From: Streptomyces antibioticus
Lineage (GTDB): Bacteria > Actinomycetota > Actinomycetes > Streptomycetales > Streptomycetaceae
Assembly (NCBI RefSeq): GCF_001514065.1
Contig: NZ_KQ948426.1
Location: 248,001 to 312,000 of the forward strand
Direction of reading: 5' to 3'
DNA: 64,000 nt
Shown: piece by piece, positions 1 through 64,000 of the stretch
Position numbering within the stretch: position 1 is the first letter of the stretch
Layout of the letters: each line of letters begins with the position of its first letter
Made by a program: the position numbers and the translations under genes
The notes under the pieces: generated by a model
Told to the model about the DNA's origin: nothing
The model's input: only the letters and a program-made list of their open reading frames with translations
The model's database searches: none

Positions 1-936
<936 letters not shown>

Positions 937-1103
937 CTGTCCGCTCCTTGGAGTGTGCGGGTTGGCGTACTACGTGCTGACGGCCCTGACCTAGACCTTG
1001 ATGTGGGGGTTGCGACGTCGTCGTCGGGCCCCATCTTTCCAGACGTACCGGGATGCTCCGAGCGGTCATAAGTCCCGGTTGTCGGAGCTTTCCGGCGTCC
1101 TGG

Positions 1104-1652
1104 TCAGTCCAGGCCCAACTCGTCCTTGGAGAAGGCGAAGCGGTACGGCACACCGGCGCCCTCTTCGATCTTCTCGGCGGCGCCGGTGGCCCGGTCCACG
1201 ATGGTGGCGACGGCGACGACCTCGGCCCCCGCCTCCCGCACGGCCTCCACCGCGGTCAGCGGAGAACCGCCGGTGGTGGAGGTGTCCTCGACGACGAGGA
1301 CGCGCCGGCCCGCGATGTCCGGACCCTCGACGCGGCGCTGGAGCCCGTGCGCCTTGGCGGCCTTGCGCACGACGAAGGCGTCGAGCTTCCGCCCCCGCGC
1401 GGCGGCCGCGTGCAGCAGGGCGGCGGCGACCGGGTCGGCCCCCATGGTCAGCCCGCCGACCGCGTCGAACTCCAGGTCGGCGGTGAGGTCGAGCAGCACC
1501 TGGCCGACCAGCGGGGCGGCCTCCCCGTCGAGGGTGATGCGCCGCAGGTCGACGTAGTAGTCCGCCTCCAGACCCGACGACAGGGTCACCTTGCCGTGCA
1601 CCACGGCCTTGTCCTTGATCTGCTGCAGCAGCGCGCCGCGTACGTCCGTCAT
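1104..1652 (-). CDS. pyrE: orotate phosphoribosyltransferase
   Basis: Transfers the phosphoribosyl group of PRPP to orotate to make OMP, the penultimate step of UMP synthesis. The 182-residue protein has the family's usual length. The PRPP-binding loop VLVVEDTSTTGGS lies at residues 118-130, and the N-terminal region has the SSGLEADYYVDLR segment typical of the enzyme. It starts 10 bp after the stop of the upstream mutarotase-like gene on the same strand, so the two are probably cotranscribed. The ribosome-binding site is weak and overlaps the end of that gene, which suggests translational coupling. Confidence 0.96.
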   Translation of the reverse strand: MTDVRGALLQQIKDKAVVHGKVTLSSGLEADYYVDLRRITLDGEAAPLVGQVLLDLTADLEFDAVGGLTMGADPVAAALLHAAAARGRKLDAFVVRKAAKAHGLQRRVEGPDIAGRRVLVVEDTSTTGGSPLTAVEAVREAGAEVVAVATIVDRATGAAEKIEEGAGVPYRFAFSKDELGLD

Positions 1653-1662
1653 GCGAGTCAGC

Positions 1663-2460
1663 TTAAAGCCGACGCCAGGACCAGGTCGTCGAGGCCTCCA
1701 GCGGCTCCAGCAGCGTGACCAGGCGCGGCAGCGTGTTGAGCCCGTCGGGCGGCCCGGTCTGCGGCTCCACGCAGACGGCCTCGGCCTGCTCGTCGTAGAC
1801 CACGACCCACTCCTCGCGGGAGCCGACCTTCAGCTCCAGCTGCCCCGGCCAGGTCAGCGTCACGTCGACGCCGCCGGGCATCCCGAAGCAGTCGTCCCAG
1901 GGTCCGGGCTTGGGGTCGATCCGCCGCCCGGTGGGCAGATGATCGTCCCCGCGCTCCTCCTGCCAGGCCGCCTCGAAGGCGACCTGTACGTCCTGCCCGC
2001 CCTCGCCGCCGAGGTTGCGGTGGAACCACGGGTGCCAGCCGATCTGCGCCGGGAAGGAGGAGTCGTACGTCTCGACGGACATGGTCAGCGTCAGGGCGTC
2101 CGCAGTGAGGGCGACGGCCTGGGTGACGCGGCCGGGGTAGGGCCACGGGTCGACCAGGTCGTACGTGATGACGGCCTCGGCGGCCGTGGCGCGGGCGATG
2201 CGCCAGGCGCCGTCGCGGGCGGTGCCGTGGATGGCGTGCGGCGGGGAGTTGAGCGGCATCTGCTGGACGGTGCCCCCGTCCCGGAACCGCCCGTCCCTGA
2301 TCCGCCCGCACCAGGGCACCATGGGGAAGCAGCCGAAGCGCTCGCCCTGCCGCAGCAGCTCGACGCCGTCGATGCGCAGCCCGCCGATCCGCCCGCCGTT
2401 CCCCGGCAGCACGGTCACCTCCGCGTCTCCCGCGGTCAGCGTGATGGGTTCGTTACTCAC
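1663..2460 (-). CDS. aldose 1-epimerase (galactose mutarotase-like) family protein
   Basis: The 265-residue cytoplasmic protein has the galactose-mutarotase-like beta-sandwich fold, a family that interconverts alpha and beta anomers of sugars. Visible signatures are the N-terminal GGRIGGLRIDG strand, FPMVPWCGRIRDGRF around residues 44-58, the GWHPWFH segment with candidate catalytic histidines, and a C-terminal EPQTGPPDG motif. The substrate cannot be told from sequence. It lies 10 bp upstream of pyrE. Members of this family often sit beside unrelated housekeeping genes, so the neighbourhood does not name the sugar. Confidence 0.85.
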   Translation of the reverse strand: MSNEPITLTAGDAEVTVLPGNGGRIGGLRIDGVELLRQGERFGCFPMVPWCGRIRDGRFRDGGTVQQMPLNSPPHAIHGTARDGAWRIARATAAEAVITYDLVDPWPYPGRVTQAVALTADALTLTMSVETYDSSFPAQIGWHPWFHRNLGGEGGQDVQVAFEAAWQEERGDDHLPTGRRIDPKPGPWDDCFGMPGGVDVTLTWPGQLELKVGSREEWVVVYDEQAEAVCVEPQTGPPDGLNTLPRLVTLLEPLEASTTWSWRRL

Positions 2461-2532
2461 GGGACGACCCTACTGGGGCGATCAAGAGGGCATCGGGCGC
2501 GGTGGGAGCTCGGTGGGCCGCCGGGGCGTTGG

Positions 2533-3348
2533 TCAGCGGCGCTTGCGCAGCGCCCGGGTCACCACGATCGCCGAGGCCAGGGCCACCGCCGCCGCGGGCG
2601 CCGCCCACCGCAGGGCCGAGTTCGGGGCGATGGTCTGCGGTGCGGGGACGGGGGCGTAGCGGCCACGCGGGGGTGCGTGGTCGACCTCCTCGGCGCTGCG
2701 GCCGATCATCGTGCGGCGGGCGTGCGCGGCCTCGGCAGGGAGGTCGCGAGGGGTGGTGTGGTCCTCGGGTTCGGGCTCGGGTTCGGGTTCCGGCTCGGGC
2801 TCGGGTTCCGGCTCGGGTTCCTCTGCGGCTTCCGGGACCTCAATGGCTGCCGGTGCCTCTGCGACTTCCGGTACTTGAGGGGCCTCGGGTTCGGCGGACT
2901 CGGGCTCGGTGGCCTTGGACTCCGTGGGCTCCTGGCTCCCCAGGTTCTCCGCGAAACGGTTCAGCAGCCGCGTCATCGCCGACGTCACCGACTCCCCCGG
3001 CAGCTCCGTGATGCGTCCGTCCGCCGCGGCCGTCCCTCCGAAGGTGAGGGTCGTCCCGCCCTCGGCCGCCGTGAGCCGCAGGGTCAGCGTCAGCTTCACC
3101 GTGCCGCTGCCCCGGGCCTCCACCGCCTCGCCCTCGACCGCGTACGTGCCGTCGTCCCGGGCGGAGAGGCGGGCCGCGCCGCGATAGGTCACGGAGTGAC
3201 TGCCGACGCGCACCTTGAGGCGCCCGGTGACGGGCTCGGCGCCGGCGTCCTGCTGGAGCCCGGGAACGGCCCGGGCGACCCGAAGGGGATCGGCCAGCGC
3301 CTCCCTGAGTCGCTCGGCCGGAACCGGAACGAACACCTCATGCTCCAT
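2533..3348 (-). CDS. SRPBCC (CoxG-like) family protein with C-terminal membrane anchor
   Basis: Residues 1-140 look like an SRPBCC/CoxG-type lipid-binding fold: VPVPAERLREALADP at the start and AVPGLQQ, as in CO-dehydrogenase subunit G family members. A linker follows that contains an uninterrupted run of about ten Glu-Pro dipeptides (DNA near 2765-2822), then a basic/acidic stretch and a single C-terminal hydrophobic helix (about residues 248-265) ending in KRR. It could therefore be tail-anchored with the ligand-binding domain in the cytoplasm. I chose the ATG at 3348 because the 12 residues of the longer frame do not fit the family. No CO-dehydrogenase genes are nearby, so a role in that enzyme's maturation is not supported. 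The ligand is unknown. Confidence 0.75.
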   Translation of the reverse strand: MEHEVFVPVPAERLREALADPLRVARAVPGLQQDAGAEPVTGRLKVRVGSHSVTYRGAARLSARDDGTYAVEGEAVEARGSGTVKLTLTLRLTAAEGGTTLTFGGTAAADGRITELPGESVTSAMTRLLNRFAENLGSQEPTESKATEPESAEPEAPQVPEVAEAPAAIEVPEAAEEPEPEPEPEPEPEPEPEPEDHTTPRDLPAEAAHARRTMIGRSAEEVDHAPPRGRYAPVPAPQTIAPNSALRWAAPAAAVALASAIVVTRALRKRR

Positions 3349-3441
3349 GGTCCGCGAGCCTACCCAGAGGACCGACGACTGCACCCCCGTTGGTCGAAAG
3401 TGACCGGGCCCTCGTGTCGGCAGGCCCAGCCGCCGGTGCCC

Positions 3442-4149
3442 TCAGTCTGCCGAGCCCCCCGGCGTCACCAGTCCCGTCTCGTACGCCACGACCACCACCT
3501 GCGCCCGGCTCGCCAGCCCCAGCTTCGTCATCGTGCGGTTGAGATGCGTCTTCACGGTCGCCTCGCTGATGAACAGCCGGTCCGCGGCCTCCGCGTTGGT
3601 CAGCCCACGGGCCACCAGCCGGACGACCTCCACCTCTCGGGTGGTCAGCGCGGACAGGTCGGCCGGGGGCTCGGCGCCGGGCGCCGTGCCGTCGGCCGTA
3701 CGGGTGTAGGCCTCCACCAGGCGCCGGGTGACCGCGGGCGCGAAGAGGGCGTCACCGCGGTGGACGGCGGTCACCGCGGCGAGCAGGCGTTCGGGGCCGG
3801 CGTCCTTGAGGAGGAAGCCGGACGCGCCCGCGCGCAGGGCGCCGTACACGTACTCGTCGAGGTCGAAGGTGGTCAGGATCAGGATGCGGGGCGGTGGGTC
3901 GGCCGCCGCCGCGAGGATGCGTTCCGTCGCCTCGATGCCCGTGACGCCGGGCATGCGGATGTCCATGAGGACGACGTCGGGGTGGGTCTTGGCGGCCAGC
4001 GCGACGGCCTCCGCCCCGTCCGCGGCCTCGCCGGCCACCTCCATGCCGGGCGCGGCCCGCAGCAGCGCGACCAGTCCGCCGCGGACGAGGAACTGGTCGT
4101 CGACGACCAGCACCCTGATCGCCCGTTGGTCGTTGCCGGTGTCGGTCAT
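3442..4149 (-). CDS. NarL/LuxR-type response regulator
   Basis: A 235-residue two-component response regulator. The receiver domain has the acidic pair at D17-D18, the phosphoacceptor D63 in LMDIRMPG, the conserved Thr of LTTFD and Lys of LLKDA. The C-terminal LuxR/GerE helix-turn-helix contains LTTREVEVV and ISEATVKTHL and should bind DNA as a dimer after phosphorylation. The ATG at 4149 overlaps the stop of the histidine kinase gene by ATGA, so the two are translationally coupled and form a pair. Target genes are not evident; the divergent secreted protein gene at 5543 is a candidate because it shares the upstream region. Confidence 0.93.
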   Translation of the reverse strand: MTDTGNDQRAIRVLVVDDQFLVRGGLVALLRAAPGMEVAGEAADGAEAVALAAKTHPDVVLMDIRMPGVTGIEATERILAAAADPPPRILILTTFDLDEYVYGALRAGASGFLLKDAGPERLLAAVTAVHRGDALFAPAVTRRLVEAYTRTADGTAPGAEPPADLSALTTREVEVVRLVARGLTNAEAADRLFISEATVKTHLNRTMTKLGLASRAQVVVVAYETGLVTPGGSAD

Positions 4150-5327
4150 TCCGCGACGGCGTCCCCCCGGCGTGCGCTCTGTGCCGACGTCGGCAGGGTG
4201 AGGTGCACGCCGAAACCCCCCTCGCTGCGCGGGCCGACGACGATCGACCCGCCGTAGAGCTTGGCCCGCTCCCGCATCCCGATCAAGCCGTGTCCGCCCC
4301 GGTCCTGCTTTCTGGCCGGATTCACCCCCTTTCCGCCGGCCGTTCCGCTGTCCGTTCCGTTGTCCGTGACGGTCGCCGTCATCTCGCCCGCCCGGTAGGC
4401 GAGTTCGACCTGCGCCTGAGCGCCGGGAGCGTGCTTGAGGACGTTGGTCAGGGCCTCCTGGACCACGCGGTAGAGGCAGAGCTGGACGCCGGGCGGCAGC
4501 GGGCGGGGTTCGCCGGTGATGCGGAGGTCGACGGGGACGCCGCCCGCGCGGACCCGGTCGACCATGTCGGATAGCTGGTCGAGGCCGGGTGCGGGCGCCC
4601 CGTCGGCCGCGCCCTGGACGCCGTCGGCGCGCAACAGGCCCAGCGTGCGCCGGAGTTCGGCAAGCGCCTCGCCGCTGGAGCCGGCGATGGTGTCGAGCGC
4701 CTCGCGCGCGGTGCGGGCGTCGGAGGTGAAGACGAAGCGGGCGAGGCCGGCCTGGACGTTGATGACGGCCATGTGGTGGGCGACCACGTCGTGCAGTTCG
4801 CGGGCGATGCGGACGCGTTCCTCGGCGACCTCGCGGCGGGCCCGTTCGGCCTGTTCGGCCTTGAGCTGCCGGGTCAGTTCGGCGGTGCGGTGGGCGGAGT
4901 GGCCGAACCACCACAGGACGAGCGCGTAGGCGAGGGACTGCGCGATCACCGAGGCCATGGAACTGCCGTCGGTGACCAGGCCGGCGTAGATCCAGACCCC
5001 GGCGAGCAGGGCGGCGCAGACCGCGGTGGTGCGGGTCGGGCGCAGGGCCGCGACGGTGTAGAACGCGAGCATCGGGCCGAGGGAGTTGACCACCGGCCAG
5101 TAGCCGAGGGTGACGTAGGCGGCGGAGACCGCGAGGACACCGACGCAGACCGGCACGGGCGCCCGGTTGCGCAGGACGGTCGGCAGGTTGACGAGGGCGA
5201 CGAGGGTCCAGGCGAGGGCGTCGGGTGCGGGCCACCCCTGGGCGGCCGACTCCCGGGCGAGCAGGACGGCCACGGTCGTCTGCGCCGCGGTGATCAGGCC
5301 GTCGACGACGAGGGGGTGGATCCGCAT
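4146..5327 (-). CDS. sensor histidine kinase (NarL/DesK-type, HisKA_3)
   Basis: The N-terminal 150 residues hold about five hydrophobic segments with very short loops, so signals are probably sensed in or near the membrane. The HisKA_3 dimerisation box follows (ELHDVVAHHM, phosphorylated His about residue 195). The HATPase domain has an N-box near VVQEALTNVLKHA and a glycine box near GHGLIGMRERA. This architecture belongs to the actinobacterial kinases that pair with NarL regulators. The ATG at 5327 is preferred to the longer frame from 5366 because the hydrophobic region begins directly after it. The gene is coupled to the response regulator by a 4-bp overlap. The signal is unknown. Confidence 0.92.
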   Translation of the reverse strand: MRIHPLVVDGLITAAQTTVAVLLARESAAQGWPAPDALAWTLVALVNLPTVLRNRAPVPVCVGVLAVSAAYVTLGYWPVVNSLGPMLAFYTVAALRPTRTTAVCAALLAGVWIYAGLVTDGSSMASVIAQSLAYALVLWWFGHSAHRTAELTRQLKAEQAERARREVAEERVRIARELHDVVAHHMAVINVQAGLARFVFTSDARTAREALDTIAGSSGEALAELRRTLGLLRADGVQGAADGAPAPGLDQLSDMVDRVRAGGVPVDLRITGEPRPLPPGVQLCLYRVVQEALTNVLKHAPGAQAQVELAYRAGEMTATVTDNGTDSGTAGGKGVNPARKQDRGGHGLIGMRERAKLYGGSIVVGPRSEGGFGVHLTLPTSAQSARRGDAVAE

Positions 5328-5381
5328 CGCCGCAGCGTAACCGCCGTGCCCGAACGGGGGCGTCAACCTCCGGCGGTACCG

Positions 5382-5413
5382 CGGAAGTTGCAGGAACCGC
5401 GCGGTTACCGCCG
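5382..5413. promoter_or_regulatory. imperfect inverted repeat upstream of the two-component operon
   Basis: The sequence reads GGCGGTACCGCGG, an 11-base spacer, then CCGCGCGGTTACCGCC-like DNA. The outer arms GGCGGTA(A)CCGC pair when one base is bulged. It sits between the kinase start (5327) and the divergent secreted-protein gene (5543), where an operator for autoregulation would be expected. Function is inferred from position and symmetry only. Confidence 0.35.
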
Positions 5414-5542
5414 AGGTTGGGCCGAACGTCCAACCAGCGCGGGATTCGGGCGGGCGGGCCGCGCCCTAGCTTTTCGGTGCGGGCCGGAACGGGGGCTCAA
5501 CGGGGCGACCCCCGGCCCACGGCAACCGAAGGAGAACCACGC

Positions 5543-6085
5543 ATGTCTCTGCGTAAGAAGGCGCTCGCGCTCGCCGTCGTCACGGCCGTCGGCGGCGGAC
5601 TCGCGCTCACCGCGACGCCGGCCTCGGCGAGCATCTCCCAGGGGTACGTCTCCGGGGCGGGCGACCCGACGAACGACTGGGGCGACGAGGGCACCCTGTC
5701 GTCCGGCAGCCACGCGAACAGCAACGCGACCGCGCTGGTGCAGCTGCTGCTGTGGGCGGACGGCGCCAAGGAGAAGAACGGCACGACGTTCGACTACGCC
5801 GACATCGACGGCCGGTACGGGTCCAACACCACGGCCGCGGTCAAGTCCTGGCAGAAGCTGTACAACAGCCGGGAGGGCGCCGGTCTGGTGGTCGACGGCA
5901 AGGCCGGTCCGAAGACGCTGGGCGCCGCGGACGTCTCGCTCGTGGACAACGGCGACGGCACCGTCACATTCTGGGGCTGGAAGCACGACGTCACGTTCAA
6001 GCGGTCCGGCGGCAAGTACTACCTGAAGGTCGACAACACGCATGGCTGGAAGGCCGCGTCGTACAACACGCTGAACGTCGTCTGA
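5543..6085 (+). CDS. secreted peptidoglycan-binding-domain protein
   Basis: A 180-residue exported protein. The Sec signal peptide (MSLRKKALALAV ... ATPASA) has a likely cleavage site at about residue 30. The mature part resembles a PG_binding_1 domain: a helix with NATALVQLLLWADG, the YGSNTTAAVKSWQ segment and VVDGKAGPKTLG, as found in wall hydrolases and wall-associated proteins. The C-terminal 45 residues form a short beta-rich tail with no recognised enzyme. It therefore probably binds the cell wall without cutting it. The ATG at 5543 has a clear GAAGGAG site 8 bases upstream. The gene is divergent from the two-component operon. Confidence 0.85.
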   Translation: MSLRKKALALAVVTAVGGGLALTATPASASISQGYVSGAGDPTNDWGDEGTLSSGSHANSNATALVQLLLWADGAKEKNGTTFDYADIDGRYGSNTTAAVKSWQKLYNSREGAGLVVDGKAGPKTLGAADVSLVDNGDGTVTFWGWKHDVTFKRSGGKYYLKVDNTHGWKAASYNTLNVV

Positions 6086-6104
6086 GCCACGGCGGGGGAA
6101 ACAG

Positions 6105-6142
6105 CGGCGGTCCGTCCCTCCCGGGGAGGGGGCGGGCCGCCG
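6105..6142. terminator. probable terminator after the peptidoglycan-binding gene
   Basis: An imperfect GC-rich hairpin: CGGCGG at 6105-6110 pairs with CCGCCG at 6137-6142, with further pairing in between. It lies about 20 bp after the stop at 6085 and before the convergent spermidine synthase stop at 6167, so it may serve both genes. Confidence 0.6.
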
Positions 6143-6166
6143 TCCGCGTGGGGGTGCGCGGGCCGG

Positions 6167-7810
6167 TCAGTTCGCGTACTCGGGGTGCACCAGCGTCGAC
6201 GACGGCAGGCCGGTGATCCGGGTACGGGCGACCGTGCGGGCGTCCGCCGCGAGGGACGCCACGGTCAGGGTCCTGGGCGGCGGTGCGTGCGCGTCGAGGC
6301 CGAGGGAGGGCGTCGTATCGGCGGCGGCGAGCACGAAACCCCAGTCGCGGGGTGCGCGGGAGGCGCCGGTCACCCGGTCGGGCCCGGCCGCGAACCCTTC
6401 GTCGCGCCCGCCGACGCGGTAGGGCACGGTACGCAGTCCCGCCGCGCGCATCGTGGTGTCGACCGTCCAGAAGACGCGGGGGCGGGAGGAGACCGGCCCG
6501 GCGTGCACCACGAGGCGGCCGCCCGGGGCCAGGGCGCGGTGGGCGAGGCCGTAGAACTCCTGGGAGTACAGCTTGGTGCTGGCGGTGATGCCCGGGTCGG
6601 GCAGGTCGGAGATCACCACGTCGTAGGCGGCGGGCCGGGCCTGCCGCAGCCAGCCGAAGGCGTCGGCCGTGGTGACATGAACGCGCGGGTCGTCGTACGC
6701 ATGGCCGTTGAGGGCGGCGAGGGCCGGGTCCGTGCGGGCCAGCCGCGCCACCCCGGCGTCGAGTTCGACGACGTCTACGCGGCGGACGTCCGGGTGGCGC
6801 AGGACCTCGCGCGCCGCCAGTCCGTCGCCGCCGCCGAGGATCAGCACGCGCGTGTGCGGTCCGTTCATCGCGGGGTGGACCAGCGCTTCGTGGTACCGGC
6901 GTTCGTCGAGGCCGCTGACCCGGAGACGGCCGTCGAGGAAGAGGTCGAGGGGGCGGCCGTGGGTGCCGCCGGTGAGGACGACCTCCTGGACGTCGGTCTG
7001 GAGGGCGACGCGGACGTCGTCGCCGTACACCGCCTGCCGCGCCGCGCGTTCGAAGTCGTCGACGAGTACGGCGGCCGCGGCGAGGACGCCCAGCACGGCC
7101 AGGTTGGCGATCACCAGCAGCCAGCGCGCCCGGCGGCTCAGGTCGCCGCGGAACAGGCCGAGGACGAGGGCGCCGCCCACGATCGCGTTGACGGTCCCGG
7201 TGATCAGGGCGCCGGTCAGCTGGCCCAGCATCGGCAGCAGGAGGAACGGGAAGGCGAGGCCGCCCACCAGACCGCCGACGTAGTCCGCGGCGAAGAGGTC
7301 GGCGACCGCGCCGCCCGCGTCCTGGCGGCGGATGCGCTGGATCAGCTCCATCAGCAGTGGGACCTCGGCACCGATGAGCAGCCCGATCGCGAGGGAGAAC
7401 GCGACCAGCAGGCAGCGCGGTCCGTGGGCCCACAGGCCGCCCCAGTCGCCGGTCCAGGCGAAGACGGCGTACAGCGCCATCGCGCTGCATCCGCCGACGA
7501 GGGCGAGCGCGGCCTCGATCGCGCCGAACCCGGCCGCGGCGTGCCGGCGCAGCCGTTTGGCGAGCAGCGAGCCGACGCCCATCGCGAAGACCATCACGGA
7601 CAGCACGACGGAGGCCTGGGTGACCGAGTCGCCGATCAAGTACGAGGCAAGGGCGACGAGTTCGAGTTCGTACACCAGTCCGCACGCGGCGCAGACGAAC
7701 ACCCCGGCGAGGACCAGGAACCGCCCGACCGAGGGCCGCACCGGAAGCCGCGCAGGACCCGCCCAGGGCGGCGCTGTGCCGGGCGGGGCGGGCGCGTGCG
7801 GTTCGATCAC
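6167..7810 (-). CDS. speE: membrane-anchored polyamine aminopropyltransferase (spermidine synthase)
   Basis: The protein has an N-terminal membrane domain of about six to seven hydrophobic helices (residues 30-230), followed by a cytoplasmic spermidine synthase fold. The SAM/decarboxy-SAM-binding loop [13 protein letters not shown] and the catalytic-region DLPDPG are intact, followed by KLYSQEFY. The reaction would transfer an aminopropyl group from decarboxylated SAM to a polyamine acceptor, although the natural acceptor of these membrane-fused forms is not established. The GTG at 7810 (547 residues) is a likely start; an in-frame ATG-type start at 7855 would add 15 residues. The next gene upstream encodes DUF2617, a frequent companion of membrane spermidine synthases in actinobacteria. 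Confidence 0.88.
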
Positions 7811-7901
7811 GTTGCGACGGTACGTCACTGCAACGGCACGCTTCGTCACCCACACGTGTGGAACTCGCGGCCGCGGGGCGGACCGGGGTTTGCGCCGCGG
7901 G

Positions 7902-8429
7902 TCAGTGCACCTGGAGCGCGGCGGGAACCTTGACGCCGACCTTCGTGCGGGTCGCCACCAACTGGCCGTCCTGCGGGTACGCGTGCCAGGTCCGCCACAG
8001 CACCTGGCCCTCGTGGCGCTGGGCGAGCAGGGCGGTGAAGGCGTGCGGGCTGCCCGGGAAGACGCCCGCGAGGCCGTGCGGATGGTCGGAGACGAGGGCC
8101 AGCAACTCCTGGGCGCGGCCCGCGAACTGGCCCGGGGAGAGGACCTCCACGCGCGCCGCGAACTCGTACTCCCAGTCGCCGACCCGTTTGGCGACGCCGA
8201 GCGGCAGCGGGGTGCTGCTGCCCGGGATGCAGGCCACCGTCTCCGAACAGGTGCCGCGCTCCTCCTCCAGGAGGACCTGGTGGGACGCGCCGAGGAGTCT
8301 CAACTGGAGGGTCGACCCGGCCAGTTCGAGGTCGAGCGTGGCCAGCGCCGGAAGCGGCTCGCGTCCCAGCGCCCAGGCGAGGTCGGCCGCGCGCGTGTCG
8401 GTGTAGGAGGTGTTCAGGGTCGTGAGCAT
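7902..8429 (-). CDS. DUF2617 family protein
   Basis: A 175-residue soluble protein of unknown function that I assign to DUF2617 from its N-terminal pattern ([21 protein letters not shown]) and [12 protein letters not shown] near residue 95. No catalytic motif or signal peptide is visible. The C-terminal part has TWHAYPQ and a short beta-rich tail. The ATG at 8429 is chosen because upstream codons are not conserved-looking. It lies 91 bp upstream of the spermidine synthase gene on the same strand, which suggests one transcript and a role linked to polyamines or the membrane synthase. This functional link is inferred. Confidence 0.75.
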
Positions 8430-8592
8430 GGATCGGCTCCGCAAGCACGCAAAGAAAGGGCGGTGTGGGGGGCGCCGGCGCACCCGGGCCGACACCGGCG
8501 GGGATTCGGCCCGGTCGGCCCGGTCGGGATGTCGCTGCTGAAATGTCCGGAGGACGGCCGAGGGCCCGCTTTGGTGATTTAGAGGGAATCAT

Positions 8593-8676
8593 GAACTGTG
8601 GCGCCGCCACAGCGTTTTTACCCAACTTCGTGGCGTTTCCATCCCTCAGAGGGCCCCACAGTTCAACTGTTCAACT
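8593..8676. repeat. nested inverted and direct repeats
   Basis: GAACTGTGG at 8593-8601 is exactly inverted as CCACAGTTC at 8656-8664. Within the first arm, CTGTGGC-GCC-GCCACAG (8596-8612) forms a hairpin followed by CGTTTTT, like a small intrinsic terminator on the + strand. CCCTCAGAGGG (8643-8653) is another palindrome. GTTCAACT is repeated in tandem at 8661-8676. These could be operator sites or a small structured RNA; nothing in the sequence decides between them. Confidence 0.45.
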
Positions 8677-8735
8677 ACGGCGCACGCCGGGCCCGCCAGG
8701 GCGTACGCCGGGGCATCCGCACGCCGGGCGCGAAA

Positions 8736-8766
8736 AGCCGGGCCCCACCCCCGTGCGGGCCCGGCT
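8736..8766 (-). terminator. intrinsic terminator of the small-paralog transcript
   Basis: AGCCGGGCCC (8736-8745) pairs perfectly with GGGCCCGGCT (8757-8766). Read on the minus strand the hairpin is followed directly by TTTTCG, about 70 bp after the stop of the gene at 8835. Confidence 0.75.
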
Positions 8767-8834
8767 CGTCCGGATACGACAAGAAGCTCAAGGGGCGACC
8801 AGGAGCTCAGCCACCTCGTGTCAGCCGACCCATG

Positions 8835-9080
8835 TCAGCTGCCCCCTCCGCAGCCGCCGCCACCGCCCCCTCCGCAGGACGACCCGCCGCCACACGACGA
8901 GCCGCCGCTGTCCCCGCCCCCGTCCGCCCAGCTGTCGCCGCTGGTGTCGCCGCCGCCCCCGGAACCTCCGAAGAGGTACCCGCGCCGCCGGCTCGGCTTC
9001 CGCCGGACGGACCATCTGATCAGCCACAGGATCAGGCCCCAGTACAGGGCCACCAGGACGAGGACGAGAGCCGTGACCAC
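8835..9080 (-). CDS. small membrane protein with Gly/Ser/Cys-rich tail (paralog 2)
   Basis: An 81-residue protein. One transmembrane helix (about residues 2-23, VTALVLVLVALYWGLILWLI) is followed by a basic linker (RRKPSRRR) and a disordered Gly/Ser/Asp tail that ends in repeated Cys-Gly units (SSCGGG twice, then a glycine run, then CGGGS at the stop). It has three tail cysteines. The GTG start at 9080 is preceded by the purine-rich site GGGGGGTGACGCC, nearly the same as that of the upstream paralog. The two genes are 33 bp apart and cotranscribed. The topology places the tail in the cytoplasm if the basic linker stays inside. Function is unknown; the tail could carry metal, be oxidised, or be modified. 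Confidence 0.7.
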   Translation of the reverse strand: MVTALVLVLVALYWGLILWLIRWSVRRKPSRRRGYLFGGSGGGGDTSGDSWADGGGDSGGSSCGGGSSCGGGGGGGCGGGS

Positions 9081-9113
9081 GGCGTCACCCCCCTTCCGCC
9101 CCCCGGCCGCGGC

Positions 9114-9404
9114 TCAGCTGCTGCCGCCGCCGCAACCGCCCCCGCCACCGCAGGACGACCCGCCGCCACACGACGAGCCACCCCCGCAGGACGAGGAGGA
9201 ACCACAGGACGAGGACGAGGACGAGCCGCACGACGAACCGCCGCCGCTCGACCCCCCGTCGGCCCACCAACTGCTGCCACTGCCGCTGCGGCTGCCGCCG
9301 CGCCGGCCCGAGCGCACCCGCTGCGAGCTCCCCCTGCTCGCCCGCGCGATGATCATGACCACGAACCCGATGAAAGCGACTGCCAGGATGATGCCGAAGA
9401 CCAT
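9114..9404 (-). CDS. small membrane protein with Gly/Ser/Cys-rich tail (paralog 1)
   Basis: A 96-residue protein with the same plan as its downstream neighbour. An N-terminal helix (MVFGIILAVAFIGFVVMII) is followed by a basic segment rich in Arg and Ser (about residues 21-40), the shared WADGG motif, and a tail of SSCG(S/G)n units with six or more cysteines ending CGGGSS. The ATG at 9404 has a very strong GGAAGGAGGG site. The shared WADGG motif, matching leader sequence and tail show that the pair arose by duplication. No homologous domain with a known job is recognised. Similar Cys-Gly tails occur at the ends of some actinobacterial membrane proteins of the TIGR04222 type, but that link is from memory and is weak here. 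Confidence 0.72.
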   Translation of the reverse strand: MVFGIILAVAFIGFVVMIIARASRGSSQRVRSGRRGGSRSGSGSSWWADGGSSGGGSSCGSSSSSSCGSSSSCGGGSSCGGGSSCGGGGGCGGGSS

Positions 9405-9533
9405 GGCGTCACCCTCCTTCCGTCTCCCCCGAGACGACCCCCCGTGGGCGCCTCGGGTCCTGCGTGCGAGGGAGATGCCCCGGCGTCTCATCAGCCAAAG
9501 CAGAGTTGAGCGAATCCAGAGCTTGGGCGCAGG

Positions 9534-10724
9534 ATGACCGGCATGACCTCCACCGCACGCCCGCACCTCAACCGCCGGCTCGCCGAGTTCGGGACGACGA
9601 TCTTCGCCGAGATGTCCGCGCTCGCCGTGCAGACCGGCTCGATCAATCTCGGCCAGGGCTTCCCCGACACGGACGGCCCCGAGGAGATCCGGGAGGCGGC
9701 CGTACGGGCGCTGCGCGACGGACGCGGCAACCAGTACCCGCCGGGTCCGGGCGTCCCCGAGCTGCGCACCGCGATCGCCGCGCACCAGCAGCGTCGGTAC
9801 GCACTGACGTACGACCCCGACACCGAGGTCCTGGTGACGGCGGGCGCGACCGAGGCCATCGCCGCCGCCCTGCTCGCCCTCCTGGAGCCCGGCGACGAGG
9901 TCATCGCCTTCGAGCCGTACTACGACTCCTACGCGGCCTGCATCGCCATGGCGGGCGGCACCCGCGTCCCGGTCACCCTGCGCCCGGACGGCGACAGCTT
10001 CCGCCTCGACCTCGACGAGCTGCGCGCGGCGGTGACGGACAGGACCCGGCTGCTGCTGATCAACACGCCCCACAACCCCACCGGCACGGTCCTCACCCGT
10101 GCGGAGCTCACCGCGATCGCCGAGCTGGCGGTCGAGCGGGATCTGCTGGTCGTCACCGACGAGGTGTACGAACACCTGGTCTTCGACGACGCCGAGCACC
10201 TCCCGCTCGCGACCTTCCCTGGCATGCGCGACCGCACGGTCACGATCGGCTCGGCCGGCAAGACCTTCTCCTTCACCGGCTGGAAGGTCGGCTGGGTGAC
10301 CGGCTCGCCGTCCCTGGTCTCGGCGGTGCGCTCGGCGAAGCAGTTCCTCACGTACGTCGCCTCGGGCCCCTTCCAGTACGCGGTCGCCGAGGCCCTCGCG
10401 CTGCCGGACAGCTATTACGAGGCCTTCCGGGCGGACATGCGCGCCAAGCGCGACCTGCTCGCGAGCGGCCTGGCGGAGGCGGGCTTCGGGGTGTTCCGCA
10501 CCGCCGGCACCTACTTCATCACCACCGACATCCGCCCCCTCGGCGAGAGCGACGGCTTCGCCTTCTGCCGCGCGCTGCCGGAGCGGGCCGGGGTCGTCGC
10601 CATCCCCAACGCGGTCTTCTACGACCACCGGGAGGCGGGCGCGCCCTTCGTACGGTTCGCGTTCTGCAAGCAGACGGCGGTGCTGGAGGAGGCGGTCAAG
10701 CGGCTGAAGGCGCTGGCGGGCTGA
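9534..10724 (+). CDS. PLP-dependent aminotransferase (class I/II)
   Basis: A 396-residue fold-type I aminotransferase. The PLP-binding lysine is K243 in SAGKTFSFTGWKVGW, and the asparagine/proline motif INTPHNPTGTV, the TDEVYEHL segment and the C-terminal VRFAFCKQ arginine are present. It should move the amino group between an amino acid and a 2-oxo acid. Similarity in pattern is to the subgroup that includes kynurenine/glutamine transaminase and methionine aminotransferase, though it is often annotated as aspartate aminotransferase; the substrate is not decided here. Start at 9534 or, three codons later, 9543 is possible. It is divergent from the small paralog operon. Confidence 0.9.
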   Translation: MTGMTSTARPHLNRRLAEFGTTIFAEMSALAVQTGSINLGQGFPDTDGPEEIREAAVRALRDGRGNQYPPGPGVPELRTAIAAHQQRRYALTYDPDTEVLVTAGATEAIAAALLALLEPGDEVIAFEPYYDSYAACIAMAGGTRVPVTLRPDGDSFRLDLDELRAAVTDRTRLLLINTPHNPTGTVLTRAELTAIAELAVERDLLVVTDEVYEHLVFDDAEHLPLATFPGMRDRTVTIGSAGKTFSFTGWKVGWVTGSPSLVSAVRSAKQFLTYVASGPFQYAVAEALALPDSYYEAFRADMRAKRDLLASGLAEAGFGVFRTAGTYFITTDIRPLGESDGFAFCRALPERAGVVAIPNAVFYDHREAGAPFVRFAFCKQTAVLEEAVKRLKALAG

Positions 10725-10779
10725 CGCGACTCGGGCGGTCGGACACTGGGGCATGATGCTCGCTTATGCCTGACTTCTT

Positions 10780-11985
10780 ATGCAATGTGCTGATGTGACC
10801 CCTGTCAGCACGCTCGCGCCGCCCGCCGTCGCCCAGCCCGGCACCACCGAACGCATCCGGCCGCGCCACCCCATCGCGGTGGCGCTCGGCCTGTTCGCCG
10901 CCGCCCGGCTCACCGGGCTGGCCGTGCTCGCCGCGACCGCCTGGGCCACCGGCCACCACCCGCTCACCCTGCTGGGCCGGTCCTGGGACTCCCGCTGGTA
11001 CCTGGGCATCGCCGCGCACGGCTACGGCCGCACCCTCCACATCCGCCCCGGTGTCGTCTTCAGCGACCTCGCCTTCTTCCCGCTCTACCCGGCGCTGGTG
11101 CGCGCGGTGACCGCGGTCAGCCCGCTGGGCGGCGGCGCGGCGGGCCTGCTGGTGTCGTGGACGGCGGCGGCGGTGGCGGCGTGCGGCATCTACGCGATCG
11201 GCGTACGGCTGCACGGCCGCGCGGTGGCCACCACCCTCGTACTGCTCTGGGCCCTGCTGCCGCACTCGGTCGTGCTGTCGATGGCGTACACGGAACCCGT
11301 CCTGACCGCGTTCGCCGCCTGGTCGCTGTACGCCGTGCTCACCGGCCGCTGGCTGTGGGCGGGCACACTGGCCGCGCTGGCGGGGCTGGCCCGGCCGAAC
11401 GGGTTCGCGGTGGCGGTGGCGGTGCTGGTGACGGCGGCGTACGAGATCTTCCGGACCCGGCGGCGGGGCGGAAAAGTTACCCACAGCCTGTGGACGGGCG
11501 CGGCGCTCGCCCCGCTCGGCTGGTCGGCGTACGTCCTCTGGGTCGGCCATCGCAAGGGAGACCTGCTCGGCGGCTACTTCGCGGTGCAGCGCGGCTGGGG
11601 CTCCAGCTTCGACTTCGGCCGGGGTTCCCTGCGCTTCGCCCGTCACCTCGTCCTCGAGGGCGACCGCCTGGTCTTCCCGATGACACTGCTGATCGTCGCC
11701 GTCGCGGTCGTCCTGTACGCCCTGCTCCTGCTGGACCGCCCGCCGCTCCCGCTGGCCGTCTACACCGCCGTACTCCTGCTGATCACCCTCGGCGGCTCGG
11801 GCTTCTTCGAGTCCAAGCCGCGCTTCCTGCTGCCCGCGTTCCCGCTGCTGCTCCCGTCGGCCCGGGCCCTGGTCCGCACGGCGAGAGCCCGGCCCTGGCA
11901 CGCGGTCGTGGTGACCGGTGCCCTGGCCGGGCTCTCTTTCGCCTACGGGGCGTATCTGGTCGTACTGGCGGACACGCCGCTGTAG
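10780..11985 (+). CDS. polytopic membrane mannosyltransferase, PIG-V-like
   Basis: A 401-residue integral membrane protein with about ten hydrophobic segments. It shows the signature of the PIG-V/GT-C type family: WDSRWYLGIAAHGY (about residues 68-81) near the first extracytoplasmic loop and FFPLYPALVR shortly after. Such enzymes use a polyprenyl-phosphate sugar as donor on the outer face of the membrane. The acceptor, possibly a protein or lipid glycan, cannot be read from sequence. Starts at the ATG 10780 or the GTG 10795 are both possible. It is convergent with the YbjN-like gene, with only 14 bp between stops. Confidence 0.8.
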   Translation: MQCADVTPVSTLAPPAVAQPGTTERIRPRHPIAVALGLFAAARLTGLAVLAATAWATGHHPLTLLGRSWDSRWYLGIAAHGYGRTLHIRPGVVFSDLAFFPLYPALVRAVTAVSPLGGGAAGLLVSWTAAAVAACGIYAIGVRLHGRAVATTLVLLWALLPHSVVLSMAYTEPVLTAFAAWSLYAVLTGRWLWAGTLAALAGLARPNGFAVAVAVLVTAAYEIFRTRRRGGKVTHSLWTGAALAPLGWSAYVLWVGHRKGDLLGGYFAVQRGWGSSFDFGRGSLRFARHLVLEGDRLVFPMTLLIVAVAVVLYALLLLDRPPLPLAVYTAVLLLITLGGSGFFESKPRFLLPAFPLLLPSARALVRTARARPWHAVVVTGALAGLSFAYGAYLVVLADTPL

Positions 11986-11999
11986 AGGATGTTCAGGTC

Positions 12000-12533
12000 C
12001 TACTCGCCGCCGTCGCTGTCGGGCTGGTCGGCGTCGTTGATCTCCTGCTCCAGGCCGAGCTGCTCCACGAGCCACTTGTCGAACTCGATCGCGGCCCGCA
12101 CCCAGCTGACCGTCGACGACACGAAGTGCTCCAGGCTCACGCCGGTGCCGATCAGCATCTGCGCCTCGCCGATGAGGCGGACGGTGCCGTCGTCGTGGGT
12201 GTGCGTGTAGAGCTTGGGCCACAGGGTGCGGCGGTTCCAGTCGTCGATGGACTCCAGCAGCTGCGGCTTCTCGTCGATCTTGTGGGGCCGGTCGTAGAAC
12301 GTCCGGACCGAGAAGACCTGCTGGTCACCCTCACCCCGGAACATGAAATACGTACGGAACTGCTCCCACGGCGCCGCGAGGTCACCCTCTTCGTCAACGA
12401 CGTACTTCAGCTCCATCTGCTCCAGGAGCTGCTTCACGAGGTCCTGATCCGGGACGACGGGGCCTGCCGGTCCTTGCGGCTGCGGCTCGGGCTGGCCCCC
12501 GAAGTTCGGAATCGAGGACGGGTCGATGGTCAC
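12000..12533 (-). CDS. YbjN-domain protein
   Basis: A 177-residue soluble protein with a YbjN-like domain, a type III secretion chaperone-like fold of uncertain function in bacteria. The core spans about residues 30-155 and includes WEQFRTYFMFRGEG and the segment ending VSLEHFVSSTVSW. It is acidic at the end (DADQPDSDGGE). The GTG at 12533 is preferred over a longer frame because an AAGGGAA site lies 9 bases upstream. It is on the same strand as clpB and downstream of it, but 126 bp separate them and a hairpin lies between, so cotranscription is uncertain. Confidence 0.75.
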   Translation of the reverse strand: MTIDPSSIPNFGGQPEPQPQGPAGPVVPDQDLVKQLLEQMELKYVVDEEGDLAAPWEQFRTYFMFRGEGDQQVFSVRTFYDRPHKIDEKPQLLESIDDWNRRTLWPKLYTHTHDDGTVRLIGEAQMLIGTGVSLEHFVSSTVSWVRAAIEFDKWLVEQLGLEQEINDADQPDSDGGE

Positions 12534-12608
12534 CGTGAATTTCCCTTCGTACGGATTCCGCCATCCTCCCCCATGCGGGGAGGGGCGTGGCAACCCCCGG
12601 CGGGGTCT

Positions 12609-12625
12609 GTCAGCCGAGGGCTGAC
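12609..12625 (-). terminator. short hairpin downstream of clpB
   Basis: GTCAGCC-GAG-GGCTGAC, a perfect 7-bp stem with a 3-base loop, 35 bp past the clpB stop. It is a plausible terminator without a T run, as is common in this genome type. Confidence 0.5.
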
Positions 12626-12659
12626 TTGATCCGGTCGCCGGGGGTCCGGGTACCCAGGG

Positions 12660-15257
12660 TCAGAGCGTCTTGCCCGTCGCCGGGCCCACGATCAGGCCGT
12701 CACCGAACGTGTCCACCCGGACGGTGTCGCCGTCCTTGATCTCGCCGGACAGGATCTCCTTGGCGAGGCGGTCGCCGATGGCGGTCTGGACCAGGCGGCG
12801 CAGGGGGCGGGCGCCGTAGGCCGGGTCCATGCCCTCGGTCGCGAGCCAGGCCAGGGCCTCGTCCGAGACCTCCAGGGTGAGGCGGCGCTCCGCGAGGCGC
12901 TTGGCCAGGCGGTCGATCTGGAGGCGGGCGATACGGCTCAGCTCGTCCTTCGACAGGGCCGAGAAGACGACCAGGTCGTCCAGGCGGTTCAGGAACTCCG
13001 GCTTGAAGGCGGTGCGGACCACCTCCAGGACCTGCTCCCGCTTCTCCTGCTCGGTGGTGAGCGGGTCGACCAGGAACTGGCTGCCCAGGTTGGAGGTCAG
13101 CACCAGGATCGTGTTGCGGAAGTCGACCGTACGGCCCTGGCCGTCGGTGAGCCGGCCGTCGTCCAGCACCTGGAGCAGGACGTCGAAGACCTCCGGGTGG
13201 GCCTTCTCCACCTCGTCCAGCAGCACCACGCTGTACGGGCGGCGCCGGACCGCCTCGGTGAGCTGGCCGCCCTCCTCGTAGCCGACGTAGCCGGGAGGCG
13301 CGCCGACCAGGCGGGCGACGCTGTGCTTCTCGCCGTACTCCGACATGTCGATGCGGACCATCGCCCGCTCGTCGTCGAAGAGGAAGTCGGCCAGCGCCTT
13401 GGCGAGTTCGGTCTTGCCGACGCCCGTGGGGCCCAGGAAGAGGAAGGAGCCGGTCGGGCGGTCGGGGTCGGCGATGCCGGCGCGGGTGCGGCGTACCGCG
13501 TCCGACACCGCCTGCACGGCCTCCGACTGGCCGATCAGCCGCTTGCCCAACTCCTCCTCCATGCGCAGGAGTTTCTGGGTCTCGCCCTCCAGGAGGCGTC
13601 CGGCCGGGATGCCGGTCCAGGCGGCGACGACGTCGGCGATGTCGTCGGAGCCGACCTCCTCCTTGACCATGGTGCCCTTCGCGGCCTCTTCCTCGGCCTG
13701 CGAGGCTTCCTCCAAGTCCCGTTCCAGCGTGGGGATCTCGCCGTACAGCAGCTTGCTGGCGGTGTCGAAGTCGCCGTCGCGCTGGGCGCGTTCGGCCTGG
13801 CCGCGCAAGTCGTCGAGCTTTTCCTTCAGTTCACCGACGCGGTTGAGGGACTGCTTCTCCTTCTCCCAGCGGGCGGTGAGGCCCCGCAGCTCCTCCTCCT
13901 TGTCGGCGAGGTCGCGGCGCAGCTTCTCCAGGCGTTCGCGGGAGGCCGGGTCGGTCTCCTTCTCCAGGGCCAGCTCCTCCATCTTCAACCGGTCGACGGA
14001 GCGCTGGAGTTCGTCGATCTCGACGGGGGACGAGTCGATCTCCATGCGGAGCCGGGAGGCGGACTCGTCGACGAGGTCGATGGCCTTGTCGGGCAGGAAG
14101 CGGGAGGTGATGTAGCGGTCGGAGAGGGTGGCGGCGGCCACCAGCGCGCTGTCGGCGATCTGGACCTTGTGGTGGGCCTCGTACCGCCCCTTCAGCCCGC
14201 GCAGGATGGCGATGGTGTCCTCGACGGTCGGCTCGGCGACCAGGACCTGCTGGAAGCGGCGCTCCAGGGCCGGGTCCTTCTCGATCCGCTCGCGGTACTC
14301 GTCGAGGGTCGTCGCGCCGACCATGCGCAGCTCACCGCGCGCGAGCATGGGCTTGAGCATGTTGCCCGCGTCCATGGCGGAGTCGCCGCCGGCGCCGGCC
14401 CCGACGACGGTGTGCAGCTCGTCGATGAAGGTGATGATCTGGCCGTCGGAGTCCTTGATCTCGGCGAGGACGGTCTTGAGCCGCTCCTCGAACTCACCGC
14501 GGTACTTCGCGCCGGCGACCATCGCGCCGAGGTCGAGGGCGACGAGCCGCTTGTTCTTCAGCGACTCCGGCACGTCCCCCTTGACGATCCGCTGGGCGAG
14601 GCCTTCGACGACGGCGGTCTTGCCGACGCCGGGCTCGCCGATGAGGACGGGGTTGTTCTTGGTCCGGCGGGACAGCACCTGCACCACGCGCCGGATCTCC
14701 TGGTCCCGTCCGATGACGGGGTCGAGCTTCCCCTCGCGCGCGGCGGCGGTGAAGTCGGTACCGAACTTCTCCAGGGCCTTGTAGGAGCCCTCGGGATCGG
14801 CGGTGGTCACCCTTCTTCCTCCCCTCGCCTTCTGGAAGGCGTCCTGCAACTTCCTGGCGTCGGCCCCCTGCGAGGAGAGTACGTCCCCGGCCTGGCCGCC
14901 CTTGGCAGCGATGCCGATGAGCAGGTGCTCGGTGGAGAGGTACTCGTCACCGAGGTCCTTGGCGCGGGTCGCGGCGTCGTTGACGACGGCGAGCAGTTCG
15001 CGGCTGGGCTGCGGGGGCGCGACGGTGGAGCCGGTCACGCTGGGCAGACCGGCGAGGATCTTCTCGGCTCCGGCGCGGACGGCGGCGAGGTCGGCCTCGA
15101 CGGCGGCCAGCAGATCCACGATGTTCTCGTTGTCCTGCCCCTGGAGCAGAGCCAGGAGCAGGTGGGCGGGGGTGAGGTCGGGGTGCCCCTCGGCGGCGGC
15201 GCGCTTCTCGGCCGCGTTGATCGCGTCCCGGCTCCGGTTGGTCAGCTCGGCGTCCAC
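12660..15257 (-). CDS. clpB: ATP-dependent disaggregase ClpB
   Basis: An 865-residue Hsp100 disaggregase that extracts polypeptides from aggregates with DnaK/DnaJ/GrpE. In order it has the N-terminal substrate domain (residues 1-145), AAA-1 with Walker A GEPGVGKT and the arginine-finger region, the long coiled-coil M domain (about 400-530, Glu/Arg-rich) that contacts DnaK, AAA-2 with Walker A GPTGVGKT, and the C-terminal oligomerisation region. There is no ClpP-binding IGF loop, as expected for ClpB. It starts at a GTG (15257) with a GGAGGAG site. A HAIR element sits 64 bp upstream, so it should be repressed by HspR, encoded at 27071 in this window, and induced by heat. Confidence 0.97.
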
Positions 15258-15290
15258 GTGTCCGTACTCCTCCTCGATGTCGACGGCTCT

Positions 15291-15307
15291 CCTGAGTCTG
15301 ACTCAGG
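15291..15307. repeat. compact palindrome of HAIR-like half-sites
   Basis: CCTGAGT-CTG-ACTCAGG is perfectly symmetric, with half-sites like those of HAIR but a 3-base spacer in place of 7. It lies between the canonical HAIR and the clpB start. It may be a secondary site or simply a hairpin in the leader. Confidence 0.45.
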
Positions 15308-15320
15308 CAACGTACACAAA

Positions 15321-15341
15321 GTTGAGTCTATTCCACTCAAG
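15321..15341. promoter_or_regulatory. HAIR operator (HspR site) of clpB
   Basis: GTTGAGT-N7-ACTCAAG matches the known HAIR consensus CTTGAGT-N7-ACTCAAG at 13 of 14 positions. HspR binds this element in Streptomyces to repress heat-shock genes. It lies in the clpB leader, 64-84 bp upstream of the GTG. Confidence 0.9.
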
Positions 15342-15401
15342 GTACGGCTCGGGAGGGGTCGGGGACCGGGTTCCCCTCCTGCCGGGGTTAAGTTCCGGGG
15401 C

Positions 15402-15818
15402 ATGGCGACGACGTACACCCAGGACCCCGGCGCACCGGACCCGCTCTACCTCAGCTTCTGGCGGGAACGGCACCTGTGCACCCTGACGACCCTGCGCCCG
15501 GACGGCAGCCCGCACGTGGTGCCGGTCGGAGTGACATACGACCCGGAGGCGCGGCTCGCTCGGGTGATCACGAACAAGTCGAGCGCGAAGGTGGGACACG
15601 TCCGGGCGGCGGGCCCTGCCGGAGCCCTGGTCGCGGTGTGCCAGGTGGCCGGGCGGCGCTGGGCGACGCTGGAGGGACGGGCGTACGTGCGGACCGATCC
15701 CGAGCGGGTGGCGGAAGCCGAGCGGCGGTACGCGGAGCGCTATGAGCGCACGCCGGCGCCGAATCCGTCCCGGGTGGTGATCGAGATCGAGCTGACGCGG
15801 GCGCTGGGGCGCGGTTGA
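15402..15818 (+). CDS. PPOX-class F420/FMN-binding oxidoreductase-like protein
   Basis: A 138-residue split-barrel protein of the pyridoxamine 5'-phosphate oxidase superfamily. It has FWRERHLCTLTTLRPDG near residues 19-35 and VVPVGVTYDPEA, the typical N-terminal strands of small actinobacterial members that bind F420 or FMN. The cofactor cannot be distinguished by eye. It is divergent from clpB, and its promoter region overlaps the HAIR site, so it may share heat-shock control. The ATG at 15402 follows a weak AAG site. A hairpin follows at 15837. Confidence 0.75.
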   Translation: MATTYTQDPGAPDPLYLSFWRERHLCTLTTLRPDGSPHVVPVGVTYDPEARLARVITNKSSAKVGHVRAAGPAGALVAVCQVAGRRWATLEGRAYVRTDPERVAEAERRYAERYERTPAPNPSRVVIEIELTRALGRG

Positions 15819-15836
15819 GCGGGGGCCTCGCAAGCA

Positions 15837-15860
15837 CCGTTGGCGATTTTCAGCCAACGG
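15837..15860 (+). terminator. hairpin after the PPOX-class gene
   Basis: CCGTTGGC pairs perfectly with GCCAACGG around an 8-base A/T-rich loop (GATTTTCA), 18 bp past the stop. Probable terminator; an operator is also possible because the arms are symmetric. Confidence 0.55.
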
Positions 15861-15899
15861 CCAGAAAAGGTCGATACCCTGAAATGTCTCCCAAAACTG

Positions 15900-15938
15900 C
15901 AGCGGCGTCACCGTGTTCAGGTCACGGTGACGCCGCTG
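15900..15938. terminator. strong bidirectional terminator
   Basis: A perfect 16-bp stem, CAGCGGCGTCACCGTG with its complement, and a 7-base loop. It lies between the PPOX-class gene (+) and the end of the Rieske-like gene (-, stop at 15983), closing both convergent transcripts. Confidence 0.85.
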
Positions 15939-15982
15939 CGGGGGGAAGCGCCTGAGCGATCTGTTACGACGGGGGAATCGCG

Positions 15983-16318
15983 TCAGGCACTGCGGGGGGT
16001 GGCTGAGATGGTCCGTGGGGTGGGGGATTCCGGTTCCACCAGCCGATGGTCTCGTTGGTCGAGGTTCACAAAGATCATTCCGTACCGAATGGCACACCGC
16101 ACAGGCTGCGGCGCCCCCCGAGGCCGCCGCAGACACCGGTACGCCCGGACGTCCTCGTCGTCGTCACGGGTGACCACGACCGGCTCTCCGAAGACCGTCA
16201 CCATCAATGAGTCACCGGAGTGAGGGATCGCGGTGACCAGATCGATGAAGTGCCAGCCGGACCGGTAGGCCGTGGCCATCTCGCGTCGGAACGAGCGGTC
16301 GTCAGGGGGAGTCGTCAC
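15983..16318 (-). CDS. Rieske-fold-like protein lacking [2Fe-2S] ligands
   Basis: A 111-residue protein. The segment around residues 20-80 (SGWHFIDL, GDSLMVTVFGEPVVVTRD, VRAYRCLRRPRGAP, RYGMIFVNLD) follows the N-terminal Rieske domain of ring-hydroxylating oxygenases. The first cluster motif would be Cys-X-His followed by RGA; here it reads CLRRPRGAP, and no second Cys-X2-His pair is present. It therefore should not bind a cluster. The C-terminal oxygenase domain is absent. The GTG start at 16318 lies one base after the stop of the upstream peptide gene, so the two are tightly coupled. Function is unknown; a binding or regulatory role is inferred from loss of the ligands. Confidence 0.6.
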   Translation of the reverse strand: MTTPPDDRSFRREMATAYRSGWHFIDLVTAIPHSGDSLMVTVFGEPVVVTRDDDEDVRAYRCLRRPRGAPQPVRCAIRYGMIFVNLDQRDHRLVEPESPTPRTISATPRSA

Positions 16319-16319
16319 G

Positions 16320-16505
16320 TCAGCTCCCGACAGCCCAAGCGCTGTCCTGGGCCTTCCACGCACTGTCGCCAGGCGCGGCCTGCACCAGCCAGGCACTGTC
16401 CGCCCGAACGTCGCCCTTCGTGTCGGAGAAGGCACCCAGTGCCCCGAAAGCCACAACGGCGGAAAAAGCGGCGGCAAGCACCGAGCGAAGCAATTTCTTC
16501 TGCAT
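16320..16505 (-). CDS. small secreted peptide with three DSAW motifs
   Basis: A 61-residue precursor. The N-terminus has a classical signal peptide (MQKKLLRSVLAAAFSAVVAFGALGA), with cleavage likely near residues 27-32. The rest, about 30 residues, contains DSAW three times (ADSAWLV, GDSAWKA, QDSAWAV) and ends in AVGS. No cysteine or catalytic residue is present. It starts at the ATG 16505, 132 bp from the divergent LuxR-type gene, and is coupled to the Rieske-like gene. A signal, wall-bound or host-interaction peptide is plausible; I recognise no characterised family. The tryptophan repeat may mark processing or binding units. Confidence 0.7.
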   Translation of the reverse strand: MQKKLLRSVLAAAFSAVVAFGALGAFSDTKGDVRADSAWLVQAAPGDSAWKAQDSAWAVGS

Positions 16506-16637
16506 AGTCGGCTTCGTCCTCACTTGAAGGTCCCCTCTTCACCCCGTTAACCAAGACGATGGCTCATTCGGGCACGTCATGGCCACACAATCGATGCATC
16601 ATGTTCCTGCACGTTCATAACCCTGGGGGGTGGAGGT

Positions 16638-17630
16638 TTGACAACAAAGAGGGCCAAAGGGACACATCCGCACGCGATGACCATGTTGTGCGAGGAGGGC
16701 GGCCTGCTTTACGCGAACGCGCTGCGCACCGGACGCATACCCCGCTCGGATGTGGAGGTCGCTCCCTGCCTGATGGAGTTCGACCTGCTCCATCCCGACC
16801 CGGACGATCCGAGCTGGCTGCGCCCCGTGCCCCCGGCGATCGCCCTGGCGCAACGGCTCAACCCCATAGAGCACGAGATCAGCGAACGCAGACAGCTGTC
16901 GATCGAACTCGCCGACGCTTTCAAGCCGTTCATGGCCCTCAGTGCCCAGGCGACGACGGCGACCCACTCCATCACGGTGCTGGAGGGGCGTGACCGGATC
17001 AACGCCGCGCTCAACCTGGCCGCGGACCAGTGCCACACCGAGATGCTCACGGTCCAGCCCAGCACCCGCCGGACCGAGCGCAGTCTCCTTCAGGGGCTGG
17101 AGCGGGACAAGACGCTGATCGAGCGGGGAGTGCGCATCCGGACCCTCTACCAGCACACCGCCAGGTACAGCCCGGAAAAGCTGGCCTACGTGGACCAGCT
17201 CTCCAAGGGCAAGGTGGAGTACCGCACCATCGACGAGCTGGTCGAGCGTCTCATCATCTGCGACGAGACCGTCGCCTTCATCCCCACCCGGGACGACCTC
17301 GAGGTCGCCCTGGAGCTGCGGCACCCCGGGCTCGTCCGCTACCTGATCAAGGTCTTCGAGTTCATGTGGGGCCGCTCAGTCCCGCTGAGCGCCGGCGCCC
17401 CGTACGAGACCGCCGCCGACGGCATCACCGACATCCAGCACTCCATCGCCAAGCTCCTGGTGGAGGGCCACGTCGACGAGGCCATCGCGCGCAGGCTGGG
17501 CATGAACGTCCGCACCTGCCGGGCCCACATCGCCAAGCTGGCCGCGGCGCTGGGCAGCGGCAGCCGGGCCCAGCTCGGCTTCCTCATCGCCGAGTCCGGC
17601 ATCCTCAAGCACGACGGCACCGAGCCGTGA
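16638..17630 (+). CDS. LuxR-type regulator with TrmB-like sensor region (paralog A)
   Basis: A protein of about 330 residues. Residues 1-70 hold a degenerate winged-helix-like segment (ANALRTGRIPRSDVE). Residues 120-245 match the TrmB/PLD-like module seen in Streptomyces regulators (MLTVQPSTRR, RIRTLYQHTARYS, VEYRTIDELVERLIICD, VAFIPTRDD, LRHPGLVRYL). A LuxR helix-turn-helix follows at about 267-320 with VDEAIARRLGMNVRTCRAH. There is no receiver domain, so activation must be by ligand or protein contact. The start is uncertain: TTG 16638 has GGAGG only one base away, and ATG 16677 is an alternative. The stop overlaps the next gene's GTG. It is divergent from the DSAW peptide operon. Confidence 0.8.
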   Translation: MTTKRAKGTHPHAMTMLCEEGGLLYANALRTGRIPRSDVEVAPCLMEFDLLHPDPDDPSWLRPVPPAIALAQRLNPIEHEISERRQLSIELADAFKPFMALSAQATTATHSITVLEGRDRINAALNLAADQCHTEMLTVQPSTRRTERSLLQGLERDKTLIERGVRIRTLYQHTARYSPEKLAYVDQLSKGKVEYRTIDELVERLIICDETVAFIPTRDDLEVALELRHPGLVRYLIKVFEFMWGRSVPLSAGAPYETAADGITDIQHSIAKLLVEGHVDEAIARRLGMNVRTCRAHIAKLAAALGSGSRAQLGFLIAESGILKHDGTEP

Positions 17631-18601
17631 CCTTGCCGCACCCCGAGCACGGCCCGGAGGAGCTGTGCGCGGAAGGTCTGGAACTGTACGGACGCGCCCT
17701 GCGGGACGAAGGCGTCCCGGAGCAGCAAGCGGACGCCGTGCCCTGTGTGCTGCGCGCCGGCCTGCTCCGACCCGACCTCGACACCCCACGGTGGCTGCGG
17801 CCCGTCCCTCCGGGAGTGGCCCTGTCGCGGCTGCTGCGGGGCATCGCCGAGGACATCGCCCGACGCCGGCAGGCCGAGACACAGCTGGCCGAGGCCTTCG
17901 AGCCGCTGCTGGGCCTCGCCGACCGGCAGACCGGCGCCGTGGACTCCGGCGGTTTCACCCTGGTGAGCGGTCGCGTCCAGATCAACGACGCCATCAAGCA
18001 CGCGCTGCTGCGTTCCACCGACGAGGCGCTGACCATCCAGCCGGGCGGCAAGCGCCCGCTGACCTCACTGGCCACCGCCCTGGTCAACGAGCGGCCGCTG
18101 CTCGCGCGGGGCGGCCGGATGAGAACCCTCTACCAGCACACCTCTCGTCACGATCCCGCCGTCCTCGCCCACTACGAGCTCCTCGACGGCGATGTGGAGG
18201 TCCGCACCCTCGACGAGGTCCCCGAACGGCTCATCGTCCTCGACCGCAAGGTCGCCTTCCTCCCCGCCAACGCCGACCGGACCGTGGCCGTCGAGATCCG
18301 CCACCCTCCCCTGGTCACCTACCTCGCCACCACGTTCGACCGCCTCTGGCGCCTCGCCACCCCCATGTACCCCGAGGCGGTCCAACCCCCCACGCTCAAC
18401 GGCGTCACCCCGCGCCAACGCGCCATAGCCGCCCTGCTCATCGAGGGCCACACCGACGCCGTCATAGCCGACCGCCTCGGCCTCAACGTGCGCACCGCCC
18501 GCGAGCACATCGCCAAGCTCGCCGCGACGCTGGGCAGCGAGAGCCGCGCCCAACTCGGCTACCTCATCGGACGCTCCGGGATTCTTGACCAGGAATCGTG
18601 A
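17627..18601 (+). CDS. LuxR-type regulator with TrmB-like sensor region (paralog B)
   Basis: A 324-residue paralog of the preceding gene with the same order: an N-terminal segment (ALRDEGVPEQQ), central module (LTIQPGGKRP, RMRTLYQHTSRHD, VEVRTLDEVPERLIVLD, VAFLPANADRT, EIRHPPLVTYL) and C-terminal LuxR helix-turn-helix (TDAVIADRLGLNVRTAREH). The GTG at 17627 overlaps the TGA of paralog A (GTGA), so the two are translated together and may form a heteromer. Its 3' end overlaps the 3' end of paralog C on the opposite strand by 38 bp. The ligand and targets are unknown; the linked peptide gene is a candidate target or input. Confidence 0.82.
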   Translation: MTLPHPEHGPEELCAEGLELYGRALRDEGVPEQQADAVPCVLRAGLLRPDLDTPRWLRPVPPGVALSRLLRGIAEDIARRRQAETQLAEAFEPLLGLADRQTGAVDSGGFTLVSGRVQINDAIKHALLRSTDEALTIQPGGKRPLTSLATALVNERPLLARGGRMRTLYQHTSRHDPAVLAHYELLDGDVEVRTLDEVPERLIVLDRKVAFLPANADRTVAVEIRHPPLVTYLATTFDRLWRLATPMYPEAVQPPTLNGVTPRQRAIAALLIEGHTDAVIADRLGLNVRTAREHIAKLAATLGSESRAQLGYLIGRSGILDQES

Positions 18602-19718
18602 GCGCGCCCCCGGCGCTCCCGGCGGCTCCGACGTCCCCGACGCCACCCGCGCCCCCGGCACTCCCGACCCCGCCCACGCCCCCGGCACCCCCGCCCTCCA
18701 TCGGCCGCGGCGGCCCGTCCAGCCCCACCTGGGCGATGCGCACCCCCAGTTGCGTGCGGCTCGCCGCGCCCAGCGTCTCCGAGAGGCGGGCGATGTGGGC
18801 CCGGCAGGTGCGCACGCTTATGCCGAGCCGTTCCGCGATCACCGCGTCCTGGTGGCCCTCCGCGAGCAGCGCCGCGATGGACTGCTCCCGGTTGGAGATG
18901 CCCTCGATGCCGGTGTCGGGCAGCGGGGCGGTCAGCGGGATCGCCAGCCGCCACAGGCGTTCGAAGACCGTCGCCAGGAAGCCCACCAGCGCCGGGTGCC
19001 GCAGCTCCAGCGCGAGCGTGCGGTCCGCGTTCGCCGGGATGAACGCCACCGTGCGGTCGAAGAGGATCAGCCGGTCGATGACCTCGTCGAGGGTGCGGGC
19101 CTGGACCGTGTCGCCCATCAGCTCCAGGTAGTTGAGCAGGCCCTGGCCGTGCCGGGCCACGTGTGTGTACAGGTCGCGCATGCGCACGCCCCGGGCGCGC
19201 AGCGCCAGCGCCCGGTGCAGGCCCTCGGTCAGCTCGTGCTCGGGACGGATGCCGCCGGGCTGGACCGTCAGCACCTCCGTCGTGCACGCCTGCGTCGCCT
19301 CGTCCATCGCCGCCTGGATACGGGAGAGCCCGTCGAGGACCCGGATCGCGGAGCGGTCCGCCATCGCCGACGACGCCACCTGCGAGTCAAGGCCCGCGTA
19401 CCACTCGAACGCGGCCACCGCCGAGCCCATCCGGCGCTGACTCGCGCTGACCTCGTCGTAGACACCGCGCAGCAGCCGGGTCATGACCTCCTGTGGGGAG
19501 GTGGGGACCAGCCAGTCCATGTCGTCGGGGTCGGGGTGCAGCAGGGCCAGCTCCAGCAGGCACGGCACCGGCTCCGCGTCCTCGCGCGGCACCCGGCCCC
19601 GCCGTACGGCCCGGGAATACACGCGATCCCCGGCCTCGCACAGTCGGTCAGCACCGTGTGGATGCTCGTCCGCCGCGTGCCCGGCCATCGCCCAGCCCAC
19701 CCCCGGTTCCCGCTTCAT
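18564..19718 (-). CDS. LuxR-type regulator with TrmB-like sensor region (paralog C)
   Basis: A third paralog, convergent with B. From the ATG at 19718 it is about 384 residues. The order is N-terminal helical segment (AVRRGRVPRED), sensor module (LTVQPGGIRPEHE, RMRDLYTHVARHG, VQARTLDEVIDRLILFD, VAFIPANADRT, ELRHPALVGFL) and LuxR helix-turn-helix (QDAVIAERLGISVRTCRAH). It differs from A and B in its C-terminal extension of about 45 residues, low-complexity Gly/Ala/Val (DNA 18600-18710). The frame is open further upstream to 19832. It is divergent from the ATP-grasp operon, with 275 bp between, and might regulate that operon as well. Confidence 0.82.
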   Translation of the reverse strand: MKREPGVGWAMAGHAADEHPHGADRLCEAGDRVYSRAVRRGRVPREDAEPVPCLLELALLHPDPDDMDWLVPTSPQEVMTRLLRGVYDEVSASQRRMGSAVAAFEWYAGLDSQVASSAMADRSAIRVLDGLSRIQAAMDEATQACTTEVLTVQPGGIRPEHELTEGLHRALALRARGVRMRDLYTHVARHGQGLLNYLELMGDTVQARTLDEVIDRLILFDRTVAFIPANADRTLALELRHPALVGFLATVFERLWRLAIPLTAPLPDTGIEGISNREQSIAALLAEGHQDAVIAERLGISVRTCRAHIARLSETLGAASRTQLGVRIAQVGLDGPPRPMEGGGAGGVGGVGSAGGAGGVGDVGAAGSAGGALTIPGQESRSVR

Positions 19719-19993
19719 GTGCCCGGCGTGCGCGCGCTCGTGGCACGGACACACCCCTACGGCTCCGCAACTATGCGCGGACCAGACCAGCTCCGCAACA
19801 CGGCTCGTCCCGGTGTGACCGAGGGAAACCACTGATTTACCCCACTATCGTCGTACCTCCGGCCGCCGCCCTGCAACAAGCTGATGGTCCCCCTCAGCGC
19901 CCGCCGCACACCCCGCGGAATCCGTTTCTCCGCGTGAGCTGCCGGAAATCCGCCGGTGATCGCCGCGTTACGCACCGCATCTAACGTCCCCTC

Positions 19994-21538
19994 ATGGCGG
20001 ACATATTTGACGCGTACGCGTTGGCCGACGCGTGGGACGAGATGTTTGTGCGGCCGGGTGAGGTCAGGACCGCCTATGAGCCGGTGCTGGCGGCACTTCA
20101 GCCGATCGAGCCGAGTGAACTGCGCTTCCGGGCCGACCAGATGGCCCGGGCGTTCACCGACCGGGGCGTGACCTACGCCTTCGCGGGCGAGGAACGGCCC
20201 TGGCCGCTGGACCTCGTGCCGAGGATCCTCGACGCCCTGGAGTGGGATCTCATACAACGGGGGGTCGCCCAGCGGGTGCGGGCCCTGGAGGCCTATCTCG
20301 GCGACGCCTACGGGCACTGCCGGGCCTTCGAGGACGGGGTCGTGCCCTGGCGGCTGCTCCTCAACTCCCCCCACTTCCACCGGGTGGCGCACGGGGTCGA
20401 ACCACCGGGCGGGGTGCGCATCCACGTCGCCGGCATCGACCTCGTACGCGACGAGGCCGGTGACTTCCGGGTCCTGGAGGACAACGTCCGGGTGCCCAGC
20501 GGGGTCTCGTACGTCATCGAGAACCGGCGGGCCATGACCCGGATCTTCCCCTCCCTCTTTGCCGAGCAGCACGTCGTGCCGGTGGACGGGTACGCGCAGA
20601 AGCTGCTCGCCGCCCTGCGCAAAGCCGCCCCGGACGGGGCCGACGACCCCCGTGTCGTCGTCCTCACCCCCGGCCCCAGCAACGCGGCCTACTTCGAACA
20701 CGCCCTGCTGGCACGGCTGATGGGCGTGCAGCTGGTCGAGGGACACGACCTGGTGTGCCGGGGCAACCGGGTGTGGATGCGGACCACGCGCGGCGAGGTG
20801 CCGGTGCATGTCGTATACCGGCGCCTCGACGACGACTTCCTCGACCCGCTGCACTTCCGGCCCGACTCTGTCATCGGCTGCCCCGGCATCATGAGTGCCG
20901 CGATGGCCGGGAACGTCACCCTCGCCAACGCCGTCGGCAACGGCATCGCCGACGACAAGCTGCTCTACACCTACGTCCCCGACCTCATCCGGTACTACCT
21001 CGGCGAAGAACCGATTCTCCCCAACGTCGAGTCCTTCCGCCCCGACGAACCCGGGCAACTGGACGCCGTCCTCGACCAGATCGACCAGCTCGTCATCAAG
21101 CCGGTGGACGGAGCCGGCGGCCAGGGCATCGTCATCGGTCCCAAGGCCGACGCCGAGACCCTGCGCAAGACCCGGGAGGCCGTCATGGCCGACCCGCGCG
21201 GCTTCATCGCCCAGCGGCCCGTCGCCCTGTCCACCTCCCCCACCCTCGCCGGAGAACGGATGGCACCGCGCCACATCGACCTCAGGCCGTTCGCCGTCAA
21301 CGACGGCAACGATGTCTGGGTGCTGCCCGGCGGCCTCACCCGCGTCGCCCTCCAGGAGGGCAACCTGATCGTCAACTCCAGCCAGGGCGGCGGCTCCAAG
21401 GACACCTGGGTACTCGCCGAAGGCCCCGCCGAGCCCCTCGAGACGCCGCACACCGAGGGACTCCCCGAGGTCGCACCCCGCCAGCTCGGTCCCGACGGCA
21501 ACCCCACCTTCGTGGAGGAAGGGGCGCAGCAGCAGTGA
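19994..21538 (+). CDS. circularly permuted ATP-grasp type 2 protein
   Basis: A 514-residue cytoplasmic protein of the DUF404/DUF407 (CP_ATPgrasp_2) family. Recognisable blocks are VLEDNVRVPSGVSYV (about residues 157-171), VVVLTPGPSNAAYFEH, LVEGHDLVCRGNRVW, NAVGNGIADDKLLYTYVPD, the nucleotide-binding VIKPVDGAGGQGIVIGP (about 371-387) and RHIDLRPFAV. The fold predicts ATP-dependent ligation of a carboxylate to an amine, but no substrate is proven for the family to my knowledge. The stop overlaps the start of the alpha-E gene and the third gene follows 4 bp later, so the three act together. No strong ribosome-binding site precedes the ATG. Confidence 0.9.
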   Translation: MADIFDAYALADAWDEMFVRPGEVRTAYEPVLAALQPIEPSELRFRADQMARAFTDRGVTYAFAGEERPWPLDLVPRILDALEWDLIQRGVAQRVRALEAYLGDAYGHCRAFEDGVVPWRLLLNSPHFHRVAHGVEPPGGVRIHVAGIDLVRDEAGDFRVLEDNVRVPSGVSYVIENRRAMTRIFPSLFAEQHVVPVDGYAQKLLAALRKAAPDGADDPRVVVLTPGPSNAAYFEHALLARLMGVQLVEGHDLVCRGNRVWMRTTRGEVPVHVVYRRLDDDFLDPLHFRPDSVIGCPGIMSAAMAGNVTLANAVGNGIADDKLLYTYVPDLIRYYLGEEPILPNVESFRPDEPGQLDAVLDQIDQLVIKPVDGAGGQGIVIGPKADAETLRKTREAVMADPRGFIAQRPVALSTSPTLAGERMAPRHIDLRPFAVNDGNDVWVLPGGLTRVALQEGNLIVNSSQGGGSKDTWVLAEGPAEPLETPHTEGLPEVAPRQLGPDGNPTFVEEGAQQQ

Positions 21539-22467
21539 GCGACGTGATCCTCTCCCGGATAGCCGAGGCACTGACCTGGACCGGGCGCTACGTCGAACGG
21601 GCGGACGCCACCGGCCGCATCCTCGACGCCTACCTCCACCGCATGCTGGAGGACCCCTGGCGCGACGAGGACGTGGCCTGCCGGTCGCTGTACGCGATCC
21701 TCGGCGTCGACGCGGGCCCCGAGCGCGTCGACATGCAGCAGGTCCTCGACCAGCTGGCCTTCGACTCCCGCTCCACCTGCTCCATCGAGGGCGCGCTCGG
21801 CGCCGCCCGGCTCAACGCCCGCAGCGCCCGGGAGGCCGTCTCCTCGGAGATGTGGGAGTGCCTCAACTCCACCTGGCACGCCCTCGCCGACCAGCGCCGC
21901 GCGGCCCGCCGTACCGGCCCCTACGCCTATCTGGAACTCGTACGGGCCCGTGCCGCGCTGTTCTTCGGGCTCGCCGACTCCACCATGAGCCGGGACGACA
22001 GTTGGCGTTTCGTCGTCCTCGGGCGCAGCCTGGAGCGGGTGGACATGACCGTACGACTGCTGTCGGTACGCGTGCTGGACGCCGCGCACGCGCCCGACTG
22101 GACCACCCTGCTGAGCGCGTCCGGCGCCGACGAGGCGTACGCGCGCATCCACAGCGGCTTCGGCGACAGCGCGCGGGTGGCCGAATTCCTGCTCCTGGAC
22201 CGGGACTTCCCGCGCTCCGCGCTGCACGCCCTGACCACCGCCGAGGAGTGCCTCAGCGCCCTCGGCCGCCCCCGCCAGGACCCGGCCCGCCGCCCGATCG
22301 GACGCCTGCGCACCCGCCTGGAATACCTCGACCTGACCGCCCTCCAGGACCAGCTCCCCGCCCTCCTCGGCGACCTGCAACAGGCCTGCATGGCCTCGGC
22401 GGAGGCGGTCGCGGAGCGGTTCTTCCCGTACCAGGGGCCCGTGATCTGGGCCCAGGAAGGGGCGTGA
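21535..22467 (+). CDS. alpha-E domain protein
   Basis: A 310-residue, almost entirely helical protein of the alpha-E (DUF403) family. It begins LSRIAEALTWTGRYVERAD, the standard N-terminal signature, and has CSIEGALGAARLNARSAREA and SWRFVVLGRSLERVDMT in the middle. The function of the family is not established, and it always travels with the permuted ATP-grasp protein and often a transglutaminase. The GTG at 21535 overlaps the ATP-grasp stop (GTGA). It may present the peptide or amine substrate, but this is inferred from linkage. Confidence 0.9.
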   Translation: MSDVILSRIAEALTWTGRYVERADATGRILDAYLHRMLEDPWRDEDVACRSLYAILGVDAGPERVDMQQVLDQLAFDSRSTCSIEGALGAARLNARSAREAVSSEMWECLNSTWHALADQRRAARRTGPYAYLELVRARAALFFGLADSTMSRDDSWRFVVLGRSLERVDMTVRLLSVRVLDAAHAPDWTTLLSASGADEAYARIHSGFGDSARVAEFLLLDRDFPRSALHALTTAEECLSALGRPRQDPARRPIGRLRTRLEYLDLTALQDQLPALLGDLQQACMASAEAVAERFFPYQGPVIWAQEGA

Positions 22468-22471
22468 GCAG

Positions 22472-23314
22472 ATGGCGCGCCGCCTGAGGATCAAGCACGT
22501 CACACGGGTGTCGTACGCCCAGCCCGCGGCCTCCTCCCACAACGAGGTCCGCATGACCCCGCTCACCCTGCCGGGCCAGACCACCCTGGACTCCCGGGTC
22601 ACCGTCAGCCCGGCCACCTCGACCTGGTCGTACTGGGACTACTGGGGCACCCAGGTCACCGGCTTCGACCTCCTCGACCCGCACGCCGACCTCGTCATCA
22701 CGGCCTCCAGCCTGGTGGAGACGGCCCCGCCGGACACCCTGCCCGTGGCGCCGAGCTGGGCAGAACTGTCGGAAAGTACGGCGACTTCCCGCCTGTTGGA
22801 GTTCACGGGCTCCACCGCCCGTACGACCGTCTCCGCGAAGCTCCTCAAGAAGGCCCGGAAGGCCGCCGCAGGGCTCGACCCGCACGAGACGGCCGTCGCG
22901 GTCTCCGCCCTGGTCGCCGACCGTGTCACCTACCTCCCCGGCGCCACGGGCGTGACCACCTCCGCGGCCGAGGCCTGGGAACAGGGCGCCGGCGTCTGCC
23001 AGGACATCGCCCACGTCACCATCGCCCTGCTGCGCGGCCTCGGCCTGCCGACCCGGTACGTCTCCGGCTACCTCCACCCCGAGCGGGAGGCGGAACTGCA
23101 CCGGCCGGTCGCGGGGCAGAGCCACGCCTGGATCGAGTACTGGGCCGGCGACTGGTGCGGCTACGACCCGACGAACCGGACCCGCGCCGACGAGTCGCAC
23201 GTCGTGGTCGGCCGCGGCCGGGACTACGACGACGTGACCCCGCACAAGGGCATCTACCGGGGCGTGCCCGGCGGGCCGCCGGAGGTGACGGTGGAGTTCA
23301 CGCGGGTGGCGTGA
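22472..23314 (+). CDS. transglutaminase-like protein (alpha-E operon)
   Basis: A 280-residue protein with a bacterial transglutaminase-like N-terminal domain (residues 1-100) and a catalytic core. The Cys-His-Asp triad is visible: Cys in GAGVCQDIAH (about 173), His in QSHAWIEYW (about 213) and Asp in GYDPTN (about 228). Enzymes of this fold cleave or form amide bonds. There is no signal peptide, so it acts in the cytoplasm. It starts 4 bp after the alpha-E stop. With ATP-grasp and alpha-E it forms a conserved three-gene set, predicted but not shown to make and process an amide-linked product. Confidence 0.92.
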   Translation: MARRLRIKHVTRVSYAQPAASSHNEVRMTPLTLPGQTTLDSRVTVSPATSTWSYWDYWGTQVTGFDLLDPHADLVITASSLVETAPPDTLPVAPSWAELSESTATSRLLEFTGSTARTTVSAKLLKKARKAAAGLDPHETAVAVSALVADRVTYLPGATGVTTSAAEAWEQGAGVCQDIAHVTIALLRGLGLPTRYVSGYLHPEREAELHRPVAGQSHAWIEYWAGDWCGYDPTNRTRADESHVVVGRGRDYDDVTPHKGIYRGVPGGPPEVTVEFTRVA

Positions 23315-23385
23315 GCTCCCTGAAGCGGCAGCGACTCGTGTCGCCCTTCTCCCCTTTCCGGGGCGAAGGGCGCACAATCGCCGTC

Positions 23386-23931
23386 ATGCCGACAGCGCGC
23401 CCGATCAGGCTCATGGCACTGTCCCTGACCGCCCTGCTGCTCGTCGCCGGCTGCGGCGGCGACGGCGACGACCCCGGCAGCACGGCCCCGAAGCCGCACC
23501 AGGACGGGCACCTCACCTTCACCCTGCTGACCCTGCACTGCGGGATCACGGGCGTGACCGGCTCCCACGCGGACGCCCCGCCCGAGGGACAGTTCTGCGC
23601 CGCACGGCTGCGGGTGGCGAACAACGACCCGAACTACCACACGTACGAGTCGGCCCGGCAGCGCATCGCGGGCGTCACCGGCGACCGGTCCCGGCCCGAC
23701 TCCTTCGCGATGGCGGTGCGCCGCCAGTCGGAGAAGGTGCGGCTCGGCGGCCACACCCTCATGGAGGTCGAGCTCTGGTACGACGTCCCGAAGGGCGCGA
23801 AGGTCACCGGCCTGCGGGTGTCCGGCGACAACGACCCGACCAGCTTCACCAGCACCAAGCCGATCGGGCGGGCGCCGAACGGGGTGTTCATCCCGATGAC
23901 GCCCACCCCACCGACCGCTAGTTCAACTTGA
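23386..23931 (+). CDS. secreted lipoprotein, DUF4352-like
   Basis: A 181-residue predicted lipoprotein with the lipobox LLVAGC (Cys about 22). The mature domain has an immunoglobulin-like pattern, with the Cys pair in LTLHCGIT and QFCAARLRV, the NNDPNYHTYE segment and ELWYDVPKG, resembling DUF4352. This family is widespread in Streptomyces and has no assigned function. The ATG at 23386 lacks a strong ribosome-binding site. The 3' end overlaps the convergent sugar-binding gene by 14 bp. Confidence 0.7.
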   Translation: MPTARPIRLMALSLTALLLVAGCGGDGDDPGSTAPKPHQDGHLTFTLLTLHCGITGVTGSHADAPPEGQFCAARLRVANNDPNYHTYESARQRIAGVTGDRSRPDSFAMAVRRQSEKVRLGGHTLMEVELWYDVPKGAKVTGLRVSGDNDPTSFTSTKPIGRAPNGVFIPMTPTPPTASST

Positions 23932-25027
23932 TCTGAGCACAGGCGGAAGCGAACTTCGCGGTGCAGATCTGCTTGACGCTGAAGATGCCGTCGGCGACGA
24001 CCGTGCTCTTGATGTTGGACTTCGTCAGCGCGGACACCGTCACCAGCTGGGCCGGGATGTCCTTGTCGGTGGGGCTGTCGACGCGGTCCTGGGTGAGCGA
24101 GTCGAACAGGATGCCCTTGCCCTGGATCTTCGCCACGGCCATCTCGGCGGCGGCCTCGGCCTCCTGCGGGTAGGACTTGTAGACGCTCATGTACTGCTCA
24201 CCGGCGACGATCCGCTGCACGGCGGCCAGTTCCGCGTCCTGGCCGGTGATAGGCGGCAGGTCGGTGATCCCGGCCTCCTCCATCGCCTCGATGGCGGCGC
24301 CGGCCATGGCGTCGTTGGCGGAGTAGACGGCGGCGATGTTGTCCTTGCCGATCGCGGAGATCGCGGCGGCCATGTCCTTCTTCGCGGTGGCCGGCTTCCA
24401 GCCGTCGACGTCGTACGTCTTGGCGATCGACACCTTGCCGGTGATCTCGGAGAGCGCGCCCGCCTTGAACTGTCCGGCGTTCGGGTCGGAGGGCGAGCCG
24501 TTGAGCATGACGATCTTGTCGGAGGTGTCGATGCGCGAACCCAGCGACTCGATGAGCGTGCGGCCCTGCACCTCGCCGACGAGTTCGTTGTCGAAGGAGA
24601 CGTAGGCGTCGATGGGGCCCTCGGCGAGCCGGTCGTAGGCGATGACCGGGATGCCGGCGTCCTTGGCCTTCTTCACCATGGGCGCGATGGCGTGCGAGTC
24701 CACGGCGTCCAGCAGGATGACGTCGACCTTGTCGTCGATCATCTTCTGCATCTGGCCCGCCTGCTTCTTGGCGTCCGCCTCACCGTTGGCGTAGACGGTC
24801 CGGCCCTGCTTCTTGGTGAGCTCCGCGACCTTCTTCTGGATGATCGGGTAGTCGAACTGCTCGTACCGCGTGTTCGTCGTCTCCGGCATCAGCACGCCGA
24901 CGGTGACGTCGTTGCCCTTGGTCGGACTCGCGTCCGCACTGTCCCCCGTCACACCCAGGGCCCCGCAGGCGGTCAGCGACAGGGCCATCGAGGACACGGC
25001 CATGCATATGGCGGCGGTACGACGCAT
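23918..25027 (-). CDS. sugar ABC transporter substrate-binding lipoprotein (XylF/ChvE-type)
   Basis: A 369-residue periplasmic-binding-protein family 1 lipoprotein. The lipobox LSLTAC places Cys at residue 21. The body has GVLMPETTNTRYEQFD, QMQKMIDDKVDVILLDAVD, GIPVIAYDRL and AVYSANDAMAGAAIEAM, as in the sugar (xylose, ribose, multiple-sugar) receptor group. No permease or ATPase gene is adjacent, so the receptor must use distant transporter parts or has a signalling role. The ATG at 25027 is chosen because the signal peptide begins there. It was likely expressed under sugar control, but I see no operator I can name. Confidence 0.88.
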   Translation of the reverse strand: MRRTAAICMAVSSMALSLTACGALGVTGDSADASPTKGNDVTVGVLMPETTNTRYEQFDYPIIQKKVAELTKKQGRTVYANGEADAKKQAGQMQKMIDDKVDVILLDAVDSHAIAPMVKKAKDAGIPVIAYDRLAEGPIDAYVSFDNELVGEVQGRTLIESLGSRIDTSDKIVMLNGSPSDPNAGQFKAGALSEITGKVSIAKTYDVDGWKPATAKKDMAAAISAIGKDNIAAVYSANDAMAGAAIEAMEEAGITDLPPITGQDAELAAVQRIVAGEQYMSVYKSYPQEAEAAAEMAVAKIQGKGILFDSLTQDRVDSPTDKDIPAQLVTVSALTKSNIKSTVVADGIFSVKQICTAKFASACAQIKLN

Positions 25028-25323
25028 TGGGGAGCTCACTTCTGGTGCCTTCCGGACGCGGGCGCAGCTTTGCGACCCAGATGACTGAAAAGCCAACGCG
25101 GCGACGCCCCCCAGCGTCAAGCGGAACCACTTAACGAGTGCGCAACGCCACGCTCCGCTTGTTATGTGAAGAGATGGCGGAACCACCTCCAAACACCCTT
25201 TACGGACCCTTCATTCAAGCGGAGCCCCGGCGAAGGCAAAGATCCGTACAACCAACTCCATTCCTCACGAGTCGTGATCACGACAGCTTCTGCCGGCTGT
25301 TCCCCATCCGCTCAGAGGATCGA
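25028..25323. other. divergent promoter region
   Basis: 296 bp between the sugar-binding gene and the PA14-FN3 gene. No gene is seen. The middle part is relatively A/T-rich (near 25155-25165), suggesting a promoter, but no operator stands out. Confidence 0.4.
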
Positions 25324-26985
25324 ATGAACTCAGCCAGACGTACGACGATCACGTCCGCCGCCGTGCTCGCCGTGACCGGTGGTCTCCTCACCACGACCGC
25401 CGCCCCCGCCTCCGCCGCGACGACCTGCGCCTCGCCGGTCTTCAAGCGCCAGTTCTTCGCGAACACCACGTTCTCCGGCACCCCGAAGAAGACCGACTGC
25501 GACAACGCCATCGACCAGACCTGGAGCGGCGCCCCCGCCTCCGGGCTGCCGTCGAACGACTTCGGTGTGCGCTGGTCGGTGACGCGGGACTTCGGCTCCG
25601 GTGGGCCGTTCGCCCTCGCCGCCTCCGGGCTCGACGGGATACGTGTCTACGTCGACGGTGTGCGCAAGGTCGACCTCTGGAAGAACACGACGACGACCGT
25701 CTCCAAGACCGTCAACGTCACCATCCCCTCCGGCAAGCACACCCTCCGCGTCGACTACGCCAACTGGACCGGCAGCGCGAAGGTCAAGTTCGCCTACACG
25801 CCCCGCACCTCCGCCACCGTCGACAAGGTCAAGCCCCTTGTCCCCACCGGGACTTCGGTGTCGTACGCCCAGTCCACCGGCAAGGCCAAGCTGAGCTGGG
25901 CGAAGAACAAGGAGATGGACCTCGCGGGGTACCGGGTCTACCGCCGCCTGAAGGGCGCCTCCTTCGGCAGCACCCCGCTCACCACGACCACCTCCACCTC
26001 GTACACCGACACCCCTCCCGCGACCGGCGAGACGTACTACTACGAGGTCCGCGCCTACGACAAGGCGGGCAACACCTCCACCGGCACGACCGACCTGGGC
26101 GTCACCACCGTCGACCGCACCGCCCCCAAGGGGATCACCGGTCTCACGGCGGACGGCACCACCGCCGGGGTCTCCCTGACCTGGCAGGCCTCCGTGTCGA
26201 CGGACATCGACCACTACGAGGTGTACGCCTTCCGCAACGGCGACCCCGACCCGGACGGGCCGGACTTCGTGTTCGGGACGTCGTTCGCCTACCGGGTGCC
26301 GGTCGACGACGCGGGCGTGCCCTACGACTTCTCCGTGGTGGCCGTCGACACCTCGGCCAACGTCTCGCCGATGTCGGACGGAGTGCCCGCGAGCCGGGCC
26401 GTGGCCTCGACGGCCGCCGCGCCGACCGGCCTCGCCACCGAGCCGCCCGCCGACGACCTCACGACGGTCACGTGGACGGCGTCGCCCGACGAGGTCGGCG
26501 GCTACCACGTCTACCGCCGCACCAGCCCCACCGGTGCCTGGACGGCCATCGGCGCCACCAACGGCACCGGGTGGGAGGACCGGACCGCGCCGGCCGGCAA
26601 GGCGTACTACTACGTCGCCACCGTGGGCGCGGACGGCCTGGAGTCGCTGCCCTCCGAGGAGGTCACCGCCGAGCGCGTCACCAAGGCCACGGCGGTCGGA
26701 CCGAAGGCGCCGCAGTTGACGCTCGTCACCAACGGCATACCCGGCCGTTCCGCGATCAAGGTCACGGCGGCACCGGGCGCGGGCGACGAGGGCCGGCTGC
26801 TGAAGGGGTACTCCTGGGAGATTTCCGGGGCGTGCGGTGACAGCGGCACGCAGTTGTCGGCCACGGGGGCCATCTCCTGGGTCGCGCCGTACAACGGGCC
26901 CTGCATGGTGACCGTGTACGCCGTCGACCACTACGGCCGGGTCGGGTACGAAGGCACCTCGCTGGAGTTCTTCAGCGGGCGGTGA
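25324..26985 (+). CDS. secreted PA14-FN3 multidomain protein
   Basis: A 553-residue exported protein. The signal peptide ends near ASA at residues 30-32. The first domain (about 35-155) has the PA14-like strands FKRQFFANTTFSG, RWSVTRDF and IRVYVDGVRKVDLW, used for carbohydrate binding. Three fibronectin type III domains follow (about 165-250, 260-345, 350-425; repeated GYRVYRRL, HYEVYAF, GYHVYRR), then a beta-rich tail with two Cys. No catalytic domain is present, so it is an adhesive or polysaccharide-binding surface protein. The ATG at 25324 follows an AGAGGA site. It is divergent from the sugar-binding gene. Confidence 0.85.
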   Translation: MNSARRTTITSAAVLAVTGGLLTTTAAPASAATTCASPVFKRQFFANTTFSGTPKKTDCDNAIDQTWSGAPASGLPSNDFGVRWSVTRDFGSGGPFALAASGLDGIRVYVDGVRKVDLWKNTTTTVSKTVNVTIPSGKHTLRVDYANWTGSAKVKFAYTPRTSATVDKVKPLVPTGTSVSYAQSTGKAKLSWAKNKEMDLAGYRVYRRLKGASFGSTPLTTTTSTSYTDTPPATGETYYYEVRAYDKAGNTSTGTTDLGVTTVDRTAPKGITGLTADGTTAGVSLTWQASVSTDIDHYEVYAFRNGDPDPDGPDFVFGTSFAYRVPVDDAGVPYDFSVVAVDTSANVSPMSDGVPASRAVASTAAAPTGLATEPPADDLTTVTWTASPDEVGGYHVYRRTSPTGAWTAIGATNGTGWEDRTAPAGKAYYYVATVGADGLESLPSEEVTAERVTKATAVGPKAPQLTLVTNGIPGRSAIKVTAAPGAGDEGRLLKGYSWEISGACGDSGTQLSATGAISWVAPYNGPCMVTVYAVDHYGRVGYEGTSLEFFSGR

Positions 26986-26995
26986 CCACCACGAG

Positions 26996-27030
26996 AGAGG
27001 GGCCCGGAGGATCAACCTCCGGGCCCCTCT
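26996..27030. terminator. strong bidirectional terminator
   Basis: A perfect 15-bp stem (AGAGGGGCCCGGAGG and complement) around ATCAA. It separates the convergent PA14-FN3 gene and the hspR end of the dnaK operon. Confidence 0.9.
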
Positions 27031-27032
27031 GT

Positions 27033-27064
27033 CGTGCCTGCCGTGCCTGCCGTGCCTGTCGTGC
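27033..27064. repeat. 9-bp tandem repeat CGTGCCTGC
   Basis: About 3.5 units of CGTGCCTGC/T, immediately after the terminator and before the hspR stop. Probably replication slippage; no function is evident. Confidence 0.6.
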
Positions 27065-27070
27065 GGATGC

Positions 27071-27526
27071 CTAGTCCTTGGCCTTCTTCGGCCGCCAGAC
27101 CACCAGCGCGCTGGTCTGCTGCACCTCCTGGTACGGCACCAGGTCACGCCGGTACGACGCGTGCACCGCCGCTTCCCGCTGGCGCATCGCGGCGGCGGCG
27201 CCTTCCAGCGCCGCCTCCATCTCCGCGACCCGGGACTGCAACGCCGCGACCTGGTTCTCCAGCTCGATGATGCGCTTGATGCCGGCCAGGTTGATGCCCT
27301 CGTCCTGCGACAACTGCTGGACGGTGCGCAGCAGTTCGATGTCGCGGGCCGAGTAGCGGCGGCCCCGCCCGGCGGTGCGGTCCGGGGAGACCAGGCCGAG
27401 GCGGTCGTACTGGCGAAGGGTCTGCGGGTGCAGGCCGGAGAGCTGGGCCGCCACCGAGATGACGTAGACCGGGGTTTCCTCGGTCAGTTCGTACGGGTTG
27501 CGTCGACGGCCGTCCATCACTCTCAT
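27071..27526 (-). CDS. hspR: heat-shock repressor HspR
   Basis: A 151-residue MerR-family repressor. The helix-turn-helix and wing lie at about residues 22-70 (ISVAAQLSGLHPQTLRQYDRLGLV, RGRRYSARDIELL), followed by a coiled coil (IKRIIELENQVAALQSRV). HspR binds HAIR elements, with DnaK as co-repressor in Streptomyces, so heat that titrates DnaK releases the genes. The start overlaps the dnaJ stop (ATGA), making it the last gene of the dnaK operon and subject to its own control. Two or three HAIR-type sites in this window (15321, 31243, and weakly 31295) are its likely targets. Confidence 0.96.
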   Translation of the reverse strand: MRVMDGRRRNPYELTEETPVYVISVAAQLSGLHPQTLRQYDRLGLVSPDRTAGRGRRYSARDIELLRTVQQLSQDEGINLAGIKRIIELENQVAALQSRVAEMEAALEGAAAAMRQREAAVHASYRRDLVPYQEVQQTSALVVWRPKKAKD

Positions 27527-28704
27527 GCTCCCTTCGCGGCCTGGAACAGCTCCGCCCGCGGGTCCTCTTCCGCGGTTGCCTCGCGATACGCCTGAAGCGC
27601 TTCACGAGCCTTCCCCGTCACGTCCTTGGGGACACTCACCTCGACGGTGACCAGGAGGTCGCCGCGGGTGCCGTCCTTGCGGACCGCGCCCTTGCCGCGG
27701 GCGCGCATGGTGCGGCCGTTGGGTGTGCCGGGCGGCAGCTTGAGGGTGACGGGCGGGCCGCCCAGGGTGGGGACCCGGACCTCGCCGCCGAGGGCCGCCT
27801 CCGCGAAGGTCACCGGGACGGTCACCGTGAGGTTGTCGTCCTTGCGGCCGAAGACCGGGTGGGCGTCCACATGGACGGTGACGTACAAGTCGCCCGCGGG
27901 GCCGCCCCGTTCACCCGGCGCGCCCTTGCCGCGCAGGCGGATGCGCTGGTTGTCCGTCACCCCGGCGGGGATGCGGACCTGCATGGTGCGCGAGGACTTG
28001 GCGCGGCCGCTGCCCTTGCAGTCCAGGCAGGGGTGCTCGGCGATGAGGCCGCGGCCCTTGCAGTCGGGGCAGGGGTCGGTCAGCGAGAAGCCGCCGCCCG
28101 AGCCCCGGGCCACCTGGCCGGTGCCGACGCAGGTCGGGCACACGCGGGGTGTGCCGTTCTTGTCGCCGGTGCCCGAACACGCCTTGCAGGGGGACTGCGA
28201 GGACATCCGCAGCGGGACCGTGGCCCCTTCGATGGCCTCCGTGAAGCTCAGCGTGACCTCGGTGTCGATGTCCTGGCCGCGCCGCGGCTGGACCCGGGTG
28301 CCCCCGGTGCCGCCGCGGTTGAACAGACCGCCGAACACGTCGCCGATGCCGCCGCCGAAGCCGCCGGAACCCTGGCCGCCCTGGCCGCCACCGCCTCCGA
28401 AGAGGTCACCGAGGTCGAAGTTGAAGGAGCCGCCGCCCGCGCCCGGCCCCGGGCGGAAGCCGCCGTTGCCGAACAGCGCGCGGGCTTCGTCGTACTCCTT
28501 GCGCTTCTTGGGGTCGCCGAGGATGTCGTTCGCCTCGGAGATCTCCTTGAAGCGCTCCTCCGCCTTGGTGTTGCCCTTGTTGGCGTCCGGGTGGAACTCG
28601 CGGGCGAGCTTCCGGTACGCCTTCTTGATCTCGGCCTCGGTGGCGTCCTTGGGGACGCCGAGGACCTTGTAGTAGTCCTTCTCGATGAAGTCCTTGGTGC
28701 TCAT
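27523..28704 (-). CDS. dnaJ: chaperone DnaJ
   Basis: A 393-residue Hsp40 co-chaperone that stimulates DnaK ATPase and delivers substrates. The J domain at 8-75 includes the HPD motif in REFHPDANKG. A Gly/Phe-rich linker (about 80-140) follows, then the zinc centre with four CXXCXGXG repeats (CKACSGTG, CPTCVGTG, CPDCKGRG, CLDCKGSG, about 173-230) and the C-terminal substrate-binding domains. Gap to grpE is 36 bp; the stop overlaps hspR by 4 bp. The length is standard. Confidence 0.97.
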   Translation of the reverse strand: MSTKDFIEKDYYKVLGVPKDATEAEIKKAYRKLAREFHPDANKGNTKAEERFKEISEANDILGDPKKRKEYDEARALFGNGGFRPGPGAGGGSFNFDLGDLFGGGGGQGGQGSGGFGGGIGDVFGGLFNRGGTGGTRVQPRRGQDIDTEVTLSFTEAIEGATVPLRMSSQSPCKACSGTGDKNGTPRVCPTCVGTGQVARGSGGGFSLTDPCPDCKGRGLIAEHPCLDCKGSGRAKSSRTMQVRIPAGVTDNQRIRLRGKGAPGERGGPAGDLYVTVHVDAHPVFGRKDDNLTVTVPVTFAEAALGGEVRVPTLGGPPVTLKLPPGTPNGRTMRARGKGAVRKDGTRGDLLVTVEVSVPKDVTGKAREALQAYREATAEEDPRAELFQAAKGA

Positions 28705-28740
28705 CCCCGACGTCCCTCCTCTCGATCGGTCCCGTTGACG

Positions 28741-31286
<2,546 letters not shown>

Positions 31287-31294
31287 TCAACAGA

Positions 31295-31315
31295 CCTGAG
31301 TCTGTGAGGCTCAAC
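31295..31315. promoter_or_regulatory. degenerate HAIR-like site upstream of dnaK
   Basis: CCTGAGT-N7-GCTCAAC has the HAIR spacing with 11 of 14 consensus positions. It lies 31 bp upstream of the perfect site, so the two could bind HspR cooperatively. Confidence 0.6.
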
Positions 31316-31317
31316 TC

Positions 31318-32340
31318 TTATCCGTTCCTTACGCGCAACTGGCCCGTGACCTGCGGAGATGCGGATCGAGGAGTCCCGGAGGACTTCACTCGCAGGAGCG
31401 CGAGGACGACGACCAGGGCGCCCGAGGCCACCCACAGCGCCCCCGTTCCGCCCACCCACCCGAGGTGCTCCAGCACCCCGACGAGCACCCCGGCGAAGGC
31501 CCCGAGGCCGAGCAGCACCACCGTCCCCTGCGGGGTCAGCCCGAGCCTGCGCAGCCGGTGCCCGAGATGGTCGGGCCCGCGCCGCCCGGCCAGCCGCCGG
31601 GAGACGACGACCAGAAGGACGTCGGCGACGGCGACGGCGTTGAGCGCGAACAGCACACCCGCACTGGAGGCCGCCTCGTGCCCGGTCCGCGCCACCACGC
31701 CCGCCGCCGCGAGCACGAACCCGGCGAACAGCGCCCCACCGGAACCGAGCCCCACGCGCGCTGGCGGCCAGTTGTGCATGAGGAACCCGGTCAGCGCGGC
31801 CGCCAGCACACTCAGCAGCACCGCGAGCCCGTCCATCACCTCGGCCGCCGCACAGGCACCCACCCCGAAGGCGGCGACGACCCCGACGGTCCCGGCGAGC
31901 CCGTCGGCATGGTCGAGTGCCCGGAACCCGAGGGCCACGCACGCGATCCAGCCCACCGCGAGCACCCCGCCGACGACGCCGGTCTCCTCGTACGGCACCA
32001 CACAGCCCGCCGCCACGGCCGTGCCGACGAAGAGCACGCGCGGGCGGACGCGCCAGAGGTCGGCGGCGAGTCCGAGGGCGGCGACGGCGGCGGCCGCGAC
32101 GAGGAGTTCCCCGCCGCCCAGGGGCGCGGCCCCGGTCCGCTCCCCGGTGACGACGACGGCGCAGGTCGCGAGCACCACGGCGACACCGCCGGACAGCGGC
32201 ACCTTGCGCTGCTGCCGGCGCCGGTCGACGAGACCGAGGCGCAGGGCGGGGGCGCGGAGTACGGCCGCCAGGACGGCGGTCAGCAGCAGGGCGGTCGTGG
32301 CGGCGGCGATCCCATAGAGCACGTGTCTTAAAGTAGTCAC
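31318..32340 (-). CDS. MraY/WecA-superfamily-like membrane protein
   Basis: An integral membrane protein of about 340 residues from GTG 32340 with roughly ten hydrophobic segments. The superfamily's features are visible but altered: RQQRKVPLSGGVAV replaces the usual N-terminal KPxxPxxGG strand, LGLAADLWRVRP stands where LDD(L) is expected, and RALDHADGLAGTVG corresponds to LDNADGLAG. The superfamily transfers sugar-1-phosphate to a polyprenyl phosphate, but the missing first Asp of the DD pair raises doubt about activity. The start is uncertain because no ribosome-binding site is clear. It precedes dnaK on the same strand but is separated from it by the HAIR region. Confidence 0.7.
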   Translation of the reverse strand: MTTLRHVLYGIAAATTALLLTAVLAAVLRAPALRLGLVDRRRQQRKVPLSGGVAVVLATCAVVVTGERTGAAPLGGGELLVAAAAVAALGLAADLWRVRPRVLFVGTAVAAGCVVPYEETGVVGGVLAVGWIACVALGFRALDHADGLAGTVGVVAAFGVGACAAAEVMDGLAVLLSVLAAALTGFLMHNWPPARVGLGSGGALFAGFVLAAAGVVARTGHEAASSAGVLFALNAVAVADVLLVVVSRRLAGRRGPDHLGHRLRRLGLTPQGTVVLLGLGAFAGVLVGVLEHLGWVGGTGALWVASGALVVVLALLRVKSSGTPRSASPQVTGQLRVRNG

Positions 32341-32533
32341 GAATGTACCAATTCGGTACGAATAACACGTTCCGATTGCCACACGTTCGCCGTCACCCCT
32401 TAAGGCAACCCTCAGCGACACAGATCACCGCGGCGCTGGCTACAGTGCGAACGAGGATGCGGGTACCCTCAAGAGGACTGCATAAGTTACCGCTTAGTAA
32501 TCTCGCCCCGCCCAGGCCCGAGGAGCCCCCGAC

Positions 32534-34825
32534 ATGCAACTCGCAGCGATCATCGTGTCGCTGGTCCTGACCGTGGTCGGCGCCGCACTCTTCGCACGCG
32601 TCATCGCGCAGTTCGTCCGCTTCTTCATGCTCGGACAGCCGCTGCCGGCCGGTGCCCGGACCGACAACCCGTACCAGCGCAGCGTGACCCTGGTGAAGGA
32701 GTTCCTGGGTCACACCCGGATGAACCGCTGGGGCATCGTGGGCTTCGCCCACTGGTTCGTCGCCATCGGCTTCCTGACGCTGATCCCGATCCTGGGCCAG
32801 GCCATCGGCCAGCTCTTCCAGGCCGACTTCCAGCTGCCGGTCATCGGCGGCTGGCTGCCCTGGGAGATGTACGTCGAGTTCATCACCGTGATGACCACGG
32901 TGGGCATCGCGATCCTGATCCCGATCCGGCTGCTGAACCTGCCCTCCCGGGCCGGCCGCAAGTCCCGCTTCGCCGGGTCCACGGCCTGGCAGGCGTACTT
33001 CGTCGAGTACGTCATCCTCACCATCGGCACCGTGATCTACATCCTGCGCGGCCTGGAGGGCTCGCTGCACCACGTGGAGCACTACGAGGCCGCGTACTTC
33101 GCCTCGTACCCGCTGGTCGCCGCCCTGCGCGGCCTCGACGTCTCCACGTTGCAGACCCTGGTCTACCTGTTCGCCGGGATCAAGGTCAGCGTCTCCTTCA
33201 TCTGGATGATCGTCGTCTCGCTCAACGCCGACATGAGCGTCGCCTGGCACCGCTTCCTCGCCTTCCCGAACATCTGGTTCAAGCGCGACGCCGACGGCCG
33301 CACCGCCCTCGGCGCGCTCCAGCCGATGACGTCGGGCGGCAAGCCGATCGACTTCACCGACCCGGGCGAGGACGACGTCTTCGGCGTCTCCCAGGTCGAG
33401 CAGTTCTCCTGGAAGGGCCTGCTCGACTTCTCCACCTGCACCGAGTGCGGCCGCTGCCAGTCGCAGTGCCCCGCCTGGAACACCGGCAAGCCGCTCTCCC
33501 CGAAGCTGCTGATCATGTCGCTGCGCGACCACTCGCACGCCAAGGCGCCCTACCTGCTCGCGGGTGGCGGCAAGACCATGGAGGGCGAGGAGAAGGCGTC
33601 CGAGGAGCAGCTGGCCGGCGTGCCCGCCGCCGCCCTCGCCGAGGCCGAGCGCCCGCTGATCGGCACCGTCGAGGAGAACGGCGTCATCGACCCGGACGTC
33701 CTGTGGTCCTGCACCACCTGCGGCGCCTGTGTCGAGCAGTGCCCGGTCGACATCGAGCACGTCGACCACATCGTCGACATGCGCCGCTACCAGGTGATGA
33801 TCGAGTCCGCGTTCCCGTCCGAGGCGGGCACGATGCTCAAGAACCTGGAGAAGAAGGGCAACCCCTGGGGCCTGGCCAAGAAGCAGCGCCTGGAGTGGCT
33901 CAAGGAGGTCGAGTTCGAGGTCCCGGTCGTCGGCCAGGACATCGAGGACCTCACCGAGGTCGAGTACCTGTACTGGGTCGGCTGCGCCGGCGCCCTCGAG
34001 GACCGCGCCAAGAAGACGACGAAGGCCTTCGCCGAACTCCTCCACATCGCGGGCGTCAAGTTCGCGATCATGGGCGGCGACGAGAAGTGCACCGGTGACT
34101 CCGCCCGCCGCCTCGGCAACGAGCCCCTGTTCCAGGAGCTCGGCATGGAGAACGTCATGGCGCTGAACATGGCGTTCGGCGAGGAGCTGGACGACGACGG
34201 CAAGGTCGTGGCCGAGTCCGCGAAGCCGAAGTCCGCCAAGAAGATCGTCGCCACCTGCCCGCACTGCCTCAACACGATCGGCAACGAGTACCCGCAGCTC
34301 GGCGGCGACTACGAGGTCATCCACCACACCCAGCTGCTCCAGCACCTGGTGGACGAGGGCAAGCTGACCCCGGTCACGCCGGTCGAGGGCATCATCACCT
34401 ACCACGACCCCTGCTACCTGGGCCGCCACAACAAGATCTACACGCCCCCGCGCGAGATCATCGCCAACGTCCCGGGCCTCCGGAACGAGGAGATGCACCG
34501 CCACAAGGAGCGCGGCTTCTGCTGTGGCGCCGGTGGCGCGCGGATGTGGATGGAGGAGCGGATCGGCAAGCGCATCAACAACGAGCGCGTCGACGAAGCT
34601 CTGTCGTTGAACCCCGACATCGTCTCCACCGCCTGCCCGTTCTGCCTGGTCATGCTCACGGACTCGGTGAACGGCAAGAAGAACGAGGGCAAGGCCAAGG
34701 AGTCCATCACCGTCGTCGACGTCGCCCAGCTGCTGCTGGAGTCGGTCAAGACCCCGGTGGACCCCGAGGACCCCACGGGCGCCGCGGAGACCGAGAACGA
34801 GCCGGAGCCCGAGCCGGTCAAGTAA
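32534..34825 (+). CDS. membrane-anchored Fe-S oxidoreductase with CCG domains (HdrD/GlpC-like)
   Basis: A 763-residue fusion. The N-terminal 260 residues have about five to six transmembrane helices in the style of a NarI/HdrE-type cytochrome b. Two [4Fe-4S] motifs follow, CTECGRCQSQCP (about 302) and CTTCGACVEQCP (about 395). Two cysteine-rich CCG domains come next (ATCPHCLNTIG with the preceding WVGCAGA, and HDPCYLGRHN, GFCCGAGG with TACPFC), which form the non-cubane cluster in heterodisulfide reductase and related enzymes. The electron donor and acceptor are not known. The acidic C-terminus (PEPEPVK) is low complexity. The ATG at 32534 follows a GAGGAG site. Confidence 0.87.
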   Translation: MQLAAIIVSLVLTVVGAALFARVIAQFVRFFMLGQPLPAGARTDNPYQRSVTLVKEFLGHTRMNRWGIVGFAHWFVAIGFLTLIPILGQAIGQLFQADFQLPVIGGWLPWEMYVEFITVMTTVGIAILIPIRLLNLPSRAGRKSRFAGSTAWQAYFVEYVILTIGTVIYILRGLEGSLHHVEHYEAAYFASYPLVAALRGLDVSTLQTLVYLFAGIKVSVSFIWMIVVSLNADMSVAWHRFLAFPNIWFKRDADGRTALGALQPMTSGGKPIDFTDPGEDDVFGVSQVEQFSWKGLLDFSTCTECGRCQSQCPAWNTGKPLSPKLLIMSLRDHSHAKAPYLLAGGGKTMEGEEKASEEQLAGVPAAALAEAERPLIGTVEENGVIDPDVLWSCTTCGACVEQCPVDIEHVDHIVDMRRYQVMIESAFPSEAGTMLKNLEKKGNPWGLAKKQRLEWLKEVEFEVPVVGQDIEDLTEVEYLYWVGCAGALEDRAKKTTKAFAELLHIAGVKFAIMGGDEKCTGDSARRLGNEPLFQELGMENVMALNMAFGEELDDDGKVVAESAKPKSAKKIVATCPHCLNTIGNEYPQLGGDYEVIHHTQLLQHLVDEGKLTPVTPVEGIITYHDPCYLGRHNKIYTPPREIIANVPGLRNEEMHRHKERGFCCGAGGARMWMEERIGKRINNERVDEALSLNPDIVSTACPFCLVMLTDSVNGKKNEGKAKESITVVDVAQLLLESVKTPVDPEDPTGAAETENEPEPEPVK

Positions 34826-35630
34826 CACTCCTGGCCGATACGGCCGCACGACGCCCCCTGTCCGAGGAATCGGCAGGGGGCGTCGCCGTATGCCGACGCG
34901 CGCCGCAGATGACGAAGGTGACGCTGATGAGCAGCGCCCAGGAGACCCACTTGCCGACCGCGACCGGCTGCCAGCCGTCGAGCTGGTCCGGATAGGTCCA
35001 GGCGCCGAGATACGTCGCCATGTTCTCCGCCAGCCACAGGAAGAATCCGATCAGCGCGAACGACAGCGCCAGCGGCATCCGGTACCGGTGGGCGCCGATC
35101 CGGTAGTGCACCCAGGTGCCCGCGGTCGCCGCCAGCAGCAGCGCGGCGAGCGGCACGCGCAGGTCGGGTATCCAGTGGTGGGTGAGGAAGTTGGCGTACA
35201 GCAGCACGGCGACCGCGGCGGTGGCGCGGGGCCGGTAGCCGCTCAGCGACAGCCGCAGCAGCCGCCAGGCCCGGCACACGTAACTGCCGACCGCCGCGTA
35301 CATGAACCCGCCGTACAGCGGCACCCCGGCGAGCTTCGCGACCCCCGGCTCGGGGTAACTCCAGGAGCCGACATGCACCTTCACCATCTCGAAGGCGAGG
35401 CCGAGCAGATGGCAGAACGCCACGACCGCCACCTCACGCCGCGTCTCCCAGCCCACCAGGAACCCCACTCCGGTCAGCAGGACGCCGTACGCCAGCAGCA
35501 GGTCGTAGCGCGCGACCGGCAGCGGCGGCAGCAGGGTCGAGGCCGCCATACCGGCGAACAGGGCGACGGCGAAGGCACAGCAGCGGGCCTGGAGCCAGGT
35601 GAAGCGGGCGAGTTGACGGAGGGCATGCAT
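34818..35630 (-). CDS. DUF817 membrane protein
   Basis: A 270-residue polytopic protein with about eight hydrophobic helices, recognised as DUF817 from GWETRREVAVVAFCH, SWSYPEPGVAKLAGVPLYGGFMYA and GAWTYPDQLDGWQPV. Members are membrane proteins of unknown function; some are near phospholipid or carotenoid genes, but no such neighbour is seen here. Its end overlaps the end of the Fe-S gene by 8 bp. The C-terminal basic tail is likely cytoplasmic. Confidence 0.82.
   Translation of the reverse strand: MHALRQLARFTWLQARCCAFAVALFAGMAASTLLPPLPVARYDLLLAYGVLLTGVGFLVGWETRREVAVVAFCHLLGLAFEMVKVHVGSWSYPEPGVAKLAGVPLYGGFMYAAVGSYVCRAWRLLRLSLSGYRPRATAAVAVLLYANFLTHHWIPDLRVPLAALLLAATAGTWVHYRIGAHRYRMPLALSFALIGFFLWLAENMATYLGAWTYPDQLDGWQPVAVGKWVSWALLISVTFVICGARRHTATPPADSSDRGRRAAVSARSVT
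34850..34884 (+). terminator. terminator after the Fe-S oxidoreductase gene
   Basis: GACGCCCCCTG and CAGGGGGCGTC form an 11-bp perfect stem with a 13-base loop, 25 bp after the stop at 34825. It lies inside the 3' end of the opposing DUF817 gene. Confidence 0.65.
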
Positions 35631-35679
35631 GGTGCTGTAGATCGCCCGCGGGGGTGGGACGGTTGCAGCGGCGTCCTAC

Positions 35680-36204
35680 CTACATGGGCAGCGAATGCAG
35701 CCGCGCCCGCCCAGCCGGCCACACGGCGTCCTCGGCCAGCGGCAGCCACATCGCGTGCAGCGGATGGTCGACGACGATCTCCCCCGGCTGCTCCACCCGC
35801 ATGCCGTCCGTCGACTCCCGCCAGCCCAGCCGCCGGTACAGCGGCATCCGGTCCGGGAGGCAGAACAGCAGCCCGAACTCCGCGCCGGTGCCCCGCGCGT
35901 GGGCGACGGCGGCGTCCACCACCAGCCGCGCCAGCCCCTGGCCCCGCAGCTCCGGCGCGACGACCACCCCGCCGAGTCCCGCCACCGGGAACCGCCGCGC
36001 GCCGACCGACACCGTGGCGTCCACCAGCCCGGCGTGCGCCACCAGCCGCCCCTGGTGCAGGACGCCGAAGTGCACGTCCTTGTCCCGGGACCGCACCCCG
36101 AACGCGGCGACCTCGAAGGGGTCGTCGATGCCGCCGGTGATCTCGTCGAGGTCGGCCTTCGTGTACTGGGGAAGTCGGATGACCGAGTACGTCATGACGA
36201 TCAT
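35680..36204 (-). CDS. GNAT family N-acetyltransferase
   Basis: A 174-residue acetyltransferase with the acetyl-CoA loop in LGGVVVAPELRGQGLARLVVD, where the RGQG signature is intact, and the LPDRMPLYRRLGW segment that follows it in amine-acetylating members. The substrate cannot be named. It starts 4 bp after the stop of the upstream phosphotransferase-like gene, so the pair is probably an operon. Both enzymes use small-molecule acceptors, and a detoxification or metabolite-modification role is conceivable but not proven. Confidence 0.85.
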   Translation of the reverse strand: MIVMTYSVIRLPQYTKADLDEITGGIDDPFEVAAFGVRSRDKDVHFGVLHQGRLVAHAGLVDATVSVGARRFPVAGLGGVVVAPELRGQGLARLVVDAAVAHARGTGAEFGLLFCLPDRMPLYRRLGWRESTDGMRVEQPGEIVVDHPLHAMWLPLAEDAVWPAGRARLHSLPM

Positions 36205-36208
36205 CGTG

Positions 36209-37192
36209 TCACCGGACGTGCTCCTCGGTGCACAGCCCCCTCAGCCACTCCGCGCACGCCGCGTCCGCCGCCGGGAGGGTCGTGCCGGGGAAGAGGCGGG
36301 TCCAGGCCCGGGTGGGGGCGAGGGCGCCCAGGCGGGTCGCCAGGGTCAGGGCGCGGCGCAGTTCCGGCAGCGTACGGCCGTCCCCGGTCCAGGGTTCGAG
36401 GTACGCGTCGCGGAGCCTGGGCAGTGCCTCGGGGCCGTATCGTTCGCGGACCCGGCGGGCGGGGACGGTGAAGCTGCAGAAGGGGTGGGAGATGTTGGCG
36501 TCGCCCCAGTCGAAGAAGGTGAAGCGGCCGGGCCCGGGGTGGAAGAGCTGGCCGTCGTGCAGGTCGCAGTGGTCGAGGGAGTCGGGGACACCGGTGCCGG
36601 CGAGTTCCGCGCACCAGTCGAGGAGGCGGGGGCGGAGGGCGGTCAGACGGGCACGGTCCGCCGGGTCCAGGGCGGTGTTCTGCGCCAGCGCGCTGTCGAA
36701 GATCGCGGGGAGGGCCGCGGCGCGGGCGTCGGGCACCCCGAGGCGGGCGATCTCGTCGACGTACGGGACCAGCGCGCGCTGCATCCGCGCGTACTGCCCC
36801 AGCGCCCCCTCCCACGCCCGCACATCGGCGGCGCCGCGCTCCAGCGCGTCCCGGAAGACCTCACCGCCGTAGGGCAGCAGGGCCCAGCCGCGTCCGGCGT
36901 CGACGGCGAGCGGCTCCAGCACCTGGTCCGGCACCCAGCCGGCCAGCGCGGCGGTGAGCGCTCCCTCGAAGGCGCTCGCGGGCGGGTTGGCCTTGAACCA
37001 GACGTCGGCCCCGTCCCGCACGCCGATGCGCACCAGCACCGACCACGGCCGCAGCCGCACCCGCCACCGCCCCGCCGGCCGCAGCCCGCGCGCGGCGAGC
37101 CCGGCCTCCGCCCAGCCGAGCGCGGCCTCCCGCCACTCCGGCCGCTCCCAGGGGGTCACGGCGTCCTGGTAGTTCCCTCGGTCCACGGTCAT
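36209..37192 (-). CDS. aminoglycoside phosphotransferase-fold kinase
   Basis: A 327-residue kinase-like protein of the APH/choline-kinase fold. The catalytic Brenner motif HCDLHDGQLF (Asp in CDLHDG) and the metal-binding FFDWGDA are intact. The N-terminal part (RVRLRPWSVLVRIG, DVWFKANPP) fits the nucleotide lobe. It phosphorylates a small hydroxylated molecule using ATP; drug resistance is one possibility, while sugar or metabolite kinases of this fold are equally common. The ATG at 37192 is preferred because GAGG precedes it; a frame extends to 37210. It lies 4 bp upstream of the GNAT gene. Confidence 0.82.
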   Translation of the reverse strand: MTVDRGNYQDAVTPWERPEWREAALGWAEAGLAARGLRPAGRWRVRLRPWSVLVRIGVRDGADVWFKANPPASAFEGALTAALAGWVPDQVLEPLAVDAGRGWALLPYGGEVFRDALERGAADVRAWEGALGQYARMQRALVPYVDEIARLGVPDARAAALPAIFDSALAQNTALDPADRARLTALRPRLLDWCAELAGTGVPDSLDHCDLHDGQLFHPGPGRFTFFDWGDANISHPFCSFTVPARRVRERYGPEALPRLRDAYLEPWTGDGRTLPELRRALTLATRLGALAPTRAWTRLFPGTTLPAADAACAEWLRGLCTEEHVR

Positions 37193-37314
37193 CGGCGCCT
37201 CGTGCTGCATCCGCCCATCCGAACATCACGGGCCCCCGCCCCACCAGCGTTTTTCGCATCCCGCGCGCCCCTGGGAGGATCATCGGACCACAGGCATGGA
37301 TGAGTGGGGGAAAC

Positions 37315-37521
37315 ATGGGGTTCGTGGTGCTGCTGGGCGTGCTCGCGCTCGTGATCTTCGGGTGTGTGTGCGTGGTGTGGGCCGCGCGCGGCGGGCCGCG
37401 GTGGGTGCGGGGCGTGGCCGCGGTGACGACCGGGCTGGGCGAGGTCGTACAGGTCCTGGCAAAGAGCAGCAAAGGGAGCAACCGCTCCAACTCCAGCTCC
37501 GGCGACGACGGAAGCGACTGA
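37315..37521 (+). CDS. small single-pass membrane protein
   Basis: A 68-residue protein with one N-terminal helix (MGFVVLLGVLALVIFGCVCVVW) and a basic, then Ser/Asn/Asp-rich hydrophilic tail (SKGSNRSNSSSGDDGSD). The ATG at 37315 follows a GGGGGA site; another ATG at 37300 is in frame. No family is recognised. The reading frame has the G/C third-position bias of real genes. Confidence 0.6.
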   Translation: MGFVVLLGVLALVIFGCVCVVWAARGGPRWVRGVAAVTTGLGEVVQVLAKSSKGSNRSNSSSGDDGSD

Positions 37522-37621
37522 GCCGACGAGTGACTGAGCCGACCGGTTCCACCCCTTAACCCCGTCGTCGAACACGTGCATCATTGCGAGGTCGTTGTCG
37601 ATGATGCTGACGAGGTGAGCG

Positions 37622-38917
37622 GTGCGCGTGCGAAGAGCCGGGACGGGGACGGCGGTTCTCTGCGGTGTACTGCTGGTCGCCTCCTGCGGTCCCACCCAGC
37701 ACGCCGAGGGCTCCGCCGACCCGACCGGCGCCCCGGTACGGGCCAACAGCGCACCCGCCCTGCTGCCCGTGCCGCGCGGCGACGGCAGCAAGGTCGCCGA
37801 CGACTTCAACGGCGACGGCCACCGCGACCTCGTCCTCAACGACCTCGTCAAGGCGGAGAGCCACACCGACGACCCCGGCATCGGCATCGTCTACGGCAGC
37901 GCGCGTGGACTGCGCCCGGGGGCACGGCAGTTGGTGAGCGCGAAGAAGCAGGCGGTGGCCGTCAAGGGCCAACTCCCCGCGGTCTTCGACGCGGAGGCGA
38001 GCTGCGATCTCGACAAGGACGGGTTCACCGACCTCGTCGTCTCCACCGACCCGCCCTTCGACGGACAGGGACAGCCGCCCGTCCCGCTCCAAGTCCTGTT
38101 CGGCTCCCCCGCCGGGCTGACCGGCAGGGCCGTCAAGCTCACCGTCCCCGCCAGGTCCCGCGCGGGCAACGACTGGGCGGACCAGCCGGTGTGCGGGGAC
38201 TTCGACGGCGACGGCGACAAGGATCTGGTCCTGCACGCCTCGGGCGGCCAACTGAGCTTCCTCCAGGGCCCGTTCAGCCGTAAGGGCGCCCCCCGCAAAG
38301 CCGGTGCGCCCATCCAGTCGCCGGGACAGGTGCCGACCGGCCCGGCCGCCGACGTGAACCTCGACGGCTACGACGACCTCGTCGTCCGTACCGCCGAAGG
38401 CACCGCCGCCTCCGCCGTCGTCCTCGGCGGACCCGCCGGTCCGGCCCGTACCGGCGCCACCCTCCCCGCCGGCATCGACGTCGCCCTCGGCCGCTTCGGC
38501 GCGGGCAGGGCATGGGACGCGGCGGTCGGCGCGATGGGGGGCACCGCCCTGCGCTACGACCTGCCCACCGCCGTCCGCGGCACCCTCGCCTCCCCCGGCT
38601 CCATGCTCGACGCCGCGGACTTCGACGGGGACGGGCTGAGCGAACTCGTCTCCAGCGGCTCGCGGGTGAAGGTCTTCCGGGGCCGTACGAAGGGACCGTC
38701 CACGTCGGCCATGGTCACCGTCGAACCGAAGGCCGTCGGGACGACACGGGTCGTCGGCGTCGGCGACTTCGACGGGGACGGCCTGGCGGACCTCGCCGTA
38801 CGCACCTACCGGGGCGAGACGAAGGACAGCGTCGCGGTGTTCTCCGGCACGAAGAAGGGCCTGCTGACGGCGGAGCCGACGGTCACCTTCTCGACGGCGG
38901 CGTTCCTCGGACCCTGA
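37622..38917 (+). CDS. FG-GAP/VCBS beta-propeller lipoprotein
   Basis: A 431-residue predicted lipoprotein (lipobox LVASC near residue 22) with a seven-bladed integrin-like propeller in the mature part. Six calcium-binding blade loops are clear: DFNGDGHRDL, DLDKDGFTDL, DFDGDGDKDL, DVNLDGYDDL, DFDGDGLSEL and DFDGDGLADL. A seventh position (ALGRFGAGRAWDAAVG) has lost the Asp pattern. It starts at a GTG. It is the first of four such genes in tandem, and the only one with a lipobox. The family forms extracellular protein-protein or carbohydrate contacts; no enzyme activity is expected. Confidence 0.88.
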   Translation: MRVRRAGTGTAVLCGVLLVASCGPTQHAEGSADPTGAPVRANSAPALLPVPRGDGSKVADDFNGDGHRDLVLNDLVKAESHTDDPGIGIVYGSARGLRPGARQLVSAKKQAVAVKGQLPAVFDAEASCDLDKDGFTDLVVSTDPPFDGQGQPPVPLQVLFGSPAGLTGRAVKLTVPARSRAGNDWADQPVCGDFDGDGDKDLVLHASGGQLSFLQGPFSRKGAPRKAGAPIQSPGQVPTGPAADVNLDGYDDLVVRTAEGTAASAVVLGGPAGPARTGATLPAGIDVALGRFGAGRAWDAAVGAMGGTALRYDLPTAVRGTLASPGSMLDAADFDGDGLSELVSSGSRVKVFRGRTKGPSTSAMVTVEPKAVGTTRVVGVGDFDGDGLADLAVRTYRGETKDSVAVFSGTKKGLLTAEPTVTFSTAAFLGP

Positions 38918-39096
38918 TGCCACACACACCCCAGGCGCCCCAACTCGCACAAGAATTTTCCGAACTCACGTACAACCCTTGCCCCACGGCAGCGGTCTCC
39001 TGATCGCCGACCGCGCTGTGTGCCCGAGGTGAGCCGAGAACCGCTCCCCGGACAACGCGCGCGGTCCCTCCAGCCCCGCCCCGGGAGGACCCCTCC

Positions 39097-40461
39097 ATGC
39101 GCAGAAGCTCCGCCGCCGCCCTCACCACCACCCTGCTGGCGACCGGCCTCACTTCGCTGTTCCTCGCCGCCCCGGCCTCCGCCGCCGTCGCCAAGCACTA
39201 CGACGACTTCAACGGCGACGGCTACCGCGACCTGGCCTACAGCAACTACTCCAGCGGGATCTCCGGCCCCGGCGGCTGGCAGGGCGGTGCCGTCACCGTC
39301 GTCTACGGCAAGGCGAGCGGCCTCGACACCGCGCACACCCAGGTCGTCCACCAGGACAGCCCCGGCATCCCCGGCACCGGCGAGGAGGACGACTACTTCG
39401 GCGAGTCGATCGGCAGCGCCGACCTCAACAAGGACGGCTACGCGGACCTGATCGTCGGCAACGGCACCGAGCACGTGGGCAGCGCGCAGTACCGCGGCAC
39501 GGTCACCATCGTCTGGGGCTCCCGCACCGGCCTGTCCGGCGGCACCAGCCTCGCCCCGAGGTCCGGCGCGAGCGGCTCCCAGTCCCACTTCGGCAGCGAG
39601 CTCGCCACCGGCGACTTCAACGGCGACGGCTCGCCCGACCTCACGGTGATCGGCGGCGGCGAGGCCTGGCTGTACCGAGGCCCGTTCACCAAGTCCGGTA
39701 CGACGGGCAGCGTCACCAAGATCGACAAGGTGGACCAGGGCTGGTACTCGTACGGCCTCGCCGCCGGCAAGGTCAACGGCGACGGCAAGACCGACCTGGT
39801 GATCCTCGGCACCCAGTTCACCGGCCAGACCGAGGCCAACCGCGTCTGGTACCTCAAGGGCGCCTCGTCCGGCCTGACCTCGGGAGCCTCGAAGACGTAC
39901 GCGAGCGAGCCGCTCGCCGCCACGATCGGTGACTTCGACAAGAACGGCTACGGCGACATCGCGGTCGGCCTGCCCTGGAACAACGACGGCAAGGGCATCG
40001 TCAGCGTCTGGCGCGGCACGTCGTCGGGGCCGAGCGGCTCGATGACGTACAACCAGGCCTCCTCCGGCGTCTCCGGCAGCCCCGAGGCGGACGACAACTT
40101 CGGCTACTCCGTCTCGGCCGGCGACACCAACGGCGACGGCTACGCGGACCTCGCGGTCGGCGTCCCGCAGGAGGACGTCGACGGCAAGGAGGACCAGGGC
40201 GGCGTCACCGTCTTCCGCGGCGGCTCCGGCGGCCTCACCGGCACCCGCTCCACCTGGATCCCGCAGACGGTCCTCGGCCCGGCCGACTCCTACGTCTCCT
40301 TCGGCTCCGCGGTCCGCCTGCGCGACCTCGACCGCGACGGCAAGGCGGACCTGACGGTGGGCGCGAACGGCGACGGCCTGCTGCTGCGCGGCACCGGCAC
40401 GACCCCGACCGCGACGGGCTCCGTCCACCTGCCGGAGTACGGCGGCGGCTTCCTCGACTGA
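39097..40461 (+). CDS. secreted FG-GAP beta-propeller protein (2 of 4)
   Basis: A 454-residue exported protein. The signal peptide ends in APASAAVA near residue 30. Seven blade loops are visible: DFNGDGYRDL, DLNKDGYADL, DFNGDGSPDL, KVNGDGKTDL, DFDKNGYGDI, DTNGDGYADL and DLDRDGKADL. The loops bind calcium in homologues. A GGGAGG site lies 8 bases before the ATG. It is followed 35 bp later by a close paralog on the same strand. Confidence 0.9.
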   Translation: MRRSSAAALTTTLLATGLTSLFLAAPASAAVAKHYDDFNGDGYRDLAYSNYSSGISGPGGWQGGAVTVVYGKASGLDTAHTQVVHQDSPGIPGTGEEDDYFGESIGSADLNKDGYADLIVGNGTEHVGSAQYRGTVTIVWGSRTGLSGGTSLAPRSGASGSQSHFGSELATGDFNGDGSPDLTVIGGGEAWLYRGPFTKSGTTGSVTKIDKVDQGWYSYGLAAGKVNGDGKTDLVILGTQFTGQTEANRVWYLKGASSGLTSGASKTYASEPLAATIGDFDKNGYGDIAVGLPWNNDGKGIVSVWRGTSSGPSGSMTYNQASSGVSGSPEADDNFGYSVSAGDTNGDGYADLAVGVPQEDVDGKEDQGGVTVFRGGSGGLTGTRSTWIPQTVLGPADSYVSFGSAVRLRDLDRDGKADLTVGANGDGLLLRGTGTTPTATGSVHLPEYGGGFLD

Positions 40462-40496
40462 CCTCTCATCACTTCACTTCTCACTGGAGCACCTGC

Positions 40497-41948
40497 ATGC
40501 GCCCCCTCAGAACCGCCCTCGCGGCGGCCACCGCCGCCGCCCTGACAGGCGGTCTGCTCACCCTCGCGTCCGCCACGACCGCGGCCGCGGCCCCCTCCGG
40601 CCTCGCCGGTGACTTCAACGGCGACGGCTACCGCGACGTGGCCGTCGCCGCCCCCATCGCCAAGGTGAGCGGCAAGACCGGCGCGGGCTACGTCGCCGTC
40701 GTCTACGGCACCAAGAGCGGCCTCGACACGAGCAAGCGCCAGATCATCAGCCAGGCCACGGACGGCATCCCGGGCACCCCGGAGGCATCCGACTACTTCG
40801 GCGACCGCCTCACCTCGGGCGACTTCGACGGCGACGGCTACACCGACCTCGTCGTCGGCGTGCACGCGGAGCGGATCGGTTCCACCGACTCCTTCGGCGC
40901 GCTGACCGTGCTGTGGGGCGGCGCGACCGGCATCAAGTCCGGCACCGACATCTCCGCCCCGCTGCCGCAGTACCGCAACGAGCTGGGCTGGGTCCTCGCG
41001 GCCGGTGACTTCGACGGCGACGGCCACACCGACCTCGCCGCCGGCAACAACGCCGCCCCGTCCCTGAACATCTTCAAGGGCCCCATCTCCCGCACGGGCA
41101 AGGCTGCTTCGCTCGTCGGCGTCGACACCGTCGACCAGACCACGATCTATCCCGACGGCCTGATCGCCGGCGAGGTCAACGGCGACGGGAAGACGGACCT
41201 GCTGGTCATGGGCCAGGAGGAGACCAGCGGCGGCGACTACCGCACCCGCAGCGTCCTCTACACCGGCAACGCCACCACCACCGTCAAGGCCGGAAAGAAG
41301 CTCGCGGGTGGCTACGCGGGCGTCATCGCCGACGTCGACAAGGACGGCTACGGCGACATCGTCACCGGCAACTTCATGGAGAAGTCGGCGACCGAGCCGA
41401 ACGGCGGCCTGGGCGGCGCGGTGACGGTGACGTACGGCGCGGCCACGGGCCTGTCGTCGCGCACCCCGGTGAAGTTCACCCAGGACTCGGCGGGCGTCCC
41501 GGGCACGGCCGAGAAGAACGACTTCTTCGGCTGGAGCCTGTCGGCCGGCGACGTCAACGGCGACGGTTTCCCGGACATCGCGGTCGGCGCCGCCCAGGAG
41601 ACCATCGGCTCGGCGAAGAACGCGGGCACGGTCACCATCCTGCGCGGCTCCTCCACGGGCCTGACCGGCACGGGTGCGAAGTCCTACTCCCAGAACACCA
41701 CGAACGTCCCCGGCACGGCCGAGTCCTACGACCAGTTCGGGTACGCGGTCCAGCTCACGGACGTCGACAACAACGGCCGCACCGAACTGGTCGCCTCCGC
41801 GTCCGGCGAGAACAACGGCGACGGCGCGGTCTGGTTCCTGAAGTCCACGACGTCCGGCATCACGGCCACGGGCTCGAAGTCCTTCACCGGCACGACGCTC
41901 GGCGGCCCGGCGGGCGACGGGTACTTCGGCGACGTACTGGAGGGCTGA
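40497..41948 (+). CDS. secreted FG-GAP beta-propeller protein (3 of 4)
   Basis: A 483-residue paralog with a signal peptide ending near TTAAAA (about residue 30) and seven blades: DFNGDGYRDV, DFDGDGYTDL, DFDGDGHTDL, EVNGDGKTDL, DVDKDGYGDI, DVNGDGFPDI and a degraded DVDNNGRTEL. The last three bases before the next start contain its stop, giving a 3-bp gap to gene 4. Confidence 0.9.
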   Translation: MRPLRTALAAATAAALTGGLLTLASATTAAAAPSGLAGDFNGDGYRDVAVAAPIAKVSGKTGAGYVAVVYGTKSGLDTSKRQIISQATDGIPGTPEASDYFGDRLTSGDFDGDGYTDLVVGVHAERIGSTDSFGALTVLWGGATGIKSGTDISAPLPQYRNELGWVLAAGDFDGDGHTDLAAGNNAAPSLNIFKGPISRTGKAASLVGVDTVDQTTIYPDGLIAGEVNGDGKTDLLVMGQEETSGGDYRTRSVLYTGNATTTVKAGKKLAGGYAGVIADVDKDGYGDIVTGNFMEKSATEPNGGLGGAVTVTYGAATGLSSRTPVKFTQDSAGVPGTAEKNDFFGWSLSAGDVNGDGFPDIAVGAAQETIGSAKNAGTVTILRGSSTGLTGTGAKSYSQNTTNVPGTAESYDQFGYAVQLTDVDNNGRTELVASASGENNGDGAVWFLKSTTSGITATGSKSFTGTTLGGPAGDGYFGDVLEG

Positions 41949-41951
41949 GAA

Positions 41952-43313
41952 ATGCGCATCCGAACAGCGACGACGATCGCCGCCCTCCTGACGGCGGGCC
42001 TGTCCCTGAGCTCCCCCGCCTCGGCGGCGTCCGCGAAGTACGGGGACGACTTCAACGGGGACGGATACCGCGACTACGCGGCGAACGCGAACGGCAGCAC
42101 CAAGGGCGGCGGCGTCCTGATCACCTTCGGCACGGCGACCGGCCCGGGCACGAAGACCCAGTTCGTCAGCCAGTCCAGCTCCGGTGTCCCCGGCAGCGAC
42201 GAGACGGACGACATGTTCGGCGCGTTCCGCGCCGCCGCCGACTTCAACGCCGACGGCTACGGCGACCTCGCGGTCGGCGCCCCCGGCGAGAACGTCGACG
42301 GCCGCGCCGACCAGGGCGCGGTCACGATCCTGTGGGGCAGCGCGGGCGGCCTGTCGGGCGGTACGGCGATCCCGGCCAAGGCGAAGGAGTCGTACGCCTA
42401 TATGGGCCGCGACCTGGCCGTCGGCGACTTCAACGGCGACGGCAGGAAGGACCTGGCGGTCGTCGCGGGCGGCAAGGCGTACGTCTACCGCGGCGCGATC
42501 AACCGCACGGGCGTGCACGGCACGGTCTCCACCCTCGACAAGTCGGCGTCCCCCTTCTCGGCCACGGCCGTGATCGCGGGCAAGGTGAACGGTGACGGCA
42601 AGACCGATCTCGTCGTGATCGGCGACGGCGTCAACACCGAGGAGATCTGGTCGGAGGCCTGGTTCGTCAAGGGCGGCACCACCCTCTCCTCCGGCAAGAC
42701 CCTGCGCCTGGAGTCCCAGTCGGGCGGCGGAGGCAGCGCGGACCGCGGCGGCGACGGCGTCATCGCCGACTTCAACCACGACGGCTACGGCGACATCGCC
42801 ATCGGCACGTCCCTCTACGGCGGCTACAAGGGCCGGGTGTCCGTCTGGTACGGCTCGTCGTCCGGCCCCGGCACGTCCGCCCGGATCACCCAGAACACCA
42901 GCGGGGTGGCGGGCACGGCGGAGGCGTACGACAACTTCGGCTCCTCCGTCTCGGCCGGCGACATCAACGGCGACGGTTTCGCGGACCTCGCGGTCGGCGC
43001 GTACGGCGAGAAGATCGACGGCAAGGAGTACGCGGGCACGGTCCACGTCCTGTACGGCCGCGCGTCCGGCCTGACCGGCACGGGCTCCCAGGCGTTCGCC
43101 CGCAACTCGGCCGGAATTCCGGGCGCGTTGGAGTCGGACGACTTCTTCGGCGCCACGGTCCGCCTGCGCGACACCGACCGCGACGGCCATGCGGACCTGT
43201 TCGTGACGGGCCAGGTGGGCTCGCTGCGGCTGCCGGGCACCGGGTCGGGCGTGACGACGACGGGTGTGACCTCGGCCCCGGCGGACGGCGTGATCAGCGG
43301 AATGCTGCAGTAG
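41952..43313 (+). CDS. secreted FG-GAP beta-propeller protein (4 of 4)
   Basis: A 453-residue paralog with signal peptide ending PASAASA. Seven loops: DFNGDGYRDY, DFNADGYGDL, DFNGDGRKDL, KVNGDGKTDL, DFNHDGYGDI, DINGDGFADL and DTDRDGHADL. Gap to the previous gene is 3 bp, with the ribosome-binding site inside the previous gene's end, so it is coupled. The gene is followed by two hairpins (43326 and 43384). Confidence 0.9.
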   Translation: MRIRTATTIAALLTAGLSLSSPASAASAKYGDDFNGDGYRDYAANANGSTKGGGVLITFGTATGPGTKTQFVSQSSSGVPGSDETDDMFGAFRAAADFNADGYGDLAVGAPGENVDGRADQGAVTILWGSAGGLSGGTAIPAKAKESYAYMGRDLAVGDFNGDGRKDLAVVAGGKAYVYRGAINRTGVHGTVSTLDKSASPFSATAVIAGKVNGDGKTDLVVIGDGVNTEEIWSEAWFVKGGTTLSSGKTLRLESQSGGGGSADRGGDGVIADFNHDGYGDIAIGTSLYGGYKGRVSVWYGSSSGPGTSARITQNTSGVAGTAEAYDNFGSSVSAGDINGDGFADLAVGAYGEKIDGKEYAGTVHVLYGRASGLTGTGSQAFARNSAGIPGALESDDFFGATVRLRDTDRDGHADLFVTGQVGSLRLPGTGSGVTTTGVTSAPADGVISGMLQ

Positions 43314-43325
43314 CAGCCTCTCGGC

Positions 43326-43354
43326 GGGAATCCCCGTGACCTTCAGGGATTCCC
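43326..43354 (+). terminator. hairpin downstream of FG-GAP gene 4
   Basis: GGGAATCCC pairs with GGGATTCCC, an 11-base loop between. First of two stems after the stop at 43313. Confidence 0.6.
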
Positions 43355-43383
43355 CGTAAGGGATGTCACAGCTCGGCAGCAAA

Positions 43384-43409
43384 GCCGGGCCCGAACGCTC
43401 GGGCCCGGC
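43384..43409 (+). terminator. second hairpin downstream of FG-GAP gene 4
   Basis: GCCGGGCCCGA and its exact complement around ACGC, an 11-bp perfect stem. It lies 35 bp before the GTG of the next gene. Confidence 0.75.
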
Positions 43410-43443
43410 ACGTGACTCTCCGGGACCAGGTACGTTCGAAGGC

Positions 43444-44337
43444 GTGGCTGGATTCAGGATCGGACGCGGCCGGGACAACGGCGCTCCTCACACGCGACCG
43501 CAACAACCTCCGTACGGGCAGCAGGCCCCGCAGGGACCGTCGTACGGCGGCTACCCCGCGCCGCCGCAGCAGCCGTACCCCGGGCAGCAGCAGGGGTACG
43601 GCGGCGGTCACCAGGGCGGGGGCTACGACGAGCCGGAGTACTTCGGCGACGGCGGCTACGGCCGGCCCCCCGCCGGCCCGGACCCGTACGCGGCGAACCA
43701 GCCGGGCCACACCCAGGCGTTCTCGGTCGGCGAGGACCCGTACAACCAGGGCGGCACCTACCGCGCCGGCTCCACGCCCCCCGCGGGCCCGGTCGGCCCG
43801 CGCCTGCACTGGAAGGACCTGCTGCGGGGCATCGTCATGGCCCCCAACCAGACCTTCCTCCAGATGCGCGACTACACGATGTGGGTCCCGGCCCTCATCG
43901 TGACCTTCCTCTACGGCCTGCTGGCGGTCTTCGGCTTCGACGGCGCGAGGGAGGAAGCGATCAACGCGACCCTCTCCAACGCGGTCCCGATCGTCCTGAC
44001 GACGGCCGTCGCCATGGTCCTGTCGTCCTTCATCCTCGGCGTGGTCACCCACACCCTGGCCCGCCAGCTCGGCGGCGACGGCGCCTGGCAGCCCACGGTC
44101 GGCCTCTCCATGCTGATCATGTCCCTGACCGACGCACCCCGTCTGGTCTTCGCCATGTTCTTCGGCGGCGACGCCACCTTCGTCCAGGCCCTCGGCTGGG
44201 CGACCTGGGTGGCCGCGGGCGCCCTCCTGACCCTGATGGTCTCCAGGTCCCACGACCTGCCGTGGCCGAAGGCACTGGGCGCGTCGGCGATCCAGCTGAT
44301 CGCACTGCTGTCGATCGTGAAGCTGGGCACGTTCTAG
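43444..44337 (+). CDS. Yip1-like membrane protein with Gln/Gly/Pro-rich N-terminus
   Basis: A 297-residue protein from the GTG at 43444. The first 130 residues are low complexity (QQPYGQQ, GYPAPPQQPYPGQQQGYGGG, YNQGG), predicted disordered and cytoplasmic. The rest has about five hydrophobic helices with LRGIVMAPNQTFLQMRDY just before the first, as in the Yip1 family of membrane proteins. Function in bacteria is unknown. It ends in front of a strong terminator. Confidence 0.78.
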   Translation: MAGFRIGRGRDNGAPHTRPQQPPYGQQAPQGPSYGGYPAPPQQPYPGQQQGYGGGHQGGGYDEPEYFGDGGYGRPPAGPDPYAANQPGHTQAFSVGEDPYNQGGTYRAGSTPPAGPVGPRLHWKDLLRGIVMAPNQTFLQMRDYTMWVPALIVTFLYGLLAVFGFDGAREEAINATLSNAVPIVLTTAVAMVLSSFILGVVTHTLARQLGGDGAWQPTVGLSMLIMSLTDAPRLVFAMFFGGDATFVQALGWATWVAAGALLTLMVSRSHDLPWPKALGASAIQLIALLSIVKLGTF

Positions 44338-44351
44338 GCGACGGCACCGCA

Positions 44352-44390
44352 GGGCCGCGTCGACAGCGAGGGAGCGCTGTCACGCGGCCT
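44352..44390 (+). terminator. terminator after the Yip1-like gene
   Basis: An extended hairpin: GGCCGCGT with ACGCGGCC and, inside it, GACAGCG with CGCTGTC, one bulged base. It starts 15 bp after the stop and faces the convergent phosphoribosyltransferase gene. Confidence 0.8.
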
Positions 44391-44420
44391 CAAGTCACCG
44401 AAACCACCAGGGCAGAGGCG

Positions 44421-44460
44421 TGCTCGGGCGTACTCCGGCGTACTCAGGCGTACTCAGGCG
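44421..44460. repeat. 10-bp tandem repeats overlapping the phosphoribosyltransferase stop
   Basis: Four consecutive 10-bp units of the form TACTCAGGCG, two exact (44441-44460), one with one change and one with two. The last unit holds the stop codon of the phosphoribosyltransferase gene, whose end may have been altered by slippage. Confidence 0.7.
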
Positions 44461-44957
44461 TCGAGAACCTGCCCCGCCCGCTTCACCACCGGCGGTTCGA
44501 CGCTCCACGGGAAGTTGATCCAGTCATCGGTCCGCTTCCACACGTACTCGCACTTCACCAGCGACTGCGACTTCTCGTAGATCACGGCGGAACGCACCTC
44601 GGCGACATGGTCGAGGCAGAAGTCGTGCACCAGCTTGAGCGTCTTGCCGGTGTCGGCGACGTCGTCGGTGATCAGGATCTTCTTGTCGGAGAAGTCGATG
44701 GCGTTGGGGACGGGGGCGAGCATGACGGGCATTTCCAGGGTGGTCCCCACGCCCGTGTAGAACTCCACGTTCACGAGGTGGATGTTCTTGCAGTCGAGGG
44801 CGTACGCGAGGCCCCCGGCGACGAAGACACCACCTCGCGCGATGCTGAGCACGATGTCCGGCTCGTAGCCGTCGTCGGCGATGGTCTGCGCGAGTTCGCG
44901 CACGGCGGTGCCGAAACGCTCGTAGGTCAGGTTCTCCCGTACGGCTGCGTCGCTCAT
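44454..44957 (-). CDS. phosphoribosyltransferase
   Basis: A 167-residue type I phosphoribosyltransferase. The PRPP loop ILITDDVADTGKTL (about residues 93-106) is intact, and ARGGVFVAGGLAYAL precedes it. The pattern fits the hypoxanthine/xanthine type found in actinobacteria, but the base is not certain. The ATG at 44957 follows the dcd stop by 2 bp, so it is the second gene of a dcd operon and likely works in nucleotide salvage. Confidence 0.85.
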   Translation of the reverse strand: MSDAAVRENLTYERFGTAVRELAQTIADDGYEPDIVLSIARGGVFVAGGLAYALDCKNIHLVNVEFYTGVGTTLEMPVMLAPVPNAIDFSDKKILITDDVADTGKTLKLVHDFCLDHVAEVRSAVIYEKSQSLVKCEYVWKRTDDWINFPWSVEPPVVKRAGQVLDA

Positions 44958-44959
44958 GC

Positions 44960-45535
44960 TCACACCTGGGTCCGATGGAAGTTGAGGAAGGAACGGGAGG
45001 CGGTGGGCCCGCGCTGCCCCTGGTACCGGGAGCCGTACCGCTCGCTCCCGTACGGGAACTCGGCCGGCGAGGACAGCCGGAACATGCACAGCTGGCCGAT
45101 CTTCATGCCGGGCCACAGCTTGATGGGGAGGGTGGCGAGGTTGGACAGCTCAAGGGTGACGTGCCCGCTGAAGCCGGGGTCGATGAACCCGGCGGTGGAG
45201 TGGGTGACGAGCCCGAGCCGCCCGAGGGAACTCTTGCCCTCGAGCCGCGACGCGAGATCGTCGGGGAGCGTGATGACCTCGTACGTCGAGGCGAGCACGA
45301 ACTCCCCGGGGTGCAGGATGAACGGCTCGTCGCCCTCCGGCTCCACCAGCCGCGTCAGATCGGCCTGCTCGATGGAGGGGTCGATGTGCGGGTACCGGTG
45401 GTTCTCGAACACCCGGAAGTAGCGATCGAGGCGCACGTCCACGCTGGACGGCTGCACCATGGATTCGTCGTAGGGATCGATCCGTACCCGCCCGGCGTCG
45501 ATCTCGGCCCGGATGTCCTTGTCTGAGAGAAGCAC
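44960..45535 (-). CDS. dcd: dCTP deaminase
   Basis: A 191-residue enzyme that deaminates dCTP to dUTP for dTMP synthesis. Family motifs are visible: [29 protein letters not shown] and [13 protein letters not shown] followed by [12 protein letters not shown] near residues 110-135. The gene order dcd-phosphoribosyltransferase puts nucleotide conversion and salvage together. A nested palindrome starts 18 bp upstream of the ATG (45553). Confidence 0.96.
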
Positions 45536-45552
45536 GTCCCGAGGATACGCAA

Positions 45553-45588
45553 GGCGCGCGGACCGATTCGAATCGGACGCCGCGCGCC
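45553..45588. terminator. nested palindrome between dcd and the small zinc-ribbon gene
   Basis: GGCGCGCGG ... CCGCGCGCC flanks an inner perfect palindrome CCGATT-CG-AATCGG. It can fold as one tall hairpin and would terminate the upstream gene (stop at 45619) just ahead of dcd. It could also serve as an operator of dcd. Confidence 0.7.
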
Positions 45589-45618
45589 TGTGTCACTGAC
45601 GGGTGGTTGCTGCCGTGG

Positions 45619-45777
45619 CTAGCGCTTCTCCAAGGTCACGGGTACGACGCTACGGAGCCGCGCACACCGTGGACATCGGACGAGCCGACCGGGGCCGAGT
45701 CGCTCGGCCTGCTGCATCGGGAACGAAGCGGTGCTGAACACGTGCCCATCGGCACAGCGGACGACGGTGCGTTCCAT
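45619..45777 (-). CDS. small CXXC zinc-ribbon-like protein
   Basis: A 52-residue protein from ATG 45777. It has Cys8 and then CPRC (about residues 38-41), forming a partial zinc-ribbon. Its compact length and position before dcd suggest a real gene. I recall close homologues across Streptomyces but cannot name a function. Confidence 0.65.
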   Translation of the reverse strand: MERTVVRCADGHVFSTASFPMQQAERLGPGRLVRCPRCARLRSVVPVTLEKR

Positions 45778-46050
45778 CAAGTCCCAGAGTCCCTTCCCCA
45801 AGAGCCGCGTCCGGCTGTTGCTCGCCGGACGACAAATGCCACATTACGGGATGGAAGGAACGACTCTCCAGGCGGCACTCCGACCACTCCCGGACCCTCT
45901 CCCACCCCTCCACCGTACGCCCCAACTCCGGTCCCCCGCAGCCCTGTCACACCCCGTTAACGCACTCAGACCCCACGGCTTCAGCGCCGGGGGTCTGGCA
46001 TGGGGTAGAGTGACGAGGCATTACGACACCGGCCTCGATCGGCGTCTTAC

Positions 46051-46124
46051 GCGGGTGTAGTTTAATGGTAGAACATCAGCTTCCCAAGCTGAGAGCGCGA
46101 GTTCGATTCTCGTCACCCGCTCCA
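46051..46124 (+). tRNA. tRNA-Gly (anticodon CCC)
   Basis: A complete cloverleaf. The acceptor stem GCGGGTG pairs with CACCCGC (46114-46120), the D arm contains AATGGTAG, the anticodon stem TCAGC/GCTGA surrounds loop TTCCCAA with anticodon CCC, and the T arm is GCGAG-TTCGATT-CTCGT with one wobble pair. The discriminator T is followed by an encoded CCA (46122-46124). It reads GGG codons. Confidence 0.95.
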
Positions 46125-46129
46125 TGTGA

Positions 46130-46156
46130 AACCCCCAGGCCATGGGCCCGGGGGTT
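46130..46156 (+). terminator. terminator of tRNA-Gly
   Basis: AACCCCC pairs with GGGGGTT (46150-46156), followed by CTTTGTT. It starts 5 bp after the tRNA 3' end. Confidence 0.85.
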
Positions 46157-46690
46157 CTTTGTTCTCCGGACTCGTCGCCGGGGCTGCCGCGGTCTGGGCC
46201 TGGCACTGTCAACGGTTGAACCACTCGCGTGCCGGGGTCCCCAGCATCGTCCTGCCGGTCAGCGCGGCGACCGCCAGCCCGACCGTGCCGGGGTCCGCGA
46301 TGTCCTGATGGTGAGTGAGACGTTCGTTCATCAGGGTCCGGACGAACCATCCGGCAAGGCCGTTGAGCACGGCCTGACACCACACCACGGCCAACGCGCC
46401 CTTGCCCCAGCTTCCCGGGGCCGTTCCGGGACCCCTCCCAGCGCTGTGCCGGTAAGCAGTGCCCGACAGACTCGTGAAGGGAAGTGCATGGTGCGAGCGC
46501 GCTCGGGAGTGGTGTCGGCGTGTGGCGCGGCGGCGCCGCAGGCGTCGCGGGAGGAGTTGGGCGGCGGGGGCGGGACGAGGGCGGATCGGATGGCTGCCTG
46601 CCGCGGCGCCGCGGAGGCACGCCCGTGACCGGCTCGCCGAACGGCCGGGGCGGGGAGGGCTGCCTGCCCGTGGAGGAGGAAGGGGTCGAG
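46157..46690. other. gene-poor 534-bp interval after tRNA-Gly
   Basis: No convincing gene. A 61-codon minus-strand frame (46209-46394, ending in ALTGRTMLGTPAREWFNR) and a 46-codon plus-strand frame from ATG 46488 with an AAGGGAAG site are open but resemble nothing known. No integrase or direct repeat of the tRNA end is seen. Confidence 0.45.
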
Positions 46691-47065
46691 ATGGACCCCC
46701 GCAGGCCCCGCGTGATCACCGTGGCGTCCTGGCTGCTGATCTCGTCCGCGGTGTTCTGGTTGCCGGTCATCGGCGGCCTCCTCGACCCGGCCCTCAGGCA
46801 GACGGCCGGTTGGATGCTGTTCGCCCACGTCGTCTTCGCCGTACGCGCCCGTCGCAACCGGTGGAAAGCCAGGATCGCCGTCACGGTCGCCGCCGTCGCG
46901 CTTCTACTCGCGCTGGGGCCCCTGGCGCAGGGCTTCACGTCCCCGGAGTATCCGTACGGGGTGGAGTACGCCGTGCTGGACGTCGTCGCGGTGGTCCTGT
47001 CCGCCACCGGCGTGGCCCTGCTCCACGGCCACCGCGGCAACGCGTACTTCCGTCGGCGGCCATGA
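46691..47065 (+). CDS. small membrane protein
   Basis: A 124-residue protein with about four hydrophobic segments (VASWLLISSAVFWLPVI, GWMLFAHVVFAV, IAVTVAAVALLLALG, YAVLDVVAVVLSATGVALL). The ATG at 46691 follows a GGAGGAAGGGG site. The C-terminus is short and basic. No family recognised. Longer in-frame extensions upstream are low-complexity and were not taken. Confidence 0.65.
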   Translation: MDPRRPRVITVASWLLISSAVFWLPVIGGLLDPALRQTAGWMLFAHVVFAVRARRNRWKARIAVTVAAVALLLALGPLAQGFTSPEYPYGVEYAVLDVVAVVLSATGVALLHGHRGNAYFRRRP

Positions 47066-47073
47066 TGACGGCG

Positions 47074-47901
47074 TCAGGCGGCGTCGATCAGTGCCAGGTC
47101 CATCGGCACGAGCGTGGTCGACGCCATCAGGGCCCGGATCAGGTGGTCGTTGAGCGCGTTGCCCACCGGTTCGCCGAGCTCCTCGCGGGTCAGCCAGGGC
47201 ACCCCGTCGCGGGACAGCCGGGTGCGCACGCCGTTGACCAGGTGTTCGACACGCTTGTCCGTCCAGCCCGCGTACGGCTGCGCCTCGGCGAGCTCGGCGG
47301 CGGTCTGCCTCCAGGTCAACGGCTGCGGCCGGGGCTCGTGCAGCAGGTACCGTCGGCCGAGCGCGACGAGGGCGAGCTTCTCCTGCTCGGTCAGCGCCCA
47401 CACCCGGGGCGGGCGGGTGACGTCCCCGTGCCGAGGTGGCGGCCGCTCGCCCTCGGGACCGGTGACGAAGACCTCCAGCAAGTGCGCGCGGCCACGTGAA
47501 CCGCCGGCGAACAGCGGGGTGTAGCCGGTGTCGAGCGGCAGTGGCTCCTCGCCCCGGAACAGCAGCCGGGACCCGGCGCACCGGATCGGCAGGCGCCCGG
47601 CGTTGCTCACCCACCAGTGGCCGTGTCGGTGGATGAGTGTGCCCTGGTGGCGGCTGACCTCGGGATCGTCCTCGCCGAGGCAGACGTGGACCTCGGGCCG
47701 GTTGCGTCCGAACAGCACCTCGCGCCCCTCCCCGGGCCCCAGCGTCATGCCGCCGGTGAGGGCGAGCGCGAAGACGGTGCCGGGCAGCGGCGCGGACGCG
47801 CCCCGGGCGAGGCTCCCGTGGGTGGCGGGCAGGAGCCGGCCACCCGGAGCGGGCATGCCCCGCTCCGCCGGCCGTCGCCGTGCCATTCCCGGCTCGGTCA
47901 T
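47074..47901 (-). CDS. FHA-domain protein, partner of the adjacent kinase
   Basis: A 275-residue protein. The FHA fold spans about residues 40-130, with the signature EVLFGRNRPEVHV and DPEVSRHQGTL (the phosphothreonine-binding Arg and Ser-x-x-His), then HWWVSNAG. The C-terminal half (WALTEQEKLALVALGRRYL) resembles an effector or DNA-binding-like helical region of unknown use. The start lies one base past the kinase stop, so the two are coupled, and the FHA domain likely binds phosphorylated targets of that kinase. Confidence 0.85.
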   Translation of the reverse strand: MTEPGMARRRPAERGMPAPGGRLLPATHGSLARGASAPLPGTVFALALTGGMTLGPGEGREVLFGRNRPEVHVCLGEDDPEVSRHQGTLIHRHGHWWVSNAGRLPIRCAGSRLLFRGEEPLPLDTGYTPLFAGGSRGRAHLLEVFVTGPEGERPPPRHGDVTRPPRVWALTEQEKLALVALGRRYLLHEPRPQPLTWRQTAAELAEAQPYAGWTDKRVEHLVNGVRTRLSRDGVPWLTREELGEPVGNALNDHLIRALMASTTLVPMDLALIDAA

Positions 47902-47902
47902 G

Positions 47903-49864
47903 TCACGTCTCCGGCAGTCGCTTCTGGATGTTGCCTACGACCTCAGCCGCGAACTCCGTGGCGGTGTCGCACAGTTGCCCGGCCGGCTGCGGGGCGTACA
48001 CGGTCAGCTGGAAGAGTTCGGTGGTGCGGTCGCCGGCCGAGTCCGTATAGGTGCGGTGCGGAGTCCGTACGGTGCAGCTGTCGGCCTCGGCCTCGTCCGC
48101 GATGAAGTAGCTCTTCGTACCGGCGACGTTCACCAGGGTTCCGTCGTCGGCGTCCAGCGAGTCGTCCCGGCTGAACTGGATCTCCACCTCACGCACGCCG
48201 TCGTCGCTCGACCAGTCGCACGTCCAGGATCCGAAACCGCGGTCCCGGTTGTCCACCTCGACGCCGGGAAGCCGCTCGAGCTCGATGGCGTCGAGCAGCG
48301 TGCAGGCGTCCAGCCGGGCCAGGGAGTCCGCGTCCGGCGACGACGAACGCCGGGGCACCGGCCCGTCGGCCAGCACACCGACCACGTGATCGGTGGCGGC
48401 GTCGGCCATCTGGCACGGGTCCGGCGCCACCTCGTTGAGCTGCTTCCCGATCACCCGGATCTGTTTGCCGTCGGTGCTCAGGACGGCCCGCTCGCAGGCC
48501 CGCTCGTCCCGCTTGAGGGTCACGACCGTGAGGCCGTCGACCAGCCGGGTGGACACGACGTCGTCGAAGTCGTCCCGGTCCGAGTCCAGGTTGACCTGGA
48601 CGTCCGCGTTGTCGTGACCGCTGTTGTTGCGCACCAGGACGTCGCACCGGTCGATCTCCCCGTAGTCGGGGTCCAGTCCGGTGCCGCCGAAGCGGCTCAG
48701 CGAGGCCGCGTCGAGGAGCCCGCAGGGGTCGGCCGTGCGCTCCTCGCCCAGGGCACCGGCCCGCACCGTGGCCGGCGGTTTCGCGTCAGCCGCACCGCTA
48801 CGACCTCCCTGGTCCCCGTCGTCCTTCGAGGCCCAGGGGCCGAACAGAACGAGCCCACCCGTGATCGCGCCCGCCCCGACCAGCGCCGCCGCCGTGATCA
48901 CCACCCGGTTCCGGCGTCGGCCTGCGGGCTGGGGCGACTGGACCATGGAGGGCGTGGATTCCCGCGGGCGGCGCACGGGTCGCGACAGCCGGAGCGTGCG
49001 GTGCATCAGGTCCCGCGTACGGCTGTCGCGCAACTGCTCCTGTAGGTGCGGGGGCGGTGGTGCGGCGCGCGTCAGCAGCTTCCGCGCCCTGGCGGCGTCG
49101 GGACGGCGTCGGGGCTCCACCTCCAGCAGGGCGGTGAGCGGACCGGTCAGGGTCCCGCCCCGGTGCATGGGCTCCAGGTGTCCCTCGGCGGCCCGGGTCA
49201 GATAGGCCATGATGTGTTCGGCCTCTCCGTACGGCGACCGGCCCTCGACCGCCATGAACAGAGAGGCACCCAGGGAAAACACGTCCGACTTCTCGCCCGC
49301 AGGCTGCCCCTTGGCCAACTCCGGTGCCAGGTAACGGGGTTTGCCGGGCACGCTGCCCGTCGCACTGTGGGTGACGTCGCTCCACAGGGCCCGCGAGATC
49401 CCGAAGTCGGTGAGTCTCGCCACGCCTTCGTCGGTGACGAGGATGTTCTCCGGCGTCACGTCGCCGTGCACCACACCCTCGCCGTGCGACTTCGCCAGCG
49501 CGGCCGCGATCTGGCAGCCGATCGACCCGGCCTCCTCGGGCGTGAGCGGGCCGTTCTCCGTCAGGATCTGCGCGAGGCTGCGCGAGGGGACGTATTCCAT
49601 GACGATCCAGCACGCGGCGCCCTCGTCGATGAAGTCGAAGACGCCCACGATGTTCGGGTGATGCAGCCGGCCGGCGTTGCGCGCCTCGCCCATGAGCCGT
49701 CGCGCGGCCCGATCGTCGTCCAGGCGTGCGCACTTGACCGCGACCCGTCGTTCGAGCCGCTCGTCCCAGGCCAGCCAGACGACGCCCATTCCGCCGCTGC
49801 CGATGGGTTCCCGCAAGAGATACCGGCCGGCGATCCTGTTCCCGGCCTCCGGCGTCACCGGCAC
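47903..49864 (-). CDS. transmembrane serine/threonine protein kinase
   Basis: A protein of about 653 residues from GTG 49864 (an alternative GTG is at 49888). The kinase domain has GSGGMGVVWLA, the VAVKCAR lysine, HGDVTPENIL as catalytic loop (HRD is changed to HGD; Asp retained) and TDFGIS. A proline-rich juxtamembrane part leads to one transmembrane helix (VVITAAALVGAGAITGGLVLF, about 328-350). Extracytoplasmic residues 350-653 include two related modules that each start near DPCGLLD or LDACTLLD, reminiscent of DUF3558-type sensor repeats. It likely phosphorylates FHA and other targets in response to an envelope signal. Confidence 0.9.
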   Translation of the reverse strand: MPVTPEAGNRIAGRYLLREPIGSGGMGVVWLAWDERLERRVAVKCARLDDDRAARRLMGEARNAGRLHHPNIVGVFDFIDEGAACWIVMEYVPSRSLAQILTENGPLTPEEAGSIGCQIAAALAKSHGEGVVHGDVTPENILVTDEGVARLTDFGISRALWSDVTHSATGSVPGKPRYLAPELAKGQPAGEKSDVFSLGASLFMAVEGRSPYGEAEHIMAYLTRAAEGHLEPMHRGGTLTGPLTALLEVEPRRRPDAARARKLLTRAAPPPPHLQEQLRDSRTRDLMHRTLRLSRPVRRPRESTPSMVQSPQPAGRRRNRVVITAAALVGAGAITGGLVLFGPWASKDDGDQGGRSGAADAKPPATVRAGALGEERTADPCGLLDAASLSRFGGTGLDPDYGEIDRCDVLVRNNSGHDNADVQVNLDSDRDDFDDVVSTRLVDGLTVVTLKRDERACERAVLSTDGKQIRVIGKQLNEVAPDPCQMADAATDHVVGVLADGPVPRRSSSPDADSLARLDACTLLDAIELERLPGVEVDNRDRGFGSWTCDWSSDDGVREVEIQFSRDDSLDADDGTLVNVAGTKSYFIADEAEADSCTVRTPHRTYTDSAGDRTTELFQLTVYAPQPAGQLCDTATEFAAEVVGNIQKRLPET

Positions 49865-50026
49865 CGTCCCACCTCTCGCCCCCACCACCGACGGTCCTGC
49901 CAGGCAACGGAGTGTACTCAGCCCGTACTTGGCGGCGATCTCCTTTCACCGCACTTCGCACAGACCCACCCAGAACCCCCACAGCCACTGAGCCGGGAAC
50001 GGAGCCGACAACGGGCGGTGTCCGGA

Positions 50027-50212
50027 TCAGTGGCCGGCTGCACTGGCATCGCGGCGTCGGCGTCGGACTGCGGCCGCGTAGGTCGTCAATCCGCCCAGGA
50101 CCAGGGTCACGCTGGCCGCGATGATCAGGTGAGCAGCGGAAGAGGCCCCGGTGGCCGCGAGTGAGGCGGTGCCGGCGACGATTCCGGTTCCGGTACCGCT
50201 GAGGTAGTTCAC
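50027..50212 (-). CDS. 61-residue LAATG-type surface peptide
   Basis: A protein of 61 residues. Residues 18-22 read LAATG, matching the sortase E-type LAxTG signal; then a hydrophobic stretch (HLIIAASVTLVLGGLTTYAA) and a basic tail (RRRRR). An N-terminal signal peptide is not obvious. The GTG at 50212 follows a GAGAGGAAAA site. The architecture is a bare sorting signal with almost no mature part, perhaps a small cell-wall or membrane peptide, or a remnant. It lies downstream of the glycosyltransferase gene. Confidence 0.55.
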   Translation of the reverse strand: MNYLSGTGTGIVAGTASLAATGASSAAHLIIAASVTLVLGGLTTYAAAVRRRRRDASAAGH

Positions 50213-50271
50213 GATCGTTTTCCTCTCGGCGACCTGCCGGTCGCATCGGATCAGGTGTATTCAGTGGGTCA

Positions 50272-50298
50272 GGTGGATCAGGTGGATCAGGTGGATCG
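50272..50298. repeat. 9-bp tandem repeat GGTGGATCA
   Basis: Three consecutive units of GGTGGATC(A/G), with a fourth related unit before them (near 50263). They lie between the stop of the glycosyltransferase and the 61-residue gene. Confidence 0.65.
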
Positions 50299-50331
50299 GG
50301 CTCTGGGGTCGCACCGGTACGGCGGTGCGGG

Positions 50332-51603
50332 TCACTTCCAGGCGGAGACGCGGGTGGCGTACGACTTCACGACCGAGGAGACGAACCAGTAGGCGCGCAC
50401 GGTGGAGAAGACCAACCCGGGCAGCATCAGCACGTCGACCAGGACGCCCTTCCAACCGAGGTGGCGGGTGCGGAAGGCGGCGTACACGATCCAGAAGGCG
50501 ACCAGGCACAGCCAGACCGGGTCCATGACGAAGCCCGTGTGAGCGATCACGCCGGTCCAGGTCGCGAGCCAGCCCAGTGTGTACAGGAAGCCGACGAAGC
50601 CGAACACCATGCTGGTGATGGAGAACCATGTGTACTTGGTCCAGCCGCGGCGCCGCAGGGTGTCTACCGTGCCGCGTCCCCAGCGCTCCCGCTGGCCGAT
50701 CAGTTCGCGCAGAGTCGGCATGAGGTCGGTGTAGGCGATGCAGTGCTGGTTGGCCGTGACCTTCCAGCCTGCTTCCTTCAGCGCGAGCGTCGTCTCGTAG
50801 TCCTCCACGAGGTTGGCGTGGTCCTCCCAGAACACCTCGCCGCGCCAGCGCAAAATGCTCAGCAGCGCCTCGGTGCGATAGAAGGAACCGGCGCCGGACA
50901 TGCTGTGGATGCCGAGGCGGTAACGGCCGCGGGCGTAGCGCCCGTATTCCATGATCTGCATTCCCAGCAGATAACGCTGCCAGAGGTTCTTCCACAGTCC
51001 GGTGCGGCCGAGACAGGTGGCGCTGAGTCCGCCTAATCGCCGGTCGGAGGCCATGACGTTGCGCGCCCGTTCCAGGAACTTCGGGTGCAGGCTGGTGTCC
51101 GCGTCCATGACCAGGAGGTACTTCGCGGCGGCTGCGAGTCCGCCGGACGCACGGTTCAGCCAGCCGATGCCGTGGTTGAGGGCGCCCGCCTTCTTGTGCG
51201 GGTTGTCCGGCAGGTTGAAGACAACCGTGCGCGGCACACCGGGACGCTCGGCGAACTGACGGGCGAACTCCTCGGTCCGGTCGGAGGAGTTGTTGACCAC
51301 GACGACGATCAGGTCGGGTGGTGCGCTCTGAGCGGCCAGTGATTCCAGGGCCAGCAGTACGCCGGCCTCCTCGTCGCGGGCGGGGAGGATCACGGCGGTC
51401 TCCAGCAACGGGGCCGCGCCCTGGGTGACCAGCCGTCGGCGATGTGCGGCGTGCCCGCGTCGGCCCCTGCCCTGGTCGAGCCGGCGCCGGTGGCGTCCTT
51501 CGTCGGTGGGCGGAAGGCCTGACGGGGCCCTGGCCGCTGGACCTGGGCGTCCAGAGGTGATCACGTGGTCGGACATGATGTGGTTGTTGCCCCCCTGCGG
51601 CAT
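50332..51603 (-). CDS. family 2 membrane glycosyltransferase
   Basis: A 423-residue processive-type GT2 protein. The cytoplasmic catalytic part has AVILPARDEEAGV, the metal-binding MDADTS, the acidic DYETT and the QRERWGRG (QxxRW-like) motif. Four or so hydrophobic helices at the C-terminus (about 300-400) would form a membrane channel. Such enzymes make beta-linked polysaccharides such as chitin-like or N-acetylglucosamine polymers; the sugar is not decided here. The ATG at 51603 follows GAGGAAAG. The frame extends further upstream without coding signs. Confidence 0.85.
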   Translation of the reverse strand: MPQGGNNHIMSDHVITSGRPGPAARAPSGLPPTDEGRHRRRLDQGRGRRGHAAHRRRLVTQGAAPLLETAVILPARDEEAGVLLALESLAAQSAPPDLIVVVVNNSSDRTEEFARQFAERPGVPRTVVFNLPDNPHKKAGALNHGIGWLNRASGGLAAAAKYLLVMDADTSLHPKFLERARNVMASDRRLGGLSATCLGRTGLWKNLWQRYLLGMQIMEYGRYARGRYRLGIHSMSGAGSFYRTEALLSILRWRGEVFWEDHANLVEDYETTLALKEAGWKVTANQHCIAYTDLMPTLRELIGQRERWGRGTVDTLRRRGWTKYTWFSITSMVFGFVGFLYTLGWLATWTGVIAHTGFVMDPVWLCLVAFWIVYAAFRTRHLGWKGVLVDVLMLPGLVFSTVRAYWFVSSVVKSYATRVSAWK

Positions 51604-52149
51604 GGCTGCCGCTTCTTTCCTCGGCGGCCGATGGGCCGGCCTGTTGCCTGCTGCTGCCCGGTACCGATCCCCCCGGCACGAGCACGAACGCCACCACTGC
51701 GGCGGGCGACGGCACGAGAGGCCATTGTTGAAGCACTGGTTACGGTCTCGGAAGGGTGATGGAGGGGCGTGCGGGAGCGTTGATGCGGGCAGTGGAGCGC
51801 AAAGAGACTGAGTAGTGAGAGTAGGGCGCACATTTTCTTCACGCGCCCCCCACGTCGGCACCAGACCCTGGAAGTCCGACCACCGCGTCCACCTCGGCGC
51901 GGACCAGCCGTGCCCGGGAGAGCAATATCTGTATCCGTGAAATAAGAATTAGGGGTGGGGGGCGGCGAGTATTTCTCGAGCGCCCGGCGGAGCGGAATTA
52001 TGCAGCGCGCACGGCCGATCGCACCGTGCTACTGTCGAAGTCAGTTGCAGGTGTGGTTGCCAGAAGGTTTTTCCGACGGCCGATCATCACGGCGACACGG
52101 AATGCGCACAGGGCGTATTCCCGTACACCGCCTCCGAAGGAGAAACAAC
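51604..52149. other. gene-free interval, long leader of the cold-shock gene
   Basis: 546 bp between the divergent glycosyltransferase and the cold-shock gene. No gene seen. It includes A/T-rich DNA near 51940-51990 and the 5' leader before the csp start, which in cold-shock genes is often long and structured. A TACTGT -10-like element near 52030 is tentative. Confidence 0.45.
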
Positions 52150-52353
52150 ATGGCTACTGGCACCGTGAAGTGGTTCAACGCGGAAAAGGGCTTCGGCTTC
52201 ATCGAGCAGGACGGCGGCGGCGCCGACGTCTTCGCCCACTACTCGAACATCGCCGCCCAGGGCTTCCGCGAGCTGCTGGAGGGCCAGAAGGTGTCGTTCG
52301 ACATCGCGCAGGGCCAGAAGGGCCCGACGGCCGAGAACATCGTTCCCGCCTGA
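52150..52353 (+). CDS. cold-shock protein (CspA family)
   Basis: A 67-residue nucleic-acid-binding cold-shock domain. RNP1 is KGFGFIE (about 13-19) and RNP2 DVFAHY (about 26-31), both intact. It acts as an RNA chaperone at low temperature. A GAAGGAG site lies 9 bases before the ATG. A strong terminator follows, then a DEAD-box helicase gene, so the two form a cold-shock pair. Confidence 0.95.
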
Positions 52354-52379
52354 CGCACCGGCACTGACGCATACTTCGC

Positions 52380-52415
52380 AGCTGGGGCCCGCACCTTGGG
52401 GTGCGGGCCCCAGCT
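52380..52415 (+). terminator. strong terminator after the cold-shock gene
   Basis: A perfect 16-bp stem (AGCTGGGGCCCGCACC) with a TTGG loop. It lies 26 bp past the stop and 118 bp before the helicase start, so most transcripts probably end there. Confidence 0.85.
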
Positions 52416-52533
52416 CGCTTCATTCGCAGGTGATTCGCCCCTGCCATTTCTCGGCCCGTTCTCGCGATTCTCTGCGCCGCTCTTTCCGCTGCGGAAATTC
52501 CTTGATACGCGCCCGCATCGAGGAAGGTTCCGC

Positions 52534-53979
52534 GTGAACCGCACACGTACCACTCGCGCACGCACTAATCGCACATACGACCGTTCCGGCGGTTACGGAA
52601 CCCGACAGCCGGCGCAGGGCGAGTTCGCTCTGCCGAAGACCGTCACGCTCCCGTTGCCCGCTGTCGAGTCGTTCGCCGAACTCGCCATGCCGGCGCCGTT
52701 GCTGGCCACGCTCAGCCGTGAAGGCGTGACGGTGCCGTTCCCGATCCAGGCGGCGACCCTGCCCAACTCCCTGGCCGGCCGTGACGTACTCGGTCGCGGC
52801 CGCACCGGGTCGGGCAAGACCCTCGCCTTCGGCCTCCCGGTGCTGGCCCGTACGGCGGGGCGGCGGGCCGAGCCGCGGCGGCCGCTGGCCCTGATCCTCG
52901 TCCCCACCCGTGAGCTGGCCCAGCAGGTCACCGACGCGCTCGCTCCCTACGCCCGGTCCGTGCGGCTGAGGCTCGCCACCGTCGTCGGCGGCATGTCCAT
53001 CGGCAGGCAGGCCGGTGCGCTGCGGGCCGGCGCGGAGGTGGTCGTCGCGACGCCCGGTCGCCTCAAGGACCTCATCGACCGGGGCGACTGCGCACTCGCC
53101 GACGTCCACGTCACGGTGCTCGACGAGGCCGACCAGATGACCGACATGGGCTTCATGCCGCAGGTCACCGCCCTGCTCGACCAAGTGCGCCCCGAGGGGC
53201 AGCGGATGTTGTTCTCGGCCACCCTGGACCGCAACGTCGACAAGCTGGTCCGCCGCTATCTGACCGACCCGGTGGTGCACTCCGTCGACCCGTCGGCCGG
53301 CGCCGTCACCACGATGGAGCACCACGTCCTCCATGTGCACGACGCGGACAAGCACCGTACGACCACCGAGATCGCGGCCCGGGACGGCCGGGTCATCATG
53401 TTCCTGGACACCAAGCACGCCGTGGACCGGCTGACGCAGCACCTGCTGAACAGCGGTGTCCGCGCCGCGGCCCTGCACGGTGGCCGGTCCCAGCCGCAGC
53501 GCACCCGGACCCTCGCGCAGTTCAGGGACGGTCACGTCACCGTCCTGGTGGCCACCAACGTCGCGGCCCGCGGCATCCACATCGACAGCCTCGACCTGGT
53601 CGTCAACGTGGATCCGCCCAGCGACCACAAGGACTATCTGCACCGTGGCGGCCGTACGGCCCGTGCCGGGGAGTCCGGCAGCGTCGTCACCCTGGTGACC
53701 CCGGGCCAGCGCCGCGGCATGACCCGGCTGATGGCCTCGGCCGGCATCAGTCCGCGCGTCACCCCGGTCCGCTCGGGCGAGGCGGAGTTGAGCCGCATCA
53801 CAGGCGCCCAAGCCCCCTCCGGGGTCCCCGTGGTCATCACGGCGCCTGTCGTGGAACGCAACCGCCGCGCGTCTTCGCAGTCCCGGGACCGCCGGGGCCG
53901 CACCGGCCAGGGCCGACCCGTCGGCACGGAGGGGCGCCGCAGGGCACAGCGGCGGCCCGGCGACAGCTCGGCTGCTTAG
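52534..53979 (+). CDS. DEAD-box RNA helicase
   Basis: A 481-residue helicase. The Q-motif region ends in VPFPIQAATLP, followed by Walker A RTGSGKT, PTRELAQQ, VLDEADQM (DEAD), SATL, and in domain 2 ARGIHI and HRGGRTARAG (a variant of HRIGRTGR). The basic C-terminus (RRASSQSRDRRGRTGQGR) binds RNA. It unwinds structured RNA in the cold. The GTG at 52534 has GAGGAAGG 6 bases upstream and is chosen over the longer open frame. Confidence 0.93.
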   Translation: MNRTRTTRARTNRTYDRSGGYGTRQPAQGEFALPKTVTLPLPAVESFAELAMPAPLLATLSREGVTVPFPIQAATLPNSLAGRDVLGRGRTGSGKTLAFGLPVLARTAGRRAEPRRPLALILVPTRELAQQVTDALAPYARSVRLRLATVVGGMSIGRQAGALRAGAEVVVATPGRLKDLIDRGDCALADVHVTVLDEADQMTDMGFMPQVTALLDQVRPEGQRMLFSATLDRNVDKLVRRYLTDPVVHSVDPSAGAVTTMEHHVLHVHDADKHRTTTEIAARDGRVIMFLDTKHAVDRLTQHLLNSGVRAAALHGGRSQPQRTRTLAQFRDGHVTVLVATNVAARGIHIDSLDLVVNVDPPSDHKDYLHRGGRTARAGESGSVVTLVTPGQRRGMTRLMASAGISPRVTPVRSGEAELSRITGAQAPSGVPVVITAPVVERNRRASSQSRDRRGRTGQGRPVGTEGRRRAQRRPGDSSAA

Positions 53980-54014
53980 ACCGTCGTACGACCGTCCCAC
54001 CGAAGGAGACCGCC

Positions 54015-54101
54015 TTGGCCGTCATGGCGAGTGCCCGGGTCGACTACCTCACCGTGTGCGACGGGAACCACCAGCCGGGCGTACCCGCCCTCGCGTGCTG
54101 A
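54015..54101 (+). CDS. possible 28-residue peptide
   Basis: TTG 54015 with GAAGGAG 6 bases upstream opens 28 codons (ends PGVPALAC). An ATG lies 9 bases further in. No similarity recognised. It could be a leader peptide for the following gene or chance. Confidence 0.3.
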   Translation: MAVMASARVDYLTVCDGNHQPGVPALAC

Positions 54102-54145
54102 TCCCCCTTCCTGCCCCTCCCGCGACTTCTCCCCTGTGAGGCATC

Positions 54146-54466
54146 ATGCGCTGTGTCATCGCCAGGTACCCGTTCGACCTGACCAAGGACGGGGTGCTGG
54201 CCTCGATGAAGGGCGTCCGGCCCGAGGTCGTCACGGGGGCGTCCGTGACCATCGGCCGCCGGCGCTACCCCGTCAAGCAGGTGGGCCGGGTCATCACCCG
54301 GCAGGACCCCCGTGACTTCACCGCCGGCGAAGTCGTACGGGCCATGACGCGTCTCGGCTTCACCTGCCACGACGGCCCCGAGGACACGCCCGTGGGCGTG
54401 GCCGAACCCGCTCTCGTCGACGCCACGTCCGCACTGTTCGGCGGCGCCGGCCCCGCGGGCTGGTGA
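54146..54466 (+). CDS. conserved hypothetical protein of the cold-shock cluster
   Basis: A 106-residue protein, basic N-terminal half (VVTGASVTIGRRRYPVKQVGRV) and an acidic-hydrophobic second half. It has no signal peptide, no transmembrane segment and no known domain. It lies 166 bp after the helicase gene and just before the MerR-type gene. Its recurrent place beside csp/helicase genes in streptomycetes is from memory and not verified. Confidence 0.65.
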   Translation: MRCVIARYPFDLTKDGVLASMKGVRPEVVTGASVTIGRRRYPVKQVGRVITRQDPRDFTAGEVVRAMTRLGFTCHDGPEDTPVGVAEPALVDATSALFGGAGPAGW

Positions 54467-54677
54467 GGACGGGCGGGAGACCGCCCTCAGGATCCCGGTG
54501 GGGGCCCTGCCGACACGCGTCGGCAGGGTCCCCACCGCCATGTCGCCGACCGCCCGGAAAGCACGGCCGGGCGGAGGTCGGCACCGCGGTGGGGCCGGCA
54601 GATGGTGTTCAATTTCCTTCGGGGCCCTGGTGCCGTACGGCATCGGGGCCCCTCGACGCGTTGCACAGTGAGGTGGC

Positions 54678-55028
54678 ATGACAGCGGACAACCCCCTGAA
54701 TGATCGTCTGGACGACGACGACTACCCCGCGTACTCCATGGGCCGGGCGGCCGAGATGCTCGGCGCCACCCCGGCCTTCCTGCGAGCCCTCGGTGAGGCT
54801 CGTCTGATCACTCCGCTCCGCTCGGAGGGAGGACACCGCCGGTACTCCCGCTATCAGCTGCGGATCGCCGCGCGCGCCCGGGAGCTCGTCGACAAGGGGA
54901 CTCCGATCGAGGCCGCGTGCCGCATCGTCATCCTGGAGGACCAGCTCGAGGAAGCGCAGCGCCTCAACGCCGCCTATCGCCGCGCCGCCGACGAATCGGC
55001 GGACCGTGTCGGCTCCGGCTCTGTCTGA
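54678..55028 (+). CDS. MerR-family regulator
   Basis: A 116-residue protein. The winged helix-turn-helix lies at about 18-60 (SMGRAAEMLGATPAFLRALGEA, EGGHRRYSRYQL), followed by a helix with IEAACRIVILEDQLEEAQRL for dimerisation. There is no ligand domain and no metal-binding cysteine cluster, so it is a short MerR-type regulator. It may control the cold-shock group upstream, although it lies 211 bp away. Confidence 0.85.
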   Translation: MTADNPLNDRLDDDDYPAYSMGRAAEMLGATPAFLRALGEARLITPLRSEGGHRRYSRYQLRIAARARELVDKGTPIEAACRIVILEDQLEEAQRLNAAYRRAADESADRVGSGSV

Positions 55029-55055
55029 ACCCGAGGGTTTTCACGGCCGTACGGG

Positions 55056-55508
55056 CTACGTTCCCGAGGCGTCGAGTGCGCCCACGGCCGCGTGGACATG
55101 AGCCGAGCCGCGACGCGACCCTCCCGCGCACCACCAGGACAGGCGCCCTTCCGCGTCCTCCCTCGGATGCATGCCCAGGTCATGCTCGGGGCACAGGGGC
55201 CACGCCTGCCACAGACGCTCCACGACGGTCTCCTGCGCGGCATCGGCGACGCTCGCCAGTGCGGAGGCAGGGCTGTCCTGTGAGTGCGGGGCCAGGTGGT
55301 TGCCGTGCCACTCACCGTTGGCCAGGGCGACGTGGACGTACTCCGGCTCATCCGCGTCGTAGGGCGGAAGGGCCAGCAGTTGCAGGGGTTCCAGCCGGGG
55401 AAGCGTCACCGCCAGGTCCCGGTTGAGGAGGGCGAGGGCCTGGTCCCAGGCGGGGTATTCGCCCGGCGCGACGCGGCGAGGCTCAGGGGGGTCGAAGAAA
55501 GCGCACAT
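55056..55508 (-). CDS. hypothetical protein
   Basis: A 150-residue soluble protein. The ATG at 55508 has GGAGG nine bases upstream. The C-terminal region has CPEHDLGMHPREDAEGRLSWWC, a Cys/His pattern (CPEH and WWC) that might bind zinc. No family recognised. It is convergent with the MerR gene. Confidence 0.55.
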   Translation of the reverse strand: MCAFFDPPEPRRVAPGEYPAWDQALALLNRDLAVTLPRLEPLQLLALPPYDADEPEYVHVALANGEWHGNHLAPHSQDSPASALASVADAAQETVVERLWQAWPLCPEHDLGMHPREDAEGRLSWWCAGGSRRGSAHVHAAVGALDASGT

Positions 55509-55576
55509 GGGCTCCATCCTCCGCCGCACCGGGGTCAGCCTCCATCTCTCATCGAGGGAGCCCGGGTCCGAACTCG

Positions 55577-56611
55577 CTACGGGTTCAGAACGATCTTTCC
55601 GGCGGTGGTGCCCGACTCGGCCAGTCGCAGGGCTTCGGCGACGCTGGTGAGCGGCAGTCGCGCGGCGATCTGGGCGGTGACCTCGCCGCGCTGGAGGGCT
55701 GCGAAGACCTGGGTGAGGTCGGTGCGGAGGCGGGCGCGGAAGCGGTTCCTGGCCAGGGCCCGGCCGGCCCAGACATTGAAGAAGTACGCGCTGCGGCGGT
55801 TGGGCAGGGCGTTCCACAGCCACACCCGGCCGAGCAGCTTGAGGACGGGCCACTGCTTGGAGCCCTCGTCGTCCCGGGTCGAGGCACTGCCGTACGAGAC
55901 GAGCGTGCCGCCGGGGGCGAGGAGGCGCCAGGAGTCGACGATGCCGCGGCCGCCGACGTGGTCGAAGACGGCGTCCACCCCGTGGGGGGCGAGGTGGCGG
56001 ATCCGTGCGGCGAGGTCGTCGGCGCGGTAGTCGACGGGGGTGACTCCCCGTTCGCGCAGGGCGTCGTGGTGGCGGGTGGAGGCCGTGCCGATCACTCGCG
56101 CGCCCGCGGCCTGGGCTAGCTGGACGAGGATCGATCCGACGCCGCCGTTCGCGCCGTGCACCACGACGGTGTGTCCCGCACGGACGCGGGCCTTGCGGTG
56201 CAGCATCTGCCAGGCGGTGATGCCGTTGACGACCAGGGTCTCCGCCTCCGCCGCACCGATCCCGTCGGGCACGGGCACCACGTCCGCCGCGTCGACGACC
56301 ACATGGCTGGCCCAGCCGCCGACCTTGACGAGCGCGGCGACCCGGGTGCCGGCCAGGCCCGGCTCGACTCCCTCGCCGGTCGACAGCACCGTCCCGACGA
56401 GGTCGTAGCCGGGCACGAACGGGAAGGGCGGCTGGTCGTAGTAGCGACCGCGCCGCATCTGCTGCTCGGCGAAGGAGACGCCGGTCGCCTCCATGCGGAT
56501 CACGACCTGGCCCGGACCCGCGGCGGGCACGGCTCCATGCCGGATCTGAAGTCCCTCGGGCTCGACCTTGCCCGGCAGGACGACCTCGACGAGTTCCTCG
56601 GTGCTGTTCAT
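55577..56611 (-). CDS. zinc-type or quinone-oxidoreductase-like MDR protein
   Basis: A 344-residue medium-chain dehydrogenase/reductase. The N-terminal GroES-like domain has EATGVSFAEQQMRRGRYYD; the NADP-binding motif is HGANGGVGSILVQLAQAAGARVIG (about 145-165). The zinc ligands of classical alcohol dehydrogenases are not evident, so it resembles the quinone oxidoreductase branch. The ATG at 56611 follows GGAGGTC. It is divergent from a TetR-type gene with shared operator repeats, so it is probably repressed by it. Confidence 0.85.
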   Translation of the reverse strand: MNSTEELVEVVLPGKVEPEGLQIRHGAVPAAGPGQVVIRMEATGVSFAEQQMRRGRYYDQPPFPFVPGYDLVGTVLSTGEGVEPGLAGTRVAALVKVGGWASHVVVDAADVVPVPDGIGAAEAETLVVNGITAWQMLHRKARVRAGHTVVVHGANGGVGSILVQLAQAAGARVIGTASTRHHDALRERGVTPVDYRADDLAARIRHLAPHGVDAVFDHVGGRGIVDSWRLLAPGGTLVSYGSASTRDDEGSKQWPVLKLLGRVWLWNALPNRRSAYFFNVWAGRALARNRFRARLRTDLTQVFAALQRGEVTAQIAARLPLTSVAEALRLAESGTTAGKIVLNP

Positions 56612-56662
56612 GGCGACCTCCATGGGGTCGGTCAGTTCAGTCGGTTACATGGCTTCCTGTTC

Positions 56663-56722
56663 GTTAGAAGTTATAACTGCACTGGATCGCGAGTGTCAAT
56701 AACTTCGGTGATAACCTCTAAC
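56663..56722. promoter_or_regulatory. TetR-type operator repeats between divergent genes
   Basis: GTTAGAAGTTAT (56663-56674) is inverted as ATAACCTCTAAC (56711-56722) with one change, and a third partial copy ATAACTTC lies at 56699-56706. The first arm also contains the palindrome AGTTATAACT. The array spans the region between the MDR gene and the TetR gene, and touches the start of the latter. Confidence 0.6.
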
Positions 56723-56723
56723 T

Positions 56724-57380
56724 ATGGTGAACCCGGAAGCGGAGACCCCCCGCGCGCGCTACCGCGCCCAGGTGCGTACGGAGATCAAAGAACGTGCGTG
56801 GGAACAGATCGCCACGGCGGGCGCGTCCGCGCTCTCCCTCAACGCGATCGCCAAGCAGATGGGCATGAGCGGACCCGCGCTGTACCGGTACTTCGGCGGG
56901 CGCGACGAGCTGATCACCGAGCTCGTCAGGGACGCGTACCGAAGCCTTGCCGACACCTTCCACGCGGCCTCGCAGGACGGTGCCGACGTGACCGCCCTGG
57001 CGTACGCCTTGCGGGACTGGGCCCTACGGGACCCACAGCGTTACTTCCTCATCTACGGCACGCCCGTCCCCGGCTACCGGGCGCCGGACGACACGACCGC
57101 GATCTCGTCCGAGATCATGGCGACCCTGCTGGACGCATGTGCCGCGTTGCCCCCGGGCGGACCGGCGACGCAGTTCGACGCGCACCTCGAAGACCACCGG
57201 GACTGGGCGGACGGCCATCCCGCCCCGCCCGCGGCCCTCCACCGGGCCCTGACCTTCTGGACCCGGCTGCACGGCGTCCTGTCCCTGGAACTCGCCGGTC
57301 ACTTCACCGGAATGGGCATCGACCCCGCACAGCTCTTCGCCGCCGAGCTGGACGACCTGACGGGTGCGCCGGCGCACTGA
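56724..57380 (+). CDS. TetR-family repressor
   Basis: A 218-residue regulator. The helix-turn-helix at about 30-60 has LNAIAKQMGMSGPALYRYFGGRDEL. The C-terminal domain (TetR_C type) has the WALRDPQRYFLIYGTPVPGY and LHGVLSLELAGHFTGMGID patterns. No clear ribosome-binding site precedes the ATG, so it may be leaderless. It lies divergent from the MDR gene and likely represses both through the shared repeats. Confidence 0.88.
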   Translation: MVNPEAETPRARYRAQVRTEIKERAWEQIATAGASALSLNAIAKQMGMSGPALYRYFGGRDELITELVRDAYRSLADTFHAASQDGADVTALAYALRDWALRDPQRYFLIYGTPVPGYRAPDDTTAISSEIMATLLDACAALPPGGPATQFDAHLEDHRDWADGHPAPPAALHRALTFWTRLHGVLSLELAGHFTGMGIDPAQLFAAELDDLTGAPAH

Positions 57381-57493
57381 CCGCGCAGAAAAAACTGGGG
57401 ATCTTCGCGGCAACCTTTCCGGTCTCTCCGGCCACTGGGGGGTGTCCGGCCAAGTGGTCCGGTCGCCTGCACCAGTTGAAAGAGAGCACAGGC

Positions 57494-59311
57494 ATGCCCC
57501 TGGAACCAGAGCGCAGACATGTCCCCGGTCCCTCCACGCACGGTGGTCGGCCGAAGCATCGCGGTCGTCGGCTGCTCGCGCGTCGGGGTCTGTGGGGAGG
57601 TCTCGCCATGGTCGTCGTGGCCGGCTCGGCCGTCGTGGTCAGCCAGGCCTCGGCGGATCAGAAGAAGACCCCGGATCTGAAGAAGTGGTACCTGCTGGTC
57701 AACCGCAACAGCGGCAAGGTGCTGGACGACCACGGCTCCGCCAAGAATGACGGCGCGGCGATGGTGCAGTGGAGCCGTAACGGCGGGGCCGACCAGCAGT
57801 GGCGGTTCGTCGACTCGGGTGACGGGTACTACCGGCTGCAGAACCGGAGCTCCGGCAAGGTGCTGGACGACCTCGGCTGGTCGAAGACCGCCGGCTCCGC
57901 CCTCGTCCAGTGGAGCGACCTCAACGGCACCAACCAGCAGTTCAAGCTGGCCAAGTCGTCGAACGGCTACGTGCGTCTCGTCAATCGCTTCAGCGGCATG
58001 GCTGTCGGCGTGAAGAGCGCCGCCAAGGCCAACGGGCGCAAGATCGTCCAGAACCGCGACCGGAGCGGCGCCGACCAGCAGTGGAAGCTCGTCGCGGTCG
58101 GGAGCGTCAGCGGCGGCGGTACGCCCACCCCGTCGGTCAGCGGCGGCGTCGCAAGCCCGACTCCGAGTGCCACTCGACCGTCTTCCTCACCTTCGCCTTC
58201 GTCTTCGACGCCCGCGGGCGGGAGCGGTGGTTCTGCCAAGCGGTTCATGGGCAGTGACACTGTGCTCATCGGCGGCTCGATGTCCGACGAGTCGGCGGCC
58301 GCCGCGCCGTTCGACGTGCGTTACGCCTATGTGCACAGCCAGCCCGCGCCCTCGTCGGACTACTACACGGCGGCGAAATGCCACGACGACTGGTCGGGCT
58401 GGTGGGGCTGCTGGAACGGCAGCACCACGGCTCCCGGCACGTATGTGACCTGGCGGGACGACGTGGTGTCCCAGGCGACGTACAAGGGCAAGTCGCGTCC
58501 GCAGAAGATGCTCTGGACCTGGTACTCGTTGCGCGACCTCGGCGATGCGGCAGGCGAGGGCGACGGTCCGGGTGAGGTCAAGGCCATCAACCGGAAAGAC
58601 CTGCTCACCCGGTACCTGAACGACTACCGTTTCTTCCTCCAGAAGATCGGCAAGTCGCCCGACATGATCGACCTTGAGCCCGACTTCTGGGGCTTCGCGC
58701 GGTCGCTCGGCAATCTGCACCAGGTTTCCGCGCAGGTCTCGGCCTCCAATCCGACGGATTGCGGATCGCAGGAGAACAGCGCCGCCGGACTCGCCCAGTG
58801 CCTGATCTCGATGGCGCACAAGTACGCGCCGAACGCCGGTGTGGGGCTGCACCTCTCCTGCTTCGACTGGCAGACCAACCTCCAGAAGTGCGTCAACGAC
58901 TACACGGACCTCGGGGCGAAGAACGCCGACTTCCTGGTCAGCGATGAGTCGGACCGCGACGCGGGCTGGTACGCGCAGCCCGCCCACGGCGGCAGTGACC
59001 ACTTCTGGAACGACCAGAAGGCCGCCGCCGCGCTGAAGTACTGGAAGACGATGGCCGAGTCCGCGGGCAAGCCGGTGGTGCTGTGGCAGGTCCCCGTGGG
59101 CAACATGGCGCAGAACAACACCCTCAACCACTACAAGGACGACAAGGTGGACTGGTTCTTCGGCCACATGGACCAGGTCGCGAACGCCCACATCGCCGGC
59201 CTGTTCTTCGGGCCGGGGCAGCAGGAACAGACCTCGGCCGAAACCGACGGCGGAAACCTGATCAACAAGACGATCGCCTATCACAACTCGGGTGGTACAC
59301 CGCTTAAGTAG
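57494..59311 (+). CDS. secreted CBM13-type protein with an uncharacterised C-terminal domain
   Basis: A 605-residue exported protein. A long positively charged N-terminus precedes the signal/anchor helix (LWGGLAMVVVAGSAVVVSQASA, about 33-55). A ricin-type beta-trefoil follows (about 60-205, three related QW-type units), then a Pro/Ser/Thr linker and a C-terminal domain of about 350 residues (LIGGSMSDESAAA, IDLEPDFWGF, SCFDWQTN, SDESDRDAGW) with an (alpha/beta)-barrel-like pattern and repeated acidic residues, possibly a glycoside hydrolase. I do not recognise the family. The ATG at 57494 has a weak AAGAGAG site. Confidence 0.75.
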   Translation: MPLEPERRHVPGPSTHGGRPKHRGRRLLARRGLWGGLAMVVVAGSAVVVSQASADQKKTPDLKKWYLLVNRNSGKVLDDHGSAKNDGAAMVQWSRNGGADQQWRFVDSGDGYYRLQNRSSGKVLDDLGWSKTAGSALVQWSDLNGTNQQFKLAKSSNGYVRLVNRFSGMAVGVKSAAKANGRKIVQNRDRSGADQQWKLVAVGSVSGGGTPTPSVSGGVASPTPSATRPSSSPSPSSSTPAGGSGGSAKRFMGSDTVLIGGSMSDESAAAAPFDVRYAYVHSQPAPSSDYYTAAKCHDDWSGWWGCWNGSTTAPGTYVTWRDDVVSQATYKGKSRPQKMLWTWYSLRDLGDAAGEGDGPGEVKAINRKDLLTRYLNDYRFFLQKIGKSPDMIDLEPDFWGFARSLGNLHQVSAQVSASNPTDCGSQENSAAGLAQCLISMAHKYAPNAGVGLHLSCFDWQTNLQKCVNDYTDLGAKNADFLVSDESDRDAGWYAQPAHGGSDHFWNDQKAAAALKYWKTMAESAGKPVVLWQVPVGNMAQNNTLNHYKDDKVDWFFGHMDQVANAHIAGLFFGPGQQEQTSAETDGGNLINKTIAYHNSGGTPLK

Positions 59312-59328
59312 CGGTACAGCACCACACG

Positions 59329-59367
59329 CGAAAGGCGCCCCCATCGCTTCGATGGGGGCGCCTTTCG
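59329..59367. terminator. strong bidirectional terminator
   Basis: An 18-bp perfect stem (CGAAAGGCGCCCCCATCG and its complement) with a 3-base loop. It separates the two convergent secreted-enzyme genes, 18 bp past the first stop and 22 bp before the second. Confidence 0.92.
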
Positions 59368-59388
59368 TCGTCTTCTTCGGGCTGGGGG

Positions 59389-61938
<2,550 letters not shown>

Positions 61939-61948
61939 TCACCCGCCA

Positions 61949-61977
61949 GTTGCCGCCATGCACCCAAAGGTTGCCGC
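61949..61977. promoter_or_regulatory. paired GTTGCCGC direct repeat upstream of the xylanase gene
   Basis: GTTGCCGC occurs at 61949-61956 and 61970-61977, 21 bp apart (two turns of the helix). An identical spaced pair lies at 63592-63620. Position and spacing suggest a shared regulator-binding site; the regulator is unknown. Confidence 0.55.
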
Positions 61978-62034
61978 GACCGTGGGAGGAGTTCTCATGG
62001 CCGCCGCCGTCGCCGCCGTGGCGCACGACGGCGT

Positions 62035-62826
62035 TCACCGCGTCGGGACGAACCCTCCCCGGACCGACGCGGAGCCGCCCGAAGCCTGCGCGTCGACGCG
62101 GTAGCCGTCGCCCGTGGCCTTGCGCGTACCGGCGCCGTTGTTGAACTGTGCGGCGAACTCATGCGTCCCGGCCGGCACGGTCAGGCCCGGCTTGAGGACC
62201 CAGCGGTAGACCAGCGCGCCGCCGGCCTCCTGGACGGTGACGGTGAAGTCGTCGCCCGGCAGGGTCTGCCAGGTGCCGGTGCTCTTCGCCGCGCCGGTCT
62301 GCACGATCCGGATCTCGACCGTGAGCGCGGTGAGCGGCTGCTTCGTCTTGAGGACGAGGTTGCTCTGCGTCCAGTAGACGGTGCTCTTCGCATCCAGCGA
62401 GCCGGCCGACGACAGCGGCCCGTCCTGGCTCTCGTCGGCGGTCGGCGAGGGACTGGCACTGGTGGCTGACGGAGCCGGGTGCGAGCTGCCCGGGGTGGTG
62501 GCCGGGGGCGGCGCTTTCGGAGTGGGGCGGGCCGAGGTGGGGGGCGGGGAGCTGACGGCCGGGGCCAGGGTGGTGGGCGTGGTCACGATGGGCGGCGGCG
62601 ACGGCTTCGCGACGATGGCGGCGACGGCGAGGCCGCCGGTCGTCAGGATGCCGCCGGCGGCGAGCCCGGCGAGGGTGATCCTGGTCCAGGACTTCGCGAA
62701 CGGTCGCGCGCGGTGACGTACGGCGGGGCCGGCCATGCCGCGTTCCACCCGTGCCAGCATCCGCGCGCGGTCGGGCCGGTGGGCCTCGGCGGCCTCGCGC
62801 AGCCGACGCTCGATCTCCTCGTTCAC
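62035..62826 (-). CDS. membrane protein partner of the ECF sigma factor
   Basis: A 263-residue single-pass protein. A short cytoplasmic N-terminus (EIERRLREAAEAHRPDRARM) leads to one helix (TLAGLAAGGILTTGGLAVAAIVA, about 53-75). The outer part has a Pro/Ser/Thr-rich linker and a beta-rich C-terminal domain (about 140-260). The GTG at 62826 overlaps the sigma gene's stop (GTGA), typical for a sigma/anti-sigma pair. The cytoplasmic part lacks the HXXXCXXC zinc motif of classical anti-sigmas, so this role is inferred from position only. Confidence 0.65.
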   Translation of the reverse strand: MNEEIERRLREAAEAHRPDRARMLARVERGMAGPAVRHRARPFAKSWTRITLAGLAAGGILTTGGLAVAAIVAKPSPPPIVTTPTTLAPAVSSPPPTSARPTPKAPPPATTPGSSHPAPSATSASPSPTADESQDGPLSSAGSLDAKSTVYWTQSNLVLKTKQPLTALTVEIRIVQTGAAKSTGTWQTLPGDDFTVTVQEAGGALVYRWVLKPGLTVPAGTHEFAAQFNNGAGTRKATGDGYRVDAQASGGSASVRGGFVPTR

Positions 62827-63353
62827 CGCTTCCTCCTCCCTGGCACCAGGTCCTGGGCCGCTCGCGCGCCCAGTAGCTTCTGCAGCTCGGCCATCCCCTT
62901 CGAGGTCTGGCTCTTCACCGTTCCCACCGATATGCCCAGCGCCGCCGCCGTCTCCTTCTCCGACAGATCCATGGCATGTCTCAGCACCACGCAGGCACGC
63001 TTGCGGTACGGCAGCCGGGCGAGCGCCGAGCGGACGTCCAGCACGGCCGCCGTGTCCGGTCCCTCGACCTTCTCGGGGCTGCGGGACCAGAACAGTGTGA
63101 TCCGACGTCGTTCCCGCACCGTGCTGCGGATCCGGCCCCGCGCCATGTTGGCCACCACACCGCGGGCGTAGGCGAGCGGGTGGTCGGCCTGGCGCAACCG
63201 GTCCCAGCGCTGCCACAGGGCGACCAGGGCATCCGCCGCGAGGTCGTCCGCCGCGTCGGCCTCGCCGGTCAGCAGGTGGGCCAGCCGGGCGAGTTCGGCA
63301 TAGTGGCGTTCGAAGAATTCGTGGAACTCCGCGGACGCGTCATCGAGGACCAT
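62823..63353 (-). CDS. ECF sigma factor, SigE-like
   Basis: A 176-residue group 4 sigma factor. Region 2 includes AADDLAADALVALWQRWDRL and region 4 has LPYRKRACVVLRHAMD, then ISVGTVKSQTSKGM as the helix-turn-helix. It directs RNA polymerase to a specific promoter set. The ATG at 63353 follows GGAGAGG. The downstream overlapping gene encodes its probable membrane control protein. No own promoter recognised. Confidence 0.9.
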   Translation of the reverse strand: MVLDDASAEFHEFFERHYAELARLAHLLTGEADAADDLAADALVALWQRWDRLRQADHPLAYARGVVANMARGRIRSTVRERRRITLFWSRSPEKVEGPDTAAVLDVRSALARLPYRKRACVVLRHAMDLSEKETAAALGISVGTVKSQTSKGMAELQKLLGARAAQDLVPGRRKR

Positions 63354-63742
63354 CCCCCGGTCGCCCTCTCCTTGCCAGGATGTGCGCGTTGGTTGCGCGT
63401 TTAACAACATCGGGGGGCGCAGCCTAACAGTGCCGAGCCCGGGATTCGAACGGCGGTCGTGCTCGGTTGCGGGACGGTGAAAGCTCACCGGAGGGCTGGT
63501 CAATGCTGCCCACGCCACGGTTGCGGCACGGCGTGTTTCGTTGCCCTCATGCCCGTCCCTCCGGTCGTTCGAATTGGACTTCCGGCTCCCGGTTGCCGCA
63601 GAGGACGAGAAGGTTGCCGCACCGATGCAATTTTTTTGCCCGGCGCGCGGCGGCTCAGGAGGGGCGGGGCTCGTGCTCAGGTGAGGCGGGGCTCGTGCTC
63701 AGGTGAGGCGGGGTTCGCGCTCAGGCTAGGCGGGCCTCGCGC
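63354..63742. other. gene-free interval between sigma and partial TetR-like gene
   Basis: 389 bp with no convincing gene. It holds a tRNA T-arm-like string (63438-63451), the second GTTGCCGC pair (63592-63620), a run of seven T at 63631-63637 and most of the 22-bp tandem repeat. Confidence 0.5.
63592..63620. promoter_or_regulatory. paired GTTGCCGC direct repeat near the ECF sigma gene
   Basis: GTTGCCGC at 63592-63599 and 63613-63620, the same 21-bp spacing as upstream of the xylanase gene. Neither copy is in a gene. Confidence 0.55.
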
Positions 63743-63768
63743 TCAGGAGGGTCGGGGTTCGCGCTCCG
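63659..63768. repeat. 22-bp tandem repeat, five units
   Basis: Five adjacent units close to GTGAGGCGGGGCTCGTGCTC plus AG; units 2 and 3 differ in two bases, units 4 and 5 more. The last unit runs into the 3' end of the minus-strand TetR-like gene (stop at 63743). The 22-bp period is not a multiple of 3. Confidence 0.8.
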
Positions 63769-64000
63769 ACTTCGCCCGGACCGTGTCGATGACCGCTTGG
63801 ACGGCCGTCACGAAGTTCTGGGGGTCGTCCAGGCCCACGAACCGGGGTGCGACCCGCGCGATGTTGGGGTATTTGTCCGCCGGCAGCGTGAGGTAGTCGG
63901 TCTTCCAGGCGCGCAGATCGGCGTCCCGGAGCTCCGGGGACAGCGCGGCCAGGCTCGCGTCCATGGCGCTGTAGGCCAGCACCAGGTCGGCGAAGACCCG
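63743..64000 (-). CDS. TetR/AcrR-like C-terminal domain, partial (start outside window)
   Basis: The frame is open from the window edge to a stop at 63743 (85 codons). The visible part (LPADKYPNIARVAPRF, DDPQNFVTAVQAVIDTV) resembles the ligand-binding C-terminus of TetR/AcrR regulators. The helix-turn-helix would lie beyond the window. Its last residues (SEREPRPS) are encoded in the tandem repeat, so the end of the protein may have been created or changed by repeat growth. Confidence 0.6.
   Translation of the reverse strand, partial: RVFADLVLAYSAMDASLAALSPELRDADLRAWKTDYLTLPADKYPNIARVAPRFVGLDDPQNFVTAVQAVIDTVRAKSEREPRPS

Follow-up and report, generated by a model that had tools for sequence, protein, structure and literature searches.

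In the RRNPP systems of Firmicutes (Rap–Phr, PlcR–PapR and NprR–NprX) the receptor carries a TPR-repeat peptide-binding domain, and in yeast the alpha-factor precursor holds several identical pheromone copies within one secreted protein. What is known of signalling in Streptomyces concerns mostly small-molecule hormones. In the 1990s a peptide was proposed as a signal for Streptomyces development; to our knowledge, the gene for it has yet to be identified. The cassette described here (positions 15983–19718) lies in a window of 64,000 nucleotides of Streptomyces antibioticus (NZ_KQ948426.1, positions 248,001–312,000, GCF_001514065.1). As in the RRNPP systems, a small precursor, here PEP with its signal-peptide-like leader, is encoded beside a regulator (R1) predicted to be cytosolic, and comparison of loci suggests, again as in RRNPP, a short linear peptide with lineage-specific specificity. 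We consider it very likely that PEP is a multi-copy pheromone precursor and that R1 is the cytosolic receptor of its tetra- or pentapeptide; linkage, motif repetition, covariation and fold are the parts of this reading supported by sequence. Among the matches listed from open PubMed Central papers (preprints being outside the search) we found no prior report of this peptide–receptor pair.

The cassette and its conservation

The five genes and the region between PEP and R1 are listed below. The original prediction described a two-gene unit of a 61-residue peptide and a coupled Rieske-like gene, facing a coupled pair of paralogous regulators on which a third paralog converges, and this layout is confirmed: both small ORFs are present, and R2 and R3 are each 47% identical to R1.

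Features of the cassette, in window coordinates
Feature	Position	Strand	Remarks
RSK, small Rieske-derived protein lacking the His ligands	15983..16318	-	GTG start, 1 base past the PEP stop
PEP, putative pheromone precursor, 61 aa	16320..16505	-	signal-peptide-like leader, then 3 DSAW copies
PEP/R1 divergent intergenic region	16506..16637		presumed shared promoter/operator
R1, putative peptide receptor	16638..17630	+	TTG start; TrmB/PLD-like sensor and C-terminal LuxR-like HTH
R2, R1 paralog	17627..18601	+	4-base overlap with R1
R3, conserved convergent paralog	18564..19718	-	38-base overlap with R2

We read 238 loci, each picked by PEP, RSK or R1, some of which may derive from one and the same strain: a set of 161 (80 of them found with R1 alone) and 77 later ones picked by R1 or RSK. 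PEP, RSK and R1 are all present in 161/161 and then in 77/77 loci (238/238). Gene order is identical in the 81/81 loci laid out, and in the other 157 PEP lies at most 1.2 kb upstream of RSK with R1 on the same locus, so that the layout is not due to chance. Among 199 genomes RSK occurs in 162 and a full-strength R1 in 161, all 161 having both; the sole exception (G063) has RSK with a weak R1 match, and the Rieske-like gene is thus not widespread without the regulator. The cassette appears to adjoin clpB in many Streptomyces, and the PEP/R1 intergenic region contains blocks more than 97% conserved (161 loci).

Within the regulators, the GerE HTH reaches 16.6 (R1), 23.2 (R2) and 39.5 bits (R3) in Pfam, only R3 exceeding the cut-off of 23.5. 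Pfam matches of the three proteins include no receiver domain, as foreseen, and neither a TPR family nor an AHL autoinducer-binding domain; by eye, no membrane segment was seen in R1. The anticipated TrmB-like sensor module is borne out for R1 by a profile match to TrmBL2 (E 4.4e-5) and by Foldseek matches of the R1 model (pLDDT 79.9, pTM 0.49) to TrmBL2 (5bpi, E 2.4e-13), TrmB (3qph, 2.9e-8) and the TrmB sugar domain (2f5t, 3.6e-6). The model also matches phospholipase D folds; as modelled, the R1 sensor has a TrmB/PLD-like fold.

RSK had been called a ligandless Rieske-like protein. Its lack of His ligands stands, no C-x-H or C-x-x-H motif being seen by eye, and its likeness to Rieske proteins, weak in Pfam with 15 bits against a cut-off of 20.3, is clear by profile (E 3.8e-5), over residues 5–69 only. 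Where C-x-H would stand, the sequence is C-L-R, with Arg in 99% of the 238 loci, and the match to oxygenases ends before the second ligand pair. Since both His ligands are absent and the second ligand loop is seemingly absent, Rieske chemistry is unlikely, and we rejected RSK as a Rieske enzyme. Its C-terminal ATPRSA tail is nearly invariant; a poor structural model (pLDDT 65.6) was left unused. Being so invariant, RSK may act on some part of the precursor, or of R1, that is itself constant.

Repeats in PEP and covariation with R1

After a signal-peptide-like leader, PEP carries 1 to 18 copies of the motif [D/N/E]-[S/T/I/L/V/P]-x-W, the peptide of one locus (L078) excepted, which has no exact motif; here the three copies are DSAWL, DSAWK and DSAWA. 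The motif is identical within a precursor and different between species. All copies are identical in 105/111 distinct multi-copy peptides (shuffled mean 10.5, maximum 22 in 2000) and in 69/72 among the later loci, mixed motifs being found in six training peptides and three later ones (L212, L220 and L259). Over the 633 same-residue copy pairs, which are not deduplicated and in which long precursors weigh most, 217 are alike over three codons and 519/1899 codons differ synonymously (AGY/TCN serine included); it is therefore the residues that stay alike between copies. Inter-copy agreement, which is 1.00 at motif positions 1–4 by construction, has dropped to the background level at -1 and +6. 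Some repeats are found within linkers and others at C-termini, and 66/223 precursors end exactly at motif position 5. In certain precursors, including the PEP of the window, the copies differ at position 5, so that the ligand may be a tetrapeptide in these. The clpB tree requires at least 97 changes of the tetrapeptide.

Residue 136 of R1 tracks motif position 2, with Ser–Met in 121/121 and Thr–Val in 47/47 loci; 19 loci of these two groups together were fetched after the rule had been written down. The first set gave Ser–Met 110/110, Thr–Val 39/39 and Ile or Leu with Val or Ala 4/4, the later loci Ser–Met 11/11, Thr–Val 8/8 and Pro–Leu 18/18, and six further loci also obey the rule. Independent pairs agree in 26/26 cases on the clpB tree (149 of 153 loci) and in 9/9 on R1's own tree, from which column 136 was left out; on the latter tree the best-scoring of 166 control columns gave 4.2 in the same direction and 1.0 in the opposite one. 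The single-column correlation with position 2 is 0.96 for R1 residue 136, 0.57 for R2 and 0.46 for ClpB; these values and the first-set counts cover 153/161 loci, L078 and rows with identical R1 being left out. Alignment A1 comprises 79 of 80 picked loci (the truncated R1 of L260 left out) and A2 24 of 26 (L128 and L207 left out). The sizes of the paired residues, Ser–Met and Thr–Val, are complementary. In far paralogs (35–47% identity; L271, 28%) Thr–Val is found in 3/3, Ser–Met in 1/5 (the rest Leu) and Pro–Leu in 1/2, and for Ser the rule mostly fails.

In the same manner residue 221 tracks position 5: Pro goes with Gln in 56/56 loci and in 18/18 independent pairs, Gln221 without Pro occurs in 1/153 and 4/77 loci, and Arg221 accompanies precursors ending exactly at position 5 in 70/74. 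For positions 1 and 3 the correlates are statistical only and partly clade-linked; single columns of RSK and ClpB correlate with position 3 at 0.49 and 0.44.

That a secreted peptide is sensed by its neighbours, as the original prediction had it, thus finds strong support for R1, in co-occurrence, identical repeats and a covariation that held on later loci, and is not supported for R3. At its position 136 R3 has Val in 137/149 loci (unreadable in 12), irrespective of peptide class, and it was rejected as the receptor for position 2; here the best of 159 control columns gave 4.9 in the same direction, 0.5 in the opposite one and 19.6 no difference. R2 (0 to 4 copies at its place in other loci, residue 136 not readable in 131/147 copies) correlates weakly with the peptide, the first copy being tested, and may be a second reader of it.

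Proposed signalling route and alternative readings

We infer export, processing, re-import, peptide binding, autoregulation and output as follows. The Sec-like leader would direct export of PEP, and extracellular cleavage would release short peptides of the pattern [D/N/E]-[S/T/I/L/V/P]-x-W-(z), in S. antibioticus DSAW alone or extended by the residue that follows; these would be re-imported, most likely through an oligopeptide permease, and bound by the TrmB/PLD-like domain of cytosolic R1. This may then change how the LuxR-like HTH of R1 binds DNA, both at the promoter that PEP and R1 would share and at other sites. In this scheme residue 136 would read peptide position 2 and residue 221 position 5, and each lineage would therefore answer mainly to its own pherotype.

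It is unlikely, in our judgement, that R1 instead binds PEP inside the cell before export, be it the precursor or the repeats, as a cell-autonomous switch or export checkpoint and not in communication. By eye R1 has no membrane segment, repeats are placed in linkers as well as at C-termini, and any direct contact would fit the covariation; however, the leader resembles a Sec signal, high copy numbers and lineage-specific types are typical of secreted pheromones, and the precursors that end at position 5, with Arg221 as their companion, look as if a free C-terminus mattered. The leader-plus-core layout and the tightly linked Rieske-derived neighbour would also suit a secreted antibiotic or RiPP whose core is the repeats, with RSK modifying it or giving immunity and R1 as a self-sensing regulator. 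We hold this to be distinctly improbable, considering that an RSK without both His ligands is unlikely to perform Rieske chemistry and that no RSK was seen in the paralogous cassettes (one match at E 0.62, 23 loci).

There is very little probability, finally, that the R1–peptide match reflects mere co-inheritance of linked alleles recombining between species. The genes are adjacent, and the tetrapeptide changes on the clpB tree may include cassette exchange, yet the pairs on R1's own tree still agree without column 136, the nearby R3 does not follow the peptide, and the residue sizes complement each other.

Returning to PEP as pheromone and R1 as receptor, we think it probable that the pair belongs to a class of peptide languages in Streptomycetaceae, with TrmB/PLD-LuxR cytosolic receptors, very short Trp-containing pheromones and parallel cassettes using other codes, of which the clpB-linked cassette may be the near-core version. 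A divergent, small, secreted-looking motif peptide lies upstream of 12/20 sampled paralogs, with matches in five Streptomycetaceae genera, and control windows of the same length at the same loci gave motif-peptide matches in 17/638. Among three further R1 paralogs of the S. antibioticus genome one has a motif peptide beside it; for L272 and L273, further R1-like regulators of this genome, the scan found no such peptide. Read by eye, L272 and L273 lie near subtilase-like genes.

Streptomyces coelicolor and comparison with known systems

SCO3664–SCO3665–SCO3666 of S. coelicolor, by numbering next to clpB (SCO3661), are probably the same locus, with SCO3664 as R1. The products of its two LuxR-family genes measure 327 and 394 aa, and the R2 and R3 frames are compatible with such lengths in 33/149 and 6/149 loci. 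The excerpts available from the literature describe SCO3664–SCO3666 as regulator or LuxR-family genes and there mention no peptide; according to a published screen, SCO3664 lowers actinorhodin. Since SCO3664, probably the S. coelicolor R1, is such a down-modulator, the output is probably control of antibiotic production, and if R1 is this actinorhodin repressor, peptides could wake or silence that production.

The BldK-imported signal of S. coelicolor is given as 655 Da in PMC9640686. RamS is 100% identical to that of S. coelicolor in 5/392 genomes, and in two of these (G380 and G118) the R2 and R3 frames are compatible with both lengths, 327 and 394 aa. Their candidate peptides, DTIWS (620.3 Da) and DSHWP (640.3 Da; both masses hand-calculated), differ from 655 Da; a PEP peptide may still prove to be the BldK signal in S. 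coelicolor, and finds no support in these two.

A species-specific peptide that changes in step with the R1 sensor points to a peptide language in antibiotic producers, and from the widespread locus one can predict a ligand species by species, as well as its receptor and a code of two residues. With the RRNPP systems the likeness is one of layout: their receptors are TPR proteins, whereas R1 is TrmB/PLD-like with a LuxR-like HTH, PEP scores 13.8 bits against the Phr peptides (TIGR04429, family cut-off 25), and many identical copies per precursor and a Rieske-derived partner further set the cassette apart. Repeated copies that are alike recall the yeast alpha-factor precursor, which is unrelated to PEP and R1 in sequence, processing and receptor. 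By Foldseek and profile matches the archaeal TrmB and TrmBL2 have their sensor fold in common with R1; unlike them, R1 carries its LuxR-like HTH at the C-terminus, and while TrmB has a sugar-binding domain (2f5t, by its title), the sensor residues of R1 follow a peptide instead, so that TrmB-type sensors would, if our reading is true, gain a peptide ligand.

Layout and conservation of the peptide–regulator cassette

We suggest that PEP, a small peptide gene, encodes a multi-copy pheromone precursor, and that R1, one of three paralogous LuxR/TrmB-like regulators, is the putative cytosolic receptor of its tetra- or pentapeptide. The cassette was correctly described in the original prediction: PEP and the Rieske-like gene RSK face the regulator pair R1 and R2, the third regulator (R3) converges on them, and all five ORFs are present.

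Features of the cassette and of a paralogous cassette in the same genome (L271, in coordinates of that locus)
Feature	Position	Strand	Remark
PEP, 61 residues	16320–16505	-	beside clpB
RSK, Rieske-like	15983–16318	-	begins one base past PEP stop
R1 regulator	16638–17630	+	overlaps R2
R2 regulator	17627–18601	+	overlaps R1
R3, third regulator	18564–19718	-	converges on R2
L271 peptide, 45 aa	808–945	-	about 144 kb away
L271 R1-like regulator	about 1300–2343	+	divergent from peptide

Co-occurrence of the genes in other loci, proposed as a check, also held, with PEP, RSK and R1 together in 161/161 loci of a first set (the window, 80 loci found via the peptide and 80 named loci found via R1 alone) and in 77/77 later loci chosen by R1 or RSK matches, the peptide being found by its repeats alone in 9/77. 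Gene order including clpB was the same in 81/81 loci mapped, and the closest R1 among the named matches listed is that of Streptomyces canus (93% identity). A search of 199 Streptomyces genomes gave R1 at E 1e-60 in 165, four of which reached no more than 1e-61 to 1e-66, and RSK at 1e-15 in 162, leaving 37 without an RSK match; the 161 strong-R1 genomes all carry RSK, and the sole other RSK genome is G063. Its locus (L260) has peptide and RSK with an apparently shortened R1, and the receptor may possibly have been lost while the signal was kept. Blocks of the PEP/R1 intergenic region are >97% conserved, consistent with a shared operator.

R2 copies per locus varied (0 in 47, 1 in 87, 2 in 23, 3 in 2 and 4 in 2 of 161 loci), and the four tandem copies in L037 and L100 perhaps reflect sensing of other ligands. 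R3 was found in 149/161 loci, some absences being locus ends that cut it off. Downstream in the window lies a run of plus-strand ORFs (19994–23314), which we take to be ATP-grasp-like, a second ORF and transglutaminase-like; an ATP-grasp match lay past R3 in about 23/81 loci mapped, many of which end short there.

Peptide repeats and putative specificity residues of R1

PEP has a short basic N-terminal start, a hydrophobic stretch and, in all loci except L078, 1–18 copies of a Trp-ended tetrapeptide (in the window three copies of DSAW, with L, K and A as the next residues), and the first 161 loci hold 149 distinct peptides with 26 different major tetrapeptides. Every copy was identical in 105/111 multi-copy distinct peptides, against a mean of 10.5 and a maximum of 22 when copies were shuffled among peptides (2000 trials), and in 69/72 later loci. 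Six mixed precursors (L130, L114, L136, L139, L147 and L154; e.g. DSYW, DSFW and DSVW in one) may be pherotypes, i.e. lineage-specific peptide types, in transition. Among 633 same-residue copy pairs, in which long precursors weigh most, three codons were alike in 217, and serine AGY and TCN codons are mixed; copies the same in residues and different in codons argue that selection, not recent duplication alone, holds them alike. Copy-to-copy agreement was 0.80 at position 5 (expected 0.14) and at background just before residue 1 (0.22, expected 0.18) and just after position 5 (0.22, expected 0.15), and position 5 is the last residue of 66/223 distinct precursors; together these results argue for a repeat unit of four to five residues.

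The peptide also co-varies with a neighbouring regulator, the other check proposed, specifically with R1 residue 136. In 153 non-redundant loci, Ser at position 2 went with Met136 (110/110), Thr with Val136 (39/39) and Ile/Leu with Val or Ala (4/4). This rule was fixed in writing before the 77 later loci were fetched, and was kept there (Ser-Met 11/11, Thr-Val 8/8). Among the new classes, Pro-Leu (18/18) and Val-Val (4/4) were uniform, Ile was paired with Val in 22 loci and with Ile in 2, and Leu was paired with Val in 8, with Ile in 3 and with Ala in 1. A further six loci conform (3 Ser-Met, 2 Thr-Val and 1 Leu-Ile). On a clpB tree (matches of >=600 residues, 149/153 loci of the first set), position 2 switched between Ser and Thr 31 times or more, and all supported independent pairs (26/26) showed the matching change at residue 136. 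On R1's own tree minus column 136, 9/9 pairs agree, a result that no control column (of 166) approaches.

Residue 221 is a second predicted contact, with peptide position 5: Pro there went with Gln221 in 54/54 loci and later in 2/2, Gln221 occurred without it in one locus of the first set and four later, and 18/18 independent pairs agree. Arg221, present in 70/74 loci whose precursor ends at position 5, might hold the free carboxylate of the peptide. The best column scored 0.96 against position 2 in R1 (R2 0.57, ClpB 0.46, RSK 0.30, R3 0.21) and 0.60 against position 3 (0.22, 0.44, 0.49 and 0.23, respectively), for which means over columns were 0.141 (R1), 0.010 (R2), 0.044 (ClpB), 0.108 (RSK) and 0.045 (R3). 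R3 did not follow the peptide class, having Val at the 136 position in 137/149 loci (12 unread). The top 12 R1 columns included 7, 9, 11 and 12 inside the sensor (108–225) for positions 1, 2, 3 and 5, the base rate being 85/202 variable columns.

Paralogous cassettes and the Rieske-like protein

In L271, an R1-like regulator (28% identity) accompanies a divergent peptide ending DPGWS. Among 20 paralog loci sampled from far R1 matches, 12 (10 in earlier scans) carry such a motif on a small, secreted-looking peptide encoded divergently upstream (L304, L305, L306, L307, L310, L313, L314, L317, L319, L320, L321 and L323), the weakest being L314 (DDDW) and L310 (DMGW); 17/638 same-length, overlapping control windows from the same 23 loci had matches. 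The residue-136 rule carries over in part (Thr-Val 3/3, Ser-Met 1/5, Pro-Leu 1/2). L272 and L273, two additional R1-like regulators in this genome, adjoin subtilase-like genes, and the scan found no motif peptide beside them.

The search for RSK at paralogous cassettes was negative (a single match, E 0.62, in 23 loci). The RSK profile matched Rieske oxygenases in the N-terminal half of the domain only; in the first ligand pair, C-x-H, Cys is kept and Arg replaces His in 99% of 238 loci, after which the sequence jumps to a likeness of the later GxIFVNLD strand, so that the second ligand loop seems deleted. With the His ligand replaced and this loop apparently missing, we reject a Rieske enzyme. 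Since RSK is near-invariant over pherotypes, we suggest that it acts together with a component that does not vary between them.

Possible output and mode of signalling

In Streptomyces coelicolor, clpB is SCO3661 (PMC2687793), and the LuxR-family genes SCO3665 and SCO3666 (327 and 394 aa; PMC3282765) fit R2 and R3 in length, the reading frames allowing such lengths in 33/149 and 6/149 loci, so by clpB numbering R1 is probably SCO3664. The latter is missing from the LuxR-family table of PMC3282765, which agrees with the below-threshold HTH score of R1. Actinorhodin is reported to rise >50-fold when SCO3664 carries an insertion (PMC6585502). Two genomes fit S. coelicolor in RamS and in R2 and R3 lengths, G380 (DTIWS, Val136) and G118 (L075; DSHWP, Met136), and both obey the residue-136 rule.

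The R1 model (pLDDT 79.9, pTM 0.49) has a TrmB/PLD-like domain (~112–250) followed by C-terminal helices; Foldseek matched TrmBL2, TrmB and PLD-family nucleases, and a profile search TrmBL2 and, weakly, LuxR-type HTHs. No membrane segment was visible by eye in R1, and the peptide would therefore have to be met inside the cell; given the secretion-like leader, the simplest route would be export, cleavage and re-import before meeting R1. Searches of open-access papers gave no report of this putative peptide–receptor pair. The putative PEP–R1 system would work like RRNPP peptide signalling, but stands outside that family because its receptor fold differs.
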